The notes under the pieces were generated by a model. The model was given only the letters and a program-made list of their open reading frames with translations, was not told the origin of the DNA and made no database searches. The position numbers and the translations under genes were made by a program. From Pseudomonadota bacterium (GTDB lineage: Bacteria; Pseudomonadota; Gammaproteobacteria; Pseudomonadales; Moraxellaceae): 64,000 nucleotides of DNA. The DNA is taken from positions 62,001 through 126,000 of the forward strand of contig JAJZBU010000002.1 in the NCBI GenBank assembly GCA_021851865.1, read 5' to 3'. Shown here piece by piece: positions 1-64,000 of this stretch. Every line of letters begins with the position of its first letter. Position 1 is the stretch's first letter.

Positions 1-1268
1 CCGGCGGAGTCGCCCTCGACGAGAAATAGCTCGGTGCGTTCGAGGTCGCTGGCACTGCAGTCGGCGAGCTTGCCGGGCAGGGCCGGCCCCTGGGTGATCT
101 TTTTACGCGCCACCTGCTTGCTGGCGCGCAGACGCTTTTGTGCGTGACTGATGGCCAGTTCGGCCAGCCTCTCGGCAACTTCGACGTGGGTGTTGAGGTA
201 GAGCGAGAAGGCGTCCTTGACGATGCCGGCGACGAAGCTGGCGGACTCGCGCGAGGACAGGCGCTCCTTGGTCTGGCCGGCGAATTGTGGATCACGCATC
301 TTCAGCGACAGCACATAGGCGAGGCGCTCCCAGACGTCTTCCGGCGCCAGCTTGATGCCGCGCGGCAGCAGCGAACGGAACTCGCAGAATTCACGCAGTG
401 CTTCGAGCAGACCGGTGCGCAAGCCGTTGACGTGGGTGCCGCCGAGCACGGTCGGAATGAGGTTGACGTAGGACTCGCAGAGCAGCTCGCCGCCCTCGGG
501 TAGCCACATCAAGGCCCAGTCGACGGCCTCGCGCTCACCCTGGAAGCTGCCGACGAAAGGCGTTTCCGGCAAGGTGGCGCCAGCGCAAGCCTCGACCAGA
601 TAGTCGCGCAGGCCGGCTTCATAGCACCAGACCTGGCGCTCGCCGCTGTGCTCCTCGAAGAAACTCACCTGCAGGCCGGGGCAGAGGACGGCCTTGGCCT
701 TGAGCACATGTTTCAGGCGGCTCACCGAAAAGCGGGCGCTGTCGAAGTAGCGCGCATCGGGCCAGAAATGCACGGTCGTGCCCGTCTGCCGGCGCGGGCA
801 GGTGCCGACGGCGCGCAGCGGCGTCACTACATCGCCACCGGCCAGCTCCATCTCCCAGATCTGCGCGTCGCGGCTGATGCGGACGACGAGACGTTGCGAG
901 AGGGCATTGACCACCGACACGCCGACGCCGTGCAGACCACCGGCGAAGCCATAACTGTCGTGCGAGAACTTGCCGCCGGCGTGCAATCGGGTGAGGATGA
1001 GCTCGACCCCGGAAACACCGTGTTCGGGATGCAAGTCCACCGGCATGCCGCGGCCGTCGTCACTGACGCGCAGGGAGCCGTCGCTGAACAGATCGACGCT
1101 GATGCTGTGCGCGTGGCCGGCCAGGGCTTCATCGACGGCGTTGTCGATCACTTCCTGGGCGAGATGGTTCGGGCGCTGCGTGTCGGTGTACATGCCGGGG
1201 CGCTTGCGCACCGGATCCAGGCCGGAGAGAACCTCGATGGCTTGGGCATTGTATTCTTGGGCGCTCAT
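1..1268 (-). CDS. parE: DNA topoisomerase IV subunit B (ParE), 3' end cut by window edge
   Basis: The ATP-hydrolysing subunit of topoisomerase IV, which with ParC decatenates daughter chromosomes. The visible 422 residues begin MSAQEYNAQAIEVLSGLDPV. The GHKL ATPase fold shows the Mg/ATP motif EVIDNAVDEA at about 39-48 and GRGMPVD near 71-77, followed by GGLHGVGVSVVNALS. The transducer domain follows, and the reading frame runs off the window inside the TOPRIM motif EGDSAG (bases 1-18 on the complementary strand). ParE, rather than GyrB, is favoured by the short direct start and the LDPVRKRPGMYTDT context, but GyrB is the only serious alternative. The C-terminal third lies outside the window. 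Confidence 0.93.
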   Translation of the reverse strand, partial: MSAQEYNAQAIEVLSGLDPVRKRPGMYTDTQRPNHLAQEVIDNAVDEALAGHAHSISVDLFSDGSLRVSDDGRGMPVDLHPEHGVSGVELILTRLHAGGKFSHDSYGFAGGLHGVGVSVVNALSQRLVVRISRDAQIWEMELAGGDVVTPLRAVGTCPRRQTGTTVHFWPDARYFDSARFSVSRLKHVLKAKAVLCPGLQVSFFEEHSGERQVWCYEAGLRDYLVEACAGATLPETPFVGSFQGEREAVDWALMWLPEGGELLCESYVNLIPTVLGGTHVNGLRTGLLEALREFCEFRSLLPRGIKLAPEDVWERLAYVLSLKMRDPQFAGQTKERLSSRESASFVAGIVKDAFSLYLNTHVEVAERLAELAISHAQKRLRASKQVARKKITQGPALPGKLADCSASDLERTELFLVEGDSA

Positions 1269-1394
1269 GCGGAAATTCGATTCGCTCGCGGTAAAGCGCA
1301 AGTCTGCCGCAAATCGTCAGGATAATGAAGCCTGGTGTGCGTGCGGCGCTGACTACTTGCTGCTACCAGGGACTTGGCATAGCATGTCGGCTCG

Positions 1395-1718
1395 ATGGAT
1401 CGACAAGTGAGTTCTGTGATCAGTTCATTGCGGGTGCTACGGTGGCGGATTCAACGCCCGATCGGCTTGCTGGTGCTGACCCTGCTGCTGGCGATGCAAC
1501 TCGTCTTGAGTTGTCTACACCACCATGAAGCGATGTCGGCCCAGGATGATCATTGCGTTGCCTGCGAGATCGCGGCCCTGATCTCTGGCGGCGTGCCGCC
1601 GACCTTGTTCATCGCCTGTTTGCCGATCCTGCTCACTGCCTCCTGGCACGACCTGCCCCTGCGCACGCCGACCCGGCGCCTGCCGCGCTATCGCCTCGCC
1701 TGGTCGGCGGCGCCCTGA
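1395..1718 (+). CDS. Small His/Cys-containing membrane protein, unknown function
   Basis: A 107-residue protein with a hydrophobic segment at about 22-40 (PIGLLVLTLLLAMQLVLSC), then a CLHHHEA motif, a DDHCVACE motif (CxxC) and a second hydrophobic stretch near 65-83. This layout (membrane anchor plus closely spaced His and Cys) resembles the small DUF2946-like proteins found beside metal-related TonB receptors, but I cannot assign the family with confidence. It ends 62 nt before a TonB-dependent receptor on the same strand, so co-expression with the TonB cluster is plausible. A role in metal binding is inference only. Confidence 0.55.
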   Translation: MDRQVSSVISSLRVLRWRIQRPIGLLVLTLLLAMQLVLSCLHHHEAMSAQDDHCVACEIAALISGGVPPTLFIACLPILLTASWHDLPLRTPTRRLPRYRLAWSAAP

Positions 1719-1780
1719 GCCGCTGGCGTTTGCCATAGGATCGAATCGATCGTATCGGGTCTTTGTCGAGGTGATGCGTC

Positions 1781-4117
1781 ATGTTTTCGTTGCAGCGTTA
1801 CGCGCCTTTGCTGGGCGCCTGTCTCCTCTGCCTGCGCGGTGTGCCCGCCGTCGCCGCGACCGCCGTCGAGGATGGCGGTCTGAGTGGTGTCGTCCGTGAC
1901 GCACTGGGGCAGCCCGTGGCCGGCGCCCATCTCGATCTCGAGGATGCGCACGGGCGGCACTGGCGGGTCGACAGCGACGCGCAGGGGCGTTATCAGTTCG
2001 ACCATGTGCCGGCCGGGCGTTATCGTCTGCACGGCGCGATCGCGCCTTATGGCGGCGCCAGTGCCGTTCTGCGCCTGCGCGAAGGCGCCACCTTGCAACG
2101 CTCGCTGACTTTGCAATCGCAGCAGCCGCTGCGGCTCAAGGCGCACGTCCGGCATCTGCACCAGGGACTGGCGCTGAACCACGAAACCGGCACCTCCGAC
2201 TACCATCTCACCGCCAAGACGATCGATGCCTTGCCGCAAGGCCAGAACACCTCCTTCAATCAGGTGCTCCTGCAGGCGCCTGGGGTGGTGCAGGACTCTT
2301 ATGGTCAGGTGCATGTGCGCGGTGAACACGCCGACCTGCAATATCGCATCGACGGTTTTATTCTGCCGGGCGCTCTCGCCGGCTTCGGTCAGGCTTTTGA
2401 TACGCGTTTTGCCGACCGCATCGATCTGCTCACCGGCACCTTGCCGGCGGCTTATGGCGAGCGCACCGCCGCCGTCGTCGACATCCATACGCACCAGGGA
2501 CAATTCCAGCAGGGCGGCGATGTCGGGCTCTACGTCGGCAGCTATCAGACCGAGAACGCGCACGCCGAATGGATGGGACATGGCGATCATTTCAATGCCT
2601 ATGTCACCGCTACGGCGCAACGCGACAACCTCGGCATCGATAATCCGACGGCCAGTGTCAATGCTCTGCATGACCACACGCATCAAGGCGACGCTTTTGC
2701 CTACTTGTCCTGGGACTTGCCGCAGGCCAACAAGCTGGTGCTCATCGCCGGGACATCGTCGCAGTATTTTCAGATTCCCAATGTGCCGGGGCAGACGCCG
2801 GGCTTTGCCCTACAAGGCGTCCCCGCCATCGCTTCGACGGCGCTCAATGATCAGCAGTACGAGCAGATGCAGTATGTCCTGCTCGGCTTACAAGGCTGGG
2901 CGGCGGGCTGGTCGTATCAGGCCGACATCGTCGACCGTTATACGGCGGTGCAGTTTGCGCCCGGTGTTGCCGGCGACCTGATATACAACGGGGTGTCCTC
3001 GGCGGTGCAGCAAAGTGGCTGGTTGAATGGTCTGCAGGTCGATGCGCATCGCGCCTGGGGGCTGCATCACCAGCTCCAGGTCGGCACCTATATGACGGCG
3101 GAAAATCTCAGCAATCAAAGTCAGCTGATGTTGTTCCCGGCCAATGCCCAGGGGCAGCAGAGCAGCGATGTGCCCTATGCGGCGGCGACGCAGGATGGTC
3201 GGCGCGCCTATTACAGCAGCGCCTATGTCGAAGATCGCTGGCGGCCCCAGCCGACTTGGACGGTCAACTATGGTTTGCGCTTCGATGAGTTGCGCGCCTA
3301 CGCCCAGGGCAACCAGATCAGTCCGCGCATCAATATCGAGCAGGACCCGAGTCGCCTTTTTAGCTGGCACGCCGGCTACGCCCGCTATTTCATGCCGCCG
3401 ACGACGCAGATGCTGAGCAGCAACGATCTGACGGCGGTGATGGGCAGCACCAACCAGCCGGATAATTTTCTCAATGGCCAGATCAAGCCGGAGCGCGATG
3501 ACTCCTTCGATATCGGCGGCCTGCTGCACCCCAGTTCACAGTGGAGCACCGGCCTCGATGCCTACTACAAGCGCGCGCACGACCTCATCGACGAGGGGCA
3601 GTTCGGCGCCGCCTTGCTCTACACCCCCTTCAACTACAGCCAGGGCAAGATCTATGGCCTGGAATGGACCAATCAGTGGCACGTCGAGCATTGGAATGCC
3701 TATTTCAACGCCGCCCGCTCTTCCGCCTTCGGCCGCAATATCGTGTCGAGCCAGTACACCTTTAATATGCCCGAGCTCGGCTATATCCAGAATCACTGGA
3801 TCCATCTCGATCATGACCAGACGCTCACCGCTTCCGGCGGCTTGACCTATACACAAGGTTCGTCCAGCTGGGGCCTCGACATGCTCGCCGGCAGTGGTCT
3901 GCGGCGTGGTTTTGCCAACACCGGCACGATGCCGGGTTATACGCAATGGAATCTGAGCTGGGATGAGAAGCTGCCGCATGCCATCGACATGCGCTGGACG
4001 ATCATCAACCTCTTTGACCATGTCTATGAGTTGCGCGATGGCAGCGGTGTCGGCGTCGGTGCGCCACAATTCGGGCCGCGTCGCGGATTTTACTGGGCCA
4101 TCGATCATCATTTCTGA
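1781..4117 (+). CDS. TonB-dependent outer-membrane receptor with N-terminal carboxypeptidase-regulatory-like domain
   Basis: A 778-residue receptor. The first 26 or so residues form a signal peptide (LLGACLLCLRGVPAVAA). Residues about 30-115 form a CarboxypepD_reg-type beta domain (LSGVVRDALGQPVAGAHLDL, then GRYQFDHVPAGRYRL). The plug domain follows at about 145-250 (TSFNQVLLQAPGVV, VHVRGEHADLQYRIDG, GERTAAVVDI). The remainder is a beta-barrel ending in a C-terminal phenylalanine (AIDHHF), as expected for insertion by the BAM complex. It is followed 11 nt later by exbB, so the receptor travels with its own energising complex. The substrate is not readable from sequence; the neighbouring His/Cys-rich protein hints at a metal or metal chelate. 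Confidence 0.9.
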   Translation: MFSLQRYAPLLGACLLCLRGVPAVAATAVEDGGLSGVVRDALGQPVAGAHLDLEDAHGRHWRVDSDAQGRYQFDHVPAGRYRLHGAIAPYGGASAVLRLREGATLQRSLTLQSQQPLRLKAHVRHLHQGLALNHETGTSDYHLTAKTIDALPQGQNTSFNQVLLQAPGVVQDSYGQVHVRGEHADLQYRIDGFILPGALAGFGQAFDTRFADRIDLLTGTLPAAYGERTAAVVDIHTHQGQFQQGGDVGLYVGSYQTENAHAEWMGHGDHFNAYVTATAQRDNLGIDNPTASVNALHDHTHQGDAFAYLSWDLPQANKLVLIAGTSSQYFQIPNVPGQTPGFALQGVPAIASTALNDQQYEQMQYVLLGLQGWAAGWSYQADIVDRYTAVQFAPGVAGDLIYNGVSSAVQQSGWLNGLQVDAHRAWGLHHQLQVGTYMTAENLSNQSQLMLFPANAQGQQSSDVPYAAATQDGRRAYYSSAYVEDRWRPQPTWTVNYGLRFDELRAYAQGNQISPRINIEQDPSRLFSWHAGYARYFMPPTTQMLSSNDLTAVMGSTNQPDNFLNGQIKPERDDSFDIGGLLHPSSQWSTGLDAYYKRAHDLIDEGQFGAALLYTPFNYSQGKIYGLEWTNQWHVEHWNAYFNAARSSAFGRNIVSSQYTFNMPELGYIQNHWIHLDHDQTLTASGGLTYTQGSSSWGLDMLAGSGLRRGFANTGTMPGYTQWNLSWDEKLPHAIDMRWTIINLFDHVYELRDGSGVGVGAPQFGPRRGFYWAIDHHF

Positions 4118-4128
4118 GGAGAACAACG

Positions 4129-4761
4129 ATGCAGTCTTTGCGTGAGGCGTGGTGGGCATTGCAGCTCGGTGGAGTCATCATGCTGCCGCTGTCGCTGCTG
4201 GCGATTCTGGCGTTGGCGGTGATCGCCGACAAGTTCTGGCTCTATCGGCGCGAGGCCGCCCTGCCAGCGGCGCTGCGCGATCTGGTGGAAAGCTGGTCCT
4301 TCGACTGGGACGAGTTGGCGCGCGCGAGCGCCGCGTTGCTGCCGGGGCATCATTTTCGCCAACTCTTCGAACTCGTGCTCAGCCTGCGCGAGCGCCCCCT
4401 GTGGTGGATCGAGTCACGTGTCGCCGATCAGGCCCAGCTCATGGAAAAGCAACTGGCGCGACGCCTGTGGGTGCTGGAGACGGTGGTGACGGCGGCGCCC
4501 CTGATGGGCCTGCTCGGCACCATTTTGGGCATGATGCACGCCTTTCGTCTCATCGGCAGCAAGGGTCTGGTCAATCCAACCGGAGTCACCGGCGGCGTCG
4601 CGGAAGCCCTGATCGCCACCGCTGTCGGCCTGTTCATCGCCCTGCTTTGCCTGTTCGCCTTCAATTATCTGTCGCGTCTGCAGGCGTCGACCATGGATGA
4701 AGTCGAGCGCCTGTCGACGCGCCTGATCGACCATATCCGGCTGGATCGGGAGGGCGCATGA
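4129..4761 (+). CDS. exbB: ExbB-type proton channel subunit (MotA/TolQ/ExbB family)
   Basis: A 210-residue inner-membrane protein with three predicted transmembrane segments: about 17-38 (IMLPLSLLAILALAVIADK), about 118-138 (VTAAPLMGLLGTILGMMHAF) and about 155-180 (EALIATAVGLFIALLCLFAF). The second and third contain the family signatures PLMGLLGTILGM and GVAEALIATAVGL. With ExbD it forms the proton channel that powers TonB. A GAGGAG-like ribosome binding site precedes the start at 4129. The gene overlaps exbD by 4 nt (ATGA). Confidence 0.93.
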   Translation: MQSLREAWWALQLGGVIMLPLSLLAILALAVIADKFWLYRREAALPAALRDLVESWSFDWDELARASAALLPGHHFRQLFELVLSLRERPLWWIESRVADQAQLMEKQLARRLWVLETVVTAAPLMGLLGTILGMMHAFRLIGSKGLVNPTGVTGGVAEALIATAVGLFIALLCLFAFNYLSRLQASTMDEVERLSTRLIDHIRLDREGA

Positions 4762-5156
4762 AGCTGCGTCGCGTCCGCGCGCCAGGCAAGGGCAGGATCG
4801 AGATCATTCCGATGATCGACGTCATGTTCTTTCTGCTGGCGACCTTCATGCTCGCCTCTTTGTCGTTGCAGCACATCGATACCCTGGCCATTCATATGCC
4901 ACAGGGCCAGGCGGTGGCGTTGACGCATCAGGAGCCGCTGGTGCTGACCATCGATCAGCATGGCCAGTTGCAGCTCAATCATCACGTCGTCGTCCTCGCC
5001 CAGCTCGCCGCCGCGATCCACGCGCAGTTGCCGGCCGATCACAGCCTCGTCGTCGCCGCCGACGACGCAGCGGCGCAGGGCGCCGTGGTGCAAGCCATGC
5101 TGCATGCGCGCACGGCCGGCATCGAACATTTCATGATCGCCATCCATCATGAGTGA
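4758..5156 (+). CDS. exbD: ExbD-type TonB-system subunit
   Basis: A 132-residue protein with a short basic N-terminus, a single transmembrane helix at about 17-38 carrying the expected protonatable aspartate (IIPMIDVMFFLLATFM, Asp21), and a periplasmic ExbD/TolR domain. It overlaps exbB by 4 nt upstream and tonB by 8 nt downstream, which points to translational coupling and fixed stoichiometry in one operon with the receptor. Confidence 0.92.
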   Translation: MKLRRVRAPGKGRIEIIPMIDVMFFLLATFMLASLSLQHIDTLAIHMPQGQAVALTHQEPLVLTIDQHGQLQLNHHVVVLAQLAAAIHAQLPADHSLVVAADDAAAQGAVVQAMLHARTAGIEHFMIAIHHE

Positions 5157-5802
5157 TCGGCGTTTCAGAAACAGCCTGCTGGCGGCGACGCTGATCTGGC
5201 CGTTGCTGCTCATCGCCACCTTGCTGTTGCTTTTGCGCACGCCGCCGACACCGACGCCGGTGAGCAAACCGCTTCTCGCCACCCTGGTCGAGCTGCCGGC
5301 GCCACCAGCGCCACCAGTACCGGCGCCAGCACGTCCGGTGCAGCGCGCGCCACGGCCAGTCCATGTGACGCCGGCACCGGTGCCAGCACCACCGCCGCAC
5401 GCGCCACCACCACCGCCAGCCGCACCAGCCGCGCACGCGCCTGTCGTGCCGACGCCACCAGCACCGCCGCCGCCAGCAGTACCTGCGCACGTGACGGCGC
5501 CGACGTCGCCAGCGACTTCCCTGGGGCGCGATGATTCCGGCGTCCAGGTGCTGCATCAGGAGGTGCCGGATGTTCCCGACGATTGGGCTGGGGGCGCCCT
5601 ACGCGCGCAGGTGCTGCTGCGCTTCGAGGTTCGTGCCGATGGCAGTTTCTCGGTGCGCATTCTGCAGAGCAGCGGCGTCGCCGAGCTCGACCAGGTCGCC
5701 CTGCAGGCTGCCGCCAACTGGCGCTTCGCGGCGGCGATCGCCGCCGGTCAGGCGGTGGCCTCGCATCTCGACGTCGTCTTTCCCTTCGAGGTCGATGACT
5801 AG
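5149..5802 (+). CDS. tonB: TonB energy transducer with Pro/Ala-rich linker
   Basis: A 217-residue protein. A transmembrane anchor lies at about 9-29 (LLAATLIWPLLLIATLLLLL). Residues about 43-125 are an extended Pro/Ala linker that lacks the usual alternating Glu-Pro/Lys-Pro charge pattern. The C-terminal domain at about 145-217 includes LRAQVLLRFEVRADG and a late ALQAAANWRF segment typical of TonB. The linker is encoded by GCC/CCA-rich simple sequence at about 5270-5515, which could be prone to length changes. As the last gene of the receptor-exbB-exbD-tonB cluster it probably serves that receptor in particular. Confidence 0.9.
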   Translation: MSDRRFRNSLLAATLIWPLLLIATLLLLLRTPPTPTPVSKPLLATLVELPAPPAPPVPAPARPVQRAPRPVHVTPAPVPAPPPHAPPPPPAAPAAHAPVVPTPPAPPPPAVPAHVTAPTSPATSLGRDDSGVQVLHQEVPDVPDDWAGGALRAQVLLRFEVRADGSFSVRILQSSGVAELDQVALQAAANWRFAAAIAAGQAVASHLDVVFPFEVDD

Positions 5803-5826
5803 GGCGGGAGTGCCGGCGCGGCGCTC

Positions 5827-5855
5827 TTGTGCGCAGAGGAATGCTGCATTAAAAT
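5827..5855 (+). promoter_or_regulatory. Candidate sigma-70 promoter for rpmE
   Basis: TTGTGC (5827-5832) and TAAAAT (5850-5855) are separated by 17 nt, within the gap between tonB and rpmE. Predicted initiation near 5862 would leave a leader of about 130 nt. This is a consensus match only; a weaker TTGACC at 5884 offers an alternative -35. Confidence 0.4.
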
Positions 5856-5990
5856 GACCGCCCTTGTTGTGCCCGGCTCTGGCGTTGACCGCCTCGGTGG
5901 GCCAAAAGAATGGCCGGTCTCGTGCGCGCAAACCCTGGTGGTGACGCGTCGTGGCGAGACCACAATGACCCGTTCTTTCGGAGTATGATC

Positions 5991-6209
5991 ATGCGTGCAG
6001 ACATCCATCCCGCTTATGAAGAAGTCCAGGTGACCTGTTCCTGCGGTAATTCCTTCGCCACCCGCTCGACCTTGTGCAAGCCCATCCATCTCGACGTGTG
6101 CTCGAAGTGCCATCCCTTCTATACCGGCACCCAGAAAGTCGTCGATACCGGCGGCCGGATCGAGAAGTTCAATCAGCGTTTTGCCGGACGTTCCTTCCGC
6201 AAGAACTGA
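5991..6209 (+). CDS. rpmE: 50S ribosomal protein L31 (zinc-binding form)
   Basis: A 72-residue ribosomal protein with all four zinc ligands of the C+ form (CSC at 16-18, CSKC at 37-40) and the typical [11 protein letters not shown] start. Two in-frame ATGs exist, at 5985 and 5991. GGAG at 5980-5983 gives sensible spacing (7 nt) only to 5991. The zinc form suggests that zinc-starvation paralogues (RpmE2), if any, lie elsewhere. Confidence 0.97.
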
Positions 6210-6215
6210 GACGAG

Positions 6216-6240
6216 CGCCCTCCCCGCCCTGGGGAGGGCG
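6216..6240 (+). terminator. Strong GC hairpin after rpmE
   Basis: A perfect 10-bp inverted repeat (cgccctcccc / ggggagggcg) with a 5-nt loop starts 6 nt after the rpmE stop. No T-run follows, so it may act as a 3' stabiliser or a weak terminator rather than a classical intrinsic terminator. Confidence 0.5.
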
Positions 6241-6382
6241 GCCGCAAGTCGCGCCGCACCGCTCACATCAGAGCGCTCGCATTTGGCCGATATCCAAGAA
6301 ACTCCCCCCGCACAGGCTTGCCTAGATCGTGTCTCTCCTAGACAATGCAGCTCCCTTGATCTGCTCGTCCAAAGGAGTCGCT

Positions 6383-6907
6383 ATGCAGGAAGTTCGAAGC
6401 TGGAGTGCGCCCACGCGCGGTTTGCACGCTCTCATGTTGTTCATGTTCATCGTCATGTACACGCTGGCCGAACTCATGGATTGGACGCACGGCGCCAGCA
6501 AGCATGAGGTGGTCGAAATCCACAAGTCGATCGGCGTGCTGATCTTCTTTCTTGCCTTGCTGCGCCTGAGCTGGAATCTCACGCATCGCGGGCCGGAGCC
6601 CATCGGCACGCCGCAACAGGCGAAGCTGGCGAAAGGCGTGCATCATCTGCTCTACCTGCTGATGCTGGTCATCCCCCTGTCGGGCTATGTCATGAGCATG
6701 CTGCACGGCAAGAGCGTCGATATTTTCGGGTGGTGCACCCTGCCGTCCCTGATCGCCGCCAACCCGGCGTTCAAGGAATGGTCCGAGAACATCCATTCCG
6801 CCCTCGCCACGACCCTTCTCATCGTCGCCGGTGGGCACGCTGCCATGGCTTTGTACCACCACTTCGTGCTCAAAGACGTCACCTTGCGGCGCATGTTCAA
6901 GGGATGA
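6383..6907 (+). CDS. Cytochrome b561 family inner-membrane protein
   Basis: A 174-residue di-heme b-type cytochrome with four transmembrane helices. Candidate heme-ligating histidines sit in RGLHALMLF, EIHKSIGVLIF, GVHHLLYLLMLV and NIHSALATTLL. Proteins of this family pass electrons between the quinone pool and periplasmic or superoxide acceptors. The start at 6383 is chosen for AAAGGAG at 6371-6377; a longer frame from 6329 has no such support. Its 3' end overlaps the convergent binding-protein gene by 11 nt. Confidence 0.9.
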   Translation: MQEVRSWSAPTRGLHALMLFMFIVMYTLAELMDWTHGASKHEVVEIHKSIGVLIFFLALLRLSWNLTHRGPEPIGTPQQAKLAKGVHHLLYLLMLVIPLSGYVMSMLHGKSVDIFGWCTLPSLIAANPAFKEWSENIHSALATTLLIVAGGHAAMALYHHFVLKDVTLRRMFKG

Positions 6908-7325
6908 CCAGGACCAGCTTGACGTTGTGCGGCAAGGGGGTCTTGTCGCTGACGTAAGTGATGGCGGCGCGATCCTGCGCCGCCTTGGCGATGGCAGCGG
7001 CGTCATCGTGCAGTTGCGGTGGCGGCGACCCTGAACTGGTGAAGACGACACGCGCCCAATAAGCGCGCATCTGTAGCGCCGAGCGGGCGGCGATCTGGCG
7101 ATAGAAAACCTCCTCCTCCGGCTGGTTGTCATAAGGGTGGGCGGTGCTGCCGTCAGGAAAGCTGGCGATGTCATGCATGAACAGGTGGCGAACGTCGGCG
7201 GCGTTCAACGTCCGCAGCGGATTATTGACGTTGACGATGACGTCGATGGCGGTATCTGCTCGCGCTGCGGCAACGCCGCCACAGATGGCGAGGAGAGCGA
7301 GGGCGAGCGTACGCAGCGTCTGCAT
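6897..7325 (-). CDS. Small periplasmic phosphate-binding-like (PBP fold) protein
   Basis: A 142-residue secreted protein. The signal peptide is LRTLALALLAICGGVAAARA. The mature part contains DVIVNVNNPLRTLNAADVRH, FPDGSTAHPYDNQ and a RAYWARVVFTSSGSPP segment, resembling the short PstS-like substrate-binding proteins often annotated as phosphate ABC transporter components. No permease or ATPase genes are nearby. It lies directly downstream of a porin-like gene (17 nt) on the same strand, so the two probably function as a pair in the periplasm and outer membrane. The ligand is unknown. Confidence 0.7.
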   Translation of the reverse strand: MQTLRTLALALLAICGGVAAARADTAIDVIVNVNNPLRTLNAADVRHLFMHDIASFPDGSTAHPYDNQPEEEVFYRQIAARSALQMRAYWARVVFTSSGSPPPQLHDDAAAIAKAAQDRAAITYVSDKTPLPHNVKLVLVIP

Positions 7326-7342
7326 GACTTGCTGGCCCCCCT

Positions 7343-8563
7343 TCAAAAGATGACGTCCAAAGCGGTCCCGAGAAGCTGGACATGGGCGCTGTTGGCATAG
7401 AAGTTGGGGGTGGCATTGATGAAAGGGCCCACCGAAAGTGCCGGTTTGATGAAATAGGTGTATTCGAATTTGAGGGCGGCGTTGCTCTTGATGTCCCAGC
7501 GCAAGCCCAGGGAGAGGGCGTTGATGTTCTGCGCCTGCTCCAGGCCGCTGTCGACGCCATTGACCAGGGCGACGAGGGGGTTGCTCGAGGTCAATGTCGG
7601 CAAGGTGTAGCCGGTGCTGTTGTGGATGTGATCGTACTGGGTATAGAAGGCGAGATTTTGCCAGTGGCGGCCGACATTGATGTAGCCGCCATAGAGGCTC
7701 TGGATCAGCTGACTGGCGATGGCGCGATGGCCGGCTTCGCTCTGCACCCACCAGCGACCGTCGTCATAGGTGTACCCGGCACCGATAAAATGCGCCAGGA
7801 TGCCGTTGAAATGCATGCTGTCGTCGATGCTGCTGCTGCCGGCGACGCCGGCGGCGGACATCTGGTCGATGCCCGACTCATAAAGAGAGAGGAGGGGGCC
7901 GGAGCTGTCGATGCGGTCCTGGTTGTAGACGAGGCGCCAACTGTGGTTGTGCCAGTTGACGCTGAAATTGGCGCCGACTTGTTGAAAGTGATAGTGCACG
8001 ACGCCGGCAGCGTAGGTCAGGTGCAAGTCGCTCTGTCCTCCGATCAGATTGATATGATAGGTGGCGTCACCGACGCGCAGATCATAGCTGGCGTCGCCGC
8101 CGTTGATGTATTCGATCGGATCGATGACATAGATGATCGGCAGATTGAGCATCATGCGCGTGTAACCGACCTCGCGCGACTCCGACATGATGAAGGTGTT
8201 GTTGCTGATGCGCCCGAAACGCAGATGCAGGTCATTGCTTGGGCTGTAGCGCAGATTGGCCCACTCCGGGTAAGGGGCGAAACTGTCATTGCTGAGTTCG
8301 CGATCGACGACCTGGAAAGTGGCGTGCCATTTCGCCGAAAACTGGCTGTCCGCCTGGATGCCGAAGAGCGAGGCGACGGCGCCGCTGCTGTCGCTGCTGC
8401 GACCGACGCCGACCCCTTCTTCGGAGGTGCTGCGCCAGTCAGCGCCGCGCTGGCCATTGTGCTCAAGAGCGAGAGTACCAAAGCCGGAGATGTCGAGGGG
8501 GATGTCGGCTCTGGCGTCCCATGCATACAGAGCGAGTGCGCAGAAGATTAGGCGGCCTAGCAT
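7343..8563 (-). CDS. Outer-membrane porin-like beta-barrel protein
   Basis: A 406-residue protein with a signal peptide (MLGRLIFCALALYAWDARA), then alternating hydrophobic/aromatic beta-strand sequence rich in Tyr, Trp and Asn and a C-terminal phenylalanine (LGTALDVIF), consistent with a trimeric-porin or DcaP-like barrel. The start at 8563 is preceded by GGAAGGA, so an in-frame TTG 12 nt upstream is not needed. It sits upstream of the small binding-like protein, probably as one transcript. Confidence 0.75.
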   Translation of the reverse strand: MLGRLIFCALALYAWDARADIPLDISGFGTLALEHNGQRGADWRSTSEEGVGVGRSSDSSGAVASLFGIQADSQFSAKWHATFQVVDRELSNDSFAPYPEWANLRYSPSNDLHLRFGRISNNTFIMSESREVGYTRMMLNLPIIYVIDPIEYINGGDASYDLRVGDATYHINLIGGQSDLHLTYAAGVVHYHFQQVGANFSVNWHNHSWRLVYNQDRIDSSGPLLSLYESGIDQMSAAGVAGSSSIDDSMHFNGILAHFIGAGYTYDDGRWWVQSEAGHRAIASQLIQSLYGGYINVGRHWQNLAFYTQYDHIHNSTGYTLPTLTSSNPLVALVNGVDSGLEQAQNINALSLGLRWDIKSNAALKFEYTYFIKPALSVGPFINATPNFYANSAHVQLLGTALDVIF

Positions 8564-8633
8564 GGATCCTTCCAATCACGGACACTCAGGCAACCATAGC
8601 AGGATTTCCGCACTTTGCCATTGCCTACGACCG

Positions 8634-9353
8634 TCAATGGAGATCGCCGTAGCGATGCTGGAGAACGCTGAGGGCGGCCAGCGGCGCCGTTTCGGTGCGC
8701 AGGATGCGCGGTCCTAAGCGCAGGCCGCGATAATCAGCGGCGGTGGCGGCGGCGACTTCGGCGGCGCTGAAGCCGCCTTCCGGCCCGATCAGCAACTCCA
8801 GTTCCGCGCTCGCCAGCTTCTCCGGCCAGCTGCCTGCGCCGGCGTTCGGGTCGAGGATGAAGCCGGGGCGGCGCTCGCCCGCCAGGTGCTGCAAGAGCGG
8901 CCGCGGTGGCGTAAGGTGGGGCGGAACATTGCGCCCACACTGCTCGCAGGCGCTGAGCAAAATCTGCTGCCAGTGCTCCAGTTTGCGCGCGCGGCGCGCC
9001 GCGTCGTGCAAGTGCACCTCGCAGCGTTCGCTGCTCAGCAGGTGAATGGCATAGACGCCGAGTTCGGTCGATTTTTGCAGGGCCCAGTCGAGGCGGTCGC
9101 CCTTGCTCATGACCAGGGCCAAGTGCAGGCGTAGGGGCGACTCCGTGTCCGTGGCGCGCGCTGCGAGGATCTCGGCCGTGGCCGCACGCCGCGTCAGGGT
9201 GGTGAGGCGGGCGTCGTAGTCGTGGCCATCGCCATTGAACAGGACGATGCTGACGCCGGCTTGCAGACGCAGGACGTGCAGATGACGCCAGACCGTCTCG
9301 GGCAGTTCGACGTCGGTCGCCAGGGCGAGCGGTTGATCGAGGAAAAAGCGCAT
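8634..9353 (-). CDS. rsmE: 16S rRNA (uracil-1498-N3)-methyltransferase
   Basis: A 239-residue SPOUT-class methyltransferase that uses SAM to modify U1498 of 16S rRNA. The N-terminal PUA-like part (MRFFLDQPLALA) is followed by LALVMSKGDRLDWALQKSTE and the C-terminal knot motifs ELLIGPEGGFSAAEV and LGPRILRTETAPLAAL. It is the last gene of the ahcY-metF-bioA-rsmE run, starting 8 nt after bioA ends. Confidence 0.94.
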   Translation of the reverse strand: MRFFLDQPLALATDVELPETVWRHLHVLRLQAGVSIVLFNGDGHDYDARLTTLTRRAATAEILAARATDTESPLRLHLALVMSKGDRLDWALQKSTELGVYAIHLLSSERCEVHLHDAARRARKLEHWQQILLSACEQCGRNVPPHLTPPRPLLQHLAGERRPGFILDPNAGAGSWPEKLASAELELLIGPEGGFSAAEVAAATAADYRGLRLGPRILRTETAPLAALSVLQHRYGDLH

Positions 9354-9361
9354 ACGGATTC

Positions 9362-10741
9362 TCAGGGCAGGGCGATGCTGGTGTCGTGTCCGGGGCCGGC
9401 ATCGCCGTGGCAGGCGATGGCGACGGACTCGCGCAGGACATCGAAGATCAGGTCGATGTCGGCGTCCTCGATGATGTAGGGTGGCATGATGTAGACGGTG
9501 TTGCCGATCGGTCGCAGCAACACCTCGCGATCGCGCGCGGCGCGGTGCAGTTGCAGTCCGCGGCGTTCACGCCAATCGAAGGGGCGGCCTTGCGCGTCGA
9601 CGAGATCGAAGGCCAGGATCATGCCGGTCTGGCGCAGGTTGGCGACGTGCGCCGCCGTCGCCAAATGGCGACCGTGTTCGGCCATGCGTGCGGCGCGGCG
9701 GCGATTGTTGGCGAGGACGTCGAGTTGGTCGAAAAGATCGAGCGAGGCGAGGGCGGCGCGCGCCGCCAGGGCATTGCCGGTATAGCTGTGCGAATGAAGA
9801 AAGCCCTTCAGCGTCTCGAAGCGATCATAGAACAGCTCGTAGAGCGAATCCTGCACCATGACCACCGACATCGGCAGATAACCGGCGGTGAGCGCTTTCG
9901 AGAGACAGAGAAAGTCGGGGCTGATCTGCGCCTGCTCGCAGGCGAAAAAAGTTCCGGTGCGACCGAAGCCGACGGCGATCTCGTCGCAGATCAGGTGCAC
10001 GCCGTGGCGGTCGCAGGCGGCGCGCAACAAGCTCAGGTAGATGGGGTGGTACATGAGCATGCCCGCCGCTCCTTGTACCAGGGGTTCGACGATGACCGCC
10101 GCCAGCTCGTCGGCGTGTTCGGACAAAGCCTGTTCCATGGTCGCGAAGGCCTGCCGGCTGTGCTCCTGCCACTGTTCTTGCGGCAGGCCGCGACAGTCGG
10201 GGCCGGCGACGTGCAGGGCCTGATGCAGCAGAGGCGCGTAGGTGGCGGAGAACAGGGGAATGTCGGTGACGCCGAGCGCCCCCAGGGTCTCGCCGTGGTA
10301 GGCGTGACGCAGGGACAAGAAGCGGTGTTTCTCGGGTCGGCCCTGATGACGCCAGGCGTGCTGGCTCATCTTCAGCGCCACCTCGATGGCCGAGGCGCCG
10401 TTGTCGGCATAGAAACAATGCGTGAGTCCGGCCGGCGCGCGCGCCACCAGGCGCTCGCTCAGTTCGACCAGCGGCGCGTGGGTGAAGCCGGCGATCATGA
10501 TGTGGGCGAGCTCGTCGAGCTGCGCCTTGATCTGCGCGTCGATATAGGGATGCCCGTGACCGAAGATGTTGACCCACCACGAGCTCACCGCGTCGAGGTA
10601 GCGACGCCCCTCGAAGTCATGCAGCCAGAGCCCGCGCGCCGAGCGGATGGGGATCAGGGGCAGCTGCTCATGGTCGTGCATCTGCGTGCAGGGGTGCCAG
10701 ACATGCGCGAGGTCCCGCCGCATCCACTCGGCATTGGGCAT
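9362..10741 (-). CDS. bioA: Adenosylmethionine-8-amino-7-oxononanoate aminotransferase
   Basis: A 459-residue class III PLP aminotransferase that converts 7-keto-8-aminopelargonate to 7,8-diaminopelargonate in biotin synthesis, using SAM as amino donor. Visible signatures are the N-terminal HVWHPCTQM, SSWWVNIFGHGHP, YADNGASAIEVALKM, ICDEIAVGFGRTG and the PLP-lysine segment LSKALTAGYLP. The start lies 1 nt after metF. No other bio genes are in the window, so bioA has been separated from the biotin operon and placed with SAM-cycle genes, which fits its SAM use. Confidence 0.95.
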   Translation of the reverse strand: MPNAEWMRRDLAHVWHPCTQMHDHEQLPLIPIRSARGLWLHDFEGRRYLDAVSSWWVNIFGHGHPYIDAQIKAQLDELAHIMIAGFTHAPLVELSERLVARAPAGLTHCFYADNGASAIEVALKMSQHAWRHQGRPEKHRFLSLRHAYHGETLGALGVTDIPLFSATYAPLLHQALHVAGPDCRGLPQEQWQEHSRQAFATMEQALSEHADELAAVIVEPLVQGAAGMLMYHPIYLSLLRAACDRHGVHLICDEIAVGFGRTGTFFACEQAQISPDFLCLSKALTAGYLPMSVVMVQDSLYELFYDRFETLKGFLHSHSYTGNALAARAALASLDLFDQLDVLANNRRRAARMAEHGRHLATAAHVANLRQTGMILAFDLVDAQGRPFDWRERRGLQLHRAARDREVLLRPIGNTVYIMPPYIIEDADIDLIFDVLRESVAIACHGDAGPGHDTSIALP

Positions 10742-10742
10742 C

Positions 10743-11579
10743 TCAGTCCTCCATCAGGCCGAGGCGTCGGCACAGCCGGTGCGTCGGTTCGAGCTGGTTC
10801 ATGGTGTAAAAGTGCAGGCCCGGGGCGCCACAGGCGAGCAGGCGCTCGCACAGGCGGCCGACGAACTCCTCGCCCATGGCTTGCAGGGCTTGCGTGTCAT
10901 CACCGTAGGCGCTGAGCTGGCGGCGCAGCCAGCGCGGTATCTCGGCGCCACAGGCGTCGGAGAAACGCACCAGGTTGCTGAACTGGGCGATCGGCATGAT
11001 GCCCGGCGTGATGCTGATGCTGCAGGCACGCGCGCGCACGCGCTCGACGAAGTAGGCGTAAGCGTCGGCATTGTAGAAGTACTGGGTGATGGCGCCGTCG
11101 GCGCCGGCCGCGGCCTTGGCGAGAAAGTGCTCCAGTCCTTGCTCGTAGCTCTCGGCCTGTGGATGCACCTCAGGATAGGCGGCCACTTCGATATGAAAAT
11201 GGTCGCCGTGCTCCTGGCGAATGAAACGCACCAGATCGACGGCATAGGGGAGATCGCCGTGGCCGACCTGGCCGGAGGGGAGATCGCCGCGCAAGGCGAC
11301 GATGCGGCGCAGGCCTTGGGCGCGATAGAGCTGCAGGATGTCACGCAGCTGTTCGCGCCGGTCGCCGATGCAGGAGAGATGCGGCGCGATATCGATGCCG
11401 ACCTGGCGCAGGGACGCGACGGTGGCGAGCGTACGCTCACGCGTCGAGCCACCGGCGCCATAGGTGACGGAGGCGTAAGTCGGCCGCAGGCGCGCCAGCT
11501 CCTGGTGGACAGCGAGCAATTTGTCAGCACCGGCATCCGTCTTGGGCGGAAAGTATTCGAAAGAGATGGGGATGCTCAT
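10743..11579 (-). CDS. metF: 5,10-methylenetetrahydrofolate reductase
   Basis: A 278-residue FAD-dependent TIM-barrel enzyme making 5-methyl-THF for homocysteine methylation. Family motifs are SFEYFPPK at the N-terminus, YASVTYGAGGST, RIVALRGDLP, GADGAITQYFYNADAY and ISITPGIMPI. The start at 11579 (MSIPISFEYFPPK) is chosen because homology begins there; a longer frame would run into ahcY. It starts 7 nt after the ahcY stop. Confidence 0.96.
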   Translation of the reverse strand: MSIPISFEYFPPKTDAGADKLLAVHQELARLRPTYASVTYGAGGSTRERTLATVASLRQVGIDIAPHLSCIGDRREQLRDILQLYRAQGLRRIVALRGDLPSGQVGHGDLPYAVDLVRFIRQEHGDHFHIEVAAYPEVHPQAESYEQGLEHFLAKAAAGADGAITQYFYNADAYAYFVERVRARACSISITPGIMPIAQFSNLVRFSDACGAEIPRWLRRQLSAYGDDTQALQAMGEEFVGRLCERLLACGAPGLHFYTMNQLEPTHRLCRRLGLMED

Positions 11580-11586
11580 GACGCTC

Positions 11587-12966
11587 TCAGTACTTGTAGT
11601 GCTCGGGCTTGTAGGGGCCGTCGACGGCGACATCGAGATAGCTCGCCTGTTCTTCGGTGAGTCGGGTGAGCACGCCACCAAAACCGGCGACCATGGCGGC
11701 AGCAACTTCCTCATCGAGCTTTTTCGGCAGCACTTCGACTTTCAGCAGGCGTTCCTGCATCGCCGCGGTGTGGCTAGCGTAGGCCTGTTCGTACAGATAC
11801 ATCTGCGCCAGCACCTGGTTGGCGAAGGAGCCATCCATGATGCGCGAAGGATGGCCGGTGGCGTTGCCGAGATTGACCAGGCGTCCTTCCGAGAGCAGGA
11901 TCAGATAATCGTCGCTGCCCTGCGCATCGCGATAGATCTTATGGACTTGCGGTTTCACCTCTTCCCAGTGCCATTCCCGGCGCATGAAAGCGGTGTCGAT
12001 CTCGGTGTCGAAGTGGCCGATGTTGCAGACGACGGCGCCGCTTTTGAGCGCGCGCAGCATGGCGGCGTCACAGACGCGGGTGTTGCCGGTGGTGGTCACC
12101 ACCAGGTCGGTGCTGCCGAGCAACTGGCTGTCGACGTCCTCGCTGCGGCCGGTGTTGATGCCTTGCCGGTAGGGTGAGACCACTTCATAGCCATCCATGC
12201 AGGCTTGCATGGCGCAGATCGGATCGATCTCGCTGACGCGCACGATCATGCCTTCCTGGCGCAGCGACTGCGCCGAGCCTTTGCCGACGTCGCCATAGCC
12301 GATGACCAGGGCGCGTCGCCCCGCCAGCAGCATGTCGGTGGCGCGCTTGATGGCGTCGTTGAGCGAGTGGCGACAGCCGTATTTGTTGTCGTTCTTGCTC
12401 TTGGTCACCGAGTCATTGACGTTGATCGCCGGCACCTTGAGCTCGCCATCGCGCAGCATCTGATAGAGGCGGGCGACGCCGGTGGTGGTCTCTTCGGTGA
12501 TGCCGTGGATGAATGAGAGCATCTGCGGATAGCGTTCATGCACGCGCTGCGTGAGATCGCCGCCGTCGTCGAGGATCATGTTGGCCGCCCAAGGTTGGCC
12601 ATTTTCCAGGATGGTCTGCTCGATGCACCACCAGAATTCCTCTTCCGTTTCACCCTTCCAGGCGAAGACTGGGACACCGCTGGCAGCGATGGCGGCGGCG
12701 GCGTGGTCCTGGGTGGAGAAGATGTTGCAGGATGACCAGCGCACCTGCGCACCGAGCTCGATCAGAGTCTCGATCAGCACCGCCGTCTGGATGGTCATGT
12801 GGATGCAGCCCATGATACGCGCTCCGGCCAGCGGCTTGCTGTCGCGGTAGCGCCGCCGCAGGCCCATCAGCGCCGGCATTTCGGCTTCGGCTAGACGGAT
12901 CTCACGGCGGCCAAAGGCGGCCAGGCCGATATCGGCGACCTTGTAATCATGAAAAACTTCAGACAT
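11587..12966 (-). CDS. ahcY: S-adenosylhomocysteine hydrolase
   Basis: A 459-residue NAD-dependent enzyme that splits SAH into adenosine and homocysteine, relieving product inhibition of methyltransferases. Motifs include [44 protein letters not shown], the NAD-binding [15 protein letters not shown] and a C-terminal PEHYKY. An in-frame extension to 13062 reads back through the leader RNA. The real start is 12966, with GAGGAGAGAG about 7 nt upstream. First gene of the ahcY-metF-bioA-rsmE run, behind an SAH riboswitch. Confidence 0.97.
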
Positions 12967-13040
12967 GGCGTCTCTCTCCTCGATAGGGGAATAGGGACGC
13001 GGTACGTAGAGACAAAGAAGCTCGCCGACCGCATCGGTAC

Positions 13041-13114
13041 AGCGAGCGTCGTTGACGATCACATAGGATCGGCCTGAGCCTGGCGGGTCGAACCCGTCGC
13101 AACGCTCCTCAGGG
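13041..13114 (-). promoter_or_regulatory. SAH riboswitch upstream of ahcY
   Basis: Read on the minus strand, the leader contains the conserved SAH-aptamer core: P1 arm CCTGAG (13108-13113) pairing with CTCAGG (13073-13078), the invariant GAGGAGCGTTGCGAC segment, a short P2 hairpin cgggt/acccg, then CGCCAGGCTC. A downstream CAACGACGCTC (about 13044-13054) can pair with GAGCG/GTTG of the core as the pseudoknot. This matches the known RNA class found before ahcY in many proteobacteria, where SAH binding turns expression on. It sits 33 nt after the metK stop and about 75 nt before ahcY. Confidence 0.93.
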
Positions 13115-13147
13115 ATGCCTCATCTTAGCTGCGAACGTCGGTACTGG

Positions 13148-14338
13148 CTAGAGGCCAGCCGCCGCGCGCAGCGCTTCGGCGCGATCGGTGCGCTCCCAGG
13201 TGAAGGTGTCGAAACTCTGCCCATGTCGCGTCACGTGCTGACTTTGGCGACCGAAGTGGCCGTAGGCGGCGGTGTCCTGGTACATCGGATGCAGAAGGTC
13301 GAGTTGCCGGATCAGGCCGTAGGGACGCAGCTGGAAATGCTCGCGGATGAGAGCGACCAGACGCGACTCCTCGATCTTGCCAGTGCCAAAGGTGTTGACC
13401 GAGATCGAGGTTGGCTCAGCGACGCCGATGGCGTAGGAGACCTGGATCTCGCAGCGATCGGCGAGGCCGGCAGCGACTACGTTCTTGGCGACGTAGCGGC
13501 CGGCATAAGCGGCTGAACGGTCGACTTTTGAGGGATCCTTGCCGGAGAAAGCGCCACCGCCATGCCGCGCCATGCCGCCATAAGAGTCGACGATGATCTT
13601 GCGTCCGGTGAGGCCGCAGTCGCCCATCGGGCCGCCGATCTCGAAGCGACCGGTGGGGTTGATGAAATACTGGGTCTGCTCATTCAGCCAGTGGCTGGGC
13701 AGGACTTGGCGGATGATCAATTCCATGACGCCATCACGGATGTCTTTGTCGCTGACGTCAGGCGCGTGCTGGGTCGACAGGACAACGGCGTCGATGCTCA
13801 CTGGGCGGCCGTCTTCATAGCGGAAGGTCAGCTGTGATTTGGCGTCCGGTCGCAGCCAGGGCAGCAGGCCGCTCTTACGCGCCTCGGCCTGGCGTTCGAC
13901 GAGGCGATGCGCGTAGAGGATGGGGGCGGGCATCAAGGCGTCGGTTTCGTTGGTGGCATAGCCGAACATCAGGCCCTGATCGCCAGCGCCCTGATCTTCC
14001 GGGACGGCGCGATCGACGCCTTGATTGATGTCGGGCGACTGCTTGCCGATGAGGTTGAGGACGCCGCAGGTGCGGCCGTCGAAGCAGACCTCGGAGGCGT
14101 CGTAGCCGATGTCGATGATGACTTGCCGGGTGATGGCTTCAAAGTCGACGTTGGCGTGCGTCTTGATCTCGCCGGCGATGATCGCCACCCCGGTCTTGAC
14201 CAGGGTCTCGCAGGCGACGCGCGCTTGCGGGTCGACGGCGATGATGGCGTCGAGGATGGCGTCGGAGATCTGATCGGCGACCTTGTCGGGATGCCCCTCA
14301 GCGACGGATTCAGAGGTGAAAATGCGGTACTCAGACAT
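13148..14338 (-). CDS. metK: S-adenosylmethionine synthetase
   Basis: A 396-residue enzyme condensing ATP and methionine to SAM. Motifs include [33 protein letters not shown], the P-loop-like [19 protein letters not shown] and [12 protein letters not shown]. It is preceded by AAGGAGA. Transcription from metK would run straight into the SAH riboswitch of ahcY, so metK may contribute read-through transcript to that operon. The 249-nt upstream gap to tkt is divergent and presumably holds promoters for both; I see no recognised SAM riboswitch in it. Confidence 0.97.
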
Positions 14339-14587
14339 TGCGAATGTCTCCTTTGTTGTATCTTCACCGGCGCCGAAGGAGCCAAAGCGCTGGTGTTATA
14401 GGCTGAATGTGGGCGACGCTCCTGTCCCCCGCGGATGCGACACGATGTCGCCGTGGCCGAGATTACGTTGCCGCAGGCGGCGGCGCAAGTCTCACCAGCT
14501 TAACAAGCCGCATTTGTCGGCTTTTGAGGTTCACATCGCCCTGTCTTTGGTAGACAATAGCGCCTTTATGTCTGCATGGAGAGCCCC

Positions 14588-16585
14588 ATGACCGCCAGTC
14601 CCCTGCCGCAGCGGCGTTTGGCCAATGCTTTGCGCGTCCTCGCCATGGACGCCGTCGAGAAAGCCCAGTCGGGGCATCCGGGTGCCCCCATGGGTATGGC
14701 CGACATCGCCGAGGTCCTCTGGCGCGAGTTTCTCAAGCACGATCCGACGCATCCGGACTGGCCCGATCGGGATCGCTTCGTCCTGTCCAATGGGCACGCG
14801 TCCATGCTCATCTATGGTCTCCTGCATCTCAGTGGCTATGATCTCACCCGTCAGGATCTGGAAAATTTCCGGCAACTGCATTCGCGCACGCCGGGGCACC
14901 CCGAGTACGGCTACACGCCTGGGGTCGAGACCACCACCGGGCCGCTCGGTCAGGGGCTGGCCAATGCCGTCGGCATGGCCATCGCCGAGAAGACGCTGGC
15001 GGCGCAGTTCAATCGCCCGGGGCACGACATCGTCGACCATCGGACGCATGTCTTCGTCGGTGACGGCTGCTTGATGGAGGGCATCTCGCACGAGGTGTGC
15101 TCGCTCGCCGGCACCCTCGCCCTGGCCAAGCTCACCTGCTATTACGACGCCAATGGCATTTCCATCGATGGCGAAATCGACGGCTGGTTCAGCGACGACA
15201 CGGCGGCGCGCTTTCGCGCCTATGGCTGGCAGGTCATAGGCCCCATCGATGGCCATGACCGCGCCGCTCTGATCGCCGCGACGCAAGAGGCGCACGCCGA
15301 CAGCGAGCATCCTAGCCTGATCATCTGCCGCACCCTGATCGGCGCCGGCGCGCCGGCCAAACAGGGCAAGGAGATCAGCCACGGCTCGCCCCTGGGCGCG
15401 GCCGAAGTCGCCGCCACCCGTGCCGCGCTCGACTGGCATCTGCCGCCTTTCGAGATGCCCGCCGACGTCGTCGCCGCCTGGGATGCGCGGCAGCAGGGCG
15501 CAGCCCGCCACAGCGCCTGGCAGGAGCGTTTTCGCGCCTATGCCGAGGCTTATCCGGAGCTCGCCGCTGAGCTGGCGCGGCGCTTTGCCGGCGAGCTGCC
15601 GGCGGATTTCATCGCGCGCAGCGACGACTGGATCGCCAGCGTCGCTGCGACGGCCGAGACCGTCGCTTCGCGCAAAGCTTCGCAGCAGGCGATCGAGAGC
15701 CTGTCGTCGCTGTTGCCGGAATTTCTCGGTGGCTCCGCCGATCTGGCCGGCTCCAATCTGACCTTGTGGCGCGGTGCGCGCGGCCTGCAGGATGCCGCCG
15801 ATGGCAACTATCTGCACTACGGCGTGCGTGAGTTCGGCATGGCGGCGATCATGAATGGCATCGCCTTGCACCGGGGTTTCCTGCCCTTCGGCGGCACCTT
15901 TCTGATCTTCATGGAGTACGCGCGCAATGCCCTGCGCATGGCCGCCATCATGCAGCAGCGCGTTGTGCACGTCCTGACGCATGACTCCATCGGCCTCGGC
16001 GAGGATGGTCCGACGCATCAACCGGTCGAGCAGCTGGCGGCCCTGCGCAGCACTCCGGGGCTGCACACCTGGCGTCCGGCGGATGCCCTCGAAACGGCGG
16101 TCGCTTGGCAGCAGGCGGCGCTCTGGCGCGGTCCCAGCGCCCTGGTGCTGTCGCGCCAGAACCTTCCGGCGCAGACGCGCGATCGCCAGCAGATCGCCGA
16201 TGTGGCGCGCGGCGCCTATATCCTGCGCGACAGCGCCGCCACCCCCGAACTCATCCTCATGGCGACCGGCTCGGAGCTGGCCCTGGTCATGGCGGCGGCC
16301 GAGGAACTGACGCGGCAGGGGCGGCAAGTGCGCGTGGTGTCGATGCCCTGCATGGAAGTGTTTTTGGCGCAGGACGCGGCGTATCGCGAAGCGGTGCTGC
16401 CGGCGCAGGTACGCCGCCGGCTCGCCGTCGAAGCGGCGCATCCGCAGCCGTGGTTCCGTTTTGTCGGGCTCGACGGGCGTGTCATCGGCATGGAGAGCTT
16501 CGGCGAGTCGGGGCCGGCGGCGGCTTTGTTCGCCCATTTCGGCTTTACCCAGGCGGCCGTCCTCGCAGCTGCCGCCAGCTTATGA
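14588..16585 (+). CDS. tkt: Transketolase
   Basis: A 665-residue thiamine-diphosphate enzyme exchanging two-carbon units in the pentose phosphate pathway. Visible motifs are [34 protein letters not shown], the ThDP motif [18 protein letters not shown], and [18 protein letters not shown] in the pyrimidine-binding domain. The start at 14588 is preceded by GGAG at 14578-14581, so the in-frame ATG at 14576 is not preferred. The stop overlaps the next gene as ATGA, giving tkt-epd-pgk-fba. Confidence 0.97.
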
Positions 16586-17592
16586 AGCGCCCCCTGCGCG
16601 TCGCCATCAATGGCTATGGGCGCATTGGACGGCATGTCCTGCGCGCCTGGTACGAGCGCGGTCTGAGCGATCAGGTGCAGATCGTCGCCATCAATGATCT
16701 CGCCGATGCCCAGACGCTGGCACACCTGACCCGCTATGACAGCACGCATGGTCGTTTTGCCGGCGTGGTCGAAGTCGAGGATGATCATCTGCTGATCGCG
16801 CAGCAACGCATTCAGGTCTTGTCGCAACCCATGCCGGCGGCCCTGCCCTGGGCGCTGCTCGACGTCGACGTCGTCCTCGAGTGCACCGGTCGTTTTCGCG
16901 CCCGCGCCGAGGCGGCGCAGCACTTGAGCGCCGGTGCCGGGCGGGTGGTCATCGGCGCGGCGCCTTTCGACCGTGTCGATGCGCTCATCGTGCAAGGCAT
17001 CAACGAGGCGCAGTTGCGCCCGGAGCATCGCGTCATTTCCTCAGTGTCCTGCACCACGCACGCGCTCATGCCGCTGTTGCTCGTGCTCGACGCGGCGCTC
17101 GGACTGGAATCGGTCATGTTCACCGAGGTGCACGCGCAGACTTCGGATCAGCCGACCTTGGATCACGTCCATCGCGACCTGCGCCGTGCCCGTGCCAGCG
17201 GCCACAACATCGTGCCGACGAGTACCAGCGCCCTGGCGGCGGTGCGTCAGCTGTTGCCGGACCTGGCCATCGAGGGACATTCCCTGCGTGTGCCGACCCT
17301 GGTCGTGGCCGCCGTCGAACTCAATGTCTGCGGTCGCCGGACGCTGTCCGAGGCGTCGCTCAACCAGTGTTTCCTGGCCGCCAGTCAGGAAGCTTACGCA
17401 GGTATTCTCGGCTATACCGATGAACCTCTGGTGTCTTCGGATTTTATCCATCAGCCGTGGTCCTGCGTCTTCGATGCGACGCAGACGCGCCGGATAGGTC
17501 AGCAGACGCGCGTACTCGCCTGGTACGATAATGAATGGGGTTATGCCAATCGTCTGCTCGAGCTCGTGCAGGTGATGGCGGCCCACCGATGA
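16582..17592 (+). CDS. epd: Erythrose-4-phosphate/glyceraldehyde-3-phosphate dehydrogenase family, divergent active site
   Basis: A 336-residue GAPDH-fold protein. The NAD-binding N-terminus is [18 protein letters not shown], with [19 protein letters not shown] as in Epd/Gap. The catalytic cysteine is in [13 protein letters not shown] and the partner histidine in [11 protein letters not shown]. The usual motif is ASCTTN; here the Asn after CTT is His and the preceding Asn-Ala is Ser-Val, which is uncommon. The C-terminus [16 protein letters not shown] is standard. Position between tkt and pgk favours Epd (pyridoxal phosphate route) over glycolytic Gap. It overlaps tkt by 4 nt. Confidence 0.82.
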
Positions 17593-17615
17593 ACCCTCGT
17601 CATGGAGATGGATGC

Positions 17616-18827
17616 ATGCAAGTGATCAAGATGAGTGAGCTCGATCTGCGCGGCAAGCGCGTGCTGATCCGGGAAGATCTGAATGTGCCGGTGCGCCAAG
17701 GTAGCATCACCAGCGATGCGCGGCTCGTCGCCGCCCTGCCGACCCTGCGCCGCGCTCTCGCCCAGGGCGCGCGTGTCCTGGTCTGCTCGCATCTCGGGCG
17801 TCCGGTGGAGGGGGAGTTCAGCGTCGAGAACTCGCTGCAACCGGTGGCCGATTACCTGAGCGCGGCGCTTGAACAGCCGGTGCCCCTGGTGCGTGATTAC
17901 CTGCAGCAGCCGCCGCACGTCGAGGAAGGGCAGCTGGTGCTGCTTGAGAACGTCCGCTTCAATCGTGGCGAGAAAAAAGACGCCCCCGAGCTGGCGCGCG
18001 CCTATGCCGATCTGTGCGATGTGTTCGTCATGGACGCCTTTGGCACGGCGCATCGCGCCGAAGCCTCGACGCATGGTGTGGCGCGCGTCGCGCGCGTCGC
18101 CTGCGCCGGCCCCCTGCTCGCCGCCGAGCTCGATGCTCTCGGGCGCGCCATGCACCAGCCGGCGCGTCCGATGGTCGCGGTGGTGGCCGGGTCGAAAGTG
18201 TCGACCAAGCTCGATGTGCTCAATTCCCTGGCGCACGTCTGCGATCAGCTCATCGTCGGTGGCGGCATCGCCAACACCTTTCTCGCCGCTGCCGGTTTTC
18301 CGATAGGGCGCTCGCTCTGCGATCACGAGCTCATCGAGACGGCGCGCAATCTGGCGACGCGGGTGGCGGTGCCTTTGCCGATCGACGTCGTCGTCGCCAC
18401 CGCCGAGGGCGAGATCGGCGATTTCATGGCCTGGGCGCAACAGGCACCGGCGCAGATCAAGCTGGTGCGCGACGTCGCCGCCAACGACATGATCCTCGAC
18501 GTCGGGCCGCAGACCAGCGCCATGTTCGCCGACCTGATGGAGCACGCGCGCACCATTTTGTGGAATGGTCCGGTCGGTGTCTTCGAGGCCGATGCCTTCG
18601 GTCTCGGCACCCAGGCCCTGGCGAAGGCGATCGCTGACAGTCACGCCTTCTCCATCGCCGGTGGCGGCGATACACTGGCGGCCATCGACAAATACGGCGT
18701 CGGTCGTAATATTTCCTATATTTCCACGGGCGGCGGCGCTTTTCTCGAGTTCGTCGAGGGCAAGACCCTGCCGGCCGTGGCGGCTTTGCAGGCGGCCGCC
18801 GCAGGTGCTGCCCCCCAAGGAGAATGA
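17616..18827 (+). CDS. pgk: Phosphoglycerate kinase
   Basis: A 403-residue glycolytic/gluconeogenic kinase (1,3-bisphosphoglycerate + ADP to 3-phosphoglycerate + ATP). Motifs are [13 protein letters not shown] near the N-terminus, [52 protein letters not shown] and [12 protein letters not shown]. The start at 17616 has GGAG at 17604-17607 with 8-nt spacing; the frame open from 17535 overlaps epd without support. It ends 3 nt before fba. Confidence 0.97.
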
Positions 18828-18830
18828 TGT

Positions 18831-19871
18831 ATGGCTTTGGTCACTTTGCGCCAGTTGCTCGATCACGCCGCTGAACACGACTACGGCGTGCCGGCTTTCA
18901 ATGTCAACAATCTCGAGCAGATGCGAGCGATCATGGAGGCCGCCGACAAGGCCGATGCACCGGTCATCGTCCAGGCTTCGGCAGGAGCTCGGCGTTACGC
19001 CGGAGCGCCGTTTCTGCGCCACCTCATCCTCGCCGCCGTCGAAGAGTTCCCGCACATCCCGGTGGTCATGCATCAGGACCACGGCGTCAGCCCGGGCGTC
19101 TGCCTGCGCTCCATCCAGCTCGGCTTCAGCTCGGTGATGATGGATGGTTCGCTCGCCGAGGACGGCAAGACACCGACCGATTACGACTACAATGTGCGGG
19201 TGACGCGCACTGTGGTGGCGAGTGCGCACGCCTGTGGCGTCTCGGTGGAAGGTGAGATCGGTTGCCTCGGTTCCCTCGAGACCGGCCTAGCTGGTGAAGA
19301 GGATGGCGTCGGCGCCGCAGGCGTGCTCGATCACACGCAGTTGCTCACCGACGTCGATGAAGCCGAGCGCTTCGTGCGCGATACCGGTGTCGACGCTCTC
19401 GCTATCGCCATCGGCACGTCGCACGGCGCTTACAAATTCACGCGTCCGCCGACCGGCGACATCCTGTCGATCGAGCGCGTCAAGCAGATCCATGCGCGTA
19501 TCCCCAACACCCACCTGGTCATGCACGGTTCGAGTTCGGTGCCGCAGGAGTGGCTGGCGGTGATCAACGAGAACGGCGGGCACATCAAGGAGACCTATGG
19601 CGTGCCGGTCGAGCAGATCGTTGAAGCGATCCGTCACGGCGTGCGCAAGGTCAATATCGACACTGATCTGCGTTTGGCCGCGACTGGCGCCATTCGTCGC
19701 CATCTGCAGGCGCATCCGGACGAGTTCGATCCGCGCCGCTATCTCAAGGACAGCATCGCCGCCATGCGTGACATCGCCATCGCCCGTTATGAGGCTTTTG
19801 CGACGGCCGGTCAGGCCTCCCGCATCAAGCCTTTGTCGCTCGAGAGCATGGCCGATCGCTACGGCGTTTGA
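18831..19871 (+). CDS. fba: Class II fructose-1,6-bisphosphate aldolase
   Basis: A 346-residue zinc-dependent aldolase interconverting fructose-1,6-bisphosphate and triose phosphates. Characteristic segments are [15 protein letters not shown], the zinc-binding [41 protein letters not shown] and [19 protein letters not shown] lies 9 nt upstream of the ATG. The 3' end overlaps the convergent rlpA by 13 nt. Confidence 0.97.
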
Positions 19872-20377
19872 AGGCGGGGCTGACCGGAGCAGCTGTGGCC
19901 GTCGAGAGCGGCCACCTCCGGTCCCAGCTCGCTCGCCTGGATCGGGCGCAGGACGACGCGGGCGACGCCGCGGTGGGTGATGCCGAGGGCCGCCGCCGCG
20001 CCGTAGGACAGATCGATGATGCGGTGCAGATTGTAAGGGCCGCGATCGTTGATACGCACGATGATGTGTTTGTCGGTGCCCGGCAGGCTGACTTCCACCA
20101 GAGATCCTAAGGGTAGGCTGCGGTGCGCCGCCGTCAGCGTCCGTGGTCGGAAGCGTTCGCCGCTGCTGGTCGGGCGGCCTTGCAATCCGGGACCATACCA
20201 GGAAGCGAGTCCTTGCAGGGGGCCGCTGAGCGCGTCGCTGTCGCTATCGGTGTCGCTGGCGGCGAGCTCGTTGTGCAAGTCGGGTAGGGCCGTTCTGATC
20301 AGGCCGAAGTCATCGGCCTGACCGCCAGGGCTCAGCGTCAAGGCCAGGAAAGCGAGGCCTGCGAGTATCCGTCTCAT
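19859..20377 (-). CDS. rlpA: RlpA-like septal-ring lytic transglycosylase, short form
   Basis: A 172-residue secreted protein made of a signal peptide ([18 protein letters not shown]) and one double-psi beta-barrel domain: [55 protein letters not shown]. RlpA cleaves naked glycan strands during division. Two usual features are missing: no lipobox cysteine follows the signal peptide, so it should be a soluble periplasmic protein, and there is no C-terminal SPOR domain. It may be a generic DPBB protein rather than the septal RlpA. Confidence 0.8.
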
Positions 20378-20392
20378 TCCATGACCTCGATC

Positions 20393-21016
20393 CTAGCTCG
20401 CGGCTAAAAGCTCTTGCAGGCAAGCGAGAAAGCGCGTGTAGGCGATCTCGGCCGGCCAGGGTTCCCAGGCAAGGCCGCCATAGATGGACTGGAGCACATC
20501 GGCCTGCAGCGGCGACAAGGTGATGCCCAAAGTGTCGCGCACCTCTGTCGCCGGCCAGCCGGCGACGTGGAGGGCTTCGCTGGCGGCCGCCAGACGATCA
20601 GCTTTCTTGTGCAGACGGTAACCCATCTCATCCCAATCCGGCAAGGCATAGCGTCGCGCCACGGCGGCGGCTAGGCGATCGGTGAGAGCGCGAAAGGCGT
20701 CACCGAGATAGGGTTTGAGCACCGACAGCGGGTCAAAACCGAGCAGGCCCTCTTCCGCGTCGTGCAGCAGTTCGCGCAGCAGCAGCCTGGGGTCGGCGGT
20801 GACCTGCTCGGCATCCTGCCGGCGCAGATGCATCACCATCAGGCTGTGCTGTGCCACCGACAGCGGGTGGCGCCAGGCGGAATGCCCGCCCCAGCGGTAG
20901 GTGCGGGCGAGGCCGAGGGCGAGATCCTCGTCATTCCAGTCCTCGGGCGAGGGATGCAGCAGGTCGAGGTGCTTGCCCGAGGGCAGGCGGACCCAGGCGC
21001 GTTCCACGGCTTGCAT
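20393..21016 (-). CDS. HD-domain phosphohydrolase
   Basis: A 207-residue HD-superfamily protein. Metal ligands are visible in HSAWRHPLSVAQHSLMV and LLRELLHDAEEGLLGFDP (HD pair), with a later KADRLAAASEA containing the distal Asp. The layout is that of YfbR-like 5'-nucleotidases and related stand-alone HD hydrolases. Substrate is unknown. Its start follows the serA stop with no gap, so it is probably translated from the serA transcript. Confidence 0.8.
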   Translation of the reverse strand: MQAVERAWVRLPSGKHLDLLHPSPEDWNDEDLALGLARTYRWGGHSAWRHPLSVAQHSLMVMHLRRQDAEQVTADPRLLLRELLHDAEEGLLGFDPLSVLKPYLGDAFRALTDRLAAAVARRYALPDWDEMGYRLHKKADRLAAASEALHVAGWPATEVRDTLGITLSPLQADVLQSIYGGLAWEPWPAEIAYTRFLACLQELLAAS

Positions 21017-22246
21017 TCAGTAGAGGACGCGCGTGCGTATGGTGCCCTCGATCTGCTGCAGCTTATCGAGAGCCATCGCTGAATACTCGGCGTCGACGTC
21101 GACCACCAGATAACCGACGTCTTCCTGCGTCATCAGGGTCTGCGCGCTGATGTTGATGCCGTTTTGCGCGAAGACCTGGTTGATCGCCGAGAGCACGCCG
21201 GGGATGTTGCGATGGATGTGCAGCAGGCGGTGTTTGCCTTCCTGCATGGGGATCGCCACTTCCGGAAAGTTGACCGCCGACAAGGTGGTGCCATTGTCGG
21301 AGTAACGCACGAATTTCTCGGCGACTTCAAAACCGATGTTGGCCTGCGCTTCGAGGGTCGAACCGCCGATGTGCGGCGTCAGGATGACATTGTCGAACTC
21401 GCGCAAGGGGGAGAGGAACTCTTCGCCATTGGCCTTGGGCTCCTTCGGGAAGACGTCGATGGCGGCTCCCGCCAGATGTCGGCTGCGCAAGGCGGCGGCG
21501 AGGGCGTCGATGTCGACGCAGGTGCCGCGCGCGGCGTTGATGAAGAGGCTGCCGGGTTTCATCTGGGCGAACTGTTCGGCGCGCATCATCTGGCGCGTCG
21601 AGGGCAGGTCGGGGACGTGCAGGGAGACGATGTCGGCCTGGGCGAACAGCTCTTCCATGCTGTTGACCTGGCGGGCGTTGCCGAGCGGTAGTTTGGTCAC
21701 CACGTCGAAATAGACGACGTGCATGCCCAGGGCTTCGGCGAGGACCGAGAGTTGCGAGCCGATGTTGCCATAGCCGACGATGCCCAGGGTCTTGCCGCGG
21801 GTTTCATAGGAGCCATCGGCCGACTTGCTCCAGCCGCCGCGGTGCACCAGAGCATTCTTTTCCGGGATGCCGCGCAGCATGAGGATGAGTTCGGCGAGGA
21901 CCAGCTCCGCCACCGAGCGGGTATTGGAATAGGGGGCGTTGAACACCGGGATGCCGAGCTGGCGCGCTTTCTTCAGGTCCACCTGGTTGGTGCCGATGCA
22001 GAAGCAGCCGACGGCGATCAGCTTCGACGCCGCTTCCAGAACGCGCGCCGTCAGTTGCGTGCGCGAACGGATGCCGACGAAGTGGGCGTCGCGGATGCGT
22101 TCGATCAGAGCTTCTTCATCGAGCGCCGTCTTGAGGTAGTCGATCTGGCTGTAGCCATGGCGCTTGAGGACATCCAGAGCATTGGAGTGAACGCCTTCCA
22201 GCAAGAGGAAGCGGATCTTGGACTTGTCCAGCGAGAACTGACTCAT
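21017..22246 (-). CDS. serA: D-3-phosphoglycerate dehydrogenase
   Basis: A 409-residue NAD-dependent enzyme, the first step of serine synthesis. Motifs are SRTQLTARVLEAASKL, NAPYSNTRSVAELVLAE, the Rossmann GIVGYGNIGSQLSVLAE, NAARGTCVDIDALAAAL, ILTPHIGGSTLEAQ, and a C-terminal ACT domain (HIHRNIPGVLSAINQVF) for serine feedback. Length equals the E. coli-type enzyme. The start at 22246 is preceded by GGGGAT. It is divergent from the D-2-hydroxyglutarate dehydrogenase gene. Confidence 0.96.
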   Translation of the reverse strand: MSQFSLDKSKIRFLLLEGVHSNALDVLKRHGYSQIDYLKTALDEEALIERIRDAHFVGIRSRTQLTARVLEAASKLIAVGCFCIGTNQVDLKKARQLGIPVFNAPYSNTRSVAELVLAELILMLRGIPEKNALVHRGGWSKSADGSYETRGKTLGIVGYGNIGSQLSVLAEALGMHVVYFDVVTKLPLGNARQVNSMEELFAQADIVSLHVPDLPSTRQMMRAEQFAQMKPGSLFINAARGTCVDIDALAAALRSRHLAGAAIDVFPKEPKANGEEFLSPLREFDNVILTPHIGGSTLEAQANIGFEVAEKFVRYSDNGTTLSAVNFPEVAIPMQEGKHRLLHIHRNIPGVLSAINQVFAQNGINISAQTLMTQEDVGYLVVDVDAEYSAMALDKLQQIEGTIRTRVLY

Positions 22247-22342
22247 AGGAATATCCCCTGAATATGGGCGCACAGAATACGCAAAGGCCGTGACGATGAA
22301 AACAGACCGCCTATGCTAACATAAGCCGATCCTGGAGGCATG

Positions 22343-23791
22343 ATGGATGAACCAGTTGCGGAGTTTTCCATGAGTTTGAGCGCTGACGACATCGGCATTC
22401 TGCAAAGCATCGTAGGCCATGAGCGCCTGCGCACCGACCATGACAGTCTCGCCGTCTACGGCCGAGACTGGACACGGGTGTTCAGTCCGGCGCCGGCGGC
22501 GGTGGTCTTTCCGACGACGGTCGATCAGGTGCAGCAGCTGGTGCTGCGCGCTCAGGAGCGGCGCTGGGCCCTGGTGCCCTCCGGCGGACGGACCGGACTG
22601 TCGGGCGGGGCGGTGGCCGAGCGCGGCGAGATCGTGGTCAGCTTCGAGCGCATGAACCGCATTCTCGAGTTCCTGCCGGAGGACCGCATGGTGCGCGTCG
22701 AGGCGGGCGTGGTCACGCAGCAGTTGCAGGATTATGCCGCAGCGCAGGGCTTGTATTATCCCGTCGACTTCGCCAGCGCCGGATCGAGTCAGATTGGCGG
22801 CAATATCGGCACCAATGCCGGCGGTATCAAGGTCATTCGTTATGGCATGACGCGCGACTGGGTCATGGGGCTGAAGGTGGTGACCGGACGAGGCGACATC
22901 CTCGACCTCAATGGCGGCATGATCAAGAACGCCACCGGCTACGATCTGCGTCATCTGTTCGTCGGCGCCGAAGGCACCCTGGGCTTTGTCGTTGAGGCGA
23001 CCATGGCCCTGGCGGCGGCGCCACGCGACCTACGCGTCATCGTCCTCGGTGTTCCCGATTTCGCCGCGGTCATGCCGATCCTGCAGGCTTTCCGCGAGCA
23101 GATCGAGTTGACGGCTTTCGAATTCTTCTCCGAGCTGGCGATGCAGTTGGTGATCGAACGCACCGGTCTGTCGCGGCCTTTTGCGGCGCGGACACCCTTT
23201 TATGTGCTCCTCGAGTTTGAAGGCGAGCACGCCAGCGCCGTCGACAAGGCGCTGCAACTGTTTGACAGCGCTATCGAGCACGGCTGGGTGGTCGATGGCG
23301 TGCTCAGTCAGAGTGAGACCCAGGCACAGCAACTGTGGCGTCTGCGCGAGGATATTTCGGAGACGCTGGCCGCGCACACGCCTTACAAGAATGACGTCTC
23401 GGTGATCATCCGCCACGTACCGGCGTTTATCGACGCCATCGACGCCATCGTCGCCGCGGAGTATCCGGATCTGCGCGTCGTCTGGTTCGGCCATATCGGC
23501 GACGGCAATCTGCACCTGAACATCCTCAAGCCCGCTGACAGTTCCGTGCAGCAGTTCGTCGAGCGTTGCCAGCGCGTCAATCTGCGCGTGTTCGACGTGG
23601 TGCGCACTTATCAGGGGTCGATTTCGGCCGAGCATGGCGTCGGCCTGACCAAGAAGCCCTATCTCGGCTACACCCGCAGTGACGCCGAGATCACTTACCT
23701 GCGCGCCATCAAGGCGGCCTTCGATCCGTGCAACGTCATCAATCCGGGGAAGATCTTCGATCAGCTCCCGGAGGACCGTGAGCTCGGCTAG
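22343..23791 (+). CDS. FAD-dependent D-2-hydroxyglutarate dehydrogenase
   Basis: About 480 residues, FAD_binding_4 (PCMH) N-terminus with VPSGGRTGLSGGAVAERGE and GGNIGTNAGGIKVIRYGMTRDW, and the FAD-oxidase C domain with WFGHIGDGNLHLNIL and GSISAEHGVGLTKKPYLG. In Pseudomonas the enzyme beside serA oxidises D-2-hydroxyglutarate, a by-product of SerA, and so drives serine synthesis; the same divergent arrangement here supports that role over glycolate or lactate oxidase. Start is ambiguous: tandem ATGs at 22340/22343 follow TGGAGG closely, and ATG 22370 has GGAG at good spacing. Confidence 0.87.
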   Translation: MDEPVAEFSMSLSADDIGILQSIVGHERLRTDHDSLAVYGRDWTRVFSPAPAAVVFPTTVDQVQQLVLRAQERRWALVPSGGRTGLSGGAVAERGEIVVSFERMNRILEFLPEDRMVRVEAGVVTQQLQDYAAAQGLYYPVDFASAGSSQIGGNIGTNAGGIKVIRYGMTRDWVMGLKVVTGRGDILDLNGGMIKNATGYDLRHLFVGAEGTLGFVVEATMALAAAPRDLRVIVLGVPDFAAVMPILQAFREQIELTAFEFFSELAMQLVIERTGLSRPFAARTPFYVLLEFEGEHASAVDKALQLFDSAIEHGWVVDGVLSQSETQAQQLWRLREDISETLAAHTPYKNDVSVIIRHVPAFIDAIDAIVAAEYPDLRVVWFGHIGDGNLHLNILKPADSSVQQFVERCQRVNLRVFDVVRTYQGSISAEHGVGLTKKPYLGYTRSDAEITYLRAIKAAFDPCNVINPGKIFDQLPEDRELG

Positions 23792-23793
23792 TC

Positions 23794-24366
23794 ATGCCTG
23801 TCGTCGACTTCTTTTATGATGTGGTCAGCCCCTACAGCTATCTCGCTGCGACCCAGGTGGCGCGCATCGAGGCCAAGGCGGAAGTGCATTGGCGCCCTTT
23901 TTGGCTCGCCGGTGTGATGCAGGCGACCGGCAATCAGCCGCCCTTTCTGGTGCCGGCGCGAGCGCAGTATATGCAAAGGGACCTGCAAAGACTGGCGGCT
24001 TTCTACGGCGTCCAGCTGGTCATGCCGGCGACTTTTCCTTTTGAGACGCTGACCGCCATGCGTTGTCTGCTGACCTTGCCGGCGGCGTTGTTGCCGGCGA
24101 GCAGCTTGGCTTTGTTCGAGGCGGTCTGGGTCGAGGGGCGCGACGTCGCCGATCGGCAAGTGCTCAAGGATCTTTTCGGCGCCGAAGTGCTCGATCAGGC
24201 CGCTGCGAGCGCCGGTAAGCTTGCGCTCAAGGAAAACAGCGATGAAGCGGTGATGCGGGGAGCCTTCGGGGCGCCCAGTTTCTTTCTTGGCGATGAGCTC
24301 TATTTCGGCTGTGATCGGCTCTTTCTGCTCGAGCACGATCTGGCCGCGGCGCGAGGTGCATCCTGA
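23794..24366 (+). CDS. 2-hydroxychromene-2-carboxylate isomerase-like (DsbA/kappa-GST fold)
   Basis: A 190-residue thioredoxin-fold protein of the HCCA isomerase/kappa-class GST family. The N-terminal FFYDVVSPYSYLAATQV holds the glutathione-activating serine where DsbA has its CxxC, and the C-terminus shows the cis-Pro region AFGAPSFFLGDELYFG. HCCA isomerases act in naphthalene-type aromatic degradation, but no such pathway is here, so the substrate is open. It starts 2 nt after the dehydrogenase and overlaps the next gene by 1 nt. Confidence 0.85.
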   Translation: MPVVDFFYDVVSPYSYLAATQVARIEAKAEVHWRPFWLAGVMQATGNQPPFLVPARAQYMQRDLQRLAAFYGVQLVMPATFPFETLTAMRCLLTLPAALLPASSLALFEAVWVEGRDVADRQVLKDLFGAEVLDQAAASAGKLALKENSDEAVMRGAFGAPSFFLGDELYFGCDRLFLLEHDLAAARGAS

Positions 24367-24998
24367 TGAGCCAACCCGGTAAGGTCGTCTGTGTCGGCCG
24401 CAACTACGCCGAGCACGCGCGTGAGCTCGGCCACGCCGTGCCCGAGCAACCACTGCTGTTCATGAAGCCGGGTAGCGCCGTCGTCGACTTGCGCTCGCCG
24501 CTGGCCATTCCCACCGATCGCGGCGCCTGTCATCACGAAACCGAGATCTGTCTTCTTCTCGGACGCGATCTGCGCCGTGCCGATGCCGAGCAGGCGCGCG
24601 CCGCCATCGCCGGCATCGGCCTCGGCCTCGATCTGACCTTGCGCGATCTGCAGGCGGAACTCAAGGCGGCCGGTCATCCGTGGGAGCGCGCCAAGGCCTT
24701 CGATGGCGCCGCCGCCCTCACGCCCTTTCTTCCGCCGGCGACCTGTCCCGACCTCACGCAGATCGAATTCTTTCTCGACGTCGACGGCCAGCGCCGGCAG
24801 ACGGGGCACAGTGGCGACATGCTGCTCGGCATCGTCGATCTTCTCGCACACATCAGCGCCGTCTTTTCCTTGCAGGCCGGCGACGTGGTGATGAGCGGTA
24901 CTCCGGCCGGAGTCGCCGCCTTGCAGGTCGGGCAGCAGTTGCGCCTCGGTCTCGCCGGCGTCACCTGGAGCACGCATGTGGTGGCGGCGGACGCCTGA
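24366..24998 (+). CDS. Fumarylacetoacetate hydrolase family protein (acylpyruvase-like)
   Basis: A 210-residue FAH-fold enzyme of YcgM type. Visible elements are VVCVGRNYAEHARELG, FMKPGSAVV, the metal-binding HHETEICLLLGRDL and LGLDLTLRDLQAELK, and VVMSGTPAGVA. Such enzymes hydrolyse acylpyruvates or decarboxylate oxaloacetate. Its stop codon and that of the convergent hslR share the palindrome TGATCA (24996-25001), leaving no intergenic space. Confidence 0.88.
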   Translation: MSQPGKVVCVGRNYAEHARELGHAVPEQPLLFMKPGSAVVDLRSPLAIPTDRGACHHETEICLLLGRDLRRADAEQARAAIAGIGLGLDLTLRDLQAELKAAGHPWERAKAFDGAAALTPFLPPATCPDLTQIEFFLDVDGQRRQTGHSGDMLLGIVDLLAHISAVFSLQAGDVVMSGTPAGVAALQVGQQLRLGLAGVTWSTHVVAADA

Positions 24999-25400
24999 TC
25001 AGGACTGCAGGAAGCGGATGATGCGTCGCCGTTCGCGCTTGTCCGGGCGGTGCGCCGGCGCTTCATTCCGCCCCCCGTGCAGACGCCGTTGCTCGCGTCG
25101 TTTCAGGCTCTCCTCGCTTTCCCGATAGAGGGTCTGCGCTTGCGCTGCCGCGCCGCGTTCATCGCTGAGCGCGAGGATCTCGATGTCGCGCTCGTCATCG
25201 CCCTGGCGTATCGTCAGCGTCATGCCGACATGGACGGCTTTGCTGACCTTGACGCGCTGTCCGTCGCAATGCACCTTGCCGCCTTCGATGGCGGCTTTGG
25301 CCAGACTGCGCGTGCGAAAAAAACGCGCCGCCCAGAGCCAACGGTCGATGCGCAGGCGCGGGTCATCCGCCGCTGTCAGGTTTTTGTGATGTGCCGGCAT
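24999..25400 (-). CDS. hslR: Heat-shock protein 15, S4-domain rRNA-binding factor
   Basis: A 133-residue protein with one S4 RNA-binding domain (LRIDRWLWAARFFRTRSLAK, GGKVHCDGQRVKVSKAV) and a basic C-terminal tail (RREQRRLHGGRNEAPAHR). Hsp15 rescues aborted 50S subunits carrying nascent chains. It overlaps the upstream HAD phosphatase gene by 25 nt, the same pairing as yrfG-hslR in E. coli. Confidence 0.92.
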   Translation of the reverse strand: MPAHHKNLTAADDPRLRIDRWLWAARFFRTRSLAKAAIEGGKVHCDGQRVKVSKAVHVGMTLTIRQGDDERDIEILALSDERGAAAQAQTLYRESEESLKRREQRRLHGGRNEAPAHRPDKRERRRIIRFLQS

Positions 25401-26056
25401 GCGTCGCCCATGATCTCGTGAAAGTCATCGATGGCTGGATGGCGCAGATCGTTTCGCCGCGCCTGTTGTGAATCGGGTTGCCGGATGCATAAAACCTGGC
25501 CGATGCCATAGGCGCAGGCGGTGTCGAGCACCTCCTCGTTGTCATCGACGAGCAGACAAGCCGACGCCGGGAAGGGGTGGCGATCCTGCAGTCGCTGCCA
25601 GAAAGTCGCTGATTCTTTCGCGGCCGCCAGCTCATGCGAACAGATGATGAGGTCGAAGTGGGCGCCGATGCCGGTGACGTCGAGTTTCAGCGCGAGGCTG
25701 TGATGGTGCGCATTGGTGACCAGCCAACGCTGCCGGCCGCTGCCGGCCAGCGCCTGGAGAAAGTCCTGGGTATGCGGGCGCAGACGGATGCGGCCGCGTT
25801 CGCTCTGTTTCAGGGTGAGGAGGTCGAGGCCGAGCTCTTCGCTCCAGAAGTCGACGCTGTACCAGCTGAGGCTGCCGCGCTCCTTGTGGTATCTTTGCTC
25901 CAGTTCGTGTCGCGCTTGCGCGACATCGAGGCCACGCGCCTGCGCCCAGTGCTGCGGCACCAGCTGGCGCCAGAAGTGGTTGTCGAAATGGAGGTCGAGC
26001 AAGGTGCCGTCCATGTCGAGCATGACGAGATCGACGCGGCTCCAATCGATGAGCAT
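25376..26056 (-). CDS. yrfG: HAD-family phosphatase, YrfG (GMP/IMP nucleotidase)-like
   Basis: A 226-residue HAD hydrolase. Motif I is VMLDMDGTLLDLHFDN, motif II RWLVTNAHHHSLALKLD, motif III the Lys of AAAKESATFW, and motif IV CLLVDDNEEVLDTACAYG. Length and neighbouring hslR match YrfG. Start is uncertain: MLIDWS at 26056 begins the homology, but an in-frame ATG at 26074 would make it overlap the divergent cysQ start by 2 nt. Confidence 0.85.
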   Translation of the reverse strand: MLIDWSRVDLVMLDMDGTLLDLHFDNHFWRQLVPQHWAQARGLDVAQARHELEQRYHKERGSLSWYSVDFWSEELGLDLLTLKQSERGRIRLRPHTQDFLQALAGSGRQRWLVTNAHHHSLALKLDVTGIGAHFDLIICSHELAAAKESATFWQRLQDRHPFPASACLLVDDNEEVLDTACAYGIGQVLCIRQPDSQQARRNDLRHPAIDDFHEIMGDACRHITKT

Positions 26057-26072
26057 GATGCTTGAGGTTCCC

Positions 26073-26891
26073 ATGAAAACGCCGATATCGCCTAGTGTGC
26101 CACGAAATCGCCAGCCTTGTCTGAAGCGCATGCTGGCGGCGGCGGCCGCCGCCAGCGCTGAGATCATGGCGATCTATGCGGACAGCGAGCGTTGGCAGGT
26201 CGCCTACAAGGCGGATGACAGCCCGCTGACGCAAGCCGATCGATGCGCGCAGGCGGTGATCATGGCGACGCTCCAGGACCTGGGTTTGGCCATCGTCAGT
26301 GAGGAGATGGACGTCCTGCCGCAGCGCATGGACGCGGCGCCCTATTTTCTTGTCGATCCGCTTGATGGGACGCGTGAATTTCTCGCACGCAACGGTGAAT
26401 TCACCGTCAATATCGCCTTGATCGAGGATCATCACCCCATTCTGGCGGTGGTGCAGGTGCCGGCGGATGGTCGTGTCTACCATGCCGTCCACGGACACGG
26501 CGCCTGGTTGGGGGAGCGCCGCCTGCAATCGGGTGCGGTGACGCCTTTGCGCGTCGCCGTCAGTCGCCATCATGCCCAGGGGGAGAGGGCAGGTCTGCAG
26601 GCCCTCGCCGAGCGCTGCCCTTTGACTCTGATCGAGCGCGGCAGCTCTTTGAAGATGGTCGAGATCGCCGCCGGCGAGCTCGATTTCTATCCGCGCCTGG
26701 GACCGACCATGGCCTGGGATACGGCGGCGGCCCAGCTCATTCTCGAGGAAGCGGGCGGCTGTCTGTGTGATGGCGGCGGTCGCCGGCTGAGCTATGGCCC
26801 GCCTTGGCGCAATCCGCCTTTTTTCGCTTCAGCCTTGTCCGTCGCTCAGTCTTTGTCCTTGCTGGCGGACGGCGCATTCTTCCAGTCCTGA
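26073..26891 (+). CDS. cysQ: 3'(2'),5'-bisphosphate nucleotidase
   Basis: A 272-residue Mg-dependent, lithium-sensitive phosphatase that removes 3'-phosphoadenosine-5'-phosphate formed in sulfate assimilation. Family motifs are KADDSPLTQADRCAQ, IVSEE, FLVDPLDGTREFLARNGEFT and AWDTAAAQLILEEAGG. GAGG at 26064-26067 precedes the ATG. It is divergent from the HAD gene with almost no gap, and its last 46 nt overlap the convergent rlmJ. Confidence 0.92.
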   Translation: MKTPISPSVPRNRQPCLKRMLAAAAAASAEIMAIYADSERWQVAYKADDSPLTQADRCAQAVIMATLQDLGLAIVSEEMDVLPQRMDAAPYFLVDPLDGTREFLARNGEFTVNIALIEDHHPILAVVQVPADGRVYHAVHGHGAWLGERRLQSGAVTPLRVAVSRHHAQGERAGLQALAERCPLTLIERGSSLKMVEIAAGELDFYPRLGPTMAWDTAAAQLILEEAGGCLCDGGGRRLSYGPPWRNPPFFASALSVAQSLSLLADGAFFQS

Positions 26892-27715
26892 ACCGTATGG
26901 CTGCCGCGTCCCTCCTGACTGAGCAGCGGCCATAGTTCCGTCTGTGCGGCGTTGGCGGCGGCGGCGAAGGTCCAGGGCGGGTTGATGATCAGCATGCCGC
27001 TACCATTGAGGCCGAGGGTCTGATCGGCGGGCCGGATGCAGAGTTCACAGCTCAGCATCTTGGTCAGGCCGCGCTGCGCCAGCTGGCGCAGGAAGCGCCG
27101 GGTCTGCACTTGATGCTTGATCGGGTACCAGAGCGCAAAGACCCCTGTCGGCCAGCGCTGCCAAGCGCGCAGGAGCAGATCCTGCACCGGCTTCCAGTCT
27201 TCGCGTTCTTCCTCGTAAGGCGGGTCGATGAGCACCAGGCCACGGCGCTCCGGCGGCGGGATGAGCGCCGGAATGCCTTCGTAGGCGTCGCGCTCATGCA
27301 CGGACAGGCGCGTCTGTGTGCGCACCCAGGCGCGCAGAGCTTCAGCTTCGTCGTGCTCGCGTTCGATGAGCAGGGCGCGATCCTGCGGCCGCAGCTGTGT
27401 CGAGATGAGCGCCGGCGAGCCGGGATAGGACAGCGCCGAACCGTGCTGACGCAGCTTCTGCACCTGCTGCAGATAGGCCCGTATCCAGACGTGCTGGGTA
27501 CGCTTCGCCTCCGGCAGGCGTGCGATGCCTTCGCGATATTCCCCGCTGCGCTGGGCGGCGGCCTGGCCGAGATCATAGACGCCACGACCGGCGTGGCTGT
27601 CGACGACGCAGATCGGCGTCTCTTTGCGCATCAACAGTTCGAGCAAGCCGATGAGAAGGATGTGTTTGTGGACATCGGCAAAATTGCCGGCGTGAAAGGC
27701 GTGACGATAGTTCAT
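26846..27715 (-). CDS. rlmJ: 23S rRNA (adenine-2030-N6)-methyltransferase
   Basis: A 289-residue SAM-dependent methyltransferase. Signatures are the N-terminal NYRHAFHAGNFADVHKHILL, VVDSHAGRGVYDLG, and the catalytic DPPY in GLVLIDPPYEEEREDWK. The C-terminus is longer and more polar than in E. coli RlmJ. The ribosome-binding GGGGA lies in the 3' arm of a hairpin (27721-27743), so initiation may be tuned by RNA folding. Confidence 0.93.
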   Translation of the reverse strand: MNYRHAFHAGNFADVHKHILLIGLLELLMRKETPICVVDSHAGRGVYDLGQAAAQRSGEYREGIARLPEAKRTQHVWIRAYLQQVQKLRQHGSALSYPGSPALISTQLRPQDRALLIEREHDEAEALRAWVRTQTRLSVHERDAYEGIPALIPPPERRGLVLIDPPYEEEREDWKPVQDLLLRAWQRWPTGVFALWYPIKHQVQTRRFLRQLAQRGLTKMLSCELCIRPADQTLGLNGSGMLIINPPWTFAAAANAAQTELWPLLSQEGRGSHTVQDWKNAPSASKDKD

Positions 27716-27720
27716 GGAAT

Positions 27721-27743
27721 CCCCAGTCCCCGGCGGGCTGGGG
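27721..27743 (-). promoter_or_regulatory. Hairpin covering the rlmJ Shine-Dalgarno
   Basis: CCCCAG (27721-27726) and CTGGGG (27738-27743) form a perfect 6-bp outer stem, extended by inner C/G pairs. On the minus strand the second arm is TGGGGA followed by TTCC and ATG, so the only apparent ribosome binding site is base-paired. Effect on translation is inferred. Confidence 0.45.
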
Positions 27744-27830
27744 CACCCCCTATTATGGCGCGTGTCCGGTGCTATATCCAGCTTGCCGCTGTCCGGCTGC
27801 GTAAGCGGAGCGACTTTCGAGCAACTTTCC

Positions 27831-28265
27831 TCAGCAGAAAGGATTCTCGCGCGCCTGCATCGCCTGCCGTAGCTCCTCCGGCCAGGGGCGCGGCCGACCA
27901 TCTTCGAGACCGATACAGACGACGCTGGCCTCCGCTTCGGCGACCAGCTGGTCGTCGCTCTGGCGGACCAGGTGATAGACCTGGCGCAGACGATCTTGAC
28001 TCATCTCTTCGACGCGCACCCCGATCTGCAGGTGCGCAGGATAGCGCACAGGCTTGCGGAAACGACAGCGGGTGTCGGCCAGGACCGGGCCACAGCCATG
28101 CCGGTGCATGATCTGTAGGCCATCCAGGCTGAGGAAATAGGCCAGACGCGCATTTTCGAGATAACGGAAATAGACCGTGTTGTTGACGTGGCCGAGGGCA
28201 TCCATGTCACCCCAGGTGACCTCCTGTGGATGGACGAAGCGGAATTCTTGGAGTCGGGATGACAC
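27831..28265 (-). CDS. Acyl-CoA thioesterase, 4-hydroxybenzoyl-CoA thioesterase (YbgC) family
   Basis: A 144-residue hot-dog-fold protein. The catalytic-Asp region is VTWGDMDALGHVNNTVYFRYLE, the 4HBT signature, followed by FRKPVRYPAHLQIGVRVEEM. It hydrolyses acyl-CoA thioesters; the chain specificity is not readable. The start is GTG at 28265 with GGAG about 9 nt upstream. An FNR-type site lies 45 nt upstream; relative to a candidate promoter (TACAAT at 28343-28348) it would be downstream of initiation. Confidence 0.87.
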   Translation of the reverse strand: MSSRLQEFRFVHPQEVTWGDMDALGHVNNTVYFRYLENARLAYFLSLDGLQIMHRHGCGPVLADTRCRFRKPVRYPAHLQIGVRVEEMSQDRLRQVYHLVRQSDDQLVAEAEASVVCIGLEDGRPRPWPEELRQAMQARENPFC

Positions 28266-28309
28266 GGATCTTTCTCCGCAAGATGGCCGGATGGTGTTTG
28301 TGGCGCGCT

Positions 28310-28323
28310 TTGATTTGCATCAA
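28310..28323. promoter_or_regulatory. Perfect FNR/Anr box with a -41.5 promoter
   Basis: TTGATTTGCATCAA is an exact match to the FNR/Anr consensus TTGAT-N4-ATCAA and lies inside a larger near-palindrome (28303-28330, one mismatch in 12-bp arms). Its centre is 28316.5. On the plus strand TAATGT (28346-28351) could serve as -10, placing initiation near 28358, so the box would be centred at -41.5, the class II activation position. The regulated gene would be the AraC-like ORF at 28385 and perhaps the SDR. Confidence 0.75.
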
Positions 28324-28384
28324 ACCGCGCGGCGAGCGGCCATTGTAATGTAGGGGCGACGGTGGTTAGCAATAGGTAAATTCC

Positions 28385-28732
28385 ATGGATCGACATGAAT
28401 ATCGACTCAGTGAACGCGTCGCCTCGCTCGTGCGCAGAAATTTTGCAGCCAGTTCGGCGTCGGCGGTCGCGCGGGAATTGAACGTCAGTGATCGGACGCT
28501 GCGTCGTCATCTCGCCGCCGAAGGATCTTCTTTTCAGGAGATCCTCAGCGCGCAGCGCTTTGCCATGGCGGCTCAATTGCTGACTTCCAGCGGTAGTTCG
28601 GTGCAGGACATCGCGGCGCGTCTGGGTTACAGCGATGCCTCCAACTTTGGTCACGCCTTCCGGCAATGGAGTGGTATGTCGCCACGCCAGTATCGTCAGC
28701 ACGGCAGCCAGATCTATCTTCACGCAGGATGA
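28385..28732 (+). CDS. AraC-type DNA-binding domain protein, no sensor domain
   Basis: A 115-residue protein consisting almost entirely of the AraC/XylS double helix-turn-helix: ASAVARELNVSDRTLRRHLA (first HTH) and VQDIAARLGYSDASNFGHAF then GMSPRQYR (second HTH). Typical family members are 250-330 residues with an N-terminal ligand domain, which is absent here and not visible upstream. It could be a minimal regulator in the manner of SoxS/MarA or a truncated relic; the well-placed FNR promoter favours a live gene. The SDR gene follows 60 nt later. Confidence 0.8.
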   Translation: MDRHEYRLSERVASLVRRNFAASSASAVARELNVSDRTLRRHLAAEGSSFQEILSAQRFAMAAQLLTSSGSSVQDIAARLGYSDASNFGHAFRQWSGMSPRQYRQHGSQIYLHAG

Positions 28733-28792
28733 TTGCCAGCCGCGATGACGAACGCCTATGATCGCTGGCGCATGGCGTAAGAGGAGCCGGTC

Positions 28793-29566
28793 ATGGAGGC
28801 AGGGCGGACGGCGTTGATCACCGGGGGTAGCGGTCGTCTCGGTGCCGAATTTGCCCGGCAACTGGCGGCGCGCGGCCTGCATCTATGCTTGGTGGCGCGC
28901 CGTTTCGCGCCGTTGCAGGATCTCTGCCAACATCTGCAGCAGACCTATGGCGTCCACGTCGAGGGACTGGCGCTCGATCTCGCCCAGGCGGGTGCCGCCG
29001 ATGAACTGCACGCCGAGACGCGTTTGCGCGGTCTGGCCGTCGACGTTCTCATTCACGCCGCCGGGCGCAGCTTGGCCGGTGACTTTCTCGATCTCGACGA
29101 ACGCCAGGAAGAGCGCATGCTGCTCTTGCAGGTGCTGGAGATGACCCGGCTTTTGCGGCGCTACGGTCGCGATATGGCCGAGCAGGGCGGCGGGCACATC
29201 CTTTTATTGTCGAGCCTGGCCGCCTTTCAGGCGACGCCGGGCTGGGCCAGCTATGCCGCCGCCAAGTCCTATGTGCAGAGCCTGGGCGAAGCCTTGGCCT
29301 ATGAATTGCGTGCGCAGCAGATCATCGTCAGTATTCTTGCGGCCGGGGCGATGCAGCAGTCGCGCGGCTTGATGCCTTCACGCCGCAATCTGTTGACGGT
29401 GGAAGAAGTGGTGCAGCAATCCCTGCAGGCTCTCGACAAGGGCGTGCCGGTGATCGCTCCGGGCAAGAGCCGGCGCGCAAGTGACCTGGCACGACGCCTC
29501 GTCTCCGGTCGTCTGATGCCGGCCATGGCTCAGCTTTTGACAAAATCGACGGTGACCCGCCATTAA
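28793..29566 (+). CDS. Short-chain dehydrogenase/reductase
   Basis: A 257-residue classical SDR. The NAD(P) motif is LITGGSGRLGAEFARQLAARG (TGxxxGxG pattern), the structural motif HAAGRS replaces NAAG, and the catalytic triad is visible as Ser in HILLLSSLAAFQATPG with YAAAKSYVQSL (YxxxK). Basic residues after strand 2 (VARRFAPLQ) favour NADP. AGAGGAG lies 6 nt before the start. Substrate unknown. Confidence 0.88.
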   Translation: MEAGRTALITGGSGRLGAEFARQLAARGLHLCLVARRFAPLQDLCQHLQQTYGVHVEGLALDLAQAGAADELHAETRLRGLAVDVLIHAAGRSLAGDFLDLDERQEERMLLLQVLEMTRLLRRYGRDMAEQGGGHILLLSSLAAFQATPGWASYAAAKSYVQSLGEALAYELRAQQIIVSILAAGAMQQSRGLMPSRRNLLTVEEVVQQSLQALDKGVPVIAPGKSRRASDLARRLVSGRLMPAMAQLLTKSTVTRH

Positions 29567-29607
29567 AGGCATCTATACTCACGGCGAGTTTGTGCGGAGT
29601 GGCCGAA

Positions 29608-30858
29608 GTGCTCAGACGTATTCCCATCAAAAGTGTGCGCCTGGGAATGTTCATTCATGAGTTTGCTGGCTCATGGATGGAGCATCCTTTCTGGCGTAGC
29701 AAGTTTTTGCTCGACAAAGTACGTGATCTTGAACGCATCCAGGGTTCATCGCTCAGCGAGCTGTGGATCGATACCGAGCGCGGAGTCGACGTCGAAGGCG
29801 ATGAACGCGGGGTGACGCAGGAAGTCGCCGAGCAGCAGATCGATCAGGTGCTCGAGCAGGCCGCCCAGGTGGTGGATGAGCCGCCGCTGCGCCGCAGCGT
29901 CGAAGAGGAAGTGATGCAGGCGGCCAAGATCTGTCGTAAGGCGCAGCAGGCGGTCAAACAGATGTTTCAGGACGTGCGCATGGGGCAGGCTCTCGACGCC
30001 GAGCAGATGCAGCCGCTGGTTGAAGAGATCGCCGCTTCAGTGATGCGCAATCCATCGGCCATCATCGGACTGGCCCGCCTCAAGACGCAAAACGAATACA
30101 CCTATATGCATTCGGTGGCGGTCTGCGCTTTGATGACGGCTCTGGCGCGCCAGATCAAGATGAGCGATGAACTCGTCTATCAGGCGGGGCTGGCAGGACT
30201 GCTGCATGACATCGGCAAGGCGATGATCGCCAGCGACATCCTCGACAAACCCGGCAAGCTGACGGAAGCTGAGTTCAACGCCATCAAGAAGCACCCTGAG
30301 TTCGGCCATGAGATTCTGCTGCAGGGGCATGCCGTCGGCGCGATGCCGCTTGACGTCTGCCTGCATCACCATGAAAAAGTCGACGGCAGTGGCTATCCGC
30401 ACGGGCTGGCGGCGGAACAGATCAGTGTGCTGGCGCGGATGGGGGCGATCTGTGACGTCTATGACGCGATCACTTCCGATCGTCCCTACAAGCGCGGCTG
30501 GGATCCAGCGGTGGCCATGCGCAAGATGGCCGAGTGGGCGAAGGGGCATTTCGATGAACTTCTTTTTCAATCCTTCGTGAAAACGGTAGGTATCTATCCG
30601 AGCGGTTCTTTGGTGCGTCTGTCATCGCAGCGCTTGGCGGTGGTGGTCGAGCAGAGCGGTGAGCAGCTGCTCAAGCCGCATGTGCGTGTATTTTTTGACG
30701 TCGAGACGCGGCGGCTGCTGCCGGAAGAGTTGATCGATCTCAGTCGTGAGAGCTGTGAGGAACGTATTTTGGCGCGTGAGTTGGCAGAAGAGTGGGGATT
30801 CGGTTCGCTTGAGCATCTCTGGCATGGTGGCATCAGGGAGCCACGGGAAGATGTTTGA
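29608..30858 (+). CDS. HD-GYP cyclic-di-GMP phosphodiesterase with DUF3391-type N-terminus
   Basis: A 416-residue protein. The N-terminus [20 protein letters not shown] is DUF3391-like; a coiled stretch follows (about 70-140). The HD-GYP domain shows the histidines and HD in [41 protein letters not shown] and [14 protein letters not shown]. These enzymes hydrolyse c-di-GMP. Start taken as GTG 29608 with GGAG at 29596-29599, because homology begins at LRRIP. The chemoreceptor gene follows 31 nt later. Confidence 0.9.
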
Positions 30859-30889
30859 GCGTCATGATCAGAAAAGTGAGGTGAAAAAG

Positions 30890-32383
30890 ATGCCGTTGGA
30901 ATCCAGACAAAGCTGGGTGATGCTCGACCGTCAGCGACGGCTGAGCGCGATGATCCTGTCCGCGACCTGGACGGGGCCGCAGCCCGCTATCGCGGCCGCA
31001 TTGACCGAGTGGCTCGATGTCGTCCGTTCACAGCGGCAGCTACAGGATCTGTGGGCGGCTTTGCAGCAGGAACGGCCGTGGCGCGGTCGTCTTTACCTGG
31101 CGGCGGGCACCGCGGTCAGCGTCCTGGCGCTACCGCAGGCGCAAGGGACCCTGCTGGTCTTCGAGGACGCGACGGTGGCGCAGGAAAAGGCGGCGACAGG
31201 GAGCTTCGCTGCGCTGATGCGGCGTTTTTATGAGATTCCTTTCCTGCTGCGCTATGCCAGTTATATGGCCAGTATGGTGGCGGTCACGCTGTGTGTGGCC
31301 TGGGTGGCCTATGAGCATCAGATCATATGGATGTACCTGCTGCTCGCCTGCAGTGTCAGCATGGCGGTCACCTCGTCCTGGTTCATCGAACGCACCATAG
31401 GTCGTTCCCTGCGCGATGCGCGCGGTATCTTCCACACCATTTCACAAGGCGATCTGAGCTCCTACATCGACGTCGATCGTGATGACGACGCCGGTCGGCT
31501 GATGGCCGATCTGGCGATGATGCAGGCCAGTCTGCAGTGGATGACGCAGCAGACGGCGGGGTCGTCCGATCATCTCTTCCTGCAACAGGCGGCGGTCGCC
31601 GAGGCTCTCGACAGCCTGCGCCAGCAGGCGAGCGCGCAGGTGCAGTCTCTCGATGAAGTGAAGCAGGCGGTGAGCGAGGTGACGGTGTCGGTGCAGACGG
31701 TGTCCCTGGCCGCCTCGCAGGCGGACAATGCCGCCCAGGATTCCTTGCAAAATATCCGTGAGGGTGGTGGGCAGCTGCATGAAGGGGTGAGTTCCTTTGA
31801 TCACCTCGTGCGCATGGTGCAGGGTTTTGCCGAAGACATGGTTGGCCTCAATAAGGCGGCGCAGAGCATCAGTCTGGTGACGCAGGTGATCGCTGAAATC
31901 GCCGCCCAGACCAATCTGCTGGCGCTCAACGCCGCCATCGAAGCGGCGCGCGCCGGCGAGGCCGGGCGTGGTTTCGCCGTCGTCGCCGACGAGGTGCGCA
32001 CGCTGGCGACGCGCACTGGCCAGAGCACCGCCGACATCACCCGCATGGTGCAGGACATTCAGTCGCGCTCACAGCGCGCTGCCAGCGAGATGGATGCTTC
32101 CGTCAATGAGGTGATCGTGCAGCAGAGCCGGATGCGGCAGACCCTGCAGGGTTTCGATGAGATCGAGCGCGGTAGCCTGCAGGTGACGGAGATGGCGACG
32201 GCCATTCATCAAGCCGCGCTGCAGCAAGTGTCGGCGACGGCGCGGGTCAGCCATAGCACCGAGAACATGTACCATCTGATGGACGCCAGCCGTGCCGAGG
32301 TCGGCAACCTGCACGCCGCCAGCCAGCGTCTGCAGGGTACAGCGGCGGACCTGCGACGACTGCTGGCACACTATCGTTTCTGA
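30890..32383 (+). CDS. Methyl-accepting chemotaxis protein with degenerate Aer-like PAS
   Basis: A 497-residue chemoreceptor. An N-terminal cytoplasmic segment contains [15 protein letters not shown], which echoes the Aer PAS motif, but the rest of that domain is eroded. Two hydrophobic segments follow at about 105-155 with almost no periplasmic loop, then a HAMP-like region ([18 protein letters not shown]) and the signalling hairpin tip [20 protein letters not shown]. Topology resembles Aer, which senses redox state from the cytoplasm. Start 30890 has GAGG at good spacing; ATG 30851 would overlap the HD-GYP gene. No C-terminal CheR-binding pentapeptide is seen. Confidence 0.85.
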
Positions 32384-32388
32384 GGCGA

Positions 32389-32414
32389 GCGGCTGGCCTT
32401 GTCCTGCCAGCCGC
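32389..32414. terminator. Hairpin between convergent chemoreceptor and ettA
   Basis: GCGGCTGGC (32389-32397) and GCCAGCCGC (32406-32414) form a perfect 9-bp stem with an 8-nt loop in the 43-nt gap between two convergent stop codons. It lacks a T-run on either strand, so it may act as a bidirectional 3'-end structure. Confidence 0.45.
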
Positions 32415-32426
32415 CGAGCTACACGG

Positions 32427-34088
<1,662 letters not shown>

Positions 34089-34162
34089 AGCGATATCCTG
34101 TACGGTGGTGGCCGGATGAGGCCTTATTCTAGAGCCAGACGTGGTCGGCGGTGAGAGATTTA

Positions 34163-36232
34163 TCAGCGGGTCAGGCGTTCCAGCAGCCAGGCTTGCACCG
34201 GCTGGCGATCAGGATCGAGATCGACGTTCTCGCGCACCCAGCAACCATCAGCCTGCAGCAGCCAGGACTGACGGCGGTCCTGCAGGTAGGCCTGCAGTCC
34301 TTCACGCAGGACGCGCTTGCGCAGATCCGGATCCTCGATGGGAAAACAGGTCTCGACGCGGGAGAAGAGGTTGCGATCCATGAGGTCGGCACTGGAGGCG
34401 TAGATGCGCGCGTCGCCGGCATTGGCGAAATAGTAGATGCGGGTGTGTTCAAGAAAACGACCGATGATCGAGCGCACATAGATGTTGTCGGAGATCCCGG
34501 CGATGCCCGGGGTCAGGCAGCAGACCGAGCGCACGATGAGATCGACCCTGACGCCGGCCTGGGAGGCGCGCATCAGCGCCTGCATGATCTGTTTCTCGGT
34601 GATGGCGTTGCACTTGAAGATGATGTGCGCCGGCCGTCCTTCCAGCGCATGCTGAATTTCGGCGTCGATCATCGCCAGCAGTTGGGCATGCAGGGTGAAG
34701 GGAGAATGAAAGAGCTTCTTCAGGCGCGCTGCCTTGCCCATGCCGGTGAGTTCGCCGAAGATCTTCCCGACGTCCTCGCACAGATCGACATTGGCGGTGA
34801 GCAGGGAGTAGTCGGTGTAGATGCGGGCGTTGCCAGCGTGATAATTGCCCGTACCGAGATGGGCATAGCGCACCAGACGATTCTTTTCACGCCGCACCAC
34901 CATGATCATCTTGGCGTGCGTCTTGTAGCCGACGATGCCATAGACGACGATGGCGCCGGCTTCCTGCAGGATGTTCGCCACCTCGATGTTGGACGCCTCA
35001 TCGAAGCGCGCGCGCAGTTCGATGACCGCCGTCACCTCTTTGCCATTGCGCGCCGCCTCCGCCAGAGCCTGCACGACCTCGGAGTCCGGGCCAGTGCGAT
35101 AGAGGGTCTGCTTGATGGCCAGCACCTGCGGATCTTGCGCCGCCTGCCGGAGCAGCTCGACGACGGGGGCGAAGGACTGAAAAGGATGCAGCAACAGGAT
35201 GTCGCGTATCTTCAGGGCTTCGAAATAGTTTTCGCTCTTTTGCAGGGAGTCGGCGATGGCCGGCGTAAAAGGAGCGTATTTGAGGCGCGGGCGATCCATG
35301 CTCAACCACAGTCGGGCGAGGTTGACCGGGCCATAGACGCGATAGAGGTCTTCGTCCTCGAGATTGAATTTGCGCAGGAGATAATCGACGATGGGCTGCG
35401 GGCAGTTGTCGGCAACCTCGAGGCGCACGGCGCTGCCGTAACGCCGCATCAGCAGTTCGCCCTTGAGGGCGGAGGCGAGATCCTCGACATCGTCCTCGTC
35501 GAGCGCCAGGTCGGCGTTGCGGGTGACTCGAAACTGGTAACAGCCGCTGGCACTCATGCCGGGAAAGAGCTCGCTGACGTGCTCGTGGATGATCGAAGAG
35601 AGCATGACGTGCTGGTCGCCGCCGTCGGTCAGCTCATCGGGCAGGCGCACGACGCGCGGCAATGATCGTGGCGCCGGCACGACGGCCAACTCGATCTGGC
35701 GGCCGAAGGCGTCTTTGCCCTCGAGGGCGACGATGAAGTTCAGGCTCTTGTTGACCAAGCGCGGGAAGGGGTGCGCCGGATCGAGGCCGATCGGCGTCAA
35801 CACCGGCATGACCTGTTCGCGGAAGTACTTCTTGATCCACGACGATTGCAGGTCGGTGCACTCCTCGCGCCGCAGAAAACGGATCTTTTCCTGCGCCAGG
35901 GCCGGCAGCAGCTCTTCATTGAGCAGACGGTACTGTTCGGTGACGGCGGCGTGGCAGATTTCGCCGATGCGCTTGAGCAACTCCTGCGGCAGCATGCCAT
36001 CCGGGCCCGGGCTGGCGCGATTGAGGCGCGCCTGTTGCTTGAGGCCGGCGACGCGGATCTCAAAAAACTCGTCGAGGTTGCGCGAGAAGATGATGAGAAA
36101 ATTGAAGCGATCGAGCAGAGGGTGGGTGACGTCGCGCGCTTGTTCGAGAACGCGGCGATTGAATTCGAGAATGCTCAGCTCGCGGTTGATGTAATAGGCG
36201 GGCTGATTGAGATCGGGCACGGCGTCGGTCAT
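34163..36232 (-). CDS. ppk: Polyphosphate kinase 1
   Basis: A 689-residue enzyme that polymerises ATP gamma-phosphate into polyphosphate. The N-terminal [20 protein letters not shown] and [16 protein letters not shown], the catalytic histidine loop [16 protein letters not shown] (about 430-445), [19 protein letters not shown] and the second phospholipase D-like domain ([15 protein letters not shown]) are all present. It starts 12 nt after hemB ends, as in Pseudomonas, and probably shares its transcript. Confidence 0.96.
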
Positions 36233-36244
36233 CGAACGGATCCT

Positions 36245-39415
<3,171 letters not shown>

Positions 39416-39500
39416 GCCTGCAAGACTACCATATCCGGCATCGTCTCGCATGCCGCGATCGTCCCGCTCCTGTCCGCCCGCTCTTCTGGAGGAAGCATCG

Positions 39501-40076
39501 ATGTCAGAGTCGCAGGACAAGCTGGCGACACCCTTGTGGAACTATGCCTTGCAGGTCTATGCGCAGACCTCGGCGCGCGGCTGGATGCAAGTGCTGAAAC
39601 AGGACTATGCCATCGATGGCAACCTGCTCATCGGGGCCGCCTATCTGGCGCTATGGCAACGTCGTCTCGAGGCCGCCGACCTCGCTGTGCTGGCGGAAAG
39701 TCGCGTATTTTTTCAGGCGTATCACGACAAGCTGCAGGCCCTGCATGGGCGCAAGGCCCTGGTCAGCCACCCTGACTGGCAGAGCACCTGGCAGGATCTG
39801 CTGCTGAAAACCGAGCTGCAGGCGGAACAGGTGCAGCTGGCGCACCTCTATGAGTTGCTGCGTGCTCGCCCGCTGCGCTTCATGCCCTGGCCAGAAGCAC
39901 TCGAGCACAACCTCATCCTCTGTGTCGAGGTGGCGCGGTTGGATACGCGTGCCGACCTTCACCTGCAGGGGCTCATCGCGGCTTTGAAAAAACTACCCCC
40001 CGTACGGACGGGGGGGCTGATTCAAGGTTGCGTGCGCCTCAACCCTTGTCGTCTTCCGCCGGATTATAGGTTTTAG
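39501..40076 (+). CDS. TIGR02444 (DUF2390) family protein
   Basis: A 191-residue protein matching the uncharacterised family that opens with LWNYALQVYA and continues DGNLLIGAAYLALWQRRL, with a conserved tryptophan-rich centre (HPDWQSTWQDLLLKTELQAE). TGGAGGAA precedes the ATG. The final 30 or so codons read through the intrinsic terminator of the convergent algP gene and overlap algP by 38 nt, so the last residues are probably not part of the conserved fold. Confidence 0.8.
   Translation: MSESQDKLATPLWNYALQVYAQTSARGWMQVLKQDYAIDGNLLIGAAYLALWQRRLEAADLAVLAESRVFFQAYHDKLQALHGRKALVSHPDWQSTWQDLLLKTELQAEQVQLAHLYELLRARPLRFMPWPEALEHNLILCVEVARLDTRADLHLQGLIAALKKLPPVRTGGLIQGCVRLNPCRLPPDYRF
39987..40016 (-). 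terminator. Intrinsic terminator of algP
   Basis: On the minus strand CCCCCCGT-ccgt-ACGGGGGG forms an 8-bp GC stem (arms 40008-40015 and 39996-40003) followed after TAG by six T residues (39987-39992). It lies 23 nt after the algP stop and inside the 3' end of the opposing TIGR02444 gene. Confidence 0.85.
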
Positions 40077-40791
40077 GCGTGACCTTGGCAGAATCCTCCT
40101 TGGAGGTTTTCGGCTTGCTGGCCACCTTCGCTGCTGGCTTGGCTGGAGCCGCCGGAGCTTTTTCAGCGACGGGTTTGGCGGCCGGCTTGGTGGCGGCCGC
40201 TGCCGGCTTCGCTGCCGCGGGTTTCGCTACAGCAGGCTTCGTTGCCGCCGGTTTTGCCGCTGCTTTCGTTGCAGTGGCCTTGGGGGCGGCGGCTTTCGTC
40301 GCAGCAGCTTTGGGAGCGGCTTTGGCAACGGGCTTATGGGTGAAAGCTTTTTTCAGATAGGAGCTGACCTGACTTTTCTTCTCGAGGTCCTGCAGCATCT
40401 TTTTCACCGTGGCGAAATCTGATTTCGCCAGCTTCACCAGTTCCCTCGCGTCATCGATAGCCGACTGCGCTCTGGCGCGGATTTCGTCGGCGGTATCGCG
40501 GGCCTTCGACTTCTTCGCTTTTTCGAGTTGTTTCTTCAGTTTTTCCCGCAGATCTTTTTCCGCAGCGACGGCTTTGTCGATCAGTTTCTGCGCGGCATCC
40601 ATGATGCGTTGTCCTTCTTTTTCGGCGCGATCGGCGGCTTCAATCAGCTGCGATCGAATTTTTTCAATCTGCTTGTCAATGTCCATGGTGGGTCCTTTCA
40701 CAGTAGCCGCCTTGGCGGCCTTGGCGGTGGGTTCCGACTTTGCGGCCTTGTCGGCAGCCTTGGTCGCAGGGTCGATCTTCTGGTCAGGCAT
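40039..40791 (-). CDS. algP: AlgP/PhaF-like Lys-Ala-Pro-rich histone-like protein
   Basis: A 250-residue protein. Residues about 36-150 are a heptad-rich amphipathic, coiled-coil region (KQIEKIRSQLIEAADRAEK). Residues about 155-240 are a low-complexity tail of repeated KPAA/TKAA units like eukaryotic histone H1. This is the layout of Pseudomonas AlgP (AlgR3), and also of the DNA-binding phasin PhaF; the neighbouring FKBP and ABC-F genes match the algP locus, so AlgP is preferred. The tail is encoded by imperfect 12-15-nt repeats (about 40100-40330) that could vary in number. GAGG precedes the start. Confidence 0.82.
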   Translation of the reverse strand: MPDQKIDPATKAADKAAKSEPTAKAAKAATVKGPTMDIDKQIEKIRSQLIEAADRAEKEGQRIMDAAQKLIDKAVAAEKDLREKLKKQLEKAKKSKARDTADEIRARAQSAIDDARELVKLAKSDFATVKKMLQDLEKKSQVSSYLKKAFTHKPVAKAAPKAAATKAAAPKATATKAAAKPAATKPAVAKPAAAKPAAAATKPAAKPVAEKAPAAPAKPAAKVASKPKTSKEDSAKVTPKTYNPAEDDKG

Positions 40792-40903
40792 ATCACATCC
40801 TCACAGTGGTTGTGCCCTTCCGAAAATAGCCCAAGCCTTTAAAAAAAGCGAGTATTTGCGCGCTGAATTTAGCACTGAGATGATGTCGGTCATGACTTGC
40901 CGG

Positions 40904-41064
40904 CGACTATTCAAAAGTCGGGAGCTTCAGTATGCTTCTCTCGCCATCTCGTATGAGGTTGCTGAGATGAAATTCCCGCCGTGAAGCGGGGTGAACCCTG
41001 TTTGAGGACAGCCACCAACTGAGGAGAAGCGAGAACGATCGTGTCCAGGCACGATGTGCTGTCC
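40904..41064. other. Hairpin-dense untranslated region, candidate structured RNA
   Basis: The gap between algP and the FKBP gene (about 316 nt) contains no convincing gene but carries a run of perfect inverted repeats: CGACT/AGTCG (40904-40908/40916-40920), CATCTC/GAGATG (40945-40950/40964-40969), CCCGC/GCGGG (40975-40979/40986-40990), GGACAGC/GCTGTCC (41006-41012/41058-41064) and, nested in the last, ATCGTG/CACGAT (41038-41043/41050-41055). A long-range GCTTCTC/GAGAAGC (40934-40940/41023-41029) is also possible. It does not match a riboswitch class I know. The transcribed strand is unresolved. Confidence 0.4.
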
Positions 41065-41107
41065 CGCTCTGGTCATGTTTGAGCAGAGTTCTCGCGCAGC
41101 GATGCCA

Positions 41108-41800
41108 ATGAAAAAGACGACCTCTTGTCTCTATGGATTGAGTGCTTTGATATGGATGGGGATGGCGCAGGCGGCGCCGCAAGGAGAGGACCAGCAGGTG
41201 GGTTATGCCCTGGGTTTTCTTTCCGGGCAGGGTAATGCCTCCGAGGTTAAGGACCTCAACGTCGATCAATTCGTGCAAGGCTTTCGCGACGGTTATTCCG
41301 GTCAAAAGTCAGCCATGAGCGATGATCAGATGAAGACCGTGCTGATGAAGTTCCGCGACAAGCTCCTGCTCGCACAGCAACAGAAGATCAATGCTGAGGC
41401 ACAAAAGAATCTGGCGACCGGGGCGGCTTACCTCGCCGCGCACGCCAAGCAGGCTGGCGTTCATGTCACCGCCAGCGGTCTGCAGTACAGCATCGAGAAA
41501 GCGGGTAGCGGAGCCCACCCGAAGGCGACCGACCTCGTTCGCGTCCAGTATGAAGGCAAGTTGCTCAACGGCAAGGTCTTCGACAGTTCTTATGCACGGC
41601 ATCAGCCCGCCGAGTTTCCGCTCAATCAGGTCATCCCCGGTTGGACCGAGGGTGTGCAGCTGATGCAGCCTGGCGCCATCTATGATTTCGTCATCCCGGC
41701 CAAGCTCGCTTACGGCGAGGCAGGCAGCTCGGGCGTCATCCCGCCGGATGCCGTCCTACTGTTCAAGGTCGAGCTTCTGGCGATCAATCCCAGCAAGTGA
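41108..41800 (+). CDS. FKBP-type peptidyl-prolyl cis-trans isomerase (FkpA/Mip-like)
   Basis: A 230-residue periplasmic folding catalyst. The signal peptide (MKKTTSCLYGLSALIWMGMA) ends near AQA. An N-terminal dimerisation domain (about 28-115, QQVGYALGFLSGQGN, FVQGFRDGYSG) precedes the FKBP domain (about 125-230) with VRVQYEGKLLNGKVFDSSY, VIPGWTEGVQLM and AKLAYGEAGSSGVIPP. Start is taken as 41108 because it begins the signal peptide; ATG 41102 is also possible and no strong ribosome binding site is visible. It lies downstream of the hairpin-rich region. Confidence 0.92.
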   Translation: MKKTTSCLYGLSALIWMGMAQAAPQGEDQQVGYALGFLSGQGNASEVKDLNVDQFVQGFRDGYSGQKSAMSDDQMKTVLMKFRDKLLLAQQQKINAEAQKNLATGAAYLAAHAKQAGVHVTASGLQYSIEKAGSGAHPKATDLVRVQYEGKLLNGKVFDSSYARHQPAEFPLNQVIPGWTEGVQLMQPGAIYDFVIPAKLAYGEAGSSGVIPPDAVLLFKVELLAINPSK

Positions 41801-41820
41801 GTGTGCGGGCTCGGCTGGTC

Positions 41821-42936
41821 TCAGGTCCGGGCCTTTTGTCGCCGCGCCAGCAAGATGTCTTGCAACATCTTCTCGGTGGCGTCGAGCATGGCGGCGTAGC
41901 TGTAGCGCTCGCGCACCTTGTCACGGGCGGCGGCGGCCAGCCGTTGCGCCAGGTCGGGGGCGTCGAGCAGGCGCTGCAATGCAGCCGCCATGGCGGTGGC
42001 GTCCTCAGCTGGCACGAGCAAGCCATTCTGCCCGTCATCGATCAATTCGGGCAGCCCACCGACCCGTGTCGCGACGACGGGCAGGCCGCTCCCCATCGCC
42101 TGCACGACCGACTGCGGAATACCTTCCGAGCGTGAGCTGAGCAGCAACACGTCGCTGGCCGCCAGCAGATCGGCGACGTCTTCGCGGTGGCCCAGAAAAG
42201 TCACCTGTCCGCTCAACTGCAGAGCGCGTGCATGCTCCTCCAGTTCAGCCCGCATCGGCCCTTCGCCGGCGAGCAGGAGGCGGGCCTGGGGGTGGCTGAG
42301 GCGCAGGCGGGCGAGGGCTTCGAGCGCCAGCATATGACGTTTGACGCCGCGCAGGATGGCGACCATGAGGATGGCGCGGTCGTCGTTGCCGAGGCCGAGC
42401 TGCAGGCGCAGGCTGGCGCGCGGCGCCTGTGCCTGCAGACGATCGAAGTCGATGCCGGTGGGAATGCTCACCAGACGCTCTGGCGGCAGCGGGTTGTCGG
42501 CGAGCAGGTGCGTGCGCATGGCTTCACCGCAGGTGACGATGCGGTCAGGCAAGAAATGCACGAAGTTGAGCCAGCTGGCGTGCATCGGCAGGTCGATATG
42601 GCGTGTGCGCACCAGGGCGACGCCGGCCATCCGGGCGGCAAGAGCCGCGCACCAGCTGTCGATGCCGCTGTGCGAGCTGACGACGTCGACCCTTTGCTGC
42701 CGTATATGGCGCCAAAGGGCGAAGATGGTCGGGAGATGGAATTTACCGGCGAAGGCGAGGCGGTAGACCACGAAGCCATCCTGCTCGGCATGAGCGCCGA
42801 GAGTGCTGCCGGCGCGGGTGGCGAGCAGGACGCGATGACCGCGCGCGCGCATGCCCTGCATCTCACTGAAGACGCGGCGTTCCTGGCCGCCCCAGCCATC
42901 CGACCACTCGGTGTGCAGCAGGGTCAGTGCGGGCAT
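41821..42936 (-). CDS. GT4-family glycosyltransferase
   Basis: A 371-residue GT-B fold enzyme. The N-terminal acceptor domain starts LTLLHTEWSDGWGGQERRVF. The donor-binding C-terminal half contains ARLLLAGEGPMRAELEEHA, LGHREDVADLLAASDVLLLS and the EX7E-like SRSEGIPQSVVQAMGSGLPV. Probable role is in lipopolysaccharide or other surface glycan synthesis; donor and acceptor are unknown. It starts 1 nt after tatC ends, so it sits at the end of the ubi-his-tat run. Confidence 0.9.
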   Translation of the reverse strand: MPALTLLHTEWSDGWGGQERRVFSEMQGMRARGHRVLLATRAGSTLGAHAEQDGFVVYRLAFAGKFHLPTIFALWRHIRQQRVDVVSSHSGIDSWCAALAARMAGVALVRTRHIDLPMHASWLNFVHFLPDRIVTCGEAMRTHLLADNPLPPERLVSIPTGIDFDRLQAQAPRASLRLQLGLGNDDRAILMVAILRGVKRHMLALEALARLRLSHPQARLLLAGEGPMRAELEEHARALQLSGQVTFLGHREDVADLLAASDVLLLSSRSEGIPQSVVQAMGSGLPVVATRVGGLPELIDDGQNGLLVPAEDATAMAAALQRLLDAPDLAQRLAAAARDKVRERYSYAAMLDATEKMLQDILLARRQKART

Positions 42937-42937
42937 G

Positions 42938-43678
42938 TCAGGCGGCTCTCTGGCGGCCTTGCACCATGCGGCCAGCGATCAGGCCGGCCTCGAACATCAG
43001 GCACATCGGCACGGCGAGCATGAGCATGGAGAAGGCGTCGGGGGGGGCGAGGAACATGGCGGCGAAGAAATTGCCGACGATGATATAACGGCGTTTTGCC
43101 GCCAGCTCATCGGCGCCGACCATGCCGCTCCAGATGAGCAGGAAGGTGGCGACGGGGATCTCGAAGGCGAGGCCGAAGACGAGAAAGAACTTGAGGGCGA
43201 AGTTGATATAGTGGTTGATGTCGGTCATCAGCTGAACGTCATGGGGCGCGGCATGGGTGAAAAAGTGCAGCACGGTCGGCAGGATGACGACATAGGAGAA
43301 AGCGACGCCGGCGTAAAAAAGCAGGCAGGAGATGATCAGCAGGGGCAGGGCGACGCGCTTTTCCTCACGATAGAGCGCCGGCGCGATGAAGCCCCAGAGC
43401 TCGAACAGGATGTAGGGCATGATGACGAAGAGACTGACCAGAAAACTAAGGCGTAACGGCGCCATGAAGGACGCGGTGACGTCGGTGGCGACCAGATGCG
43501 ATCCTGTCGGCAACAGCCGCAGAAGGGGGCGTGCAAGGAGCTCGAAGATCTCGCCGTCGTACCAGGCGAGGATGCCAAAGACCAGGGCCAGCGCGCTCAG
43601 CGCGCGCATCAGGCGCGTGCGTAACTCGCCCAGGTGACTGAAAAAGCTCTGCTGGGCGTTGTCGAAAGGTTCAGGCAT
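42938..43678 (-). CDS. tatC: Twin-arginine translocase subunit TatC
   Basis: A 246-residue inner-membrane protein with six helices and the N-terminal FFSHLGELRTRLMRALSAL signature, which with TatB binds twin-arginine signal peptides. Conserved periplasmic-loop and helix segments are FMAPLRLSFLVSLFVIMPYI, FELWGFIAPALYREEKR and FGLAFEIPVATFLLIWSG. The start (MPEPFD) overlaps the tatB stop by 8 nt. Confidence 0.96.
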   Translation of the reverse strand: MPEPFDNAQQSFFSHLGELRTRLMRALSALALVFGILAWYDGEIFELLARPLLRLLPTGSHLVATDVTASFMAPLRLSFLVSLFVIMPYILFELWGFIAPALYREEKRVALPLLIISCLLFYAGVAFSYVVILPTVLHFFTHAAPHDVQLMTDINHYINFALKFFLVFGLAFEIPVATFLLIWSGMVGADELAAKRRYIIVGNFFAAMFLAPPDAFSMLMLAVPMCLMFEAGLIAGRMVQGRQRAA

Positions 43679-44021
43679 CGCGTGTCGGATCCGCAGGAGG
43701 GGGTGAGGCAGGGTGGTTTGTGACCAGGGGTTTTGTGACAAGAGGCTTGTTCAGGGTCTGATTGAGCGTCTCGATCTGCGCGCTCAGCATCTGCTGCGCT
43801 TCCGCCGTCTGGGCGACGGCTAGATCGCGCTGCAGGCGATCTCGCAACTCCTGCAGGCTGACTTCTTTTTCGATGTCGGCCTGAATGTCGGCGAGGGTGC
43901 GCCGCAACCGTCCCAGCCACGCGCCAGCCATACGGGTGGCGTGTGGCAACTTCTCCGGACCGAGCACGACGAGGGCGATCACGGCAAAGAGCAGGAGCTC
44001 GCCAAAACCAAAATCGAACAT
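43671..44021 (-). CDS. tatB: Twin-arginine translocase subunit TatB
   Basis: A 116-residue protein: N-terminal transmembrane helix MFDFGFGELLLFAVIALVVL with the conserved Glu and GPEKLP hinge, then an amphipathic helix (ATRMAGAWLGRLRRTLADIQ) and a polar tail. It forms the receptor complex with TatC. It starts 4 nt after tatA ends. Confidence 0.95.
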   Translation of the reverse strand: MFDFGFGELLLFAVIALVVLGPEKLPHATRMAGAWLGRLRRTLADIQADIEKEVSLQELRDRLQRDLAVAQTAEAQQMLSAQIETLNQTLNKPLVTKPLVTNHPASPPPADPTRDA

Positions 44022-44025
44022 GGCG

Positions 44026-44289
44026 TCAGGCCTGGTGTTCCTTGTCCTTAGTCGTGCTCGTCAGCGTGTCGGGCGGCGTCTGCTGCAAAGTCTGTGGTGC
44101 TGGCGCGGGCGCGGTGGGCGTGGGCGGTGTCTGCCGTGCCGCTTCTTCGCCTTCACGCATGGCTTGTTTGAAGCCATTGATGGCGCCGCCGAGATCACGG
44201 CCAAGATTTTTCACCCGACCGGTGCCAAAGATGAGCACGACGATCAGCAGCAACAGCATGATATGAACGATACTCAGATTGCCTAGCAT
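44026..44289 (-). CDS. tatA: Twin-arginine translocase subunit TatA
   Basis: An 87-residue pore-forming subunit: transmembrane helix (IVHIMLLLLIVVLIFGTGRV) then the amphipathic helix VKNLGRDLGGAINGFKQAMRE and a Pro/Thr-rich tail. The usual FGxxKLP hinge reads FGTGRVKNLG. It starts 12 nt after hisE. Confidence 0.95.
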   Translation of the reverse strand: MLGNLSIVHIMLLLLIVVLIFGTGRVKNLGRDLGGAINGFKQAMREGEEAARQTPPTPTAPAPAPQTLQQTPPDTLTSTTKDKEHQA

Positions 44290-44301
44290 GGTGCAGTCCT
44301 C

Positions 44302-44646
44302 TTAGGGCGAGGTGGTGTTGGAAGTCTGGCGCGCCGCTTTTTCGGCGAGGCCGGAGATGTCGAAGCGACGCGCGAGTTCGGTGAGGATCTGCTGACTCGA
44401 CAGACCGAGATGCGACAGCATCACCAGGCTGTGGAACCAGAGATCGGCGGTTTCATGGACGAGGTCAGCGGTCTCCCCCGAGCGCTCGGCGTCTTTTGCC
44501 GCGATCAGGGTCTCGGTGCACTCTTCGCCGAGTTTTTCCAAAATCTTGTTCAGGCCTTTGCTGTGCAGGCTGGCGACGTAGGATGTGGCTGGATCGGCGT
44601 GTCGGCGCTGCATCAGGACGGCATCGAGTTCACTCAGCAGATCCAT
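44302..44646 (-). CDS. hisE: Phosphoribosyl-ATP pyrophosphatase
   Basis: A 114-residue MazG-like all-alpha enzyme, second step of histidine synthesis. Motifs are [21 protein letters not shown] (metal-binding EExxE/ETxxA region [10 protein letters not shown]) and [18 protein letters not shown]. It is separate from hisI, not fused as in enterics, and overlaps hisI by 17 nt. Confidence 0.95.
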
Positions 44647-45055
44647 AGATGTCCTCCTGCGGCTTGAGTACCGGATCGATGTCCTGCCAAGACGCCGCCG
44701 TCGCGTCCGACGCGCTCGTCCAGCGGCGATAAAAACAGGAAGCACGGCCGGTGTGACAGGCGATACCGCCGACTTGTTCGACCTTGAGCAGCAGAGCGTC
44801 GCCGTCACAGTCGAGGCAGAGATCGATCAGCTTTTGCACATGCCCGGACTCTTCGCCTTTGCGCCAGAGGCGCTGGCGTGAGCGCGAGTAGTAGACGGCG
44901 CGGCCTTCCTCCAGAGTCAAACGCAAGGCGCTACGATCCATCCAGGCGAGCATGAGCACACGACCGCTGCGATGGTCCTGGGCGATGACCGGGACCAAGC
45001 CTTCCTCATTCCAGGCGACAGCGTCGATGCAGTCTTGTGCCGATGTCATGTTCAT
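44630..45055 (-). CDS. hisI: Phosphoribosyl-AMP cyclohydrolase
   Basis: A 141-residue enzyme, third step of histidine synthesis. Signatures are [20 protein letters not shown], the [11 protein letters not shown] loop, the metal-binding [13 protein letters not shown] and [10 protein letters not shown]. It starts 37 nt after ubiB ends. An internal ATG at 45049 is an alternative start. Confidence 0.95.
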
Positions 45056-45092
45056 TCTGCCAGCATACCGCAAAAAAAGGTCAAAGTCGCTC

Positions 45093-46715
45093 TCATAGCC
45101 AGGGTAAGGTCAGGCAGCCCAGCCACAGGAGTGGCGCGCCGGGCAGGTGTTGCGCTTGCGTGACCAGGGCCAGCCAGAGCAACAAGGCGCCGATCAACCA
45201 GCGTTGCCGACGTTGCTGCGCGCGCATTTCCTGGCGGAGCTGGCGCAGAAGGGTCTCCTGCGCTTCGCGTTGTTCGCCGGCGCGACGCCCTTGCAGGAGG
45301 CTGTCGTGGACCAGGTGTGGCAGCTCCGGCAGCATGCTCGCCAGCTGCGGCAGGCTGGCGCTGACCTGGCGCATGAAGGCCTGCGGGCCGATCTGTTCGG
45401 CGAGCCAGCGACTGAGCAGGGGGCGGCTCAGGCTCCAGATGTCGAGATCCGGGTAGAGGTTGCGGCCGAGCCCTTCGACGTGTACCAGGGTCTTCAGCAG
45501 CAGGACGAAGCGTGTCGGCACGAGCAGTCGATACTCGCGCGCCAGATCGAGGAGCTGCAGCAGGGTCGGCCCAAAATTCACCTGTGCGATGGTGTGGCTG
45601 AGCAGGGGCTCGATCAGGCGGCGCAGCGCCTCTTCGAGCTCGTCGAGCTCACTGCCCGGGGGAATCCAGCCGGCGCTGTAGGCGATGCGCAGCAATTCCG
45701 TGAAATTGCGTTGGGTCAGCGCCATGCCGATGCGCGCGACGGCGACCTGATCTTTTTTGCGCAGACTACCGATGACGGCGCAGTCGAGGGCGATGTAGCG
45801 AGGATTTTCCGGATTGGCCAGATCGACGAAGACATTGCCCGGGTGCATGTCGGCGTGGAAAAAATTGTCGCGTAGCAGCTGGGTGAAGAACACGGTCAGG
45901 CCATTCTCGGCGAGCGCGCGGCGGTTGACCTGGGCGGCGTCGAGGGCCGCCCGGTCATTGATCGGGACACCATAGATGCGTTCGCTGACGAGCACCTGGG
46001 AAGAGACCATGCCGTCGATCACGGCGGGAACGTAGAGCAGGTTCGAGTCGAGAAAGTTGTTGCGCAGCTGCTGCGCATTGGCGGCTTCCTTGCGCAGGTC
46101 ACACTCGTCGAGCAGGGTGTTCTCATAGTCCATGACGACGCGGCTCAGATGCAGTCGTTGCGCTTCGCTCCAGCGCATCTCGAGCAGATGCGCGAGACTG
46201 AGGAGGAGGCCGAGGTCGCTACGGATCGCCTGCGCCATGCCCGGGCGCAGCACCTTGACCACGACCTCGCGGCCATCGAAGAGCTGCGCGGTATGCACCT
46301 GTGCCAGCGAAGCCGCGGCGAGCACGCCGAGATCGAAACGGGCGAAGCAGGCGGCGAGAGGGCGGCCGAACTCGGTTTCGACGATGCGGCAGGCGATGGC
46401 CGGCGAGAACGGGCGCACGTCATCTTGCAGATGGCTGAGTTCATCGAGCACGGCGGCGGGGAGCAGATCGCGCCGGGTGGCGATGAGCTGACCGAGCTTG
46501 ATGAAGACCGGACCGAGCTCTTCCATCGCCGAGCGCAGGCCCTGCGCCGGAGAAGAGCGGCGCCGCGGCCACCACCAGGCGGGGTGCAGACGAAAGAAGT
46601 AGAGCAGGACGCGCAAGGAGGCGGGCAGACTCGTCGGCAGAAGTCCATCGATACGATGACTGGCGAGTATGCCCCAGATGGTCAGCAGGCGGTGCAGATG
46701 GGCCAGTCGCTTCAT
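45093..46715 (-). CDS. ubiB: UbiB, ubiquinone biosynthesis ATPase of the protein-kinase-like ADCK family
   Basis: A 540-residue atypical kinase/ATPase. The KxGQ motif is in [16 protein letters not shown], the Ala-rich nucleotide loop in [14 protein letters not shown], the ExD region in [14 protein letters not shown], and the catalytic and metal residues in [12 protein letters not shown] and ALDCAVIG (DFG-like). The latter usually reads DFG/DFGxxG; here Cys replaces Phe. Two C-terminal transmembrane helices anchor it ([16 protein letters not shown]). It starts as ATGA overlap with ubiJ. Confidence 0.94.
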
Positions 46716-47344
46716 GGGCGAGCTTCCTTCGTTTGGGTGAGGCGTTGTTCCAGACGTTGCAGGCGATCTTGCAGGCGGTCGAGGTCGGAGCGGCTGTCTT
46801 CCAGCTGTGACAGCAGCTCTTCCCCTTCCCAGCGCATGGGCAGGATGCCGAGTTCCTGCTGCAGGTAGTCGCGGCTGTTTTGCAGCAGGATGCGCGTGCT
46901 GCGTTTGAACAGTCGACCGAGCTGGCGCACTTGGCGGCCGAGCTGGTGCGCGCCGCTGTCGCCGAGCCAGTGTGACAGCGGTTCTTCCCAGTCGATGTCG
47001 AGCTGGCGCAAAGCCTGGTAGAGGGTTTCGAGCAGCTGGGTCTGTCCGTCGCTGCGCAAGGGGCCGCCGACCCACTGTGTTTGCTGGCGCAGGGCTTGGC
47101 GCAGCAGATCGAGCGAGCGCGCCTCGAGGGTGGCGTGCGCCGCCTCATGCGGATCGCCGGTGAGCAGGAGGTGACCGTCCTGGATGCTGATCATGAACGA
47201 GATCTCGGGTTGATGGATCTCGACGAAGATGCGTCGCCCTTCGAGGCTGGCTAGGCGCTGACGGGTGGCTGGGTCGTAGCGGAGGGCCGCCTCGATCAGG
47301 CGTTCCGCGCTTTTTAGCAACAACAGGCGCGGCAGACTGATCAT
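46712..47344 (-). CDS. ubiJ: UbiJ, SCP2-domain ubiquinone biosynthesis accessory factor
   Basis: A 210-residue protein with an SCP2-like lipid-binding domain (about 1-110, [20 protein letters not shown], then [12 protein letters not shown]) and a C-terminal coiled coil (about 175-205, [19 protein letters not shown]). It assists the soluble Ubi complex. Overlaps of 4 nt with both ubiE and ubiB make ubiE-ubiJ-ubiB a tightly coupled trio. Confidence 0.9.
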
Positions 47345-48090
47345 GCTTTGAATCCGCGATGCAGGGCGACGACGCCAGCGGTCAGGTTGTGGTAGTCGAC
47401 GCGATCGAAGCCGGCTCGATCCATCATGCCGGCGAGAGTGTCCTGGTCGGGATGCATGCGGATCGACTCGGCCAAGTAGCGGTAGCTGCCAGCGTCGTGC
47501 GCGACGAGTTCGCCGAGGGCCGGCAGGATGTTGAACGAATAGAGGTCGTAGAGGCGGGACAAGGGCGCCGAGACGGGTTTGGAAAACTCCAGGACGAGCA
47601 GGCGTCCACCGGGCTTGAGCACCCGCCACATGGATTTCAGGGCGGCGTCCTTGTCGGTGACATTGCGCAGGCCAAAGGCGATGGTCACGAGATCGAAGCT
47701 GGCGTCGGCGAAAGGCAGACATTCAGCGTCGGCTTGAACAAAATCGATGGCGCTGCTGACGCCGCGATCGAGTAGTTTATCGCGACCGACGGCGAGCATG
47801 CTCGAATTGATGTCCGCCAGAACGACCCGCCCCTGGCGTCCGAGGCGGCGACTGAAGGCCAGAGCCAGATCGCCGGTGCCGCCGGCGATGTCGAGCAGGG
47901 ACTGGCCGGCGCGCACCCCCGACATCTCCAGGGTATAGCGCTTCCACAGGCGATGGATGCCGAAGGACATGAGATCGTTCATCAGATCGTATTTGCCGGC
48001 GACGGAGTGGAAGACTTCCGCCACCTTTTCGCTCTTCTGGCCGGCGGCGACGGTGCTGTAACCGAAGTGAGTGAGTTCATCGTCACGCAT
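47341..48090 (-). CDS. ubiE: Ubiquinone/menaquinone C-methyltransferase UbiE
   Basis: A 249-residue class I SAM methyltransferase acting on the quinone ring. Motifs are the N-terminal [38 protein letters not shown], the SAM loop [25 protein letters not shown] and [16 protein letters not shown]. It begins 76 nt after the upstream conserved hypothetical gene ends. Confidence 0.96.
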
Positions 48091-48166
48091 ACAGGAATCC
48101 TCGAGGCGGCTGGAGCTGACCACCGGCGCATGATGCCAGATCGGTGGTGGGCAAGGTTGTTCTGGA

Positions 48167-48919
48167 TCAAGACCTTGGGGCGAAAGGGTCGGGCTCGCGC
48201 AGCAGGATGCTCTGCATGATCCGTCGTTCGACGTCGGCGAATTCATGGATGAAGTCGCTGGCGGACCCCATCGGCCGCATGACGTCAAAACCGCGGCCGA
48301 GAAAGTCATACAAGCCCCCGAGCCCAGCCATATGGGCAGGACGCGAGGACATCTTGAACGTGGCGTAGATGACGCGTGAACGGACGTAGCGATCCAGTCC
48401 CAGGCCGAGTTCGGCGACCAAGTGCAGTTGCCGTTCACGCGCAGCCGCCTCGCTGCACAGGCGATAGGCCTCGCAGTAGGTCTCGTCATCGATCGAGCTG
48501 ACCGACATTTCCTCGAACAGGATCTCGGTCATGCGCTGATCGAGGGCGCCGGTCAGCGAGTTGAGTTCGAGAGCGATGCCGGAGGTGCGCAAGACCGAAT
48601 CGGGCAACAGTTTGCTCGCCAGGGGCAGGGCGCGCTCGACTTCGTTGGCCAGTTCGGTTAGGTCGAGGCCACCGTACATGTCGGAGAGAAAGAACTCCGT
48701 GGCGGCGCAGTAGCGCTCATCTTCGAGCAGGCGCTGGTGCGTCATCTTGAGCCGCTTCACCTGCCATATCTGCAATTGCATGAAGTGGGCATTGAAGTCG
48801 GGTTCATAGTGGCAGCGCCAGTTGCGAAAAGAGGCGATCTCGGCGCGCATGAATTCCGCCGTACTCAAAGCTCGTCCATCACGTTCCTGTGCAACCAAGG
48901 TGATGCGTGCGCGTTCCAT
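48167..48919 (-). CDS. Conserved hypothetical protein with FFLSDMYG motif
   Basis: A 250-residue, largely helical soluble protein with no signal peptide or membrane segment. The most striking segment is [20 protein letters not shown] near residue 70-90; the C-terminal half contains [20 protein letters not shown] and [10 protein letters not shown] similar gene precedes ubiE in Pseudomonas, so it is conserved in position, but I know no function for it. Its neighbours (ubiquinone genes downstream, hslU/DUF971 upstream) do not settle a role. Confidence 0.75.
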
Positions 48920-48982
48920 GGCCTCAATTCTTCTCCGATGGACGTGGGGCCTACATTTTATCAGGAAGTGCCGGGCTTGGCA

Positions 48983-49288
48983 TCAGGAAGTGCCGGCCTG
49001 TCGCGCCGCCAGCTGGCGTAGGTAGTCGTAGCTGTAGAGGCCGCTGGTGTGGCCATCTGAGAAATGGATCTGCAGGGCATAGAGGCCGCAGGGGGTGATC
49101 GCGGCGATGTCCAGCGCTTGTTCATCCGGGCCATCGACGGTTGCCATATCATCGGGGCCGTTTGCCGCGGCCGAGAGGGAGTGCCGGCGTAGATAGCCGG
49201 CGCTGATGCGATGGCGCTGGTCGTGATCGACGAGCTCGAGGATCCGCTCCTGGCGATGATAGAGCACCTGCACGGGTGGGGTGCTCAT
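48983..49288 (-). CDS. DUF971 (gamma-butyrobetaine hydroxylase N-terminal-like) protein
   Basis: A 101-residue protein with a single DUF971 fold: [20 protein letters not shown] (early strand pair), [19 protein letters not shown] and the conserved [19 protein letters not shown] near the C-terminus. The family is linked to iron-sulfur handling and the N-terminus of dioxygenases, but the stand-alone role is unproven. The start overlaps the hslU stop by 4 nt, an association also seen in Pseudomonas. Confidence 0.88.
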
Positions 49289-50625
49289 AGGATGTAACGG
49301 CTGAGGTCGCTGTTCTGGGCCAGGGAGGCGAGCTGGCGGTCGACGTCGGCGGCGCTCAACGACAAGGTCTTGCCGCCATACTCAATGGCGAGATCGGCAG
49401 CGCTGTAAGAGATGTCCTCGAGCAGACGCTCGAGCACGGTGTGCAGACGGCGGGCCCCGATATTTTCCGTGCTCTCGTTGACTTGCCAGGCGAGTTCGGC
49501 GAGACGGTCGATGGCCTCTTCGCTGAAGTGCACGGTGAGACCTTCGACGGCGAGCAGGGCGGTGTACTGGCTGATGAGGGAATGGGCGGGCTCGCACAGG
49601 ATGCGTTTGAAGTCGCCGGGTTGGAGCGCGGTCAGTTCGACGCGGATCGGCAGGCGGCCCTGCAGTTCGGGGATGAGGTCGGACGGTTGCGTCAGATGGA
49701 ACGCCCCCGAGGCGATGAAGAGGATGTGGTCGGTATGGATGACGCCGTATTTGGTGGTGACGGCGCAGCCTTCGATCAATGGCAGCAGATCGCGCTGCAC
49801 GCCTTCGCGTGACACTTCACCGCCGCCGCCGTTCTCGCTATGGCGGCAGACCTTGTCGATCTCATCGATGAAGACGATGCCATTTTGTTCGACCGAGAGC
49901 AGCGCCTGGCGACGCAGCTCTTCTTCGTTGATCAGCTTGCCCGCTTCTTCATCGCGCAGGCGCAGACGCGCTTCGCTGATCTTCATCCGTCGCGTCTGGG
50001 TGTTTTTTTGTCCGAACTGGCTGAACAGATTTTGCAGTTGTGAACTCATGTCCTCCATGCCCGGCGGCGCCATGATTTCGACGTCGACGCGCGCTGACGT
50101 CTCGATCTCGACCTCGCGCTCATCGAGTTCGCCGGCGCACAATTTATCGCGCAGGATCTTGCGCGAACGCTCCTGCTCCGGCGTCGCGCCGGTGTGGTCG
50201 CGTGGGGTGCGCAAGAGGCTGTCGAGGATGCGCTCCTGCGCCTGCTCCTCGGCCCGCTCGGCCAGCAGATCGATCTGTTTCTGGCGGCTCTCCTTGACGG
50301 CGACTTCGACCAGATCGCGAATGATCGTCTCGACGTCGCGGCCGACATAGCCGACCTCGGTGAACTTGGTCGCTTCCACCTTGATGAAAGGCGCTTGCGC
50401 CAGGCGCGCCAAGCGGCGCGCGATTTCGGTCTTGCCGACGCCGGTCGGACCGATCATCAGGATGTTCTTGGGCACGATCTCGCGACGCAGTTCGGGCTCG
50501 AGCTGCATACGCCGCCAACGGTTGCGCAAGGCGATGGCGACGGCGCGTTTGGCGTTCTGCTGTCCGATGATGTGACGATCGAGCTCGTGCACGATCTCGC
50601 GCGGGGTCATGGTCTGCACGCTCAT
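49285..50625 (-). CDS. hslU: HslU (ClpY) ATPase of the HslUV protease
   Basis: A 446-residue AAA+ unfoldase. Visible are [20 protein letters not shown], the Walker [16 protein letters not shown], the pore motif GYVGRDVE, Walker [16 protein letters not shown], and sensor regions ([20 protein letters not shown]). The C-terminal LSRYIL activates HslV. It overlaps hslV by 4 nt. Confidence 0.97.
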
Positions 50626-51146
50626 ACCTCCAGCTCTTCGATGGTGAAGTGTTCATTCGTATAAACACAGATGTCGGCGGCGATCTGCAAGGACTCATGC
50701 GCGATGGTGCGCGCGTCGAGCTGCGTGTGCGTGAGCATGGCGCGACCGGCGGCGAGGGCAAAATTGCCGCCGCTACCGACGGCGATGATGGGGTGTTCGG
50801 GTTCGATCACGTCGCCATTGCCGGTAATGACGAGCATCGCCTCATGATTGGCGACGACGAGCAGGGCTTCCAGGCGGCGCAGCATGCGATCGGTCCGCCA
50901 GTCCTTGGCGAGCTCGACGGCGGAACGCACCAGACGGCCTTGATACTTTTCCAGCTGCGCCTCGAAGCGTTCGAACAGGGTGAAGGCATCCGCCGTACCA
51001 CCGGCGAAGCCTGCCAGGACCTTGTCGTCATAGAGCCTTCGCACCTTGCGCGCATTGCTCTTCATGATGGTCGGACCTTGTGAGACCTGGCCGTCACCGG
51101 CGAGAACGATGTGGCGGTCACGGCGTACGGCGACGATGGTGGTCAT
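50622..51146 (-). CDS. hslV: HslV (ClpQ) proteasome-like peptidase
   Basis: A 174-residue threonine peptidase. After Met removal the catalytic Thr is exposed ([20 protein letters not shown]). Other hallmarks are [37 protein letters not shown] and [13 protein letters not shown]. It is preceded by AGGAGTC and followed by its partner hslU. Confidence 0.97.
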
Positions 51147-51224
51147 GCGGCAGGACTCCTCAGGCGGGGTCCTGCCAAGATGGGGGTGGCGCTGGCGAAT
51201 TCAAGCCACGCCGCGTCGGCCGGC

Positions 51225-51890
51225 TCAGGGTTTTTTACGCATGCCGATACTGACGATACCCTGTTCCTGCAGGCGTTCCTTGGCCGCCGCCGCCGCCGCC
51301 GCGTCCTGGAAAGGACCGGTGATGACGCGATACCAGGCGGACAGGCCATCGACCGGGACCGCCTGAATCGTCGCCGACAGGCCGAGCATGAGGATTTGTG
51401 CGCGGCGTTGGTCGGCTTCTGCCCGGGTATGAAAAGAACCGCTTTGCAGGATGTAGGCGGTGTGCTCATGCGGCGTCGGCGCCTCCTCCGTTGCGGTGGC
51501 GTTTGCCGCTGCATCCGCGGGTGCAGCGGCAGGCGGCGTGACGGCGGCCGGTGGCGGGCTGGCAGCAGGTGTCGGTGTCGGCGCATGGGCCGGTGTTCCC
51601 GGCGTCGTCGCGGCGACCGGGGGTTGGTGCGACAGGATGTTGTAGAAATCGAAATGCGGCGTCGGTGTCGGCGTCGCCGACCCATCGCCGTTATCGGCTT
51701 CGCTGGCGTGAGATGCGGCGCTCACGCTACTAGCGCAGGCAGTCGCCGGTCGATCGATGACGGCACACCACAGCCAAGTCAGTACACCGCCGATCAGCAC
51801 GCCGGTGAGTAGCCAAAGCATGCCGCCCAGCAAGCGCGGTGGCGGGGGCGGATTGGTGCGCGGCGTCGCGCCGCGGGAGCTTGGAGGCAT
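51225..51890 (-). CDS. SPOR-domain membrane protein (FtsN-like)
   Basis: A 221-residue bitopic protein: a short Pro-rich cytoplasmic N-terminus, a transmembrane helix at about 22-45 (MLWLLTGVLIGGVLTWLWCAV), a long low-complexity Ala/Pro/Thr periplasmic linker (about 70-140) and a C-terminal SPOR domain (about 145-218, YILQSGSFHTRAEADQRRAQ, VITGPFQDAAAAAAAKERL) that binds denuded septal glycan. Position between argS and hslV is where Pseudomonas has its FtsN-like protein. It starts 14 nt after argS. Confidence 0.88.
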   Translation of the reverse strand: MPPSSRGATPRTNPPPPPRLLGGMLWLLTGVLIGGVLTWLWCAVIDRPATACASSVSAASHASEADNGDGSATPTPTPHFDFYNILSHQPPVAATTPGTPAHAPTPTPAASPPPAAVTPPAAAPADAAANATATEEAPTPHEHTAYILQSGSFHTRAEADQRRAQILMLGLSATIQAVPVDGLSAWYRVITGPFQDAAAAAAAKERLQEQGIVSIGMRKKP

Positions 51891-51904
51891 GCTGGTTCCT
51901 GTGT

Positions 51905-53677
51905 TTACATCTGGGTGGGGGCCTGCACGCCGAGCAGGGCCAGGCCATTGCGCAGGACCTGAGCGGTGGCGGCGCAGAGCAGCAGTCGGGCGTCGCGAAG
52001 ATCGACGGCTTCGACGAGAACCTTGGTGGCGTTGTACCAGGCGTGGAATTCGCCAGCCAGCTCGCGCAGTTCATGCGCGAGCTGATGCGGTTCACGATCC
52101 TTGGTGGCGCGCGCCAGCAGGGCCGGAAAAGCCAGAACGCGGCGGATGAGAGGATCTTCGGCGGCGCTGAGGAGGTGAAGATCGGCGCGCGTCAGATCGG
52201 GATGGATCGACTCTGCTTCTAGGCGCGCAAAGAGCGAGCAGACGCGCGCGTGCGCGTACTGAATGTAATAAAGGGGATTGTCCTTGCTCTGCGAGGTTGC
52301 CAGCGCCAGGTCGAAGTCGATGTGTTGCTCCGACTTGCGCACGATGTAGTAAAAGCGGGCGGCGTCGTTGCCGACTTCCTGGCGCAGTTCGCGCAGGCTG
52401 ATGAATTGCCCGGAACGGGAGGACATCTGCACCTGTTCATCGCCGCGCCACAGGGTGACGAATTGCACCAGACGCACTTCGAGGCGGTCGCTGTCGAGCC
52501 CCAGGGCCTTGAGCGCGGCGCGCACGCGGGCGATGTAGCCGTGGTGATCGGCGCCCCAGATGTCGATGATGCGGTCAGCGCCGCGCTCGAATTTGTCGAG
52601 ATGGTAGGCGACGTCCGAGGCGAAATAGGTGGACTGCCCATTGTCGCGGACCAGCACGCGATCCTTGTCATCGCCGAAGGCGGTGGCGCGGAACCAGAGA
52701 GCGCCGTTTTGTTCATAGGTGGCGCCGGCGGCGCGCAGGCGATCGAGAGCCCGCTGCAAGGCGTGGCTATCGACCAGGGAACGCTCCGAGTACCAGCGGT
52801 CATAGTGCACGCCGAACTCCGCCAGATCATCGCGGATGTCGTCGAGGATGGTGTCGAGAGCGTGTTTGAAAAATAGTTCGTAGTCCGCTTGGCCGAGCAG
52901 TTCCTGGCTGCGGCTGATGAGGTCGTCGATATGAGCTTCCTTGTCACCGCTGACGACCACGCCCTGCGCGTCCTTGACCTCATCGGCAGCGACGTCGGCG
53001 AAGAGTTCGCCGCTGGCGCGGCGCATGCGGTCGCCTTCGCGTTCCTGCACGACCCGGGCCATGTCACGCACATAGTCGCCGCGGTAGGCGTTGCTCGGGA
53101 AGGGGAAGATCTCGCCGCACAGTTCGAGATAGCGCAGATAGGTGCTGGTGGCGAGGATGTTCATCTGCCGACCGGCGTCATTGACGTAGTATTCGCGTTG
53201 CACGCGATAGCCCTGCGCCGCCAGCATGTTGGCGACGGTCATGCCATAAGCGGCACCGCGCCCGTGCCCGACGTGCAGGGATGAGGTCGGGTTGGCCGAG
53301 ACGAATTCGATCTGGATGGTCTGGCCGGCGCCTTCCTGGCTGTGCCCATACGCTTCCCCCTGCGCCAGAACCTGCAACAGCCCCTGGCGTGCGGCGCTTT
53401 CATCGACCCGGAAATTGATGAATCCCGGGCCGGCGATGTCGATAGCTACGATGCTGGCATCGGACGGCAGTGCCGCCACCAATTGTGTCGCCAAGTCACG
53501 TGGGCGCAGGCCGGCGGCTTTGCCGTAGACCAGGGCGATATTGCTGGCCCAATCACCGTGCGCCGGATCGCGGCAACGCTCGACCAGGAAAGCCGGCTGG
53601 CTGTCGCAGGTCAGCTGACCCTGCTGCCGGAGCTGGGAGAGAGCTTGGCTAAGGAGGTTTTCTATGCGTGTCTTCAT
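51905..53677 (-). CDS. argS: Arginyl-tRNA synthetase
   Basis: A 590-residue class I synthetase. The N-terminal additional domain is followed by the HIGH-type motif ANPTSSLHVGHGRGAAYG, VNDAGRQMNILATS and GADHHGYIARVRAALKALG; the KMSKS position reads QMSSRSGQF, a usual ArgRS variation. The C-terminal anticodon domain includes YIQYAHARVCSLFARLE. The start is uncertain: ATG 53677 begins the homology, and GTG 53698 in frame is possible. A TACAAT at about 53728-53733 on this strand may be its -10. Confidence 0.95.
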   Translation of the reverse strand: MKTRIENLLSQALSQLRQQGQLTCDSQPAFLVERCRDPAHGDWASNIALVYGKAAGLRPRDLATQLVAALPSDASIVAIDIAGPGFINFRVDESAARQGLLQVLAQGEAYGHSQEGAGQTIQIEFVSANPTSSLHVGHGRGAAYGMTVANMLAAQGYRVQREYYVNDAGRQMNILATSTYLRYLELCGEIFPFPSNAYRGDYVRDMARVVQEREGDRMRRASGELFADVAADEVKDAQGVVVSGDKEAHIDDLISRSQELLGQADYELFFKHALDTILDDIRDDLAEFGVHYDRWYSERSLVDSHALQRALDRLRAAGATYEQNGALWFRATAFGDDKDRVLVRDNGQSTYFASDVAYHLDKFERGADRIIDIWGADHHGYIARVRAALKALGLDSDRLEVRLVQFVTLWRGDEQVQMSSRSGQFISLRELRQEVGNDAARFYYIVRKSEQHIDFDLALATSQSKDNPLYYIQYAHARVCSLFARLEAESIHPDLTRADLHLLSAAEDPLIRRVLAFPALLARATKDREPHQLAHELRELAGEFHAWYNATKVLVEAVDLRDARLLLCAATAQVLRNGLALLGVQAPTQM

Positions 53678-53763
53678 TGTTTCATGGTGTCGGGGCACCG
53701 GCTCCGCAGATCAGACCAGGACGCGCTATTGTAATGTAGGTGATGGCCTTGTTGTCAGCTACT

Positions 53764-55977
53764 TCAGGAAAGATCTTGCGGATCGACGTCGATCCAGCAG
53801 CGCAGGTGCGCGGGACGAGCTTCGTTCAGCCGCTGTTGCAAGGAGGCAAGAGCCGTGTGCAGGGCCTGTCGCGAGGGGCTTTGCAGCAACAGATGCGCGC
53901 GAAAGTCACCGGCTTTGCGTTCGATCGGGGCGGGCATGGCGCCAAAGGGTGCGATCTCTGCGGGTAAGCGCTGCGCCAGTTCGGCGAGATAGCTCTGCGC
54001 CTGCTCGCCGTCGCGGCCTTGCGCGATGAGCAGGGCCTGGTGGCCGAAGGGGGGCAGACCCATGGCGGCGCGTTCATCGAGCAAGGCGGCGGCGAAGGAC
54101 TCGTAACCGGCGTCGACCAGCGTCTGCAGCAGGGGGTGATCGCTGCAGTGGGTCTGCAGCAGCACCTCGCCGGGATGATCGCCGCGGCCGGCGCGGCCGG
54201 CGACCTGGATGACGAGCTGGGCACAGCGTTCGAGGGCACGAAAGTCGCTGGCGAAGAGGGCCGCGTCGATGTCGACGATGACGACGAGGGTGACGGCGGC
54301 GAAGTGATGCCCTTTGGCCAGCATCTGGGTGCCGAGCAGGATGCCGGGTTCGTGGCGGTGGATGCTCTGCAGGGTGTGTTCGAGCTCACGCGGCGAGCGG
54401 ATGCTGTCGCGATCGATGCGCCAGAGGGGGTGATGGGGAAAACGTTGCGCCAGCATCTCCTGCAATTTTTCGGTGCCGATGCCGAGCGGGCGCAGATCCT
54501 GACTGCCACAGGCGGCGCAACGCTGCGGCAGGGGCTGGCTGATGCCGCAATGATGGCAGATGACGCGACCGAGGCGGCGGTGCCAGACCGGCGTCGTCGA
54601 GCAACGCGGGCAAGGCAGGCGCCAGCCGCAGTCATGGCAGAGGAGAACGGGGGCATAACCACGGCGGTTGAGGAAAACGAGCACCTGATGCGCGGCGTCG
54701 AGGTGCTCTTGCAGGCGCAGCAGGACGCTCTCCGCCATGCCTTCGCACAGCGGCTGGTGGCGCAGATCGAGCAGACGCAGCGCCGGTGGCGGATGGCGAT
54801 TGGAGCGATGTTGCAGGCGCAGCAGACGATAACGGCCGCGTTGGGCATTGTGCAGGGATTCCAGCGCCGGCGTCGCCGAGCCTAGGACGATGGGGATCTT
54901 CTCGATGCGAGCGCGGACCACGGCGAGATCGCGGGCGTGATAACGAAAGCCGTCGCCCTGTTTGAACGAAGGGTCATGTTCTTCGTCGACGATGATGATG
55001 CCGAGGCGCGGCAGGGGTGTGAAAAGTGCCGAGCGCGTGCCGACGACGATGCCGACGTGACCCGCCCGCGCCTGCTGCCAGGCGTGCAGGCGTTCGCGGT
55101 CGGACAGGCCGGAGTGCAGTCCGAGGACGGGGCAGAGAAAGCGTTGTCGAAAGCGCTGCAGGGTCTGCGGCGTCAGGCTGATCTCGGGGATCAGCACCAG
55201 CGCTTGCTGACCGCGCTCGAGCAGGCGTTCGATGATCTGCAGATAGACCTCGGTCTTGCCCGAGCCGGTGACGCCAGCGAGCAGGCTCACCTGAAAACCG
55301 GTGTCGGCGAGCACACTGTCGCGCGCGTGCGCCTGTTCGGCGTTCGCCGGCAGGGCGCTTTCCGCCAAGCCGCAGAGCACGGGCGGGGGCGGGGCGCTGG
55401 CCCTCTGTTCGGCGTAGCCGCGCTTTTCCAGAGCGCGCAGATCGCGCGTCGTGATGCCGAGGACTTGTGCCATCTGCGCGCTCAGGCCGGCGCTCTCTTC
55501 GCGCAGGGACTGCCAGGCGAGTCGCTGGCGCGGCGCTGTCCGTAAAAGATCGGGTTGGCCGAGGCGCCCGAGAGCCGTTTCATACCAGCGCAACTCGGGA
55601 GCTATTTGTGCGCTCTCGCCCTGACGTAACAGGACAGGCAGCGCCTGAAACAGGACTTCGCCGGCGGGATGCCGGTAATAGTCGGCAGCAAACTGCGCTA
55701 GTTCGAGGAGGGCTGGCGTCAACACCGCTTCCTCATCGAGGATGGCGTCGATCGCGCGCAGATCGCGCGGGTGTCCGTCGCTGCTGGCGTGCAGAGCGGT
55801 GACCAGGGCGGTGACCAGGCGTCGGCCAAAATTCACGCGCACGCGCATGCCGATGCGGAGGCGAGCGTGTTCCTGAGGCGTGACGCGATAGTCGAAAGCC
55901 TGCCACAGCGGCAGCGCGACGACGACTTGAATGCAGGGGGTGGGCAACGCGACGGCCTCCTGACGCGATATCGACAT
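53764..55977 (-). CDS. priA: Primosomal replication restart helicase PriA
   Basis: A 737-residue superfamily 2 helicase that recognises forked DNA and reloads DnaB. The 3'-end-binding N-terminal domain starts CIQVVVALPLWQAFDYRVTP. Walker A is LAGVTGSGKTEVYLQIIERL, Walker B IIVDEEHDPSFKQGDG, and the inserted zinc domain shows CHDCGWRLPCPRC with CHHCGISQPLPQRCAACG. The start at 55977 depends on GGAGAGG (55986-55992), which belongs to the end of an adjacent IS200/IS605-type remnant. Confidence 0.96.
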   Translation of the reverse strand: MSISRQEAVALPTPCIQVVVALPLWQAFDYRVTPQEHARLRIGMRVRVNFGRRLVTALVTALHASSDGHPRDLRAIDAILDEEAVLTPALLELAQFAADYYRHPAGEVLFQALPVLLRQGESAQIAPELRWYETALGRLGQPDLLRTAPRQRLAWQSLREESAGLSAQMAQVLGITTRDLRALEKRGYAEQRASAPPPPVLCGLAESALPANAEQAHARDSVLADTGFQVSLLAGVTGSGKTEVYLQIIERLLERGQQALVLIPEISLTPQTLQRFRQRFLCPVLGLHSGLSDRERLHAWQQARAGHVGIVVGTRSALFTPLPRLGIIIVDEEHDPSFKQGDGFRYHARDLAVVRARIEKIPIVLGSATPALESLHNAQRGRYRLLRLQHRSNRHPPPALRLLDLRHQPLCEGMAESVLLRLQEHLDAAHQVLVFLNRRGYAPVLLCHDCGWRLPCPRCSTTPVWHRRLGRVICHHCGISQPLPQRCAACGSQDLRPLGIGTEKLQEMLAQRFPHHPLWRIDRDSIRSPRELEHTLQSIHRHEPGILLGTQMLAKGHHFAAVTLVVIVDIDAALFASDFRALERCAQLVIQVAGRAGRGDHPGEVLLQTHCSDHPLLQTLVDAGYESFAAALLDERAAMGLPPFGHQALLIAQGRDGEQAQSYLAELAQRLPAEIAPFGAMPAPIERKAGDFRAHLLLQSPSRQALHTALASLQQRLNEARPAHLRCWIDVDPQDLS

Positions 55978-55978
55978 G

Positions 55979-56012
55979 TTGACATCCTCTCCGCCTTAAA
56001 GGATAGAGATTC
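55979..56012 (-). mobile_element. Right end of a degraded IS200/IS605-family element
   Basis: On the minus strand the stop of the tnpB remnant is followed by a terminus of the form CTCTATCCTTTAAGGCGGAG then AGGATGTCAA, closely resembling the subterminal palindrome and GGATGTCAA end of IS605/IS1341-type insertion sequences. The palindrome is eroded (only CCTTTAAGG remains perfect). The end abuts the priA start codon. No left end, tnpA or intact tnpB is present. Confidence 0.72.
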
Positions 56013-56142
56013 CTGCAGCTAGACGCTCATGTCCGAGCGCGAGAATGTTGCTTGCGGCGTTGATGTCGCGGTCGTGGAGTATACCGCGCTGGGGTACGAG
56101 TGGACCGTGGCGGGTCAAGTTAAGAATCGCGGTTGCTACCAT
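55996..56142 (-). pseudogene. tnpB: tnpB (IS605 OrfB) C-terminal remnant
   Basis: The 48 codons before the stop end in PQRGILHDRDINAASNILAL and GHERLAAGISIL, the C-terminal signature of TnpB, the RNA-guided nuclease of IS200/IS605 elements. The zinc-finger cysteines expected just before HDRD (CPxCG) read VPQRG, so the finger is destroyed and most of the gene is missing. The stretch 56143-56310 upstream holds only a 64-codon minus frame without recognisable similarity; I see no other gene there. It can still carry a fragment of the element's guide-RNA region. Confidence 0.78.
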
Positions 56143-56310
56143 CGAAAGATAATTCGACCTTCAGCCACCGGCGACCTGCCCTTCAACCCTACCGCCGATG
56201 CATCCACTGCGCAGCAGAGTGACACCGTTTTCATGCTCGGGGGCGTCGGCCTGCTTCCATGACGGTTAAGGTCTTGGCTACCAACGTAGTGATCCTTCTT
56301 CGCCGCTGTT

Positions 56311-56338
56311 ATTATAGACAGCTTAAACAAACGGTCAA
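56311..56338 (-). promoter_or_regulatory. Strong sigma-70 promoter pointing to priA
   Basis: On the minus strand TTGACC (56333-56338), 16 nt, then a perfect TATAAT (56311-56316). Initiation near 56304 would give a 327-nt leader through the tnpB remnant to priA. No other gene on this strand lies between. Confidence 0.65.
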
Positions 56339-56444
56339 CGGCATGCTTATATCCCTGGCCAACCCCTAAAAAAAATGGGGTCGATGGAAACGGCAGGGCT
56401 TTACGCGCAAACGTGATAACAGACTTGCGGCGTCATGCTTCCGG

Positions 56445-56473
56445 CTGACGATCGCGAGCCGGATTGCTATGAT
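56445..56473 (+). promoter_or_regulatory. Candidate sigma-70 promoter for the methyltransferase-kinase pair
   Basis: CTGACG (56445-56450), a 17-nt spacer and TATGAT (56468-56473), with predicted initiation near 56480 and the start codon at 56507. Consensus match only. Confidence 0.5.
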
Positions 56474-56506
56474 GAAGCCTTCAGGGTGTGATGTGGTGAG
56501 GATGCT

Positions 56507-57130
56507 ATGGGACAAGCCGAAATCGAGCGCTGGGAACAGCGCTACAAGACCGAGACCTATGTCTTTGGCAAGACCGCGAATGCTTTTCTGCAGCGCGCTG
56601 CAAGCCATCTGCCGGCGGCCAGTCGGGTGCTCGCCGTCGCCGATGGCGAAGGGCGCAATGGCGTCTGGCTGGCGGCACAAGGGCATCAGGTCTGTGCTGT
56701 CGAGGCTTCGCCTTCGGCCCAGAACAAAGCCCGTCGCCTCGCCGAGGAGCAAGGGGTGCAGCTGGAGCTGATCGAGGCCGATCTGCTCACCTGGGAATGG
56801 CCACGCGAGGCCTTCGATGCCGTGGTGGCTATTTTCATCCAGTTCGCGACGCCGCCGCAGCGCGCTTATCTATTCGCCGCCATGCAGGCGGCTTTGCGGC
56901 CGGGGGGATATCTGTTGTTGCAGGGGTATGGCCTGGAGCAGCTGCAGCATCGCACGGGAGGCCCGTCACAGCCTGAGCAGCTGTACACCCGGGAGCTTCT
57001 GCGCGCCGCTTTCGCCGATTTTGAACTGATCGAATTGCGTGAGTACGAAGCCGAGATCGATGAAGGGCCAGGTCATGCTGGCCGATCGGCGCTGATCGAT
57101 CTGGTCGCGCGCCGACCTCTGTCGCGGTGA
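56507..57130 (+). CDS. Class I SAM-dependent methyltransferase (TehB-like)
   Basis: A 207-residue methyltransferase. It starts with ERWEQRYKTETYVFGKTANA, a pattern of the TehB/thiopurine-methyltransferase-like group, and shows the SAM motif VLAVADGEGRNGVWLAAQGH, acidic loop VEASPSAQNKARR and motif IV AFDAVVAIFIQFATPP. The substrate is unknown. Its stop overlaps the kinase start by 4 nt (GTGA), implying translational coupling. Confidence 0.85.
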   Translation: MGQAEIERWEQRYKTETYVFGKTANAFLQRAASHLPAASRVLAVADGEGRNGVWLAAQGHQVCAVEASPSAQNKARRLAEEQGVQLELIEADLLTWEWPREAFDAVVAIFIQFATPPQRAYLFAAMQAALRPGGYLLLQGYGLEQLQHRTGGPSQPEQLYTRELLRAAFADFELIELREYEAEIDEGPGHAGRSALIDLVARRPLSR

Positions 57131-58557
57131 GTGAGCTGGCGGCGATGGGAGGAGCGGACTCCCCGGATCTGCAGGTCCAGGGCTATCGCATCGAGGCTTG
57201 GCTCGCCGATGGCGGCATGGCCTCGGTTTTCGCTGCTTGGCAGCTGTCCTTGCAAAGGCGCGTCGCGCTCAAGGTTTTGCGCTCTCTCGAGGGTGATCTG
57301 GCACAACGCTTCCAGCGTGAGGCGAGGCTGCTGGCGACCCTCAGTCATCGCCACGTGTCGACCATCTATGACGTCGGCCGTCTCGACGACGGTCGTCCCT
57401 TTCTCGCGATGGAGCTCCTGCCCGGCGGCAGTTTGCGCCAGCGGCTGGCGGGGGCGCCCTTGCGTGAGCAGGAGGTCAGGCTGTGGGCCATCGCCCTGGT
57501 CGATGCGCTCGCCGCCGTGCACGCCTGCGGCGTCATTCATCGCGATATCAAGCCGGGTAATATTCTATTTCGCGACGATGGCACGCCCGTGCTCTGCGAT
57601 TTCGGCGTCGCGCTCGAGGATGAGCGCGGCGTCGATGTGACGCGTACCGGCGTCATGGTTGGCAGTCCCGCTTACAGCAGCCCGGAGCAGGCGGCCGGCC
57701 GACGTCTCGATGCGCGCAGCGATCAGTACAGCCTTGGGGTCGTGCTGCTCGAGTGCCTGCTCGGTCACAACCCCTTTCGCGGCGACGACTATGGCAGCAC
57801 GCTCATGCGCCAGCTGCAGATGCCGCCGCCGCGTCTGCCGCCGGCCCTGGCGCCCTGGCAGAGCATCATCGATCGTCTTTTGGCGAAAGAGGCGGAAGAG
57901 CGTTATGCCGATCTCTCGACCCTGGCGCAGGCACTACAGCAACTGACGGTGAGCGACACCAGCATCGTCCACGTCGCCTCGCCGGATGTCGATGAGACCG
58001 TCACCCGCCAGTCGCCGCTCGCGGTGAGCCGAAGCGAGCCGCCGGCAGTGTCGACGCCAAGACGGCAGGAACGTCGGCGCTGGCGCTGGCGTTATGTTGG
58101 GCTTTTGCTGGTGCTGGTGTCGATCTGGCCGGCGGTGCAGGAGTATCGTCTGCAACGCTGGCTGCATCGCGCCGACGCCCGCATGGAGGCGGGACAGTTG
58201 TTGCAGCCGGTGCATGATTCGGCCCTGTTCTACTATCGCCGGGTGCTCGCCCTGCGTCCGGGCAATGACCACGCTCTCGCCGCTGTGGCGCGTATGGCGC
58301 GCGGGTATCGCGACGCGGCGCTGCTCGAGGCTTCAAGGCATCGTTGGCGGGCGGCGCAGAATGATCTGCAGCAGGCATTGACGGTGACTCCCGACGCCGT
58401 CGATCTGCTCGCCTTGCGTGAGCGACTGCTGCAGGAACAGCAGGTTGATCAGGCGAAGCATGGGCGCAGCGCGCCGGTGGCGCAGCATTCGGGGCACCAC
58501 GCCGGCCAACGCGCCAACTGGCCGCCGCACTGGCTGCGCCGCTGGATCGGTGGTTGA
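57127..58557 (+). CDS. Transmembrane Ser/Thr protein kinase (Hanks type)
   Basis: A 476-residue eukaryotic-like kinase. Subdomains: glycine loop LADGGMASVFAAWQ, ATP lysine VALKVLRSL, catalytic loop VIHRDIKPGNILFRDD, DFGVALED, and activation segment GSPAYSSPEQAAGRRLDARS. A transmembrane helix lies at about 320-338 (YVGLLLVLVSIWPAV). The short C-terminal part (about 345-440) looks like two or three TPR-type helices (ALFYYRRVLALRPGNDHALA), not PASTA repeats. The GTG start overlaps the methyltransferase stop; ATG 57145 is an alternative. Target proteins are unknown. Confidence 0.9.
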   Translation: MSELAAMGGADSPDLQVQGYRIEAWLADGGMASVFAAWQLSLQRRVALKVLRSLEGDLAQRFQREARLLATLSHRHVSTIYDVGRLDDGRPFLAMELLPGGSLRQRLAGAPLREQEVRLWAIALVDALAAVHACGVIHRDIKPGNILFRDDGTPVLCDFGVALEDERGVDVTRTGVMVGSPAYSSPEQAAGRRLDARSDQYSLGVVLLECLLGHNPFRGDDYGSTLMRQLQMPPPRLPPALAPWQSIIDRLLAKEAEERYADLSTLAQALQQLTVSDTSIVHVASPDVDETVTRQSPLAVSRSEPPAVSTPRRQERRRWRWRYVGLLLVLVSIWPAVQEYRLQRWLHRADARMEAGQLLQPVHDSALFYYRRVLALRPGNDHALAAVARMARGYRDAALLEASRHRWRAAQNDLQQALTVTPDAVDLLALRERLLQEQQVDQAKHGRSAPVAQHSGHHAGQRANWPPHWLRRWIGG

Positions 58558-58558
58558 C

Positions 58559-59482
58559 TCAGGTGGCGCCGCTGGCGTCGCCGGCTGCTGCCGCTGGCGC
58601 CTCGATGCTGCGCGCTTGCGAGATGAAGCCTTGCAGATAGGAGCGTGCGGTATCGCTATGACGCCATCCGAGATGAATCTGTTTGGCCAGTCCAGTCGCG
58701 CCCAAACGAACGGCGCAAAGCGGTAGATGGGCGCGATACTCTTCGACCAGCCAACGAGGTAGAGCGGCGACGCCGCGACCGCAGGCGACCATTTGCAGCA
58801 GGATGTCGGTGGTCTCGATCGTCTGATGACGGCGCGGCGAGACGCCAGCTGGGCGTAGGAAGAGCTGGAAGATGTCGAGGCGCGAGGTGTCGACGGGATA
58901 GCTGATCAGCGTCTGGTCGCTGAGGTCGTCGGGTTCGATCCAGGCGCGTTGCGCATAGGGGTGCGCGCTATCGACCACCAGCACCTGCTCATAGTCGAAG
59001 ACCGGCTGGAAGACTAGGCCGGCGCGGGTCACCGGGTCGGGAGTGACCAGCAGGTCGATCTCGTAGTGCAGCAAGGCTTCGACGCCGCCGAATTGAAAGC
59101 GTTGCCGAACATCGATATCGACGTCCGGCCACGCCTTCAGATAGGGATCGACCACTTTCAGCAACCAGCGGTAGCAGGGATGACACTCCATGCCGATGCG
59201 CAGATGACCGCTCAGGCCACGTGCGAGATGCGCCAGCCGGGTCTCGACGTCCTCGAATTGCGGCAGAACCCGCGTCGCCAAATCCATCAGCTCACGGCCG
59301 GCCGCGGTCGGGTGCAGTTGTCGACCTTCGCGCCGCCAGAGATCGGTGCCGATCTGCTCTTCCAGCTTGCGGATGCTGTGTGTGAGCGCTGACTGGGTCA
59401 GGCAGAGGCTGGTCGCAGCGGCGGTGAGGGAGCCTTGCCGCGCGAGTTCGCGCAGGATGGAGAGGTGGTGGCGCTCGATCAT
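58559..59482 (-). CDS. metR: LysR-type regulator MetR
   Basis: A 307-residue LysR regulator: N-terminal winged HTH (ILRELARQGSLTAAATSLCL, TQSALTHSIRKLEEQIG) and a ligand domain that binds homocysteine in MetR. The segment HLRIGMECHPCYRWLLKVVD is typical of MetR. It is divergent from metE with a 96-nt gap, its classical arrangement, where it activates metE and represses itself. It ends 1 nt after the convergent kinase gene, leaving no room for a terminator. Confidence 0.93.
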   Translation of the reverse strand: MIERHHLSILRELARQGSLTAAATSLCLTQSALTHSIRKLEEQIGTDLWRREGRQLHPTAAGRELMDLATRVLPQFEDVETRLAHLARGLSGHLRIGMECHPCYRWLLKVVDPYLKAWPDVDIDVRQRFQFGGVEALLHYEIDLLVTPDPVTRAGLVFQPVFDYEQVLVVDSAHPYAQRAWIEPDDLSDQTLISYPVDTSRLDIFQLFLRPAGVSPRRHQTIETTDILLQMVACGRGVAALPRWLVEEYRAHLPLCAVRLGATGLAKQIHLGWRHSDTARSYLQGFISQARSIEAPAAAAGDASGAT

Positions 59483-59485
59483 CGA

Positions 59486-59498
59486 TGAATTTTTCTCA
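59486..59498. promoter_or_regulatory. Putative MetR operator
   Basis: TGAATTTTTCTCA fits the MetR dyad TGAA-N5-TTCA with one mismatch. It lies 3 nt upstream of the metR start, in the metR-metE intergenic region, a location suited to autorepression. A further palindrome TGATT...AATCA spans about 59507-59529. Confidence 0.45.
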
Positions 59499-59578
59499 TT
59501 GAATGCTGATTTAATACCATTTTTAATCATGATCTCGCAAGGCTAGCATGGCGGTCATCTTTAATTCTGGGGTTGGCC

Positions 59579-61870
59579 ATGGTTTCTATCCATCATCTGG
59601 GTTTTCCACGTATCGGCGCGCAGCGTGAACTGAAGTTTGCGCTCGAGTCTTACTGGCGCGGTGAGTCGGAGCGTGCGCAGTTGCTCGCTGTAGGCGCGCG
59701 TCTACGGCAGCAGAACTGGCAGCGTCAGGCCGATCTCGATCTGCAGAGCGTCGGCGATTTTTCTTTTTACGATCAGGTGCTCGACGCCAGTCTCTTGTGG
59801 GGCGTGCTACCGGCACGCGCGCGGCGCCCGGGGGCGCATCTCCTCGATGATTACTTCCGTGCCGCGCGTGGCCGCTCTGCCGACCTCGCCGAGGGTGTCG
59901 CTGCCGGGCAGATGACCAAGTGGTTCGATACCAATTATCACTACATCGTGCCCGAGTTCTCCGCCGACAGCGAGTTTCATCTGCAGCCCGATCTCTACCT
60001 GGCGCAGGTGCGTGAGGCGCAGCAACAGGGACATCGGGTCAAGGCGGTGCTGATCGGTCCGGTCACCTATCTCTATCTGGGACGAGGTGGCGACGCCGCC
60101 GCGCGTGCCGCCCTTCTGCCGCGGCTGTTGCCGCTCTACCAGGACTTGTTGCGTCAGCTGCAGGAACTGGGAGTCGCCTGGGTGCAGATGGATGAGCCGG
60201 CGCTGGTCACCGATCTCGAAGACTGCTGGTGGCGCGCTTATGATCAGGCCTATAGTGTGTTGCCGGCGGCGGGGCCACAGATGCTGCTGAGCACCTATTT
60301 CGGCGGTGTCGGTGAGCATTATCAACGCATCTGCCGCTGGCCGCTGCACGGTTTGCACATCGATGCCGTGCGCGCCCCCGAGCAGGTCGCGCTGTGGGCC
60401 GCGGTCTGGCCGAAAGATCGCGTCCTCTCCCTCGGCGTCATCGATGGGCGCAATATTTGGCGCAGCGATCTATCGGCTCTCCTCGATCGCCTCGAGCCCA
60501 TTCACGCCGAGCGTGGCGAGCGCCTGTGGCTGGCGCCATCGTGTTCCTTGCTGCACGTGCCGGTGGATCTGCGCTCGGAAAGCGGCCTCGATCCTGAGCT
60601 CAAGTCCTGGTGCGCCTTCGCTCAGGAAAAGCTGGAAGAGCTGCAGATTCTGGCGCAGGCCTTGCGCAGCGGCCGTGCGGCGGTGGCGGCGCAGCTGGCG
60701 GCCGCCGATCAGGCGCTGGCGGCGCGTCGTTCTTCACCGCGTGTGCATGACGCCAGCGTCGCTGCCGCTTTGCGCGAGATGGCGACCTTACGCCAGCAAC
60801 GCCACTCGCCCTTCGCGGCGCGTAGTCAGTTGCAGCAAGCGCGCTGGCCGCGTCCGCTCTATCCGACGACGACCATCGGTTCCTTTCCGCAAACCGAGGA
60901 GATCCGTGCGGTGCGCAGCCTACATCGGCGCGGCGAGATCGACACGGCCGAGTACACCCGGCAGATGCAGGCGCAGATCGCGCATTGTGTCGCTGAACAG
61001 GAAAAGTTAGGCCTCGATATTCTGGTTCACGGTGAGGCTGAGCGCAATGACATGGTGGAGTATTTCGCCGAGTTCTTGCAGGGCTTCGCCTTCTCGTCAC
61101 ACGCCTGGGTGCAATCCTATGGGTCGCGCTGTGTCAAACCGCCCATCCTCTTTGGTGATGTGCGGCGGCCGGCGCCGATGACGGTGGCCTGGGCCCAGTA
61201 CGCGCAGTCCCTGACCGACAAACCGATGAAGGGGATGCTGACTGGGCCGGTCACTCTGCTCAACTGGTCGTTCGTCCGCGATGATCAGCCGCGCGCTACG
61301 ACCTGCCTGCAATTGGCGCTGGCAGTGAGGGCGGAGGTGCTCGATCTTGAAGCGGCGGGACTGCCCATCATCCAGATCGATGAGGCGGCTCTGCGTGAAG
61401 GGCTACCTTTGCGACGCAAGGATTGGCCGGCGTATCTCGACAACGCTGTCGCTGCCTTTGCGCTGGCGGCGCATGGCGTCGATGATGCGACGCAGATCCA
61501 CACGCACATGTGCTATTCCGAGTTCGGCGACATCATGGAGAGCATCATCGCCATGGATGCCGATGTCATCACCATCGAGACCGCGCGTTCGGCGATGCAG
61601 TTGCTCGACGCTTTTGACACCCTGCACTACCCGAACGATATCGGTCCCGGCGTCTATGACATCCACGCACCCAATCTGCCGAGCGATGAGCAGATCGAGG
61701 AGCTTTTGCGTGCCGCCGGACGCCGCATCCCTGCCGACCGCCTTTGGGTCAATCCCGATTGCGGCTTGAAGACGCGACGCTGGCCGGAGGTGCTGCCGGC
61801 ACTGGCGACCCTGGTGCGGGTGGCGCGGCGCTTGCGTCAGGAGGCCGTGGCTCAGCCGGCGTTGGTATAG
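59579..61870 (+). CDS. metE: Cobalamin-independent methionine synthase
   Basis: A 763-residue two-barrel zinc enzyme that moves the methyl group of 5-methyl-THF-polyglutamate to homocysteine. N-terminal [20 protein letters not shown], folate-side [18 protein letters not shown], and zinc ligands in [13 protein letters not shown] (His, Cys) and [13 protein letters not shown] (Cys) are visible. Start 59579 follows a GGGG tract. No cobalamin riboswitch is seen in front, so control is probably by MetR. Its 3' end overlaps the convergent DUF1993 gene by 19 nt. Confidence 0.97.
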
Positions 61871-62379
61871 CCTTCGCGCGGGCCGAGAAACTGGGCCTTG
61901 CCGAGCTCGAGGCCCTGATGACGCAAGATGGCGTAGGCGGTGGTTACATGGAACATGAAGTTGGGGATGACCCAGTAGTGCAGATAATGTAATCCACCGA
62001 AGTCGAGCGTGGCCCAGGGGTAGACGAGCTGGATGGCGCGATCTTCGGCGCCGATGAAGGCCTCGCGGTTGAAGCCGTCGAGAAAATCGCGGGTGCGCGC
62101 CAGGCGCGCGATGAGCTCGGCGGTCGTCTTCTCTTCATCCGGATAGCGCGGCAGCTCAGTCCCGGAGAGATGCGCCATCGCCGCCTTGGCGTGATCACTG
62201 GCGATCTGGACCTGCCGGCGCAGCTCGAACATGTCCGGCGCCAGACGCGCCGAGAGCAAGGACTCGACGCTGCGATCATGCGCTTGCGCGTAGGTCTCGG
62301 CGGCTTTCAGCCATTGCTCGAGATTGTGCAGTTCCTGGCTGAGCAGGGGATAGAGGACGTCGTAAACATTGAGGCTCAT
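61852..62379 (-). CDS. DUF1993 family protein
   Basis: A 175-residue helical protein of the DinB-like DUF1993 family: [40 protein letters not shown], and the C-terminal LPNF-type region [20 protein letters not shown] followed by KAQFLGP. Function unknown. GGGAGA precedes the start, which overlaps as ATGA with the end of the AraC relic upstream. Confidence 0.87.
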
Positions 62380-62690
62380 GGGGCATCTCCCGGGGTGACT
62401 TGTCGGCGGAACCGTGCCGGCGTGGTCTGATGATGGCGCACGAAGGCATGGATAAAAGACGAGGCTCAGCATAGCCGAGTTCGAGAGCGATGTGTTCAAT
62501 ACTGGCGCTATGCGGGCTGAGCAGCTGTCGTGCCCGGTGCATGCGTTCTTCCTCGAAGATGCCGCGATAGCTGCAGGAGGCGCGCGCCAAGTGTGCGCGC
62601 AAGGTGCACTCCTGGACGGCAAAGGCGCGAGCAGTCTCGGTCGCCGAGGGGAACTTGCCGCGCAACAGATGAACTACTCCAATCGAGTCG
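62376..62690 (-). pseudogene. Frameshifted, truncated AraC-type regulator
   Basis: The minus strand encodes an AraC/XylS DNA-binding domain in two frames: FPSATETARAFAVQECTLRA (first HTH), RARQLLSPHSASIEHIALEL and GYAEP in one frame, then SSFIHAFVRHHQTTPARFRR in another, ending at the stop 62376. One missing C near 62461-62465 (GAGCCTCG where GAGCCCTCG would restore the frame) explains the break. No N-terminal ligand domain is convincing in 62691-62942, where I see no gene. A sequencing error cannot be excluded for the frameshift. Confidence 0.75.
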
Positions 62691-62942
62691 CCGCAAGGTC
62701 ATTTGCTGGCTGGAGCAATTCACTTCAGCCCACTCGGGCAGATCACGCCGGATTTCAGTGAGCGAAGCGCGCAGATCTTCACCGAGGCTGGTCAGGCGAC
62801 GGAGCATGTCGTTCAAGCCAAGGATCGACCTGCTGGCCATGAATTTGCCGAAAAGACCAATGATGCCGGCCGGCTTATCATGGTCGCCATCAGCGTGCAG
62901 CCTTAGACTGGTGATATCGGGACAGAATCAGGAGCGGTGACG

Positions 62943-64000
62943 ATGAAGGTGTCGACGGCAGCAACGCAAGACGAGCTGCGCACGCAGGTAGCGATCATCG
63001 GCGCAGGGTTTGGCGGCCTCTGCATGGCGATCAAGTTGCGCGAGGCGGGGCAGGATGATTTCGTCATTCTTGAGAAGGGCGCCGACGTCGGCGGCACCTG
63101 GCGCGACAACTCCTATCCTGGCGCGGCCTGCGACGTGCAGTCGCACATGTACTCCTACTCGTTCAATGGCAATCCAAACTGGTCCAAACGCTATTCCTCC
63201 TGGCGCGAGATCCAGGAGTATATTCTGGCGACGACCGAGAAATACGCCCTGCGTCCGTTCATCCGGTTTCAGACCAGCCTGATCGGTGCGCGTTATGACG
63301 CCGCCACGGCGCTTTGGCATTTGCAGACGGATCGCGGCCTGCAGGTCGTGTGTCGGCACTTCGTTCTGGCCAGTGGTCCTCTGCACGTGCCGCAGATTCC
63401 AAAAATTCCTGGTCTTGCGCGCTTCAAGGGGCGCGTCTTTCACTCGGCGCAGTGGGATCATGACTACGATCTGAATGACAAAAATGTGGTCTCGATCGGG
63501 ACCGGTGGTTCGGCCATCCAGTTTGCCCCCGAGATCGCGCCGCGTGTGCGCCGCCTGCACATTTTCCAGCGCACGCCGGCCTGGGTCATTCCGCGGGATG
63601 AGCGCGCCTATGCCCAGATCGAGAAGCAGGCGTTCGCGCGTTTGCCGTTTTTGCGCAAACTGCACCGGGCGCGCCTGTACTGGAGCAATGAGTCGCGCGT
63701 CTGGCCCATCTTTCACCCCTCGCTGGCGCGTGTCGGTGGCGAGGCCCTGAAATGGTGGATACGCTGGAGTGTCAAGGATCCGCAAGTCGCCGCCGCCTTG
63801 ATCCCCGACTACACCTTGGGCTGCAAGCGCGTCCTGATATCGAACAAATGGTATCCGATGTTCAATCGCGACAATGTCGAGCTGGTGACGGCAGGCATTC
63901 GGGAGATCAAGGAACACAGCATCGTCACCGACGATGGCCAGGAGCGCGCCGCGGACTGCATCATTCTGGCGACGGGCTTCGTCGTCGACCCGCGCATCTA
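62943..64000 (+). CDS. Flavin-containing monooxygenase, Baeyer-Villiger type, 3' end cut by window
   Basis: The first 352 residues of a class B flavoprotein monooxygenase. Dinucleotide motifs are VAIIGAGFGGLCMAIKLREA (FAD) and VVSIGTGGSAIQFAPEIAPR (NADPH), with GGTWRDNSYPGAACDVQSHM and the Baeyer-Villiger fingerprint FKGRVFHSAQWDHD between them, and an ATG-type motif IILATGFVVD near the edge. Such enzymes insert oxygen next to ketones, or hydroxylate cyclic and alkyl substrates. AGGAG lies 8 nt before the start. Substrate unknown. Confidence 0.92.
   Translation, partial: MKVSTAATQDELRTQVAIIGAGFGGLCMAIKLREAGQDDFVILEKGADVGGTWRDNSYPGAACDVQSHMYSYSFNGNPNWSKRYSSWREIQEYILATTEKYALRPFIRFQTSLIGARYDAATALWHLQTDRGLQVVCRHFVLASGPLHVPQIPKIPGLARFKGRVFHSAQWDHDYDLNDKNVVSIGTGGSAIQFAPEIAPRVRRLHIFQRTPAWVIPRDERAYAQIEKQAFARLPFLRKLHRARLYWSNESRVWPIFHPSLARVGGEALKWWIRWSVKDPQVAAALIPDYTLGCKRVLISNKWYPMFNRDNVELVTAGIREIKEHSIVTDDGQERAADCIILATGFVVDPRI

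Follow-up and report, generated by a model that had tools for sequence, protein, structure and literature searches.

The priA Locus and Its Counterparts in Related Genomes

The window, that is, the whole 64-kb stretch of DNA under analysis, belongs to contig C47 of a genome of 2.44 Mb (G000) and carries on its minus strand priA, which codes for the primosomal helicase. A methyltransferase gene (ATG at 56507) is transcribed divergently from priA, and its promoter-like site, CTGACG-17-TATGAT, lies outside the insertion described below and is mostly conserved in the two congeneric genomes that served as element-free comparison. These are G002, the closest relative, whose PriA is 90% identical, and G001, a more distant congener with a PriA of 75% identity. 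The DNA that separates the two divergent genes in G000 is missing from both of them, and their priA intergenic region is short, with CTGTTATCATG... leading directly into priA. Elsewhere in the window, an SAH riboswitch (RF01057) is found at 13037-13116 on the minus strand, scoring 57.5 bits, above the gathering score. The features of the priA upstream region are collected in Table 1.

Table 1. Features in and upstream of priA (window positions; a slash marks the insertion point).
Feature	Position	Strand	Basis or remark
priA (primosomal helicase), corrected start	53764..55947	-	PF17764, PF18074, PF18319; PDB 8fak, 4nl4 homologue
Probable native priA start codon, TTG	55945..55947	-	Sole in-frame start in the G002 N-terminal region; homologue starts
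Native priA Shine-Dalgarno, AGGAGG	55956..55961	-	GGAGG kept in G002; anti-SD duplex energy
ATG taken earlier as priA start	55975..55977	-	Host target-site DNA (TTAT/CATG); at most an additional start
Element A, IS605/IS1341-type (tnpB-only) remnant, 437 bp	55979..56415	-	Empty site in G002 and G001; ends like those of related copies
Right-end terminus of element A, GGAGAGGATGTCAA	55979..55992	-	Recurrent copies in G000 and relatives
tnpB 3' remnant, ending ...LHDRDINAASNILALGHERLAAGISIL then TAA	55996..56090	-	83-88% identity to 3' ends of tnpB copies
Element B end fragment, 182 bp, nested in element A	56089..56270	.	Copies elsewhere
Left end of element A, starting CACGTTTGCGCGTAAAG	56266..56415	-	80-85% identity to left-end copies in G000, G004, G005
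Sigma-70-like promoter TTGACC-16-TATAAT, toward priA	56311..56338	-	11/12 consensus match
Disrupted native extended -10-like box, TGTTAT/CAC	56413..56421	-	Alignment; TGTTATCAT in G001 and G002
Promoter-like site CTGACG-17-TATGAT of the divergent methyltransferase gene	56445..56473	+	Alignment

A Decayed IS605-Type Element Upstream of priA

Searching against G000 and related genomes split the segment into three blocks. Element A is flanked by host TTAT (56419-56416) on one side and by host CATG (55978-55975) on the other, and these flanks, once joined, reproduce the empty sites of both congeners with no target duplication. In the alignment, the empty sites read CTGTTATCATGACATGATCGCGTCCGGAGG in G002 and CTGTTATCATGG in G001, and the filled site of G000 reads CTGTTAT/CACG...GTCAA/CATGTCGATATCGCGTCAGGAGG. 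The left end (LE) of element A includes the tnpB promoter and the region of the tnpB ribosome binding site (RBS) and TTG start. Nearly all LE copies of this family have TTAT at their left flank, one decayed copy having TGCT. The tnpB 3' remnant gives a weak match to PF07282 (E=0.032), and a relative of element A in G004 retains an intact open TnpB frame of 353 residues (PF07282, E=6.6e-24). Inside the element copies that were read, tnpA is absent.

At the right end (RE), a single C separates the terminus from the ATG at 55977, which leaves the sequence GGAGAGG 8 nt from this codon. The 14-mer terminus occurs only once more in G000, at C31:43149. Related RE copies, found in G000, G002, G004, G005, G006 and G020, stop at the same GTCAA, beyond which the DNA is unrelated; they finish in ..GATGTCAA, for which local folding predicts a stem TCTCT..GGAGA, and a purine-rich GGRGAGG lies just inside the RE termini of the IS605-type family. 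The pattern GGRGAGGATGTCAA is present in 11 of the 58 genomes searched, the reversed control pattern giving one match.

IS200/IS605 insertion has been described for elements that target TTGAT and TTAC (PMC8612924), and the insertion of element A is, as read from its junctions, of this mode. With IS1341-type members of the family it shares TnpB coding sequence (TnpB/OrfB, through the C-terminal remnant and the full-length relative in G004), insertion without duplication on the 3' side of a short specific target, TTAT, and a conserved RE terminus with a subterminal hairpin. Unlike intact IS1341-type elements, it keeps its ends alone, and its tnpB has given way to a fragment of a different repeat. 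This fragment, belonging to element B, stands in place of most of tnpB and has no Pfam match. Copies 92-93% identical to it lie at C12, C35 and C7, and others are found at C39, C25, C2 and C18 and in G002. At C31:43149, tnpB sequence is not visible just before the terminus copy, and about 800 bp beyond it there is a short, 43-bp end of element B (98%).

The first-pass annotation of this DNA had proposed that the conserved terminus of an IS605-type element adjoins the priA ATG, and that an insertion followed by decay took place there. The terminus at 55992-55979 of the minus strand, its recurrence at C31:43149 and the GTCAA end common to the relatives bear out the former, and the latter is supported by the empty sites of both congeners, by the TTAT target and by the agreement of the ends with those of related copies. 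The stretch 55979-56142, which had been read as one element, is instead composite: positions 56090-55979 are indeed an IS605-type right end, but 56270-56089 belong to the other repeat.

A search of the right end for known non-coding RNAs yielded no Rfam family above the cut-off. A full-length, sub-threshold match to the HgcC RNA (56089-55966, minus strand; 18.7 bits versus 50, E=0.057) spans the tnpB 3' end and the RE, the position expected of a TnpB reRNA. The arrangement resembles the reRNA (omegaRNA) of ISDra2 (PMC8612924) in combining the tnpB 3' end with the RE, the host flank in the guide position being the priA 5' region. It differs from ISDra2 in that tnpB is destroyed, the matching site in G000 is interrupted, Rfam gives nothing above threshold and the case is known from sequence alone.

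Translation Start of priA

In G000, AGGAGG (55961-55956) stands 8 nt ahead of an in-frame TTG (55947), which sits 30 bases inside the gene relative to the ATG at 55977, and GGAGG-TTG is kept in G002. The exact TTG is not found in G001, which probably uses a nearby ATG. The frame of ATG-55977 reads MT* in G002, where a TGA two codons on means that this ATG cannot start priA. Homologues of the PriA family start with ATG or GTG at, or at most two codons from, residue 11 of the open reading frame, the TTG position, and matches to PDB and Pfam begin at residues 14-17.

Pairing with the 16S rRNA was evaluated with the standard anti-Shine-Dalgarno (anti-SD) sequence, which had to be assumed, as the 16S pattern GGATCACCTCCTTW is absent from the G000 assembly. 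The duplex energy is -10.3 kcal/mol for the TTG versus -6.8 kcal/mol for the ATG, and random 20-mers of the window do as well in 0.3% of cases for the TTG region versus 3.7% for the ATG region. For ATG-55977 the best pairing is offered not by GGAGAGG but by AAGGCGGA, whose end lies 12 nt upstream of this codon. Fold predictions show GGAGAGG as largely paired (mean unpaired probability 0.16-0.27); the native AGGAGG has values of 0.32-0.65, the lowest (0.32, mostly paired) in the fold of the full-length leader.

It had been argued that GGAGAGG is the only visible RBS, and that the IS end provides the Shine-Dalgarno (SD) of priA, with translation from ATG-55977 and an extension of 10 residues. 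The geometry, GGAGAGG 8 nt from an ATG in an open frame, speaks for this idea, as does the start codon itself, ATG being usually a stronger start than TTG; the sequence upstream of ATG-55977 is passable, which counts against a native TTG start, and the RE termini bear their GGRGAGG just within the end. An IS-supplied RBS would, however, be expected to be the only or the best one for priA, and the native AGGAGG-TTG is both better and conserved. With homologue starts near TTG-55947, the blocking TGA in G002, an ATG derived from the host and a GGAGAGG that is mostly paired, this explanation is improbable, and neither of the two claims could be upheld. A less extreme version, in which both starts are used and the IS raises total PriA or adds an isoform, finds support in the absence of a stop between the two in-frame starts of G000; the extension shows no sign of being conserved or selected, and the closest relative cannot make it, so this version is rather unlikely too, although some PriA with an extended N-terminus may arise from ATG-55977. 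Because of G002 and the family homologues, we infer strongly that priA translation most likely starts at the native TTG-55947. A working RBS for priA does not have to come from the IS end, and probably does not come from it, and the element is more likely to have altered the promoter of the gene than its RBS.

A Split Native Box and the Promoter of the Element

The box TGTTATCAT is conserved in G001 and G002 although the rest of the spacer has diverged. It is of the extended -10-like type (TGTTATCATG) and in these relatives overlaps, at its 3' end, the ATG taken earlier for the priA start; in G000 the insertion has split it. The putative native promoter is a motif match alone, without a good -35. 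The sigma-70-like TTGACC-16-TATAAT within element A is the sole site in the 64 kb, both strands included, that matches the consensus at 11 or more of 12 positions. It is the predicted tnpB promoter of the element itself; related LE copies carry TTGACY-17-TATAAT ahead of tnpB, and it has been lost from two other decayed left ends of G000 (C34 and C45). The site lies inside the element and is co-directional with priA, and no terminator-like site was seen between the two.

These sequence features slightly favour a takeover in which all or part of priA transcription is now read-through from the dead tnpB unit. As a hypothesis of re-wiring, the takeover is to be preferred to SD supply, because the box is split, a unique 11/12 promoter points toward priA, no terminator intervenes and co-transcription from IS elements is known. 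The stronger proposal, that the native -10 box of priA was split by an IS605-type insertion and that the gene is now driven by a tnpB promoter of the dead element selectively kept while other copies lost theirs, stands at about even odds. An alternative is that the element is transcriptionally inert, priA being expressed from another promoter, such as a gene-proximal one or the remaining native box, which still reads TGTTATCAC; matches to the sigma-70 consensus can indeed be non-functional. The remaining box, however, has lost the last T of its -10 and is now more than 450 nt from the priA TTG, and no other minus-strand promoter-like site is listed within 55900-56600, which makes the inert element a doubtful alternative to promoter takeover. 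The earlier suggestion that priA was re-wired by the IS is unsupported for translation, but remains plausible for transcription.

Proposed Course of Events

The explanation proposed as a whole, to which a probability of about 0.75 is assigned, is that the insertion split the box and left the native RBS and TTG intact, and that the tnpB promoter probably drives priA. As the empty sites show, a tnpB element of the IS605/IS1341 type entered the priA coding strand directly 3' of TTAT (TGTTAT/CATG), without duplication; its target was the extended -10-like box, presumably that of the original priA promoter. In a decay step, the end fragment of a second element then took over most of tnpB. The native AGGAGG-8-TTG (55947) stayed intact downstream of the insertion, so that translation most likely still begins at this TTG. 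The insertion also damaged the -10-like box and set the tnpB promoter, facing the same way as priA, about 360 nt upstream of its TTG; priA is probably transcribed, wholly or in part, as read-through of the tnpB unit. GGAGAGG is part of the conserved right-end sequence, which serves the reRNA or transposition, and would have only the appearance of an RBS.

Other Copies Adjoining Start Codons

The same kind of right end adjoins CATGCCGCC of an MFS-like gene on contig C43 of the same genome. The empty site in G002 (C85) reads GTTTAT/CATGCCGCCCTTGCAGGAGTGATGGATG and likewise has an in-frame TGA, showing that the native start of the MFS-like gene lies downstream, behind AGGAG; judged on these sequences, this gene presents the same misleading RBS-like arrangement as priA. 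The situation differs on contig C34 (125400-125800), where a decayed copy of the element A family has its right end 2 nt ahead of the start codon, ATG, of a ParA-like gene. In G001 the orthologue, which can be aligned from residue 2 onward, has an ATG at the same position. Here a native SD-like stretch, weak at -4.4 kcal/mol when the flanks are joined, has been parted from the ATG by the element, and the SD position of parA is now occupied by AGGGGGGGTG from the right end (-11.6 kcal/mol). The right end may thus really supply the SD at this locus, which the idea of an IS-borne RBS appears to fit better than it fits priA. In G005 (C129, minus strand), a right end GGGGAGGATGTCAA is directly followed by the ATG of an ORF of 461 codons.

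A general preference for co-directional insertion between -10 and RBS was also considered. Of 49 right-end flanks, 18 have their nearest ORF (within 200 nt) in the same direction and 17 in the opposite one, and this lack of orientation bias argues against systematic targeting behaviour.

Relation to Known Systems and Significance

For ISTosp1, another member of the IS200/IS605 family, co-transcription of the IS genes with downstream genes has been reviewed (PMC9330008). Element A resembles it in that the promoter of its own gene aims into the downstream host gene. Unlike in ISTosp1, the transposon gene is defunct and its downstream neighbour is a housekeeping gene, for replication restart, and the case is read from DNA sequence only. 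Events of this kind are known, and the present one, in which an IS605-type element entered a promoter region and then decayed, adds a further case of ordinary IS biology.

Its value is that a likely misannotation of the priA start codon, brought about by an RBS-like IS end, is corrected, with the MFS-like gene as a parallel. Gene callers may pick false starts wherever IS605-type right ends adjoin an ATG, as these ends carry GGRGAGG just within their terminus. The locus also illustrates cleanly how an IS605-type element, on insertion, split the putative promoter of a replication-restart gene, the promoter of the element being the candidate replacement.
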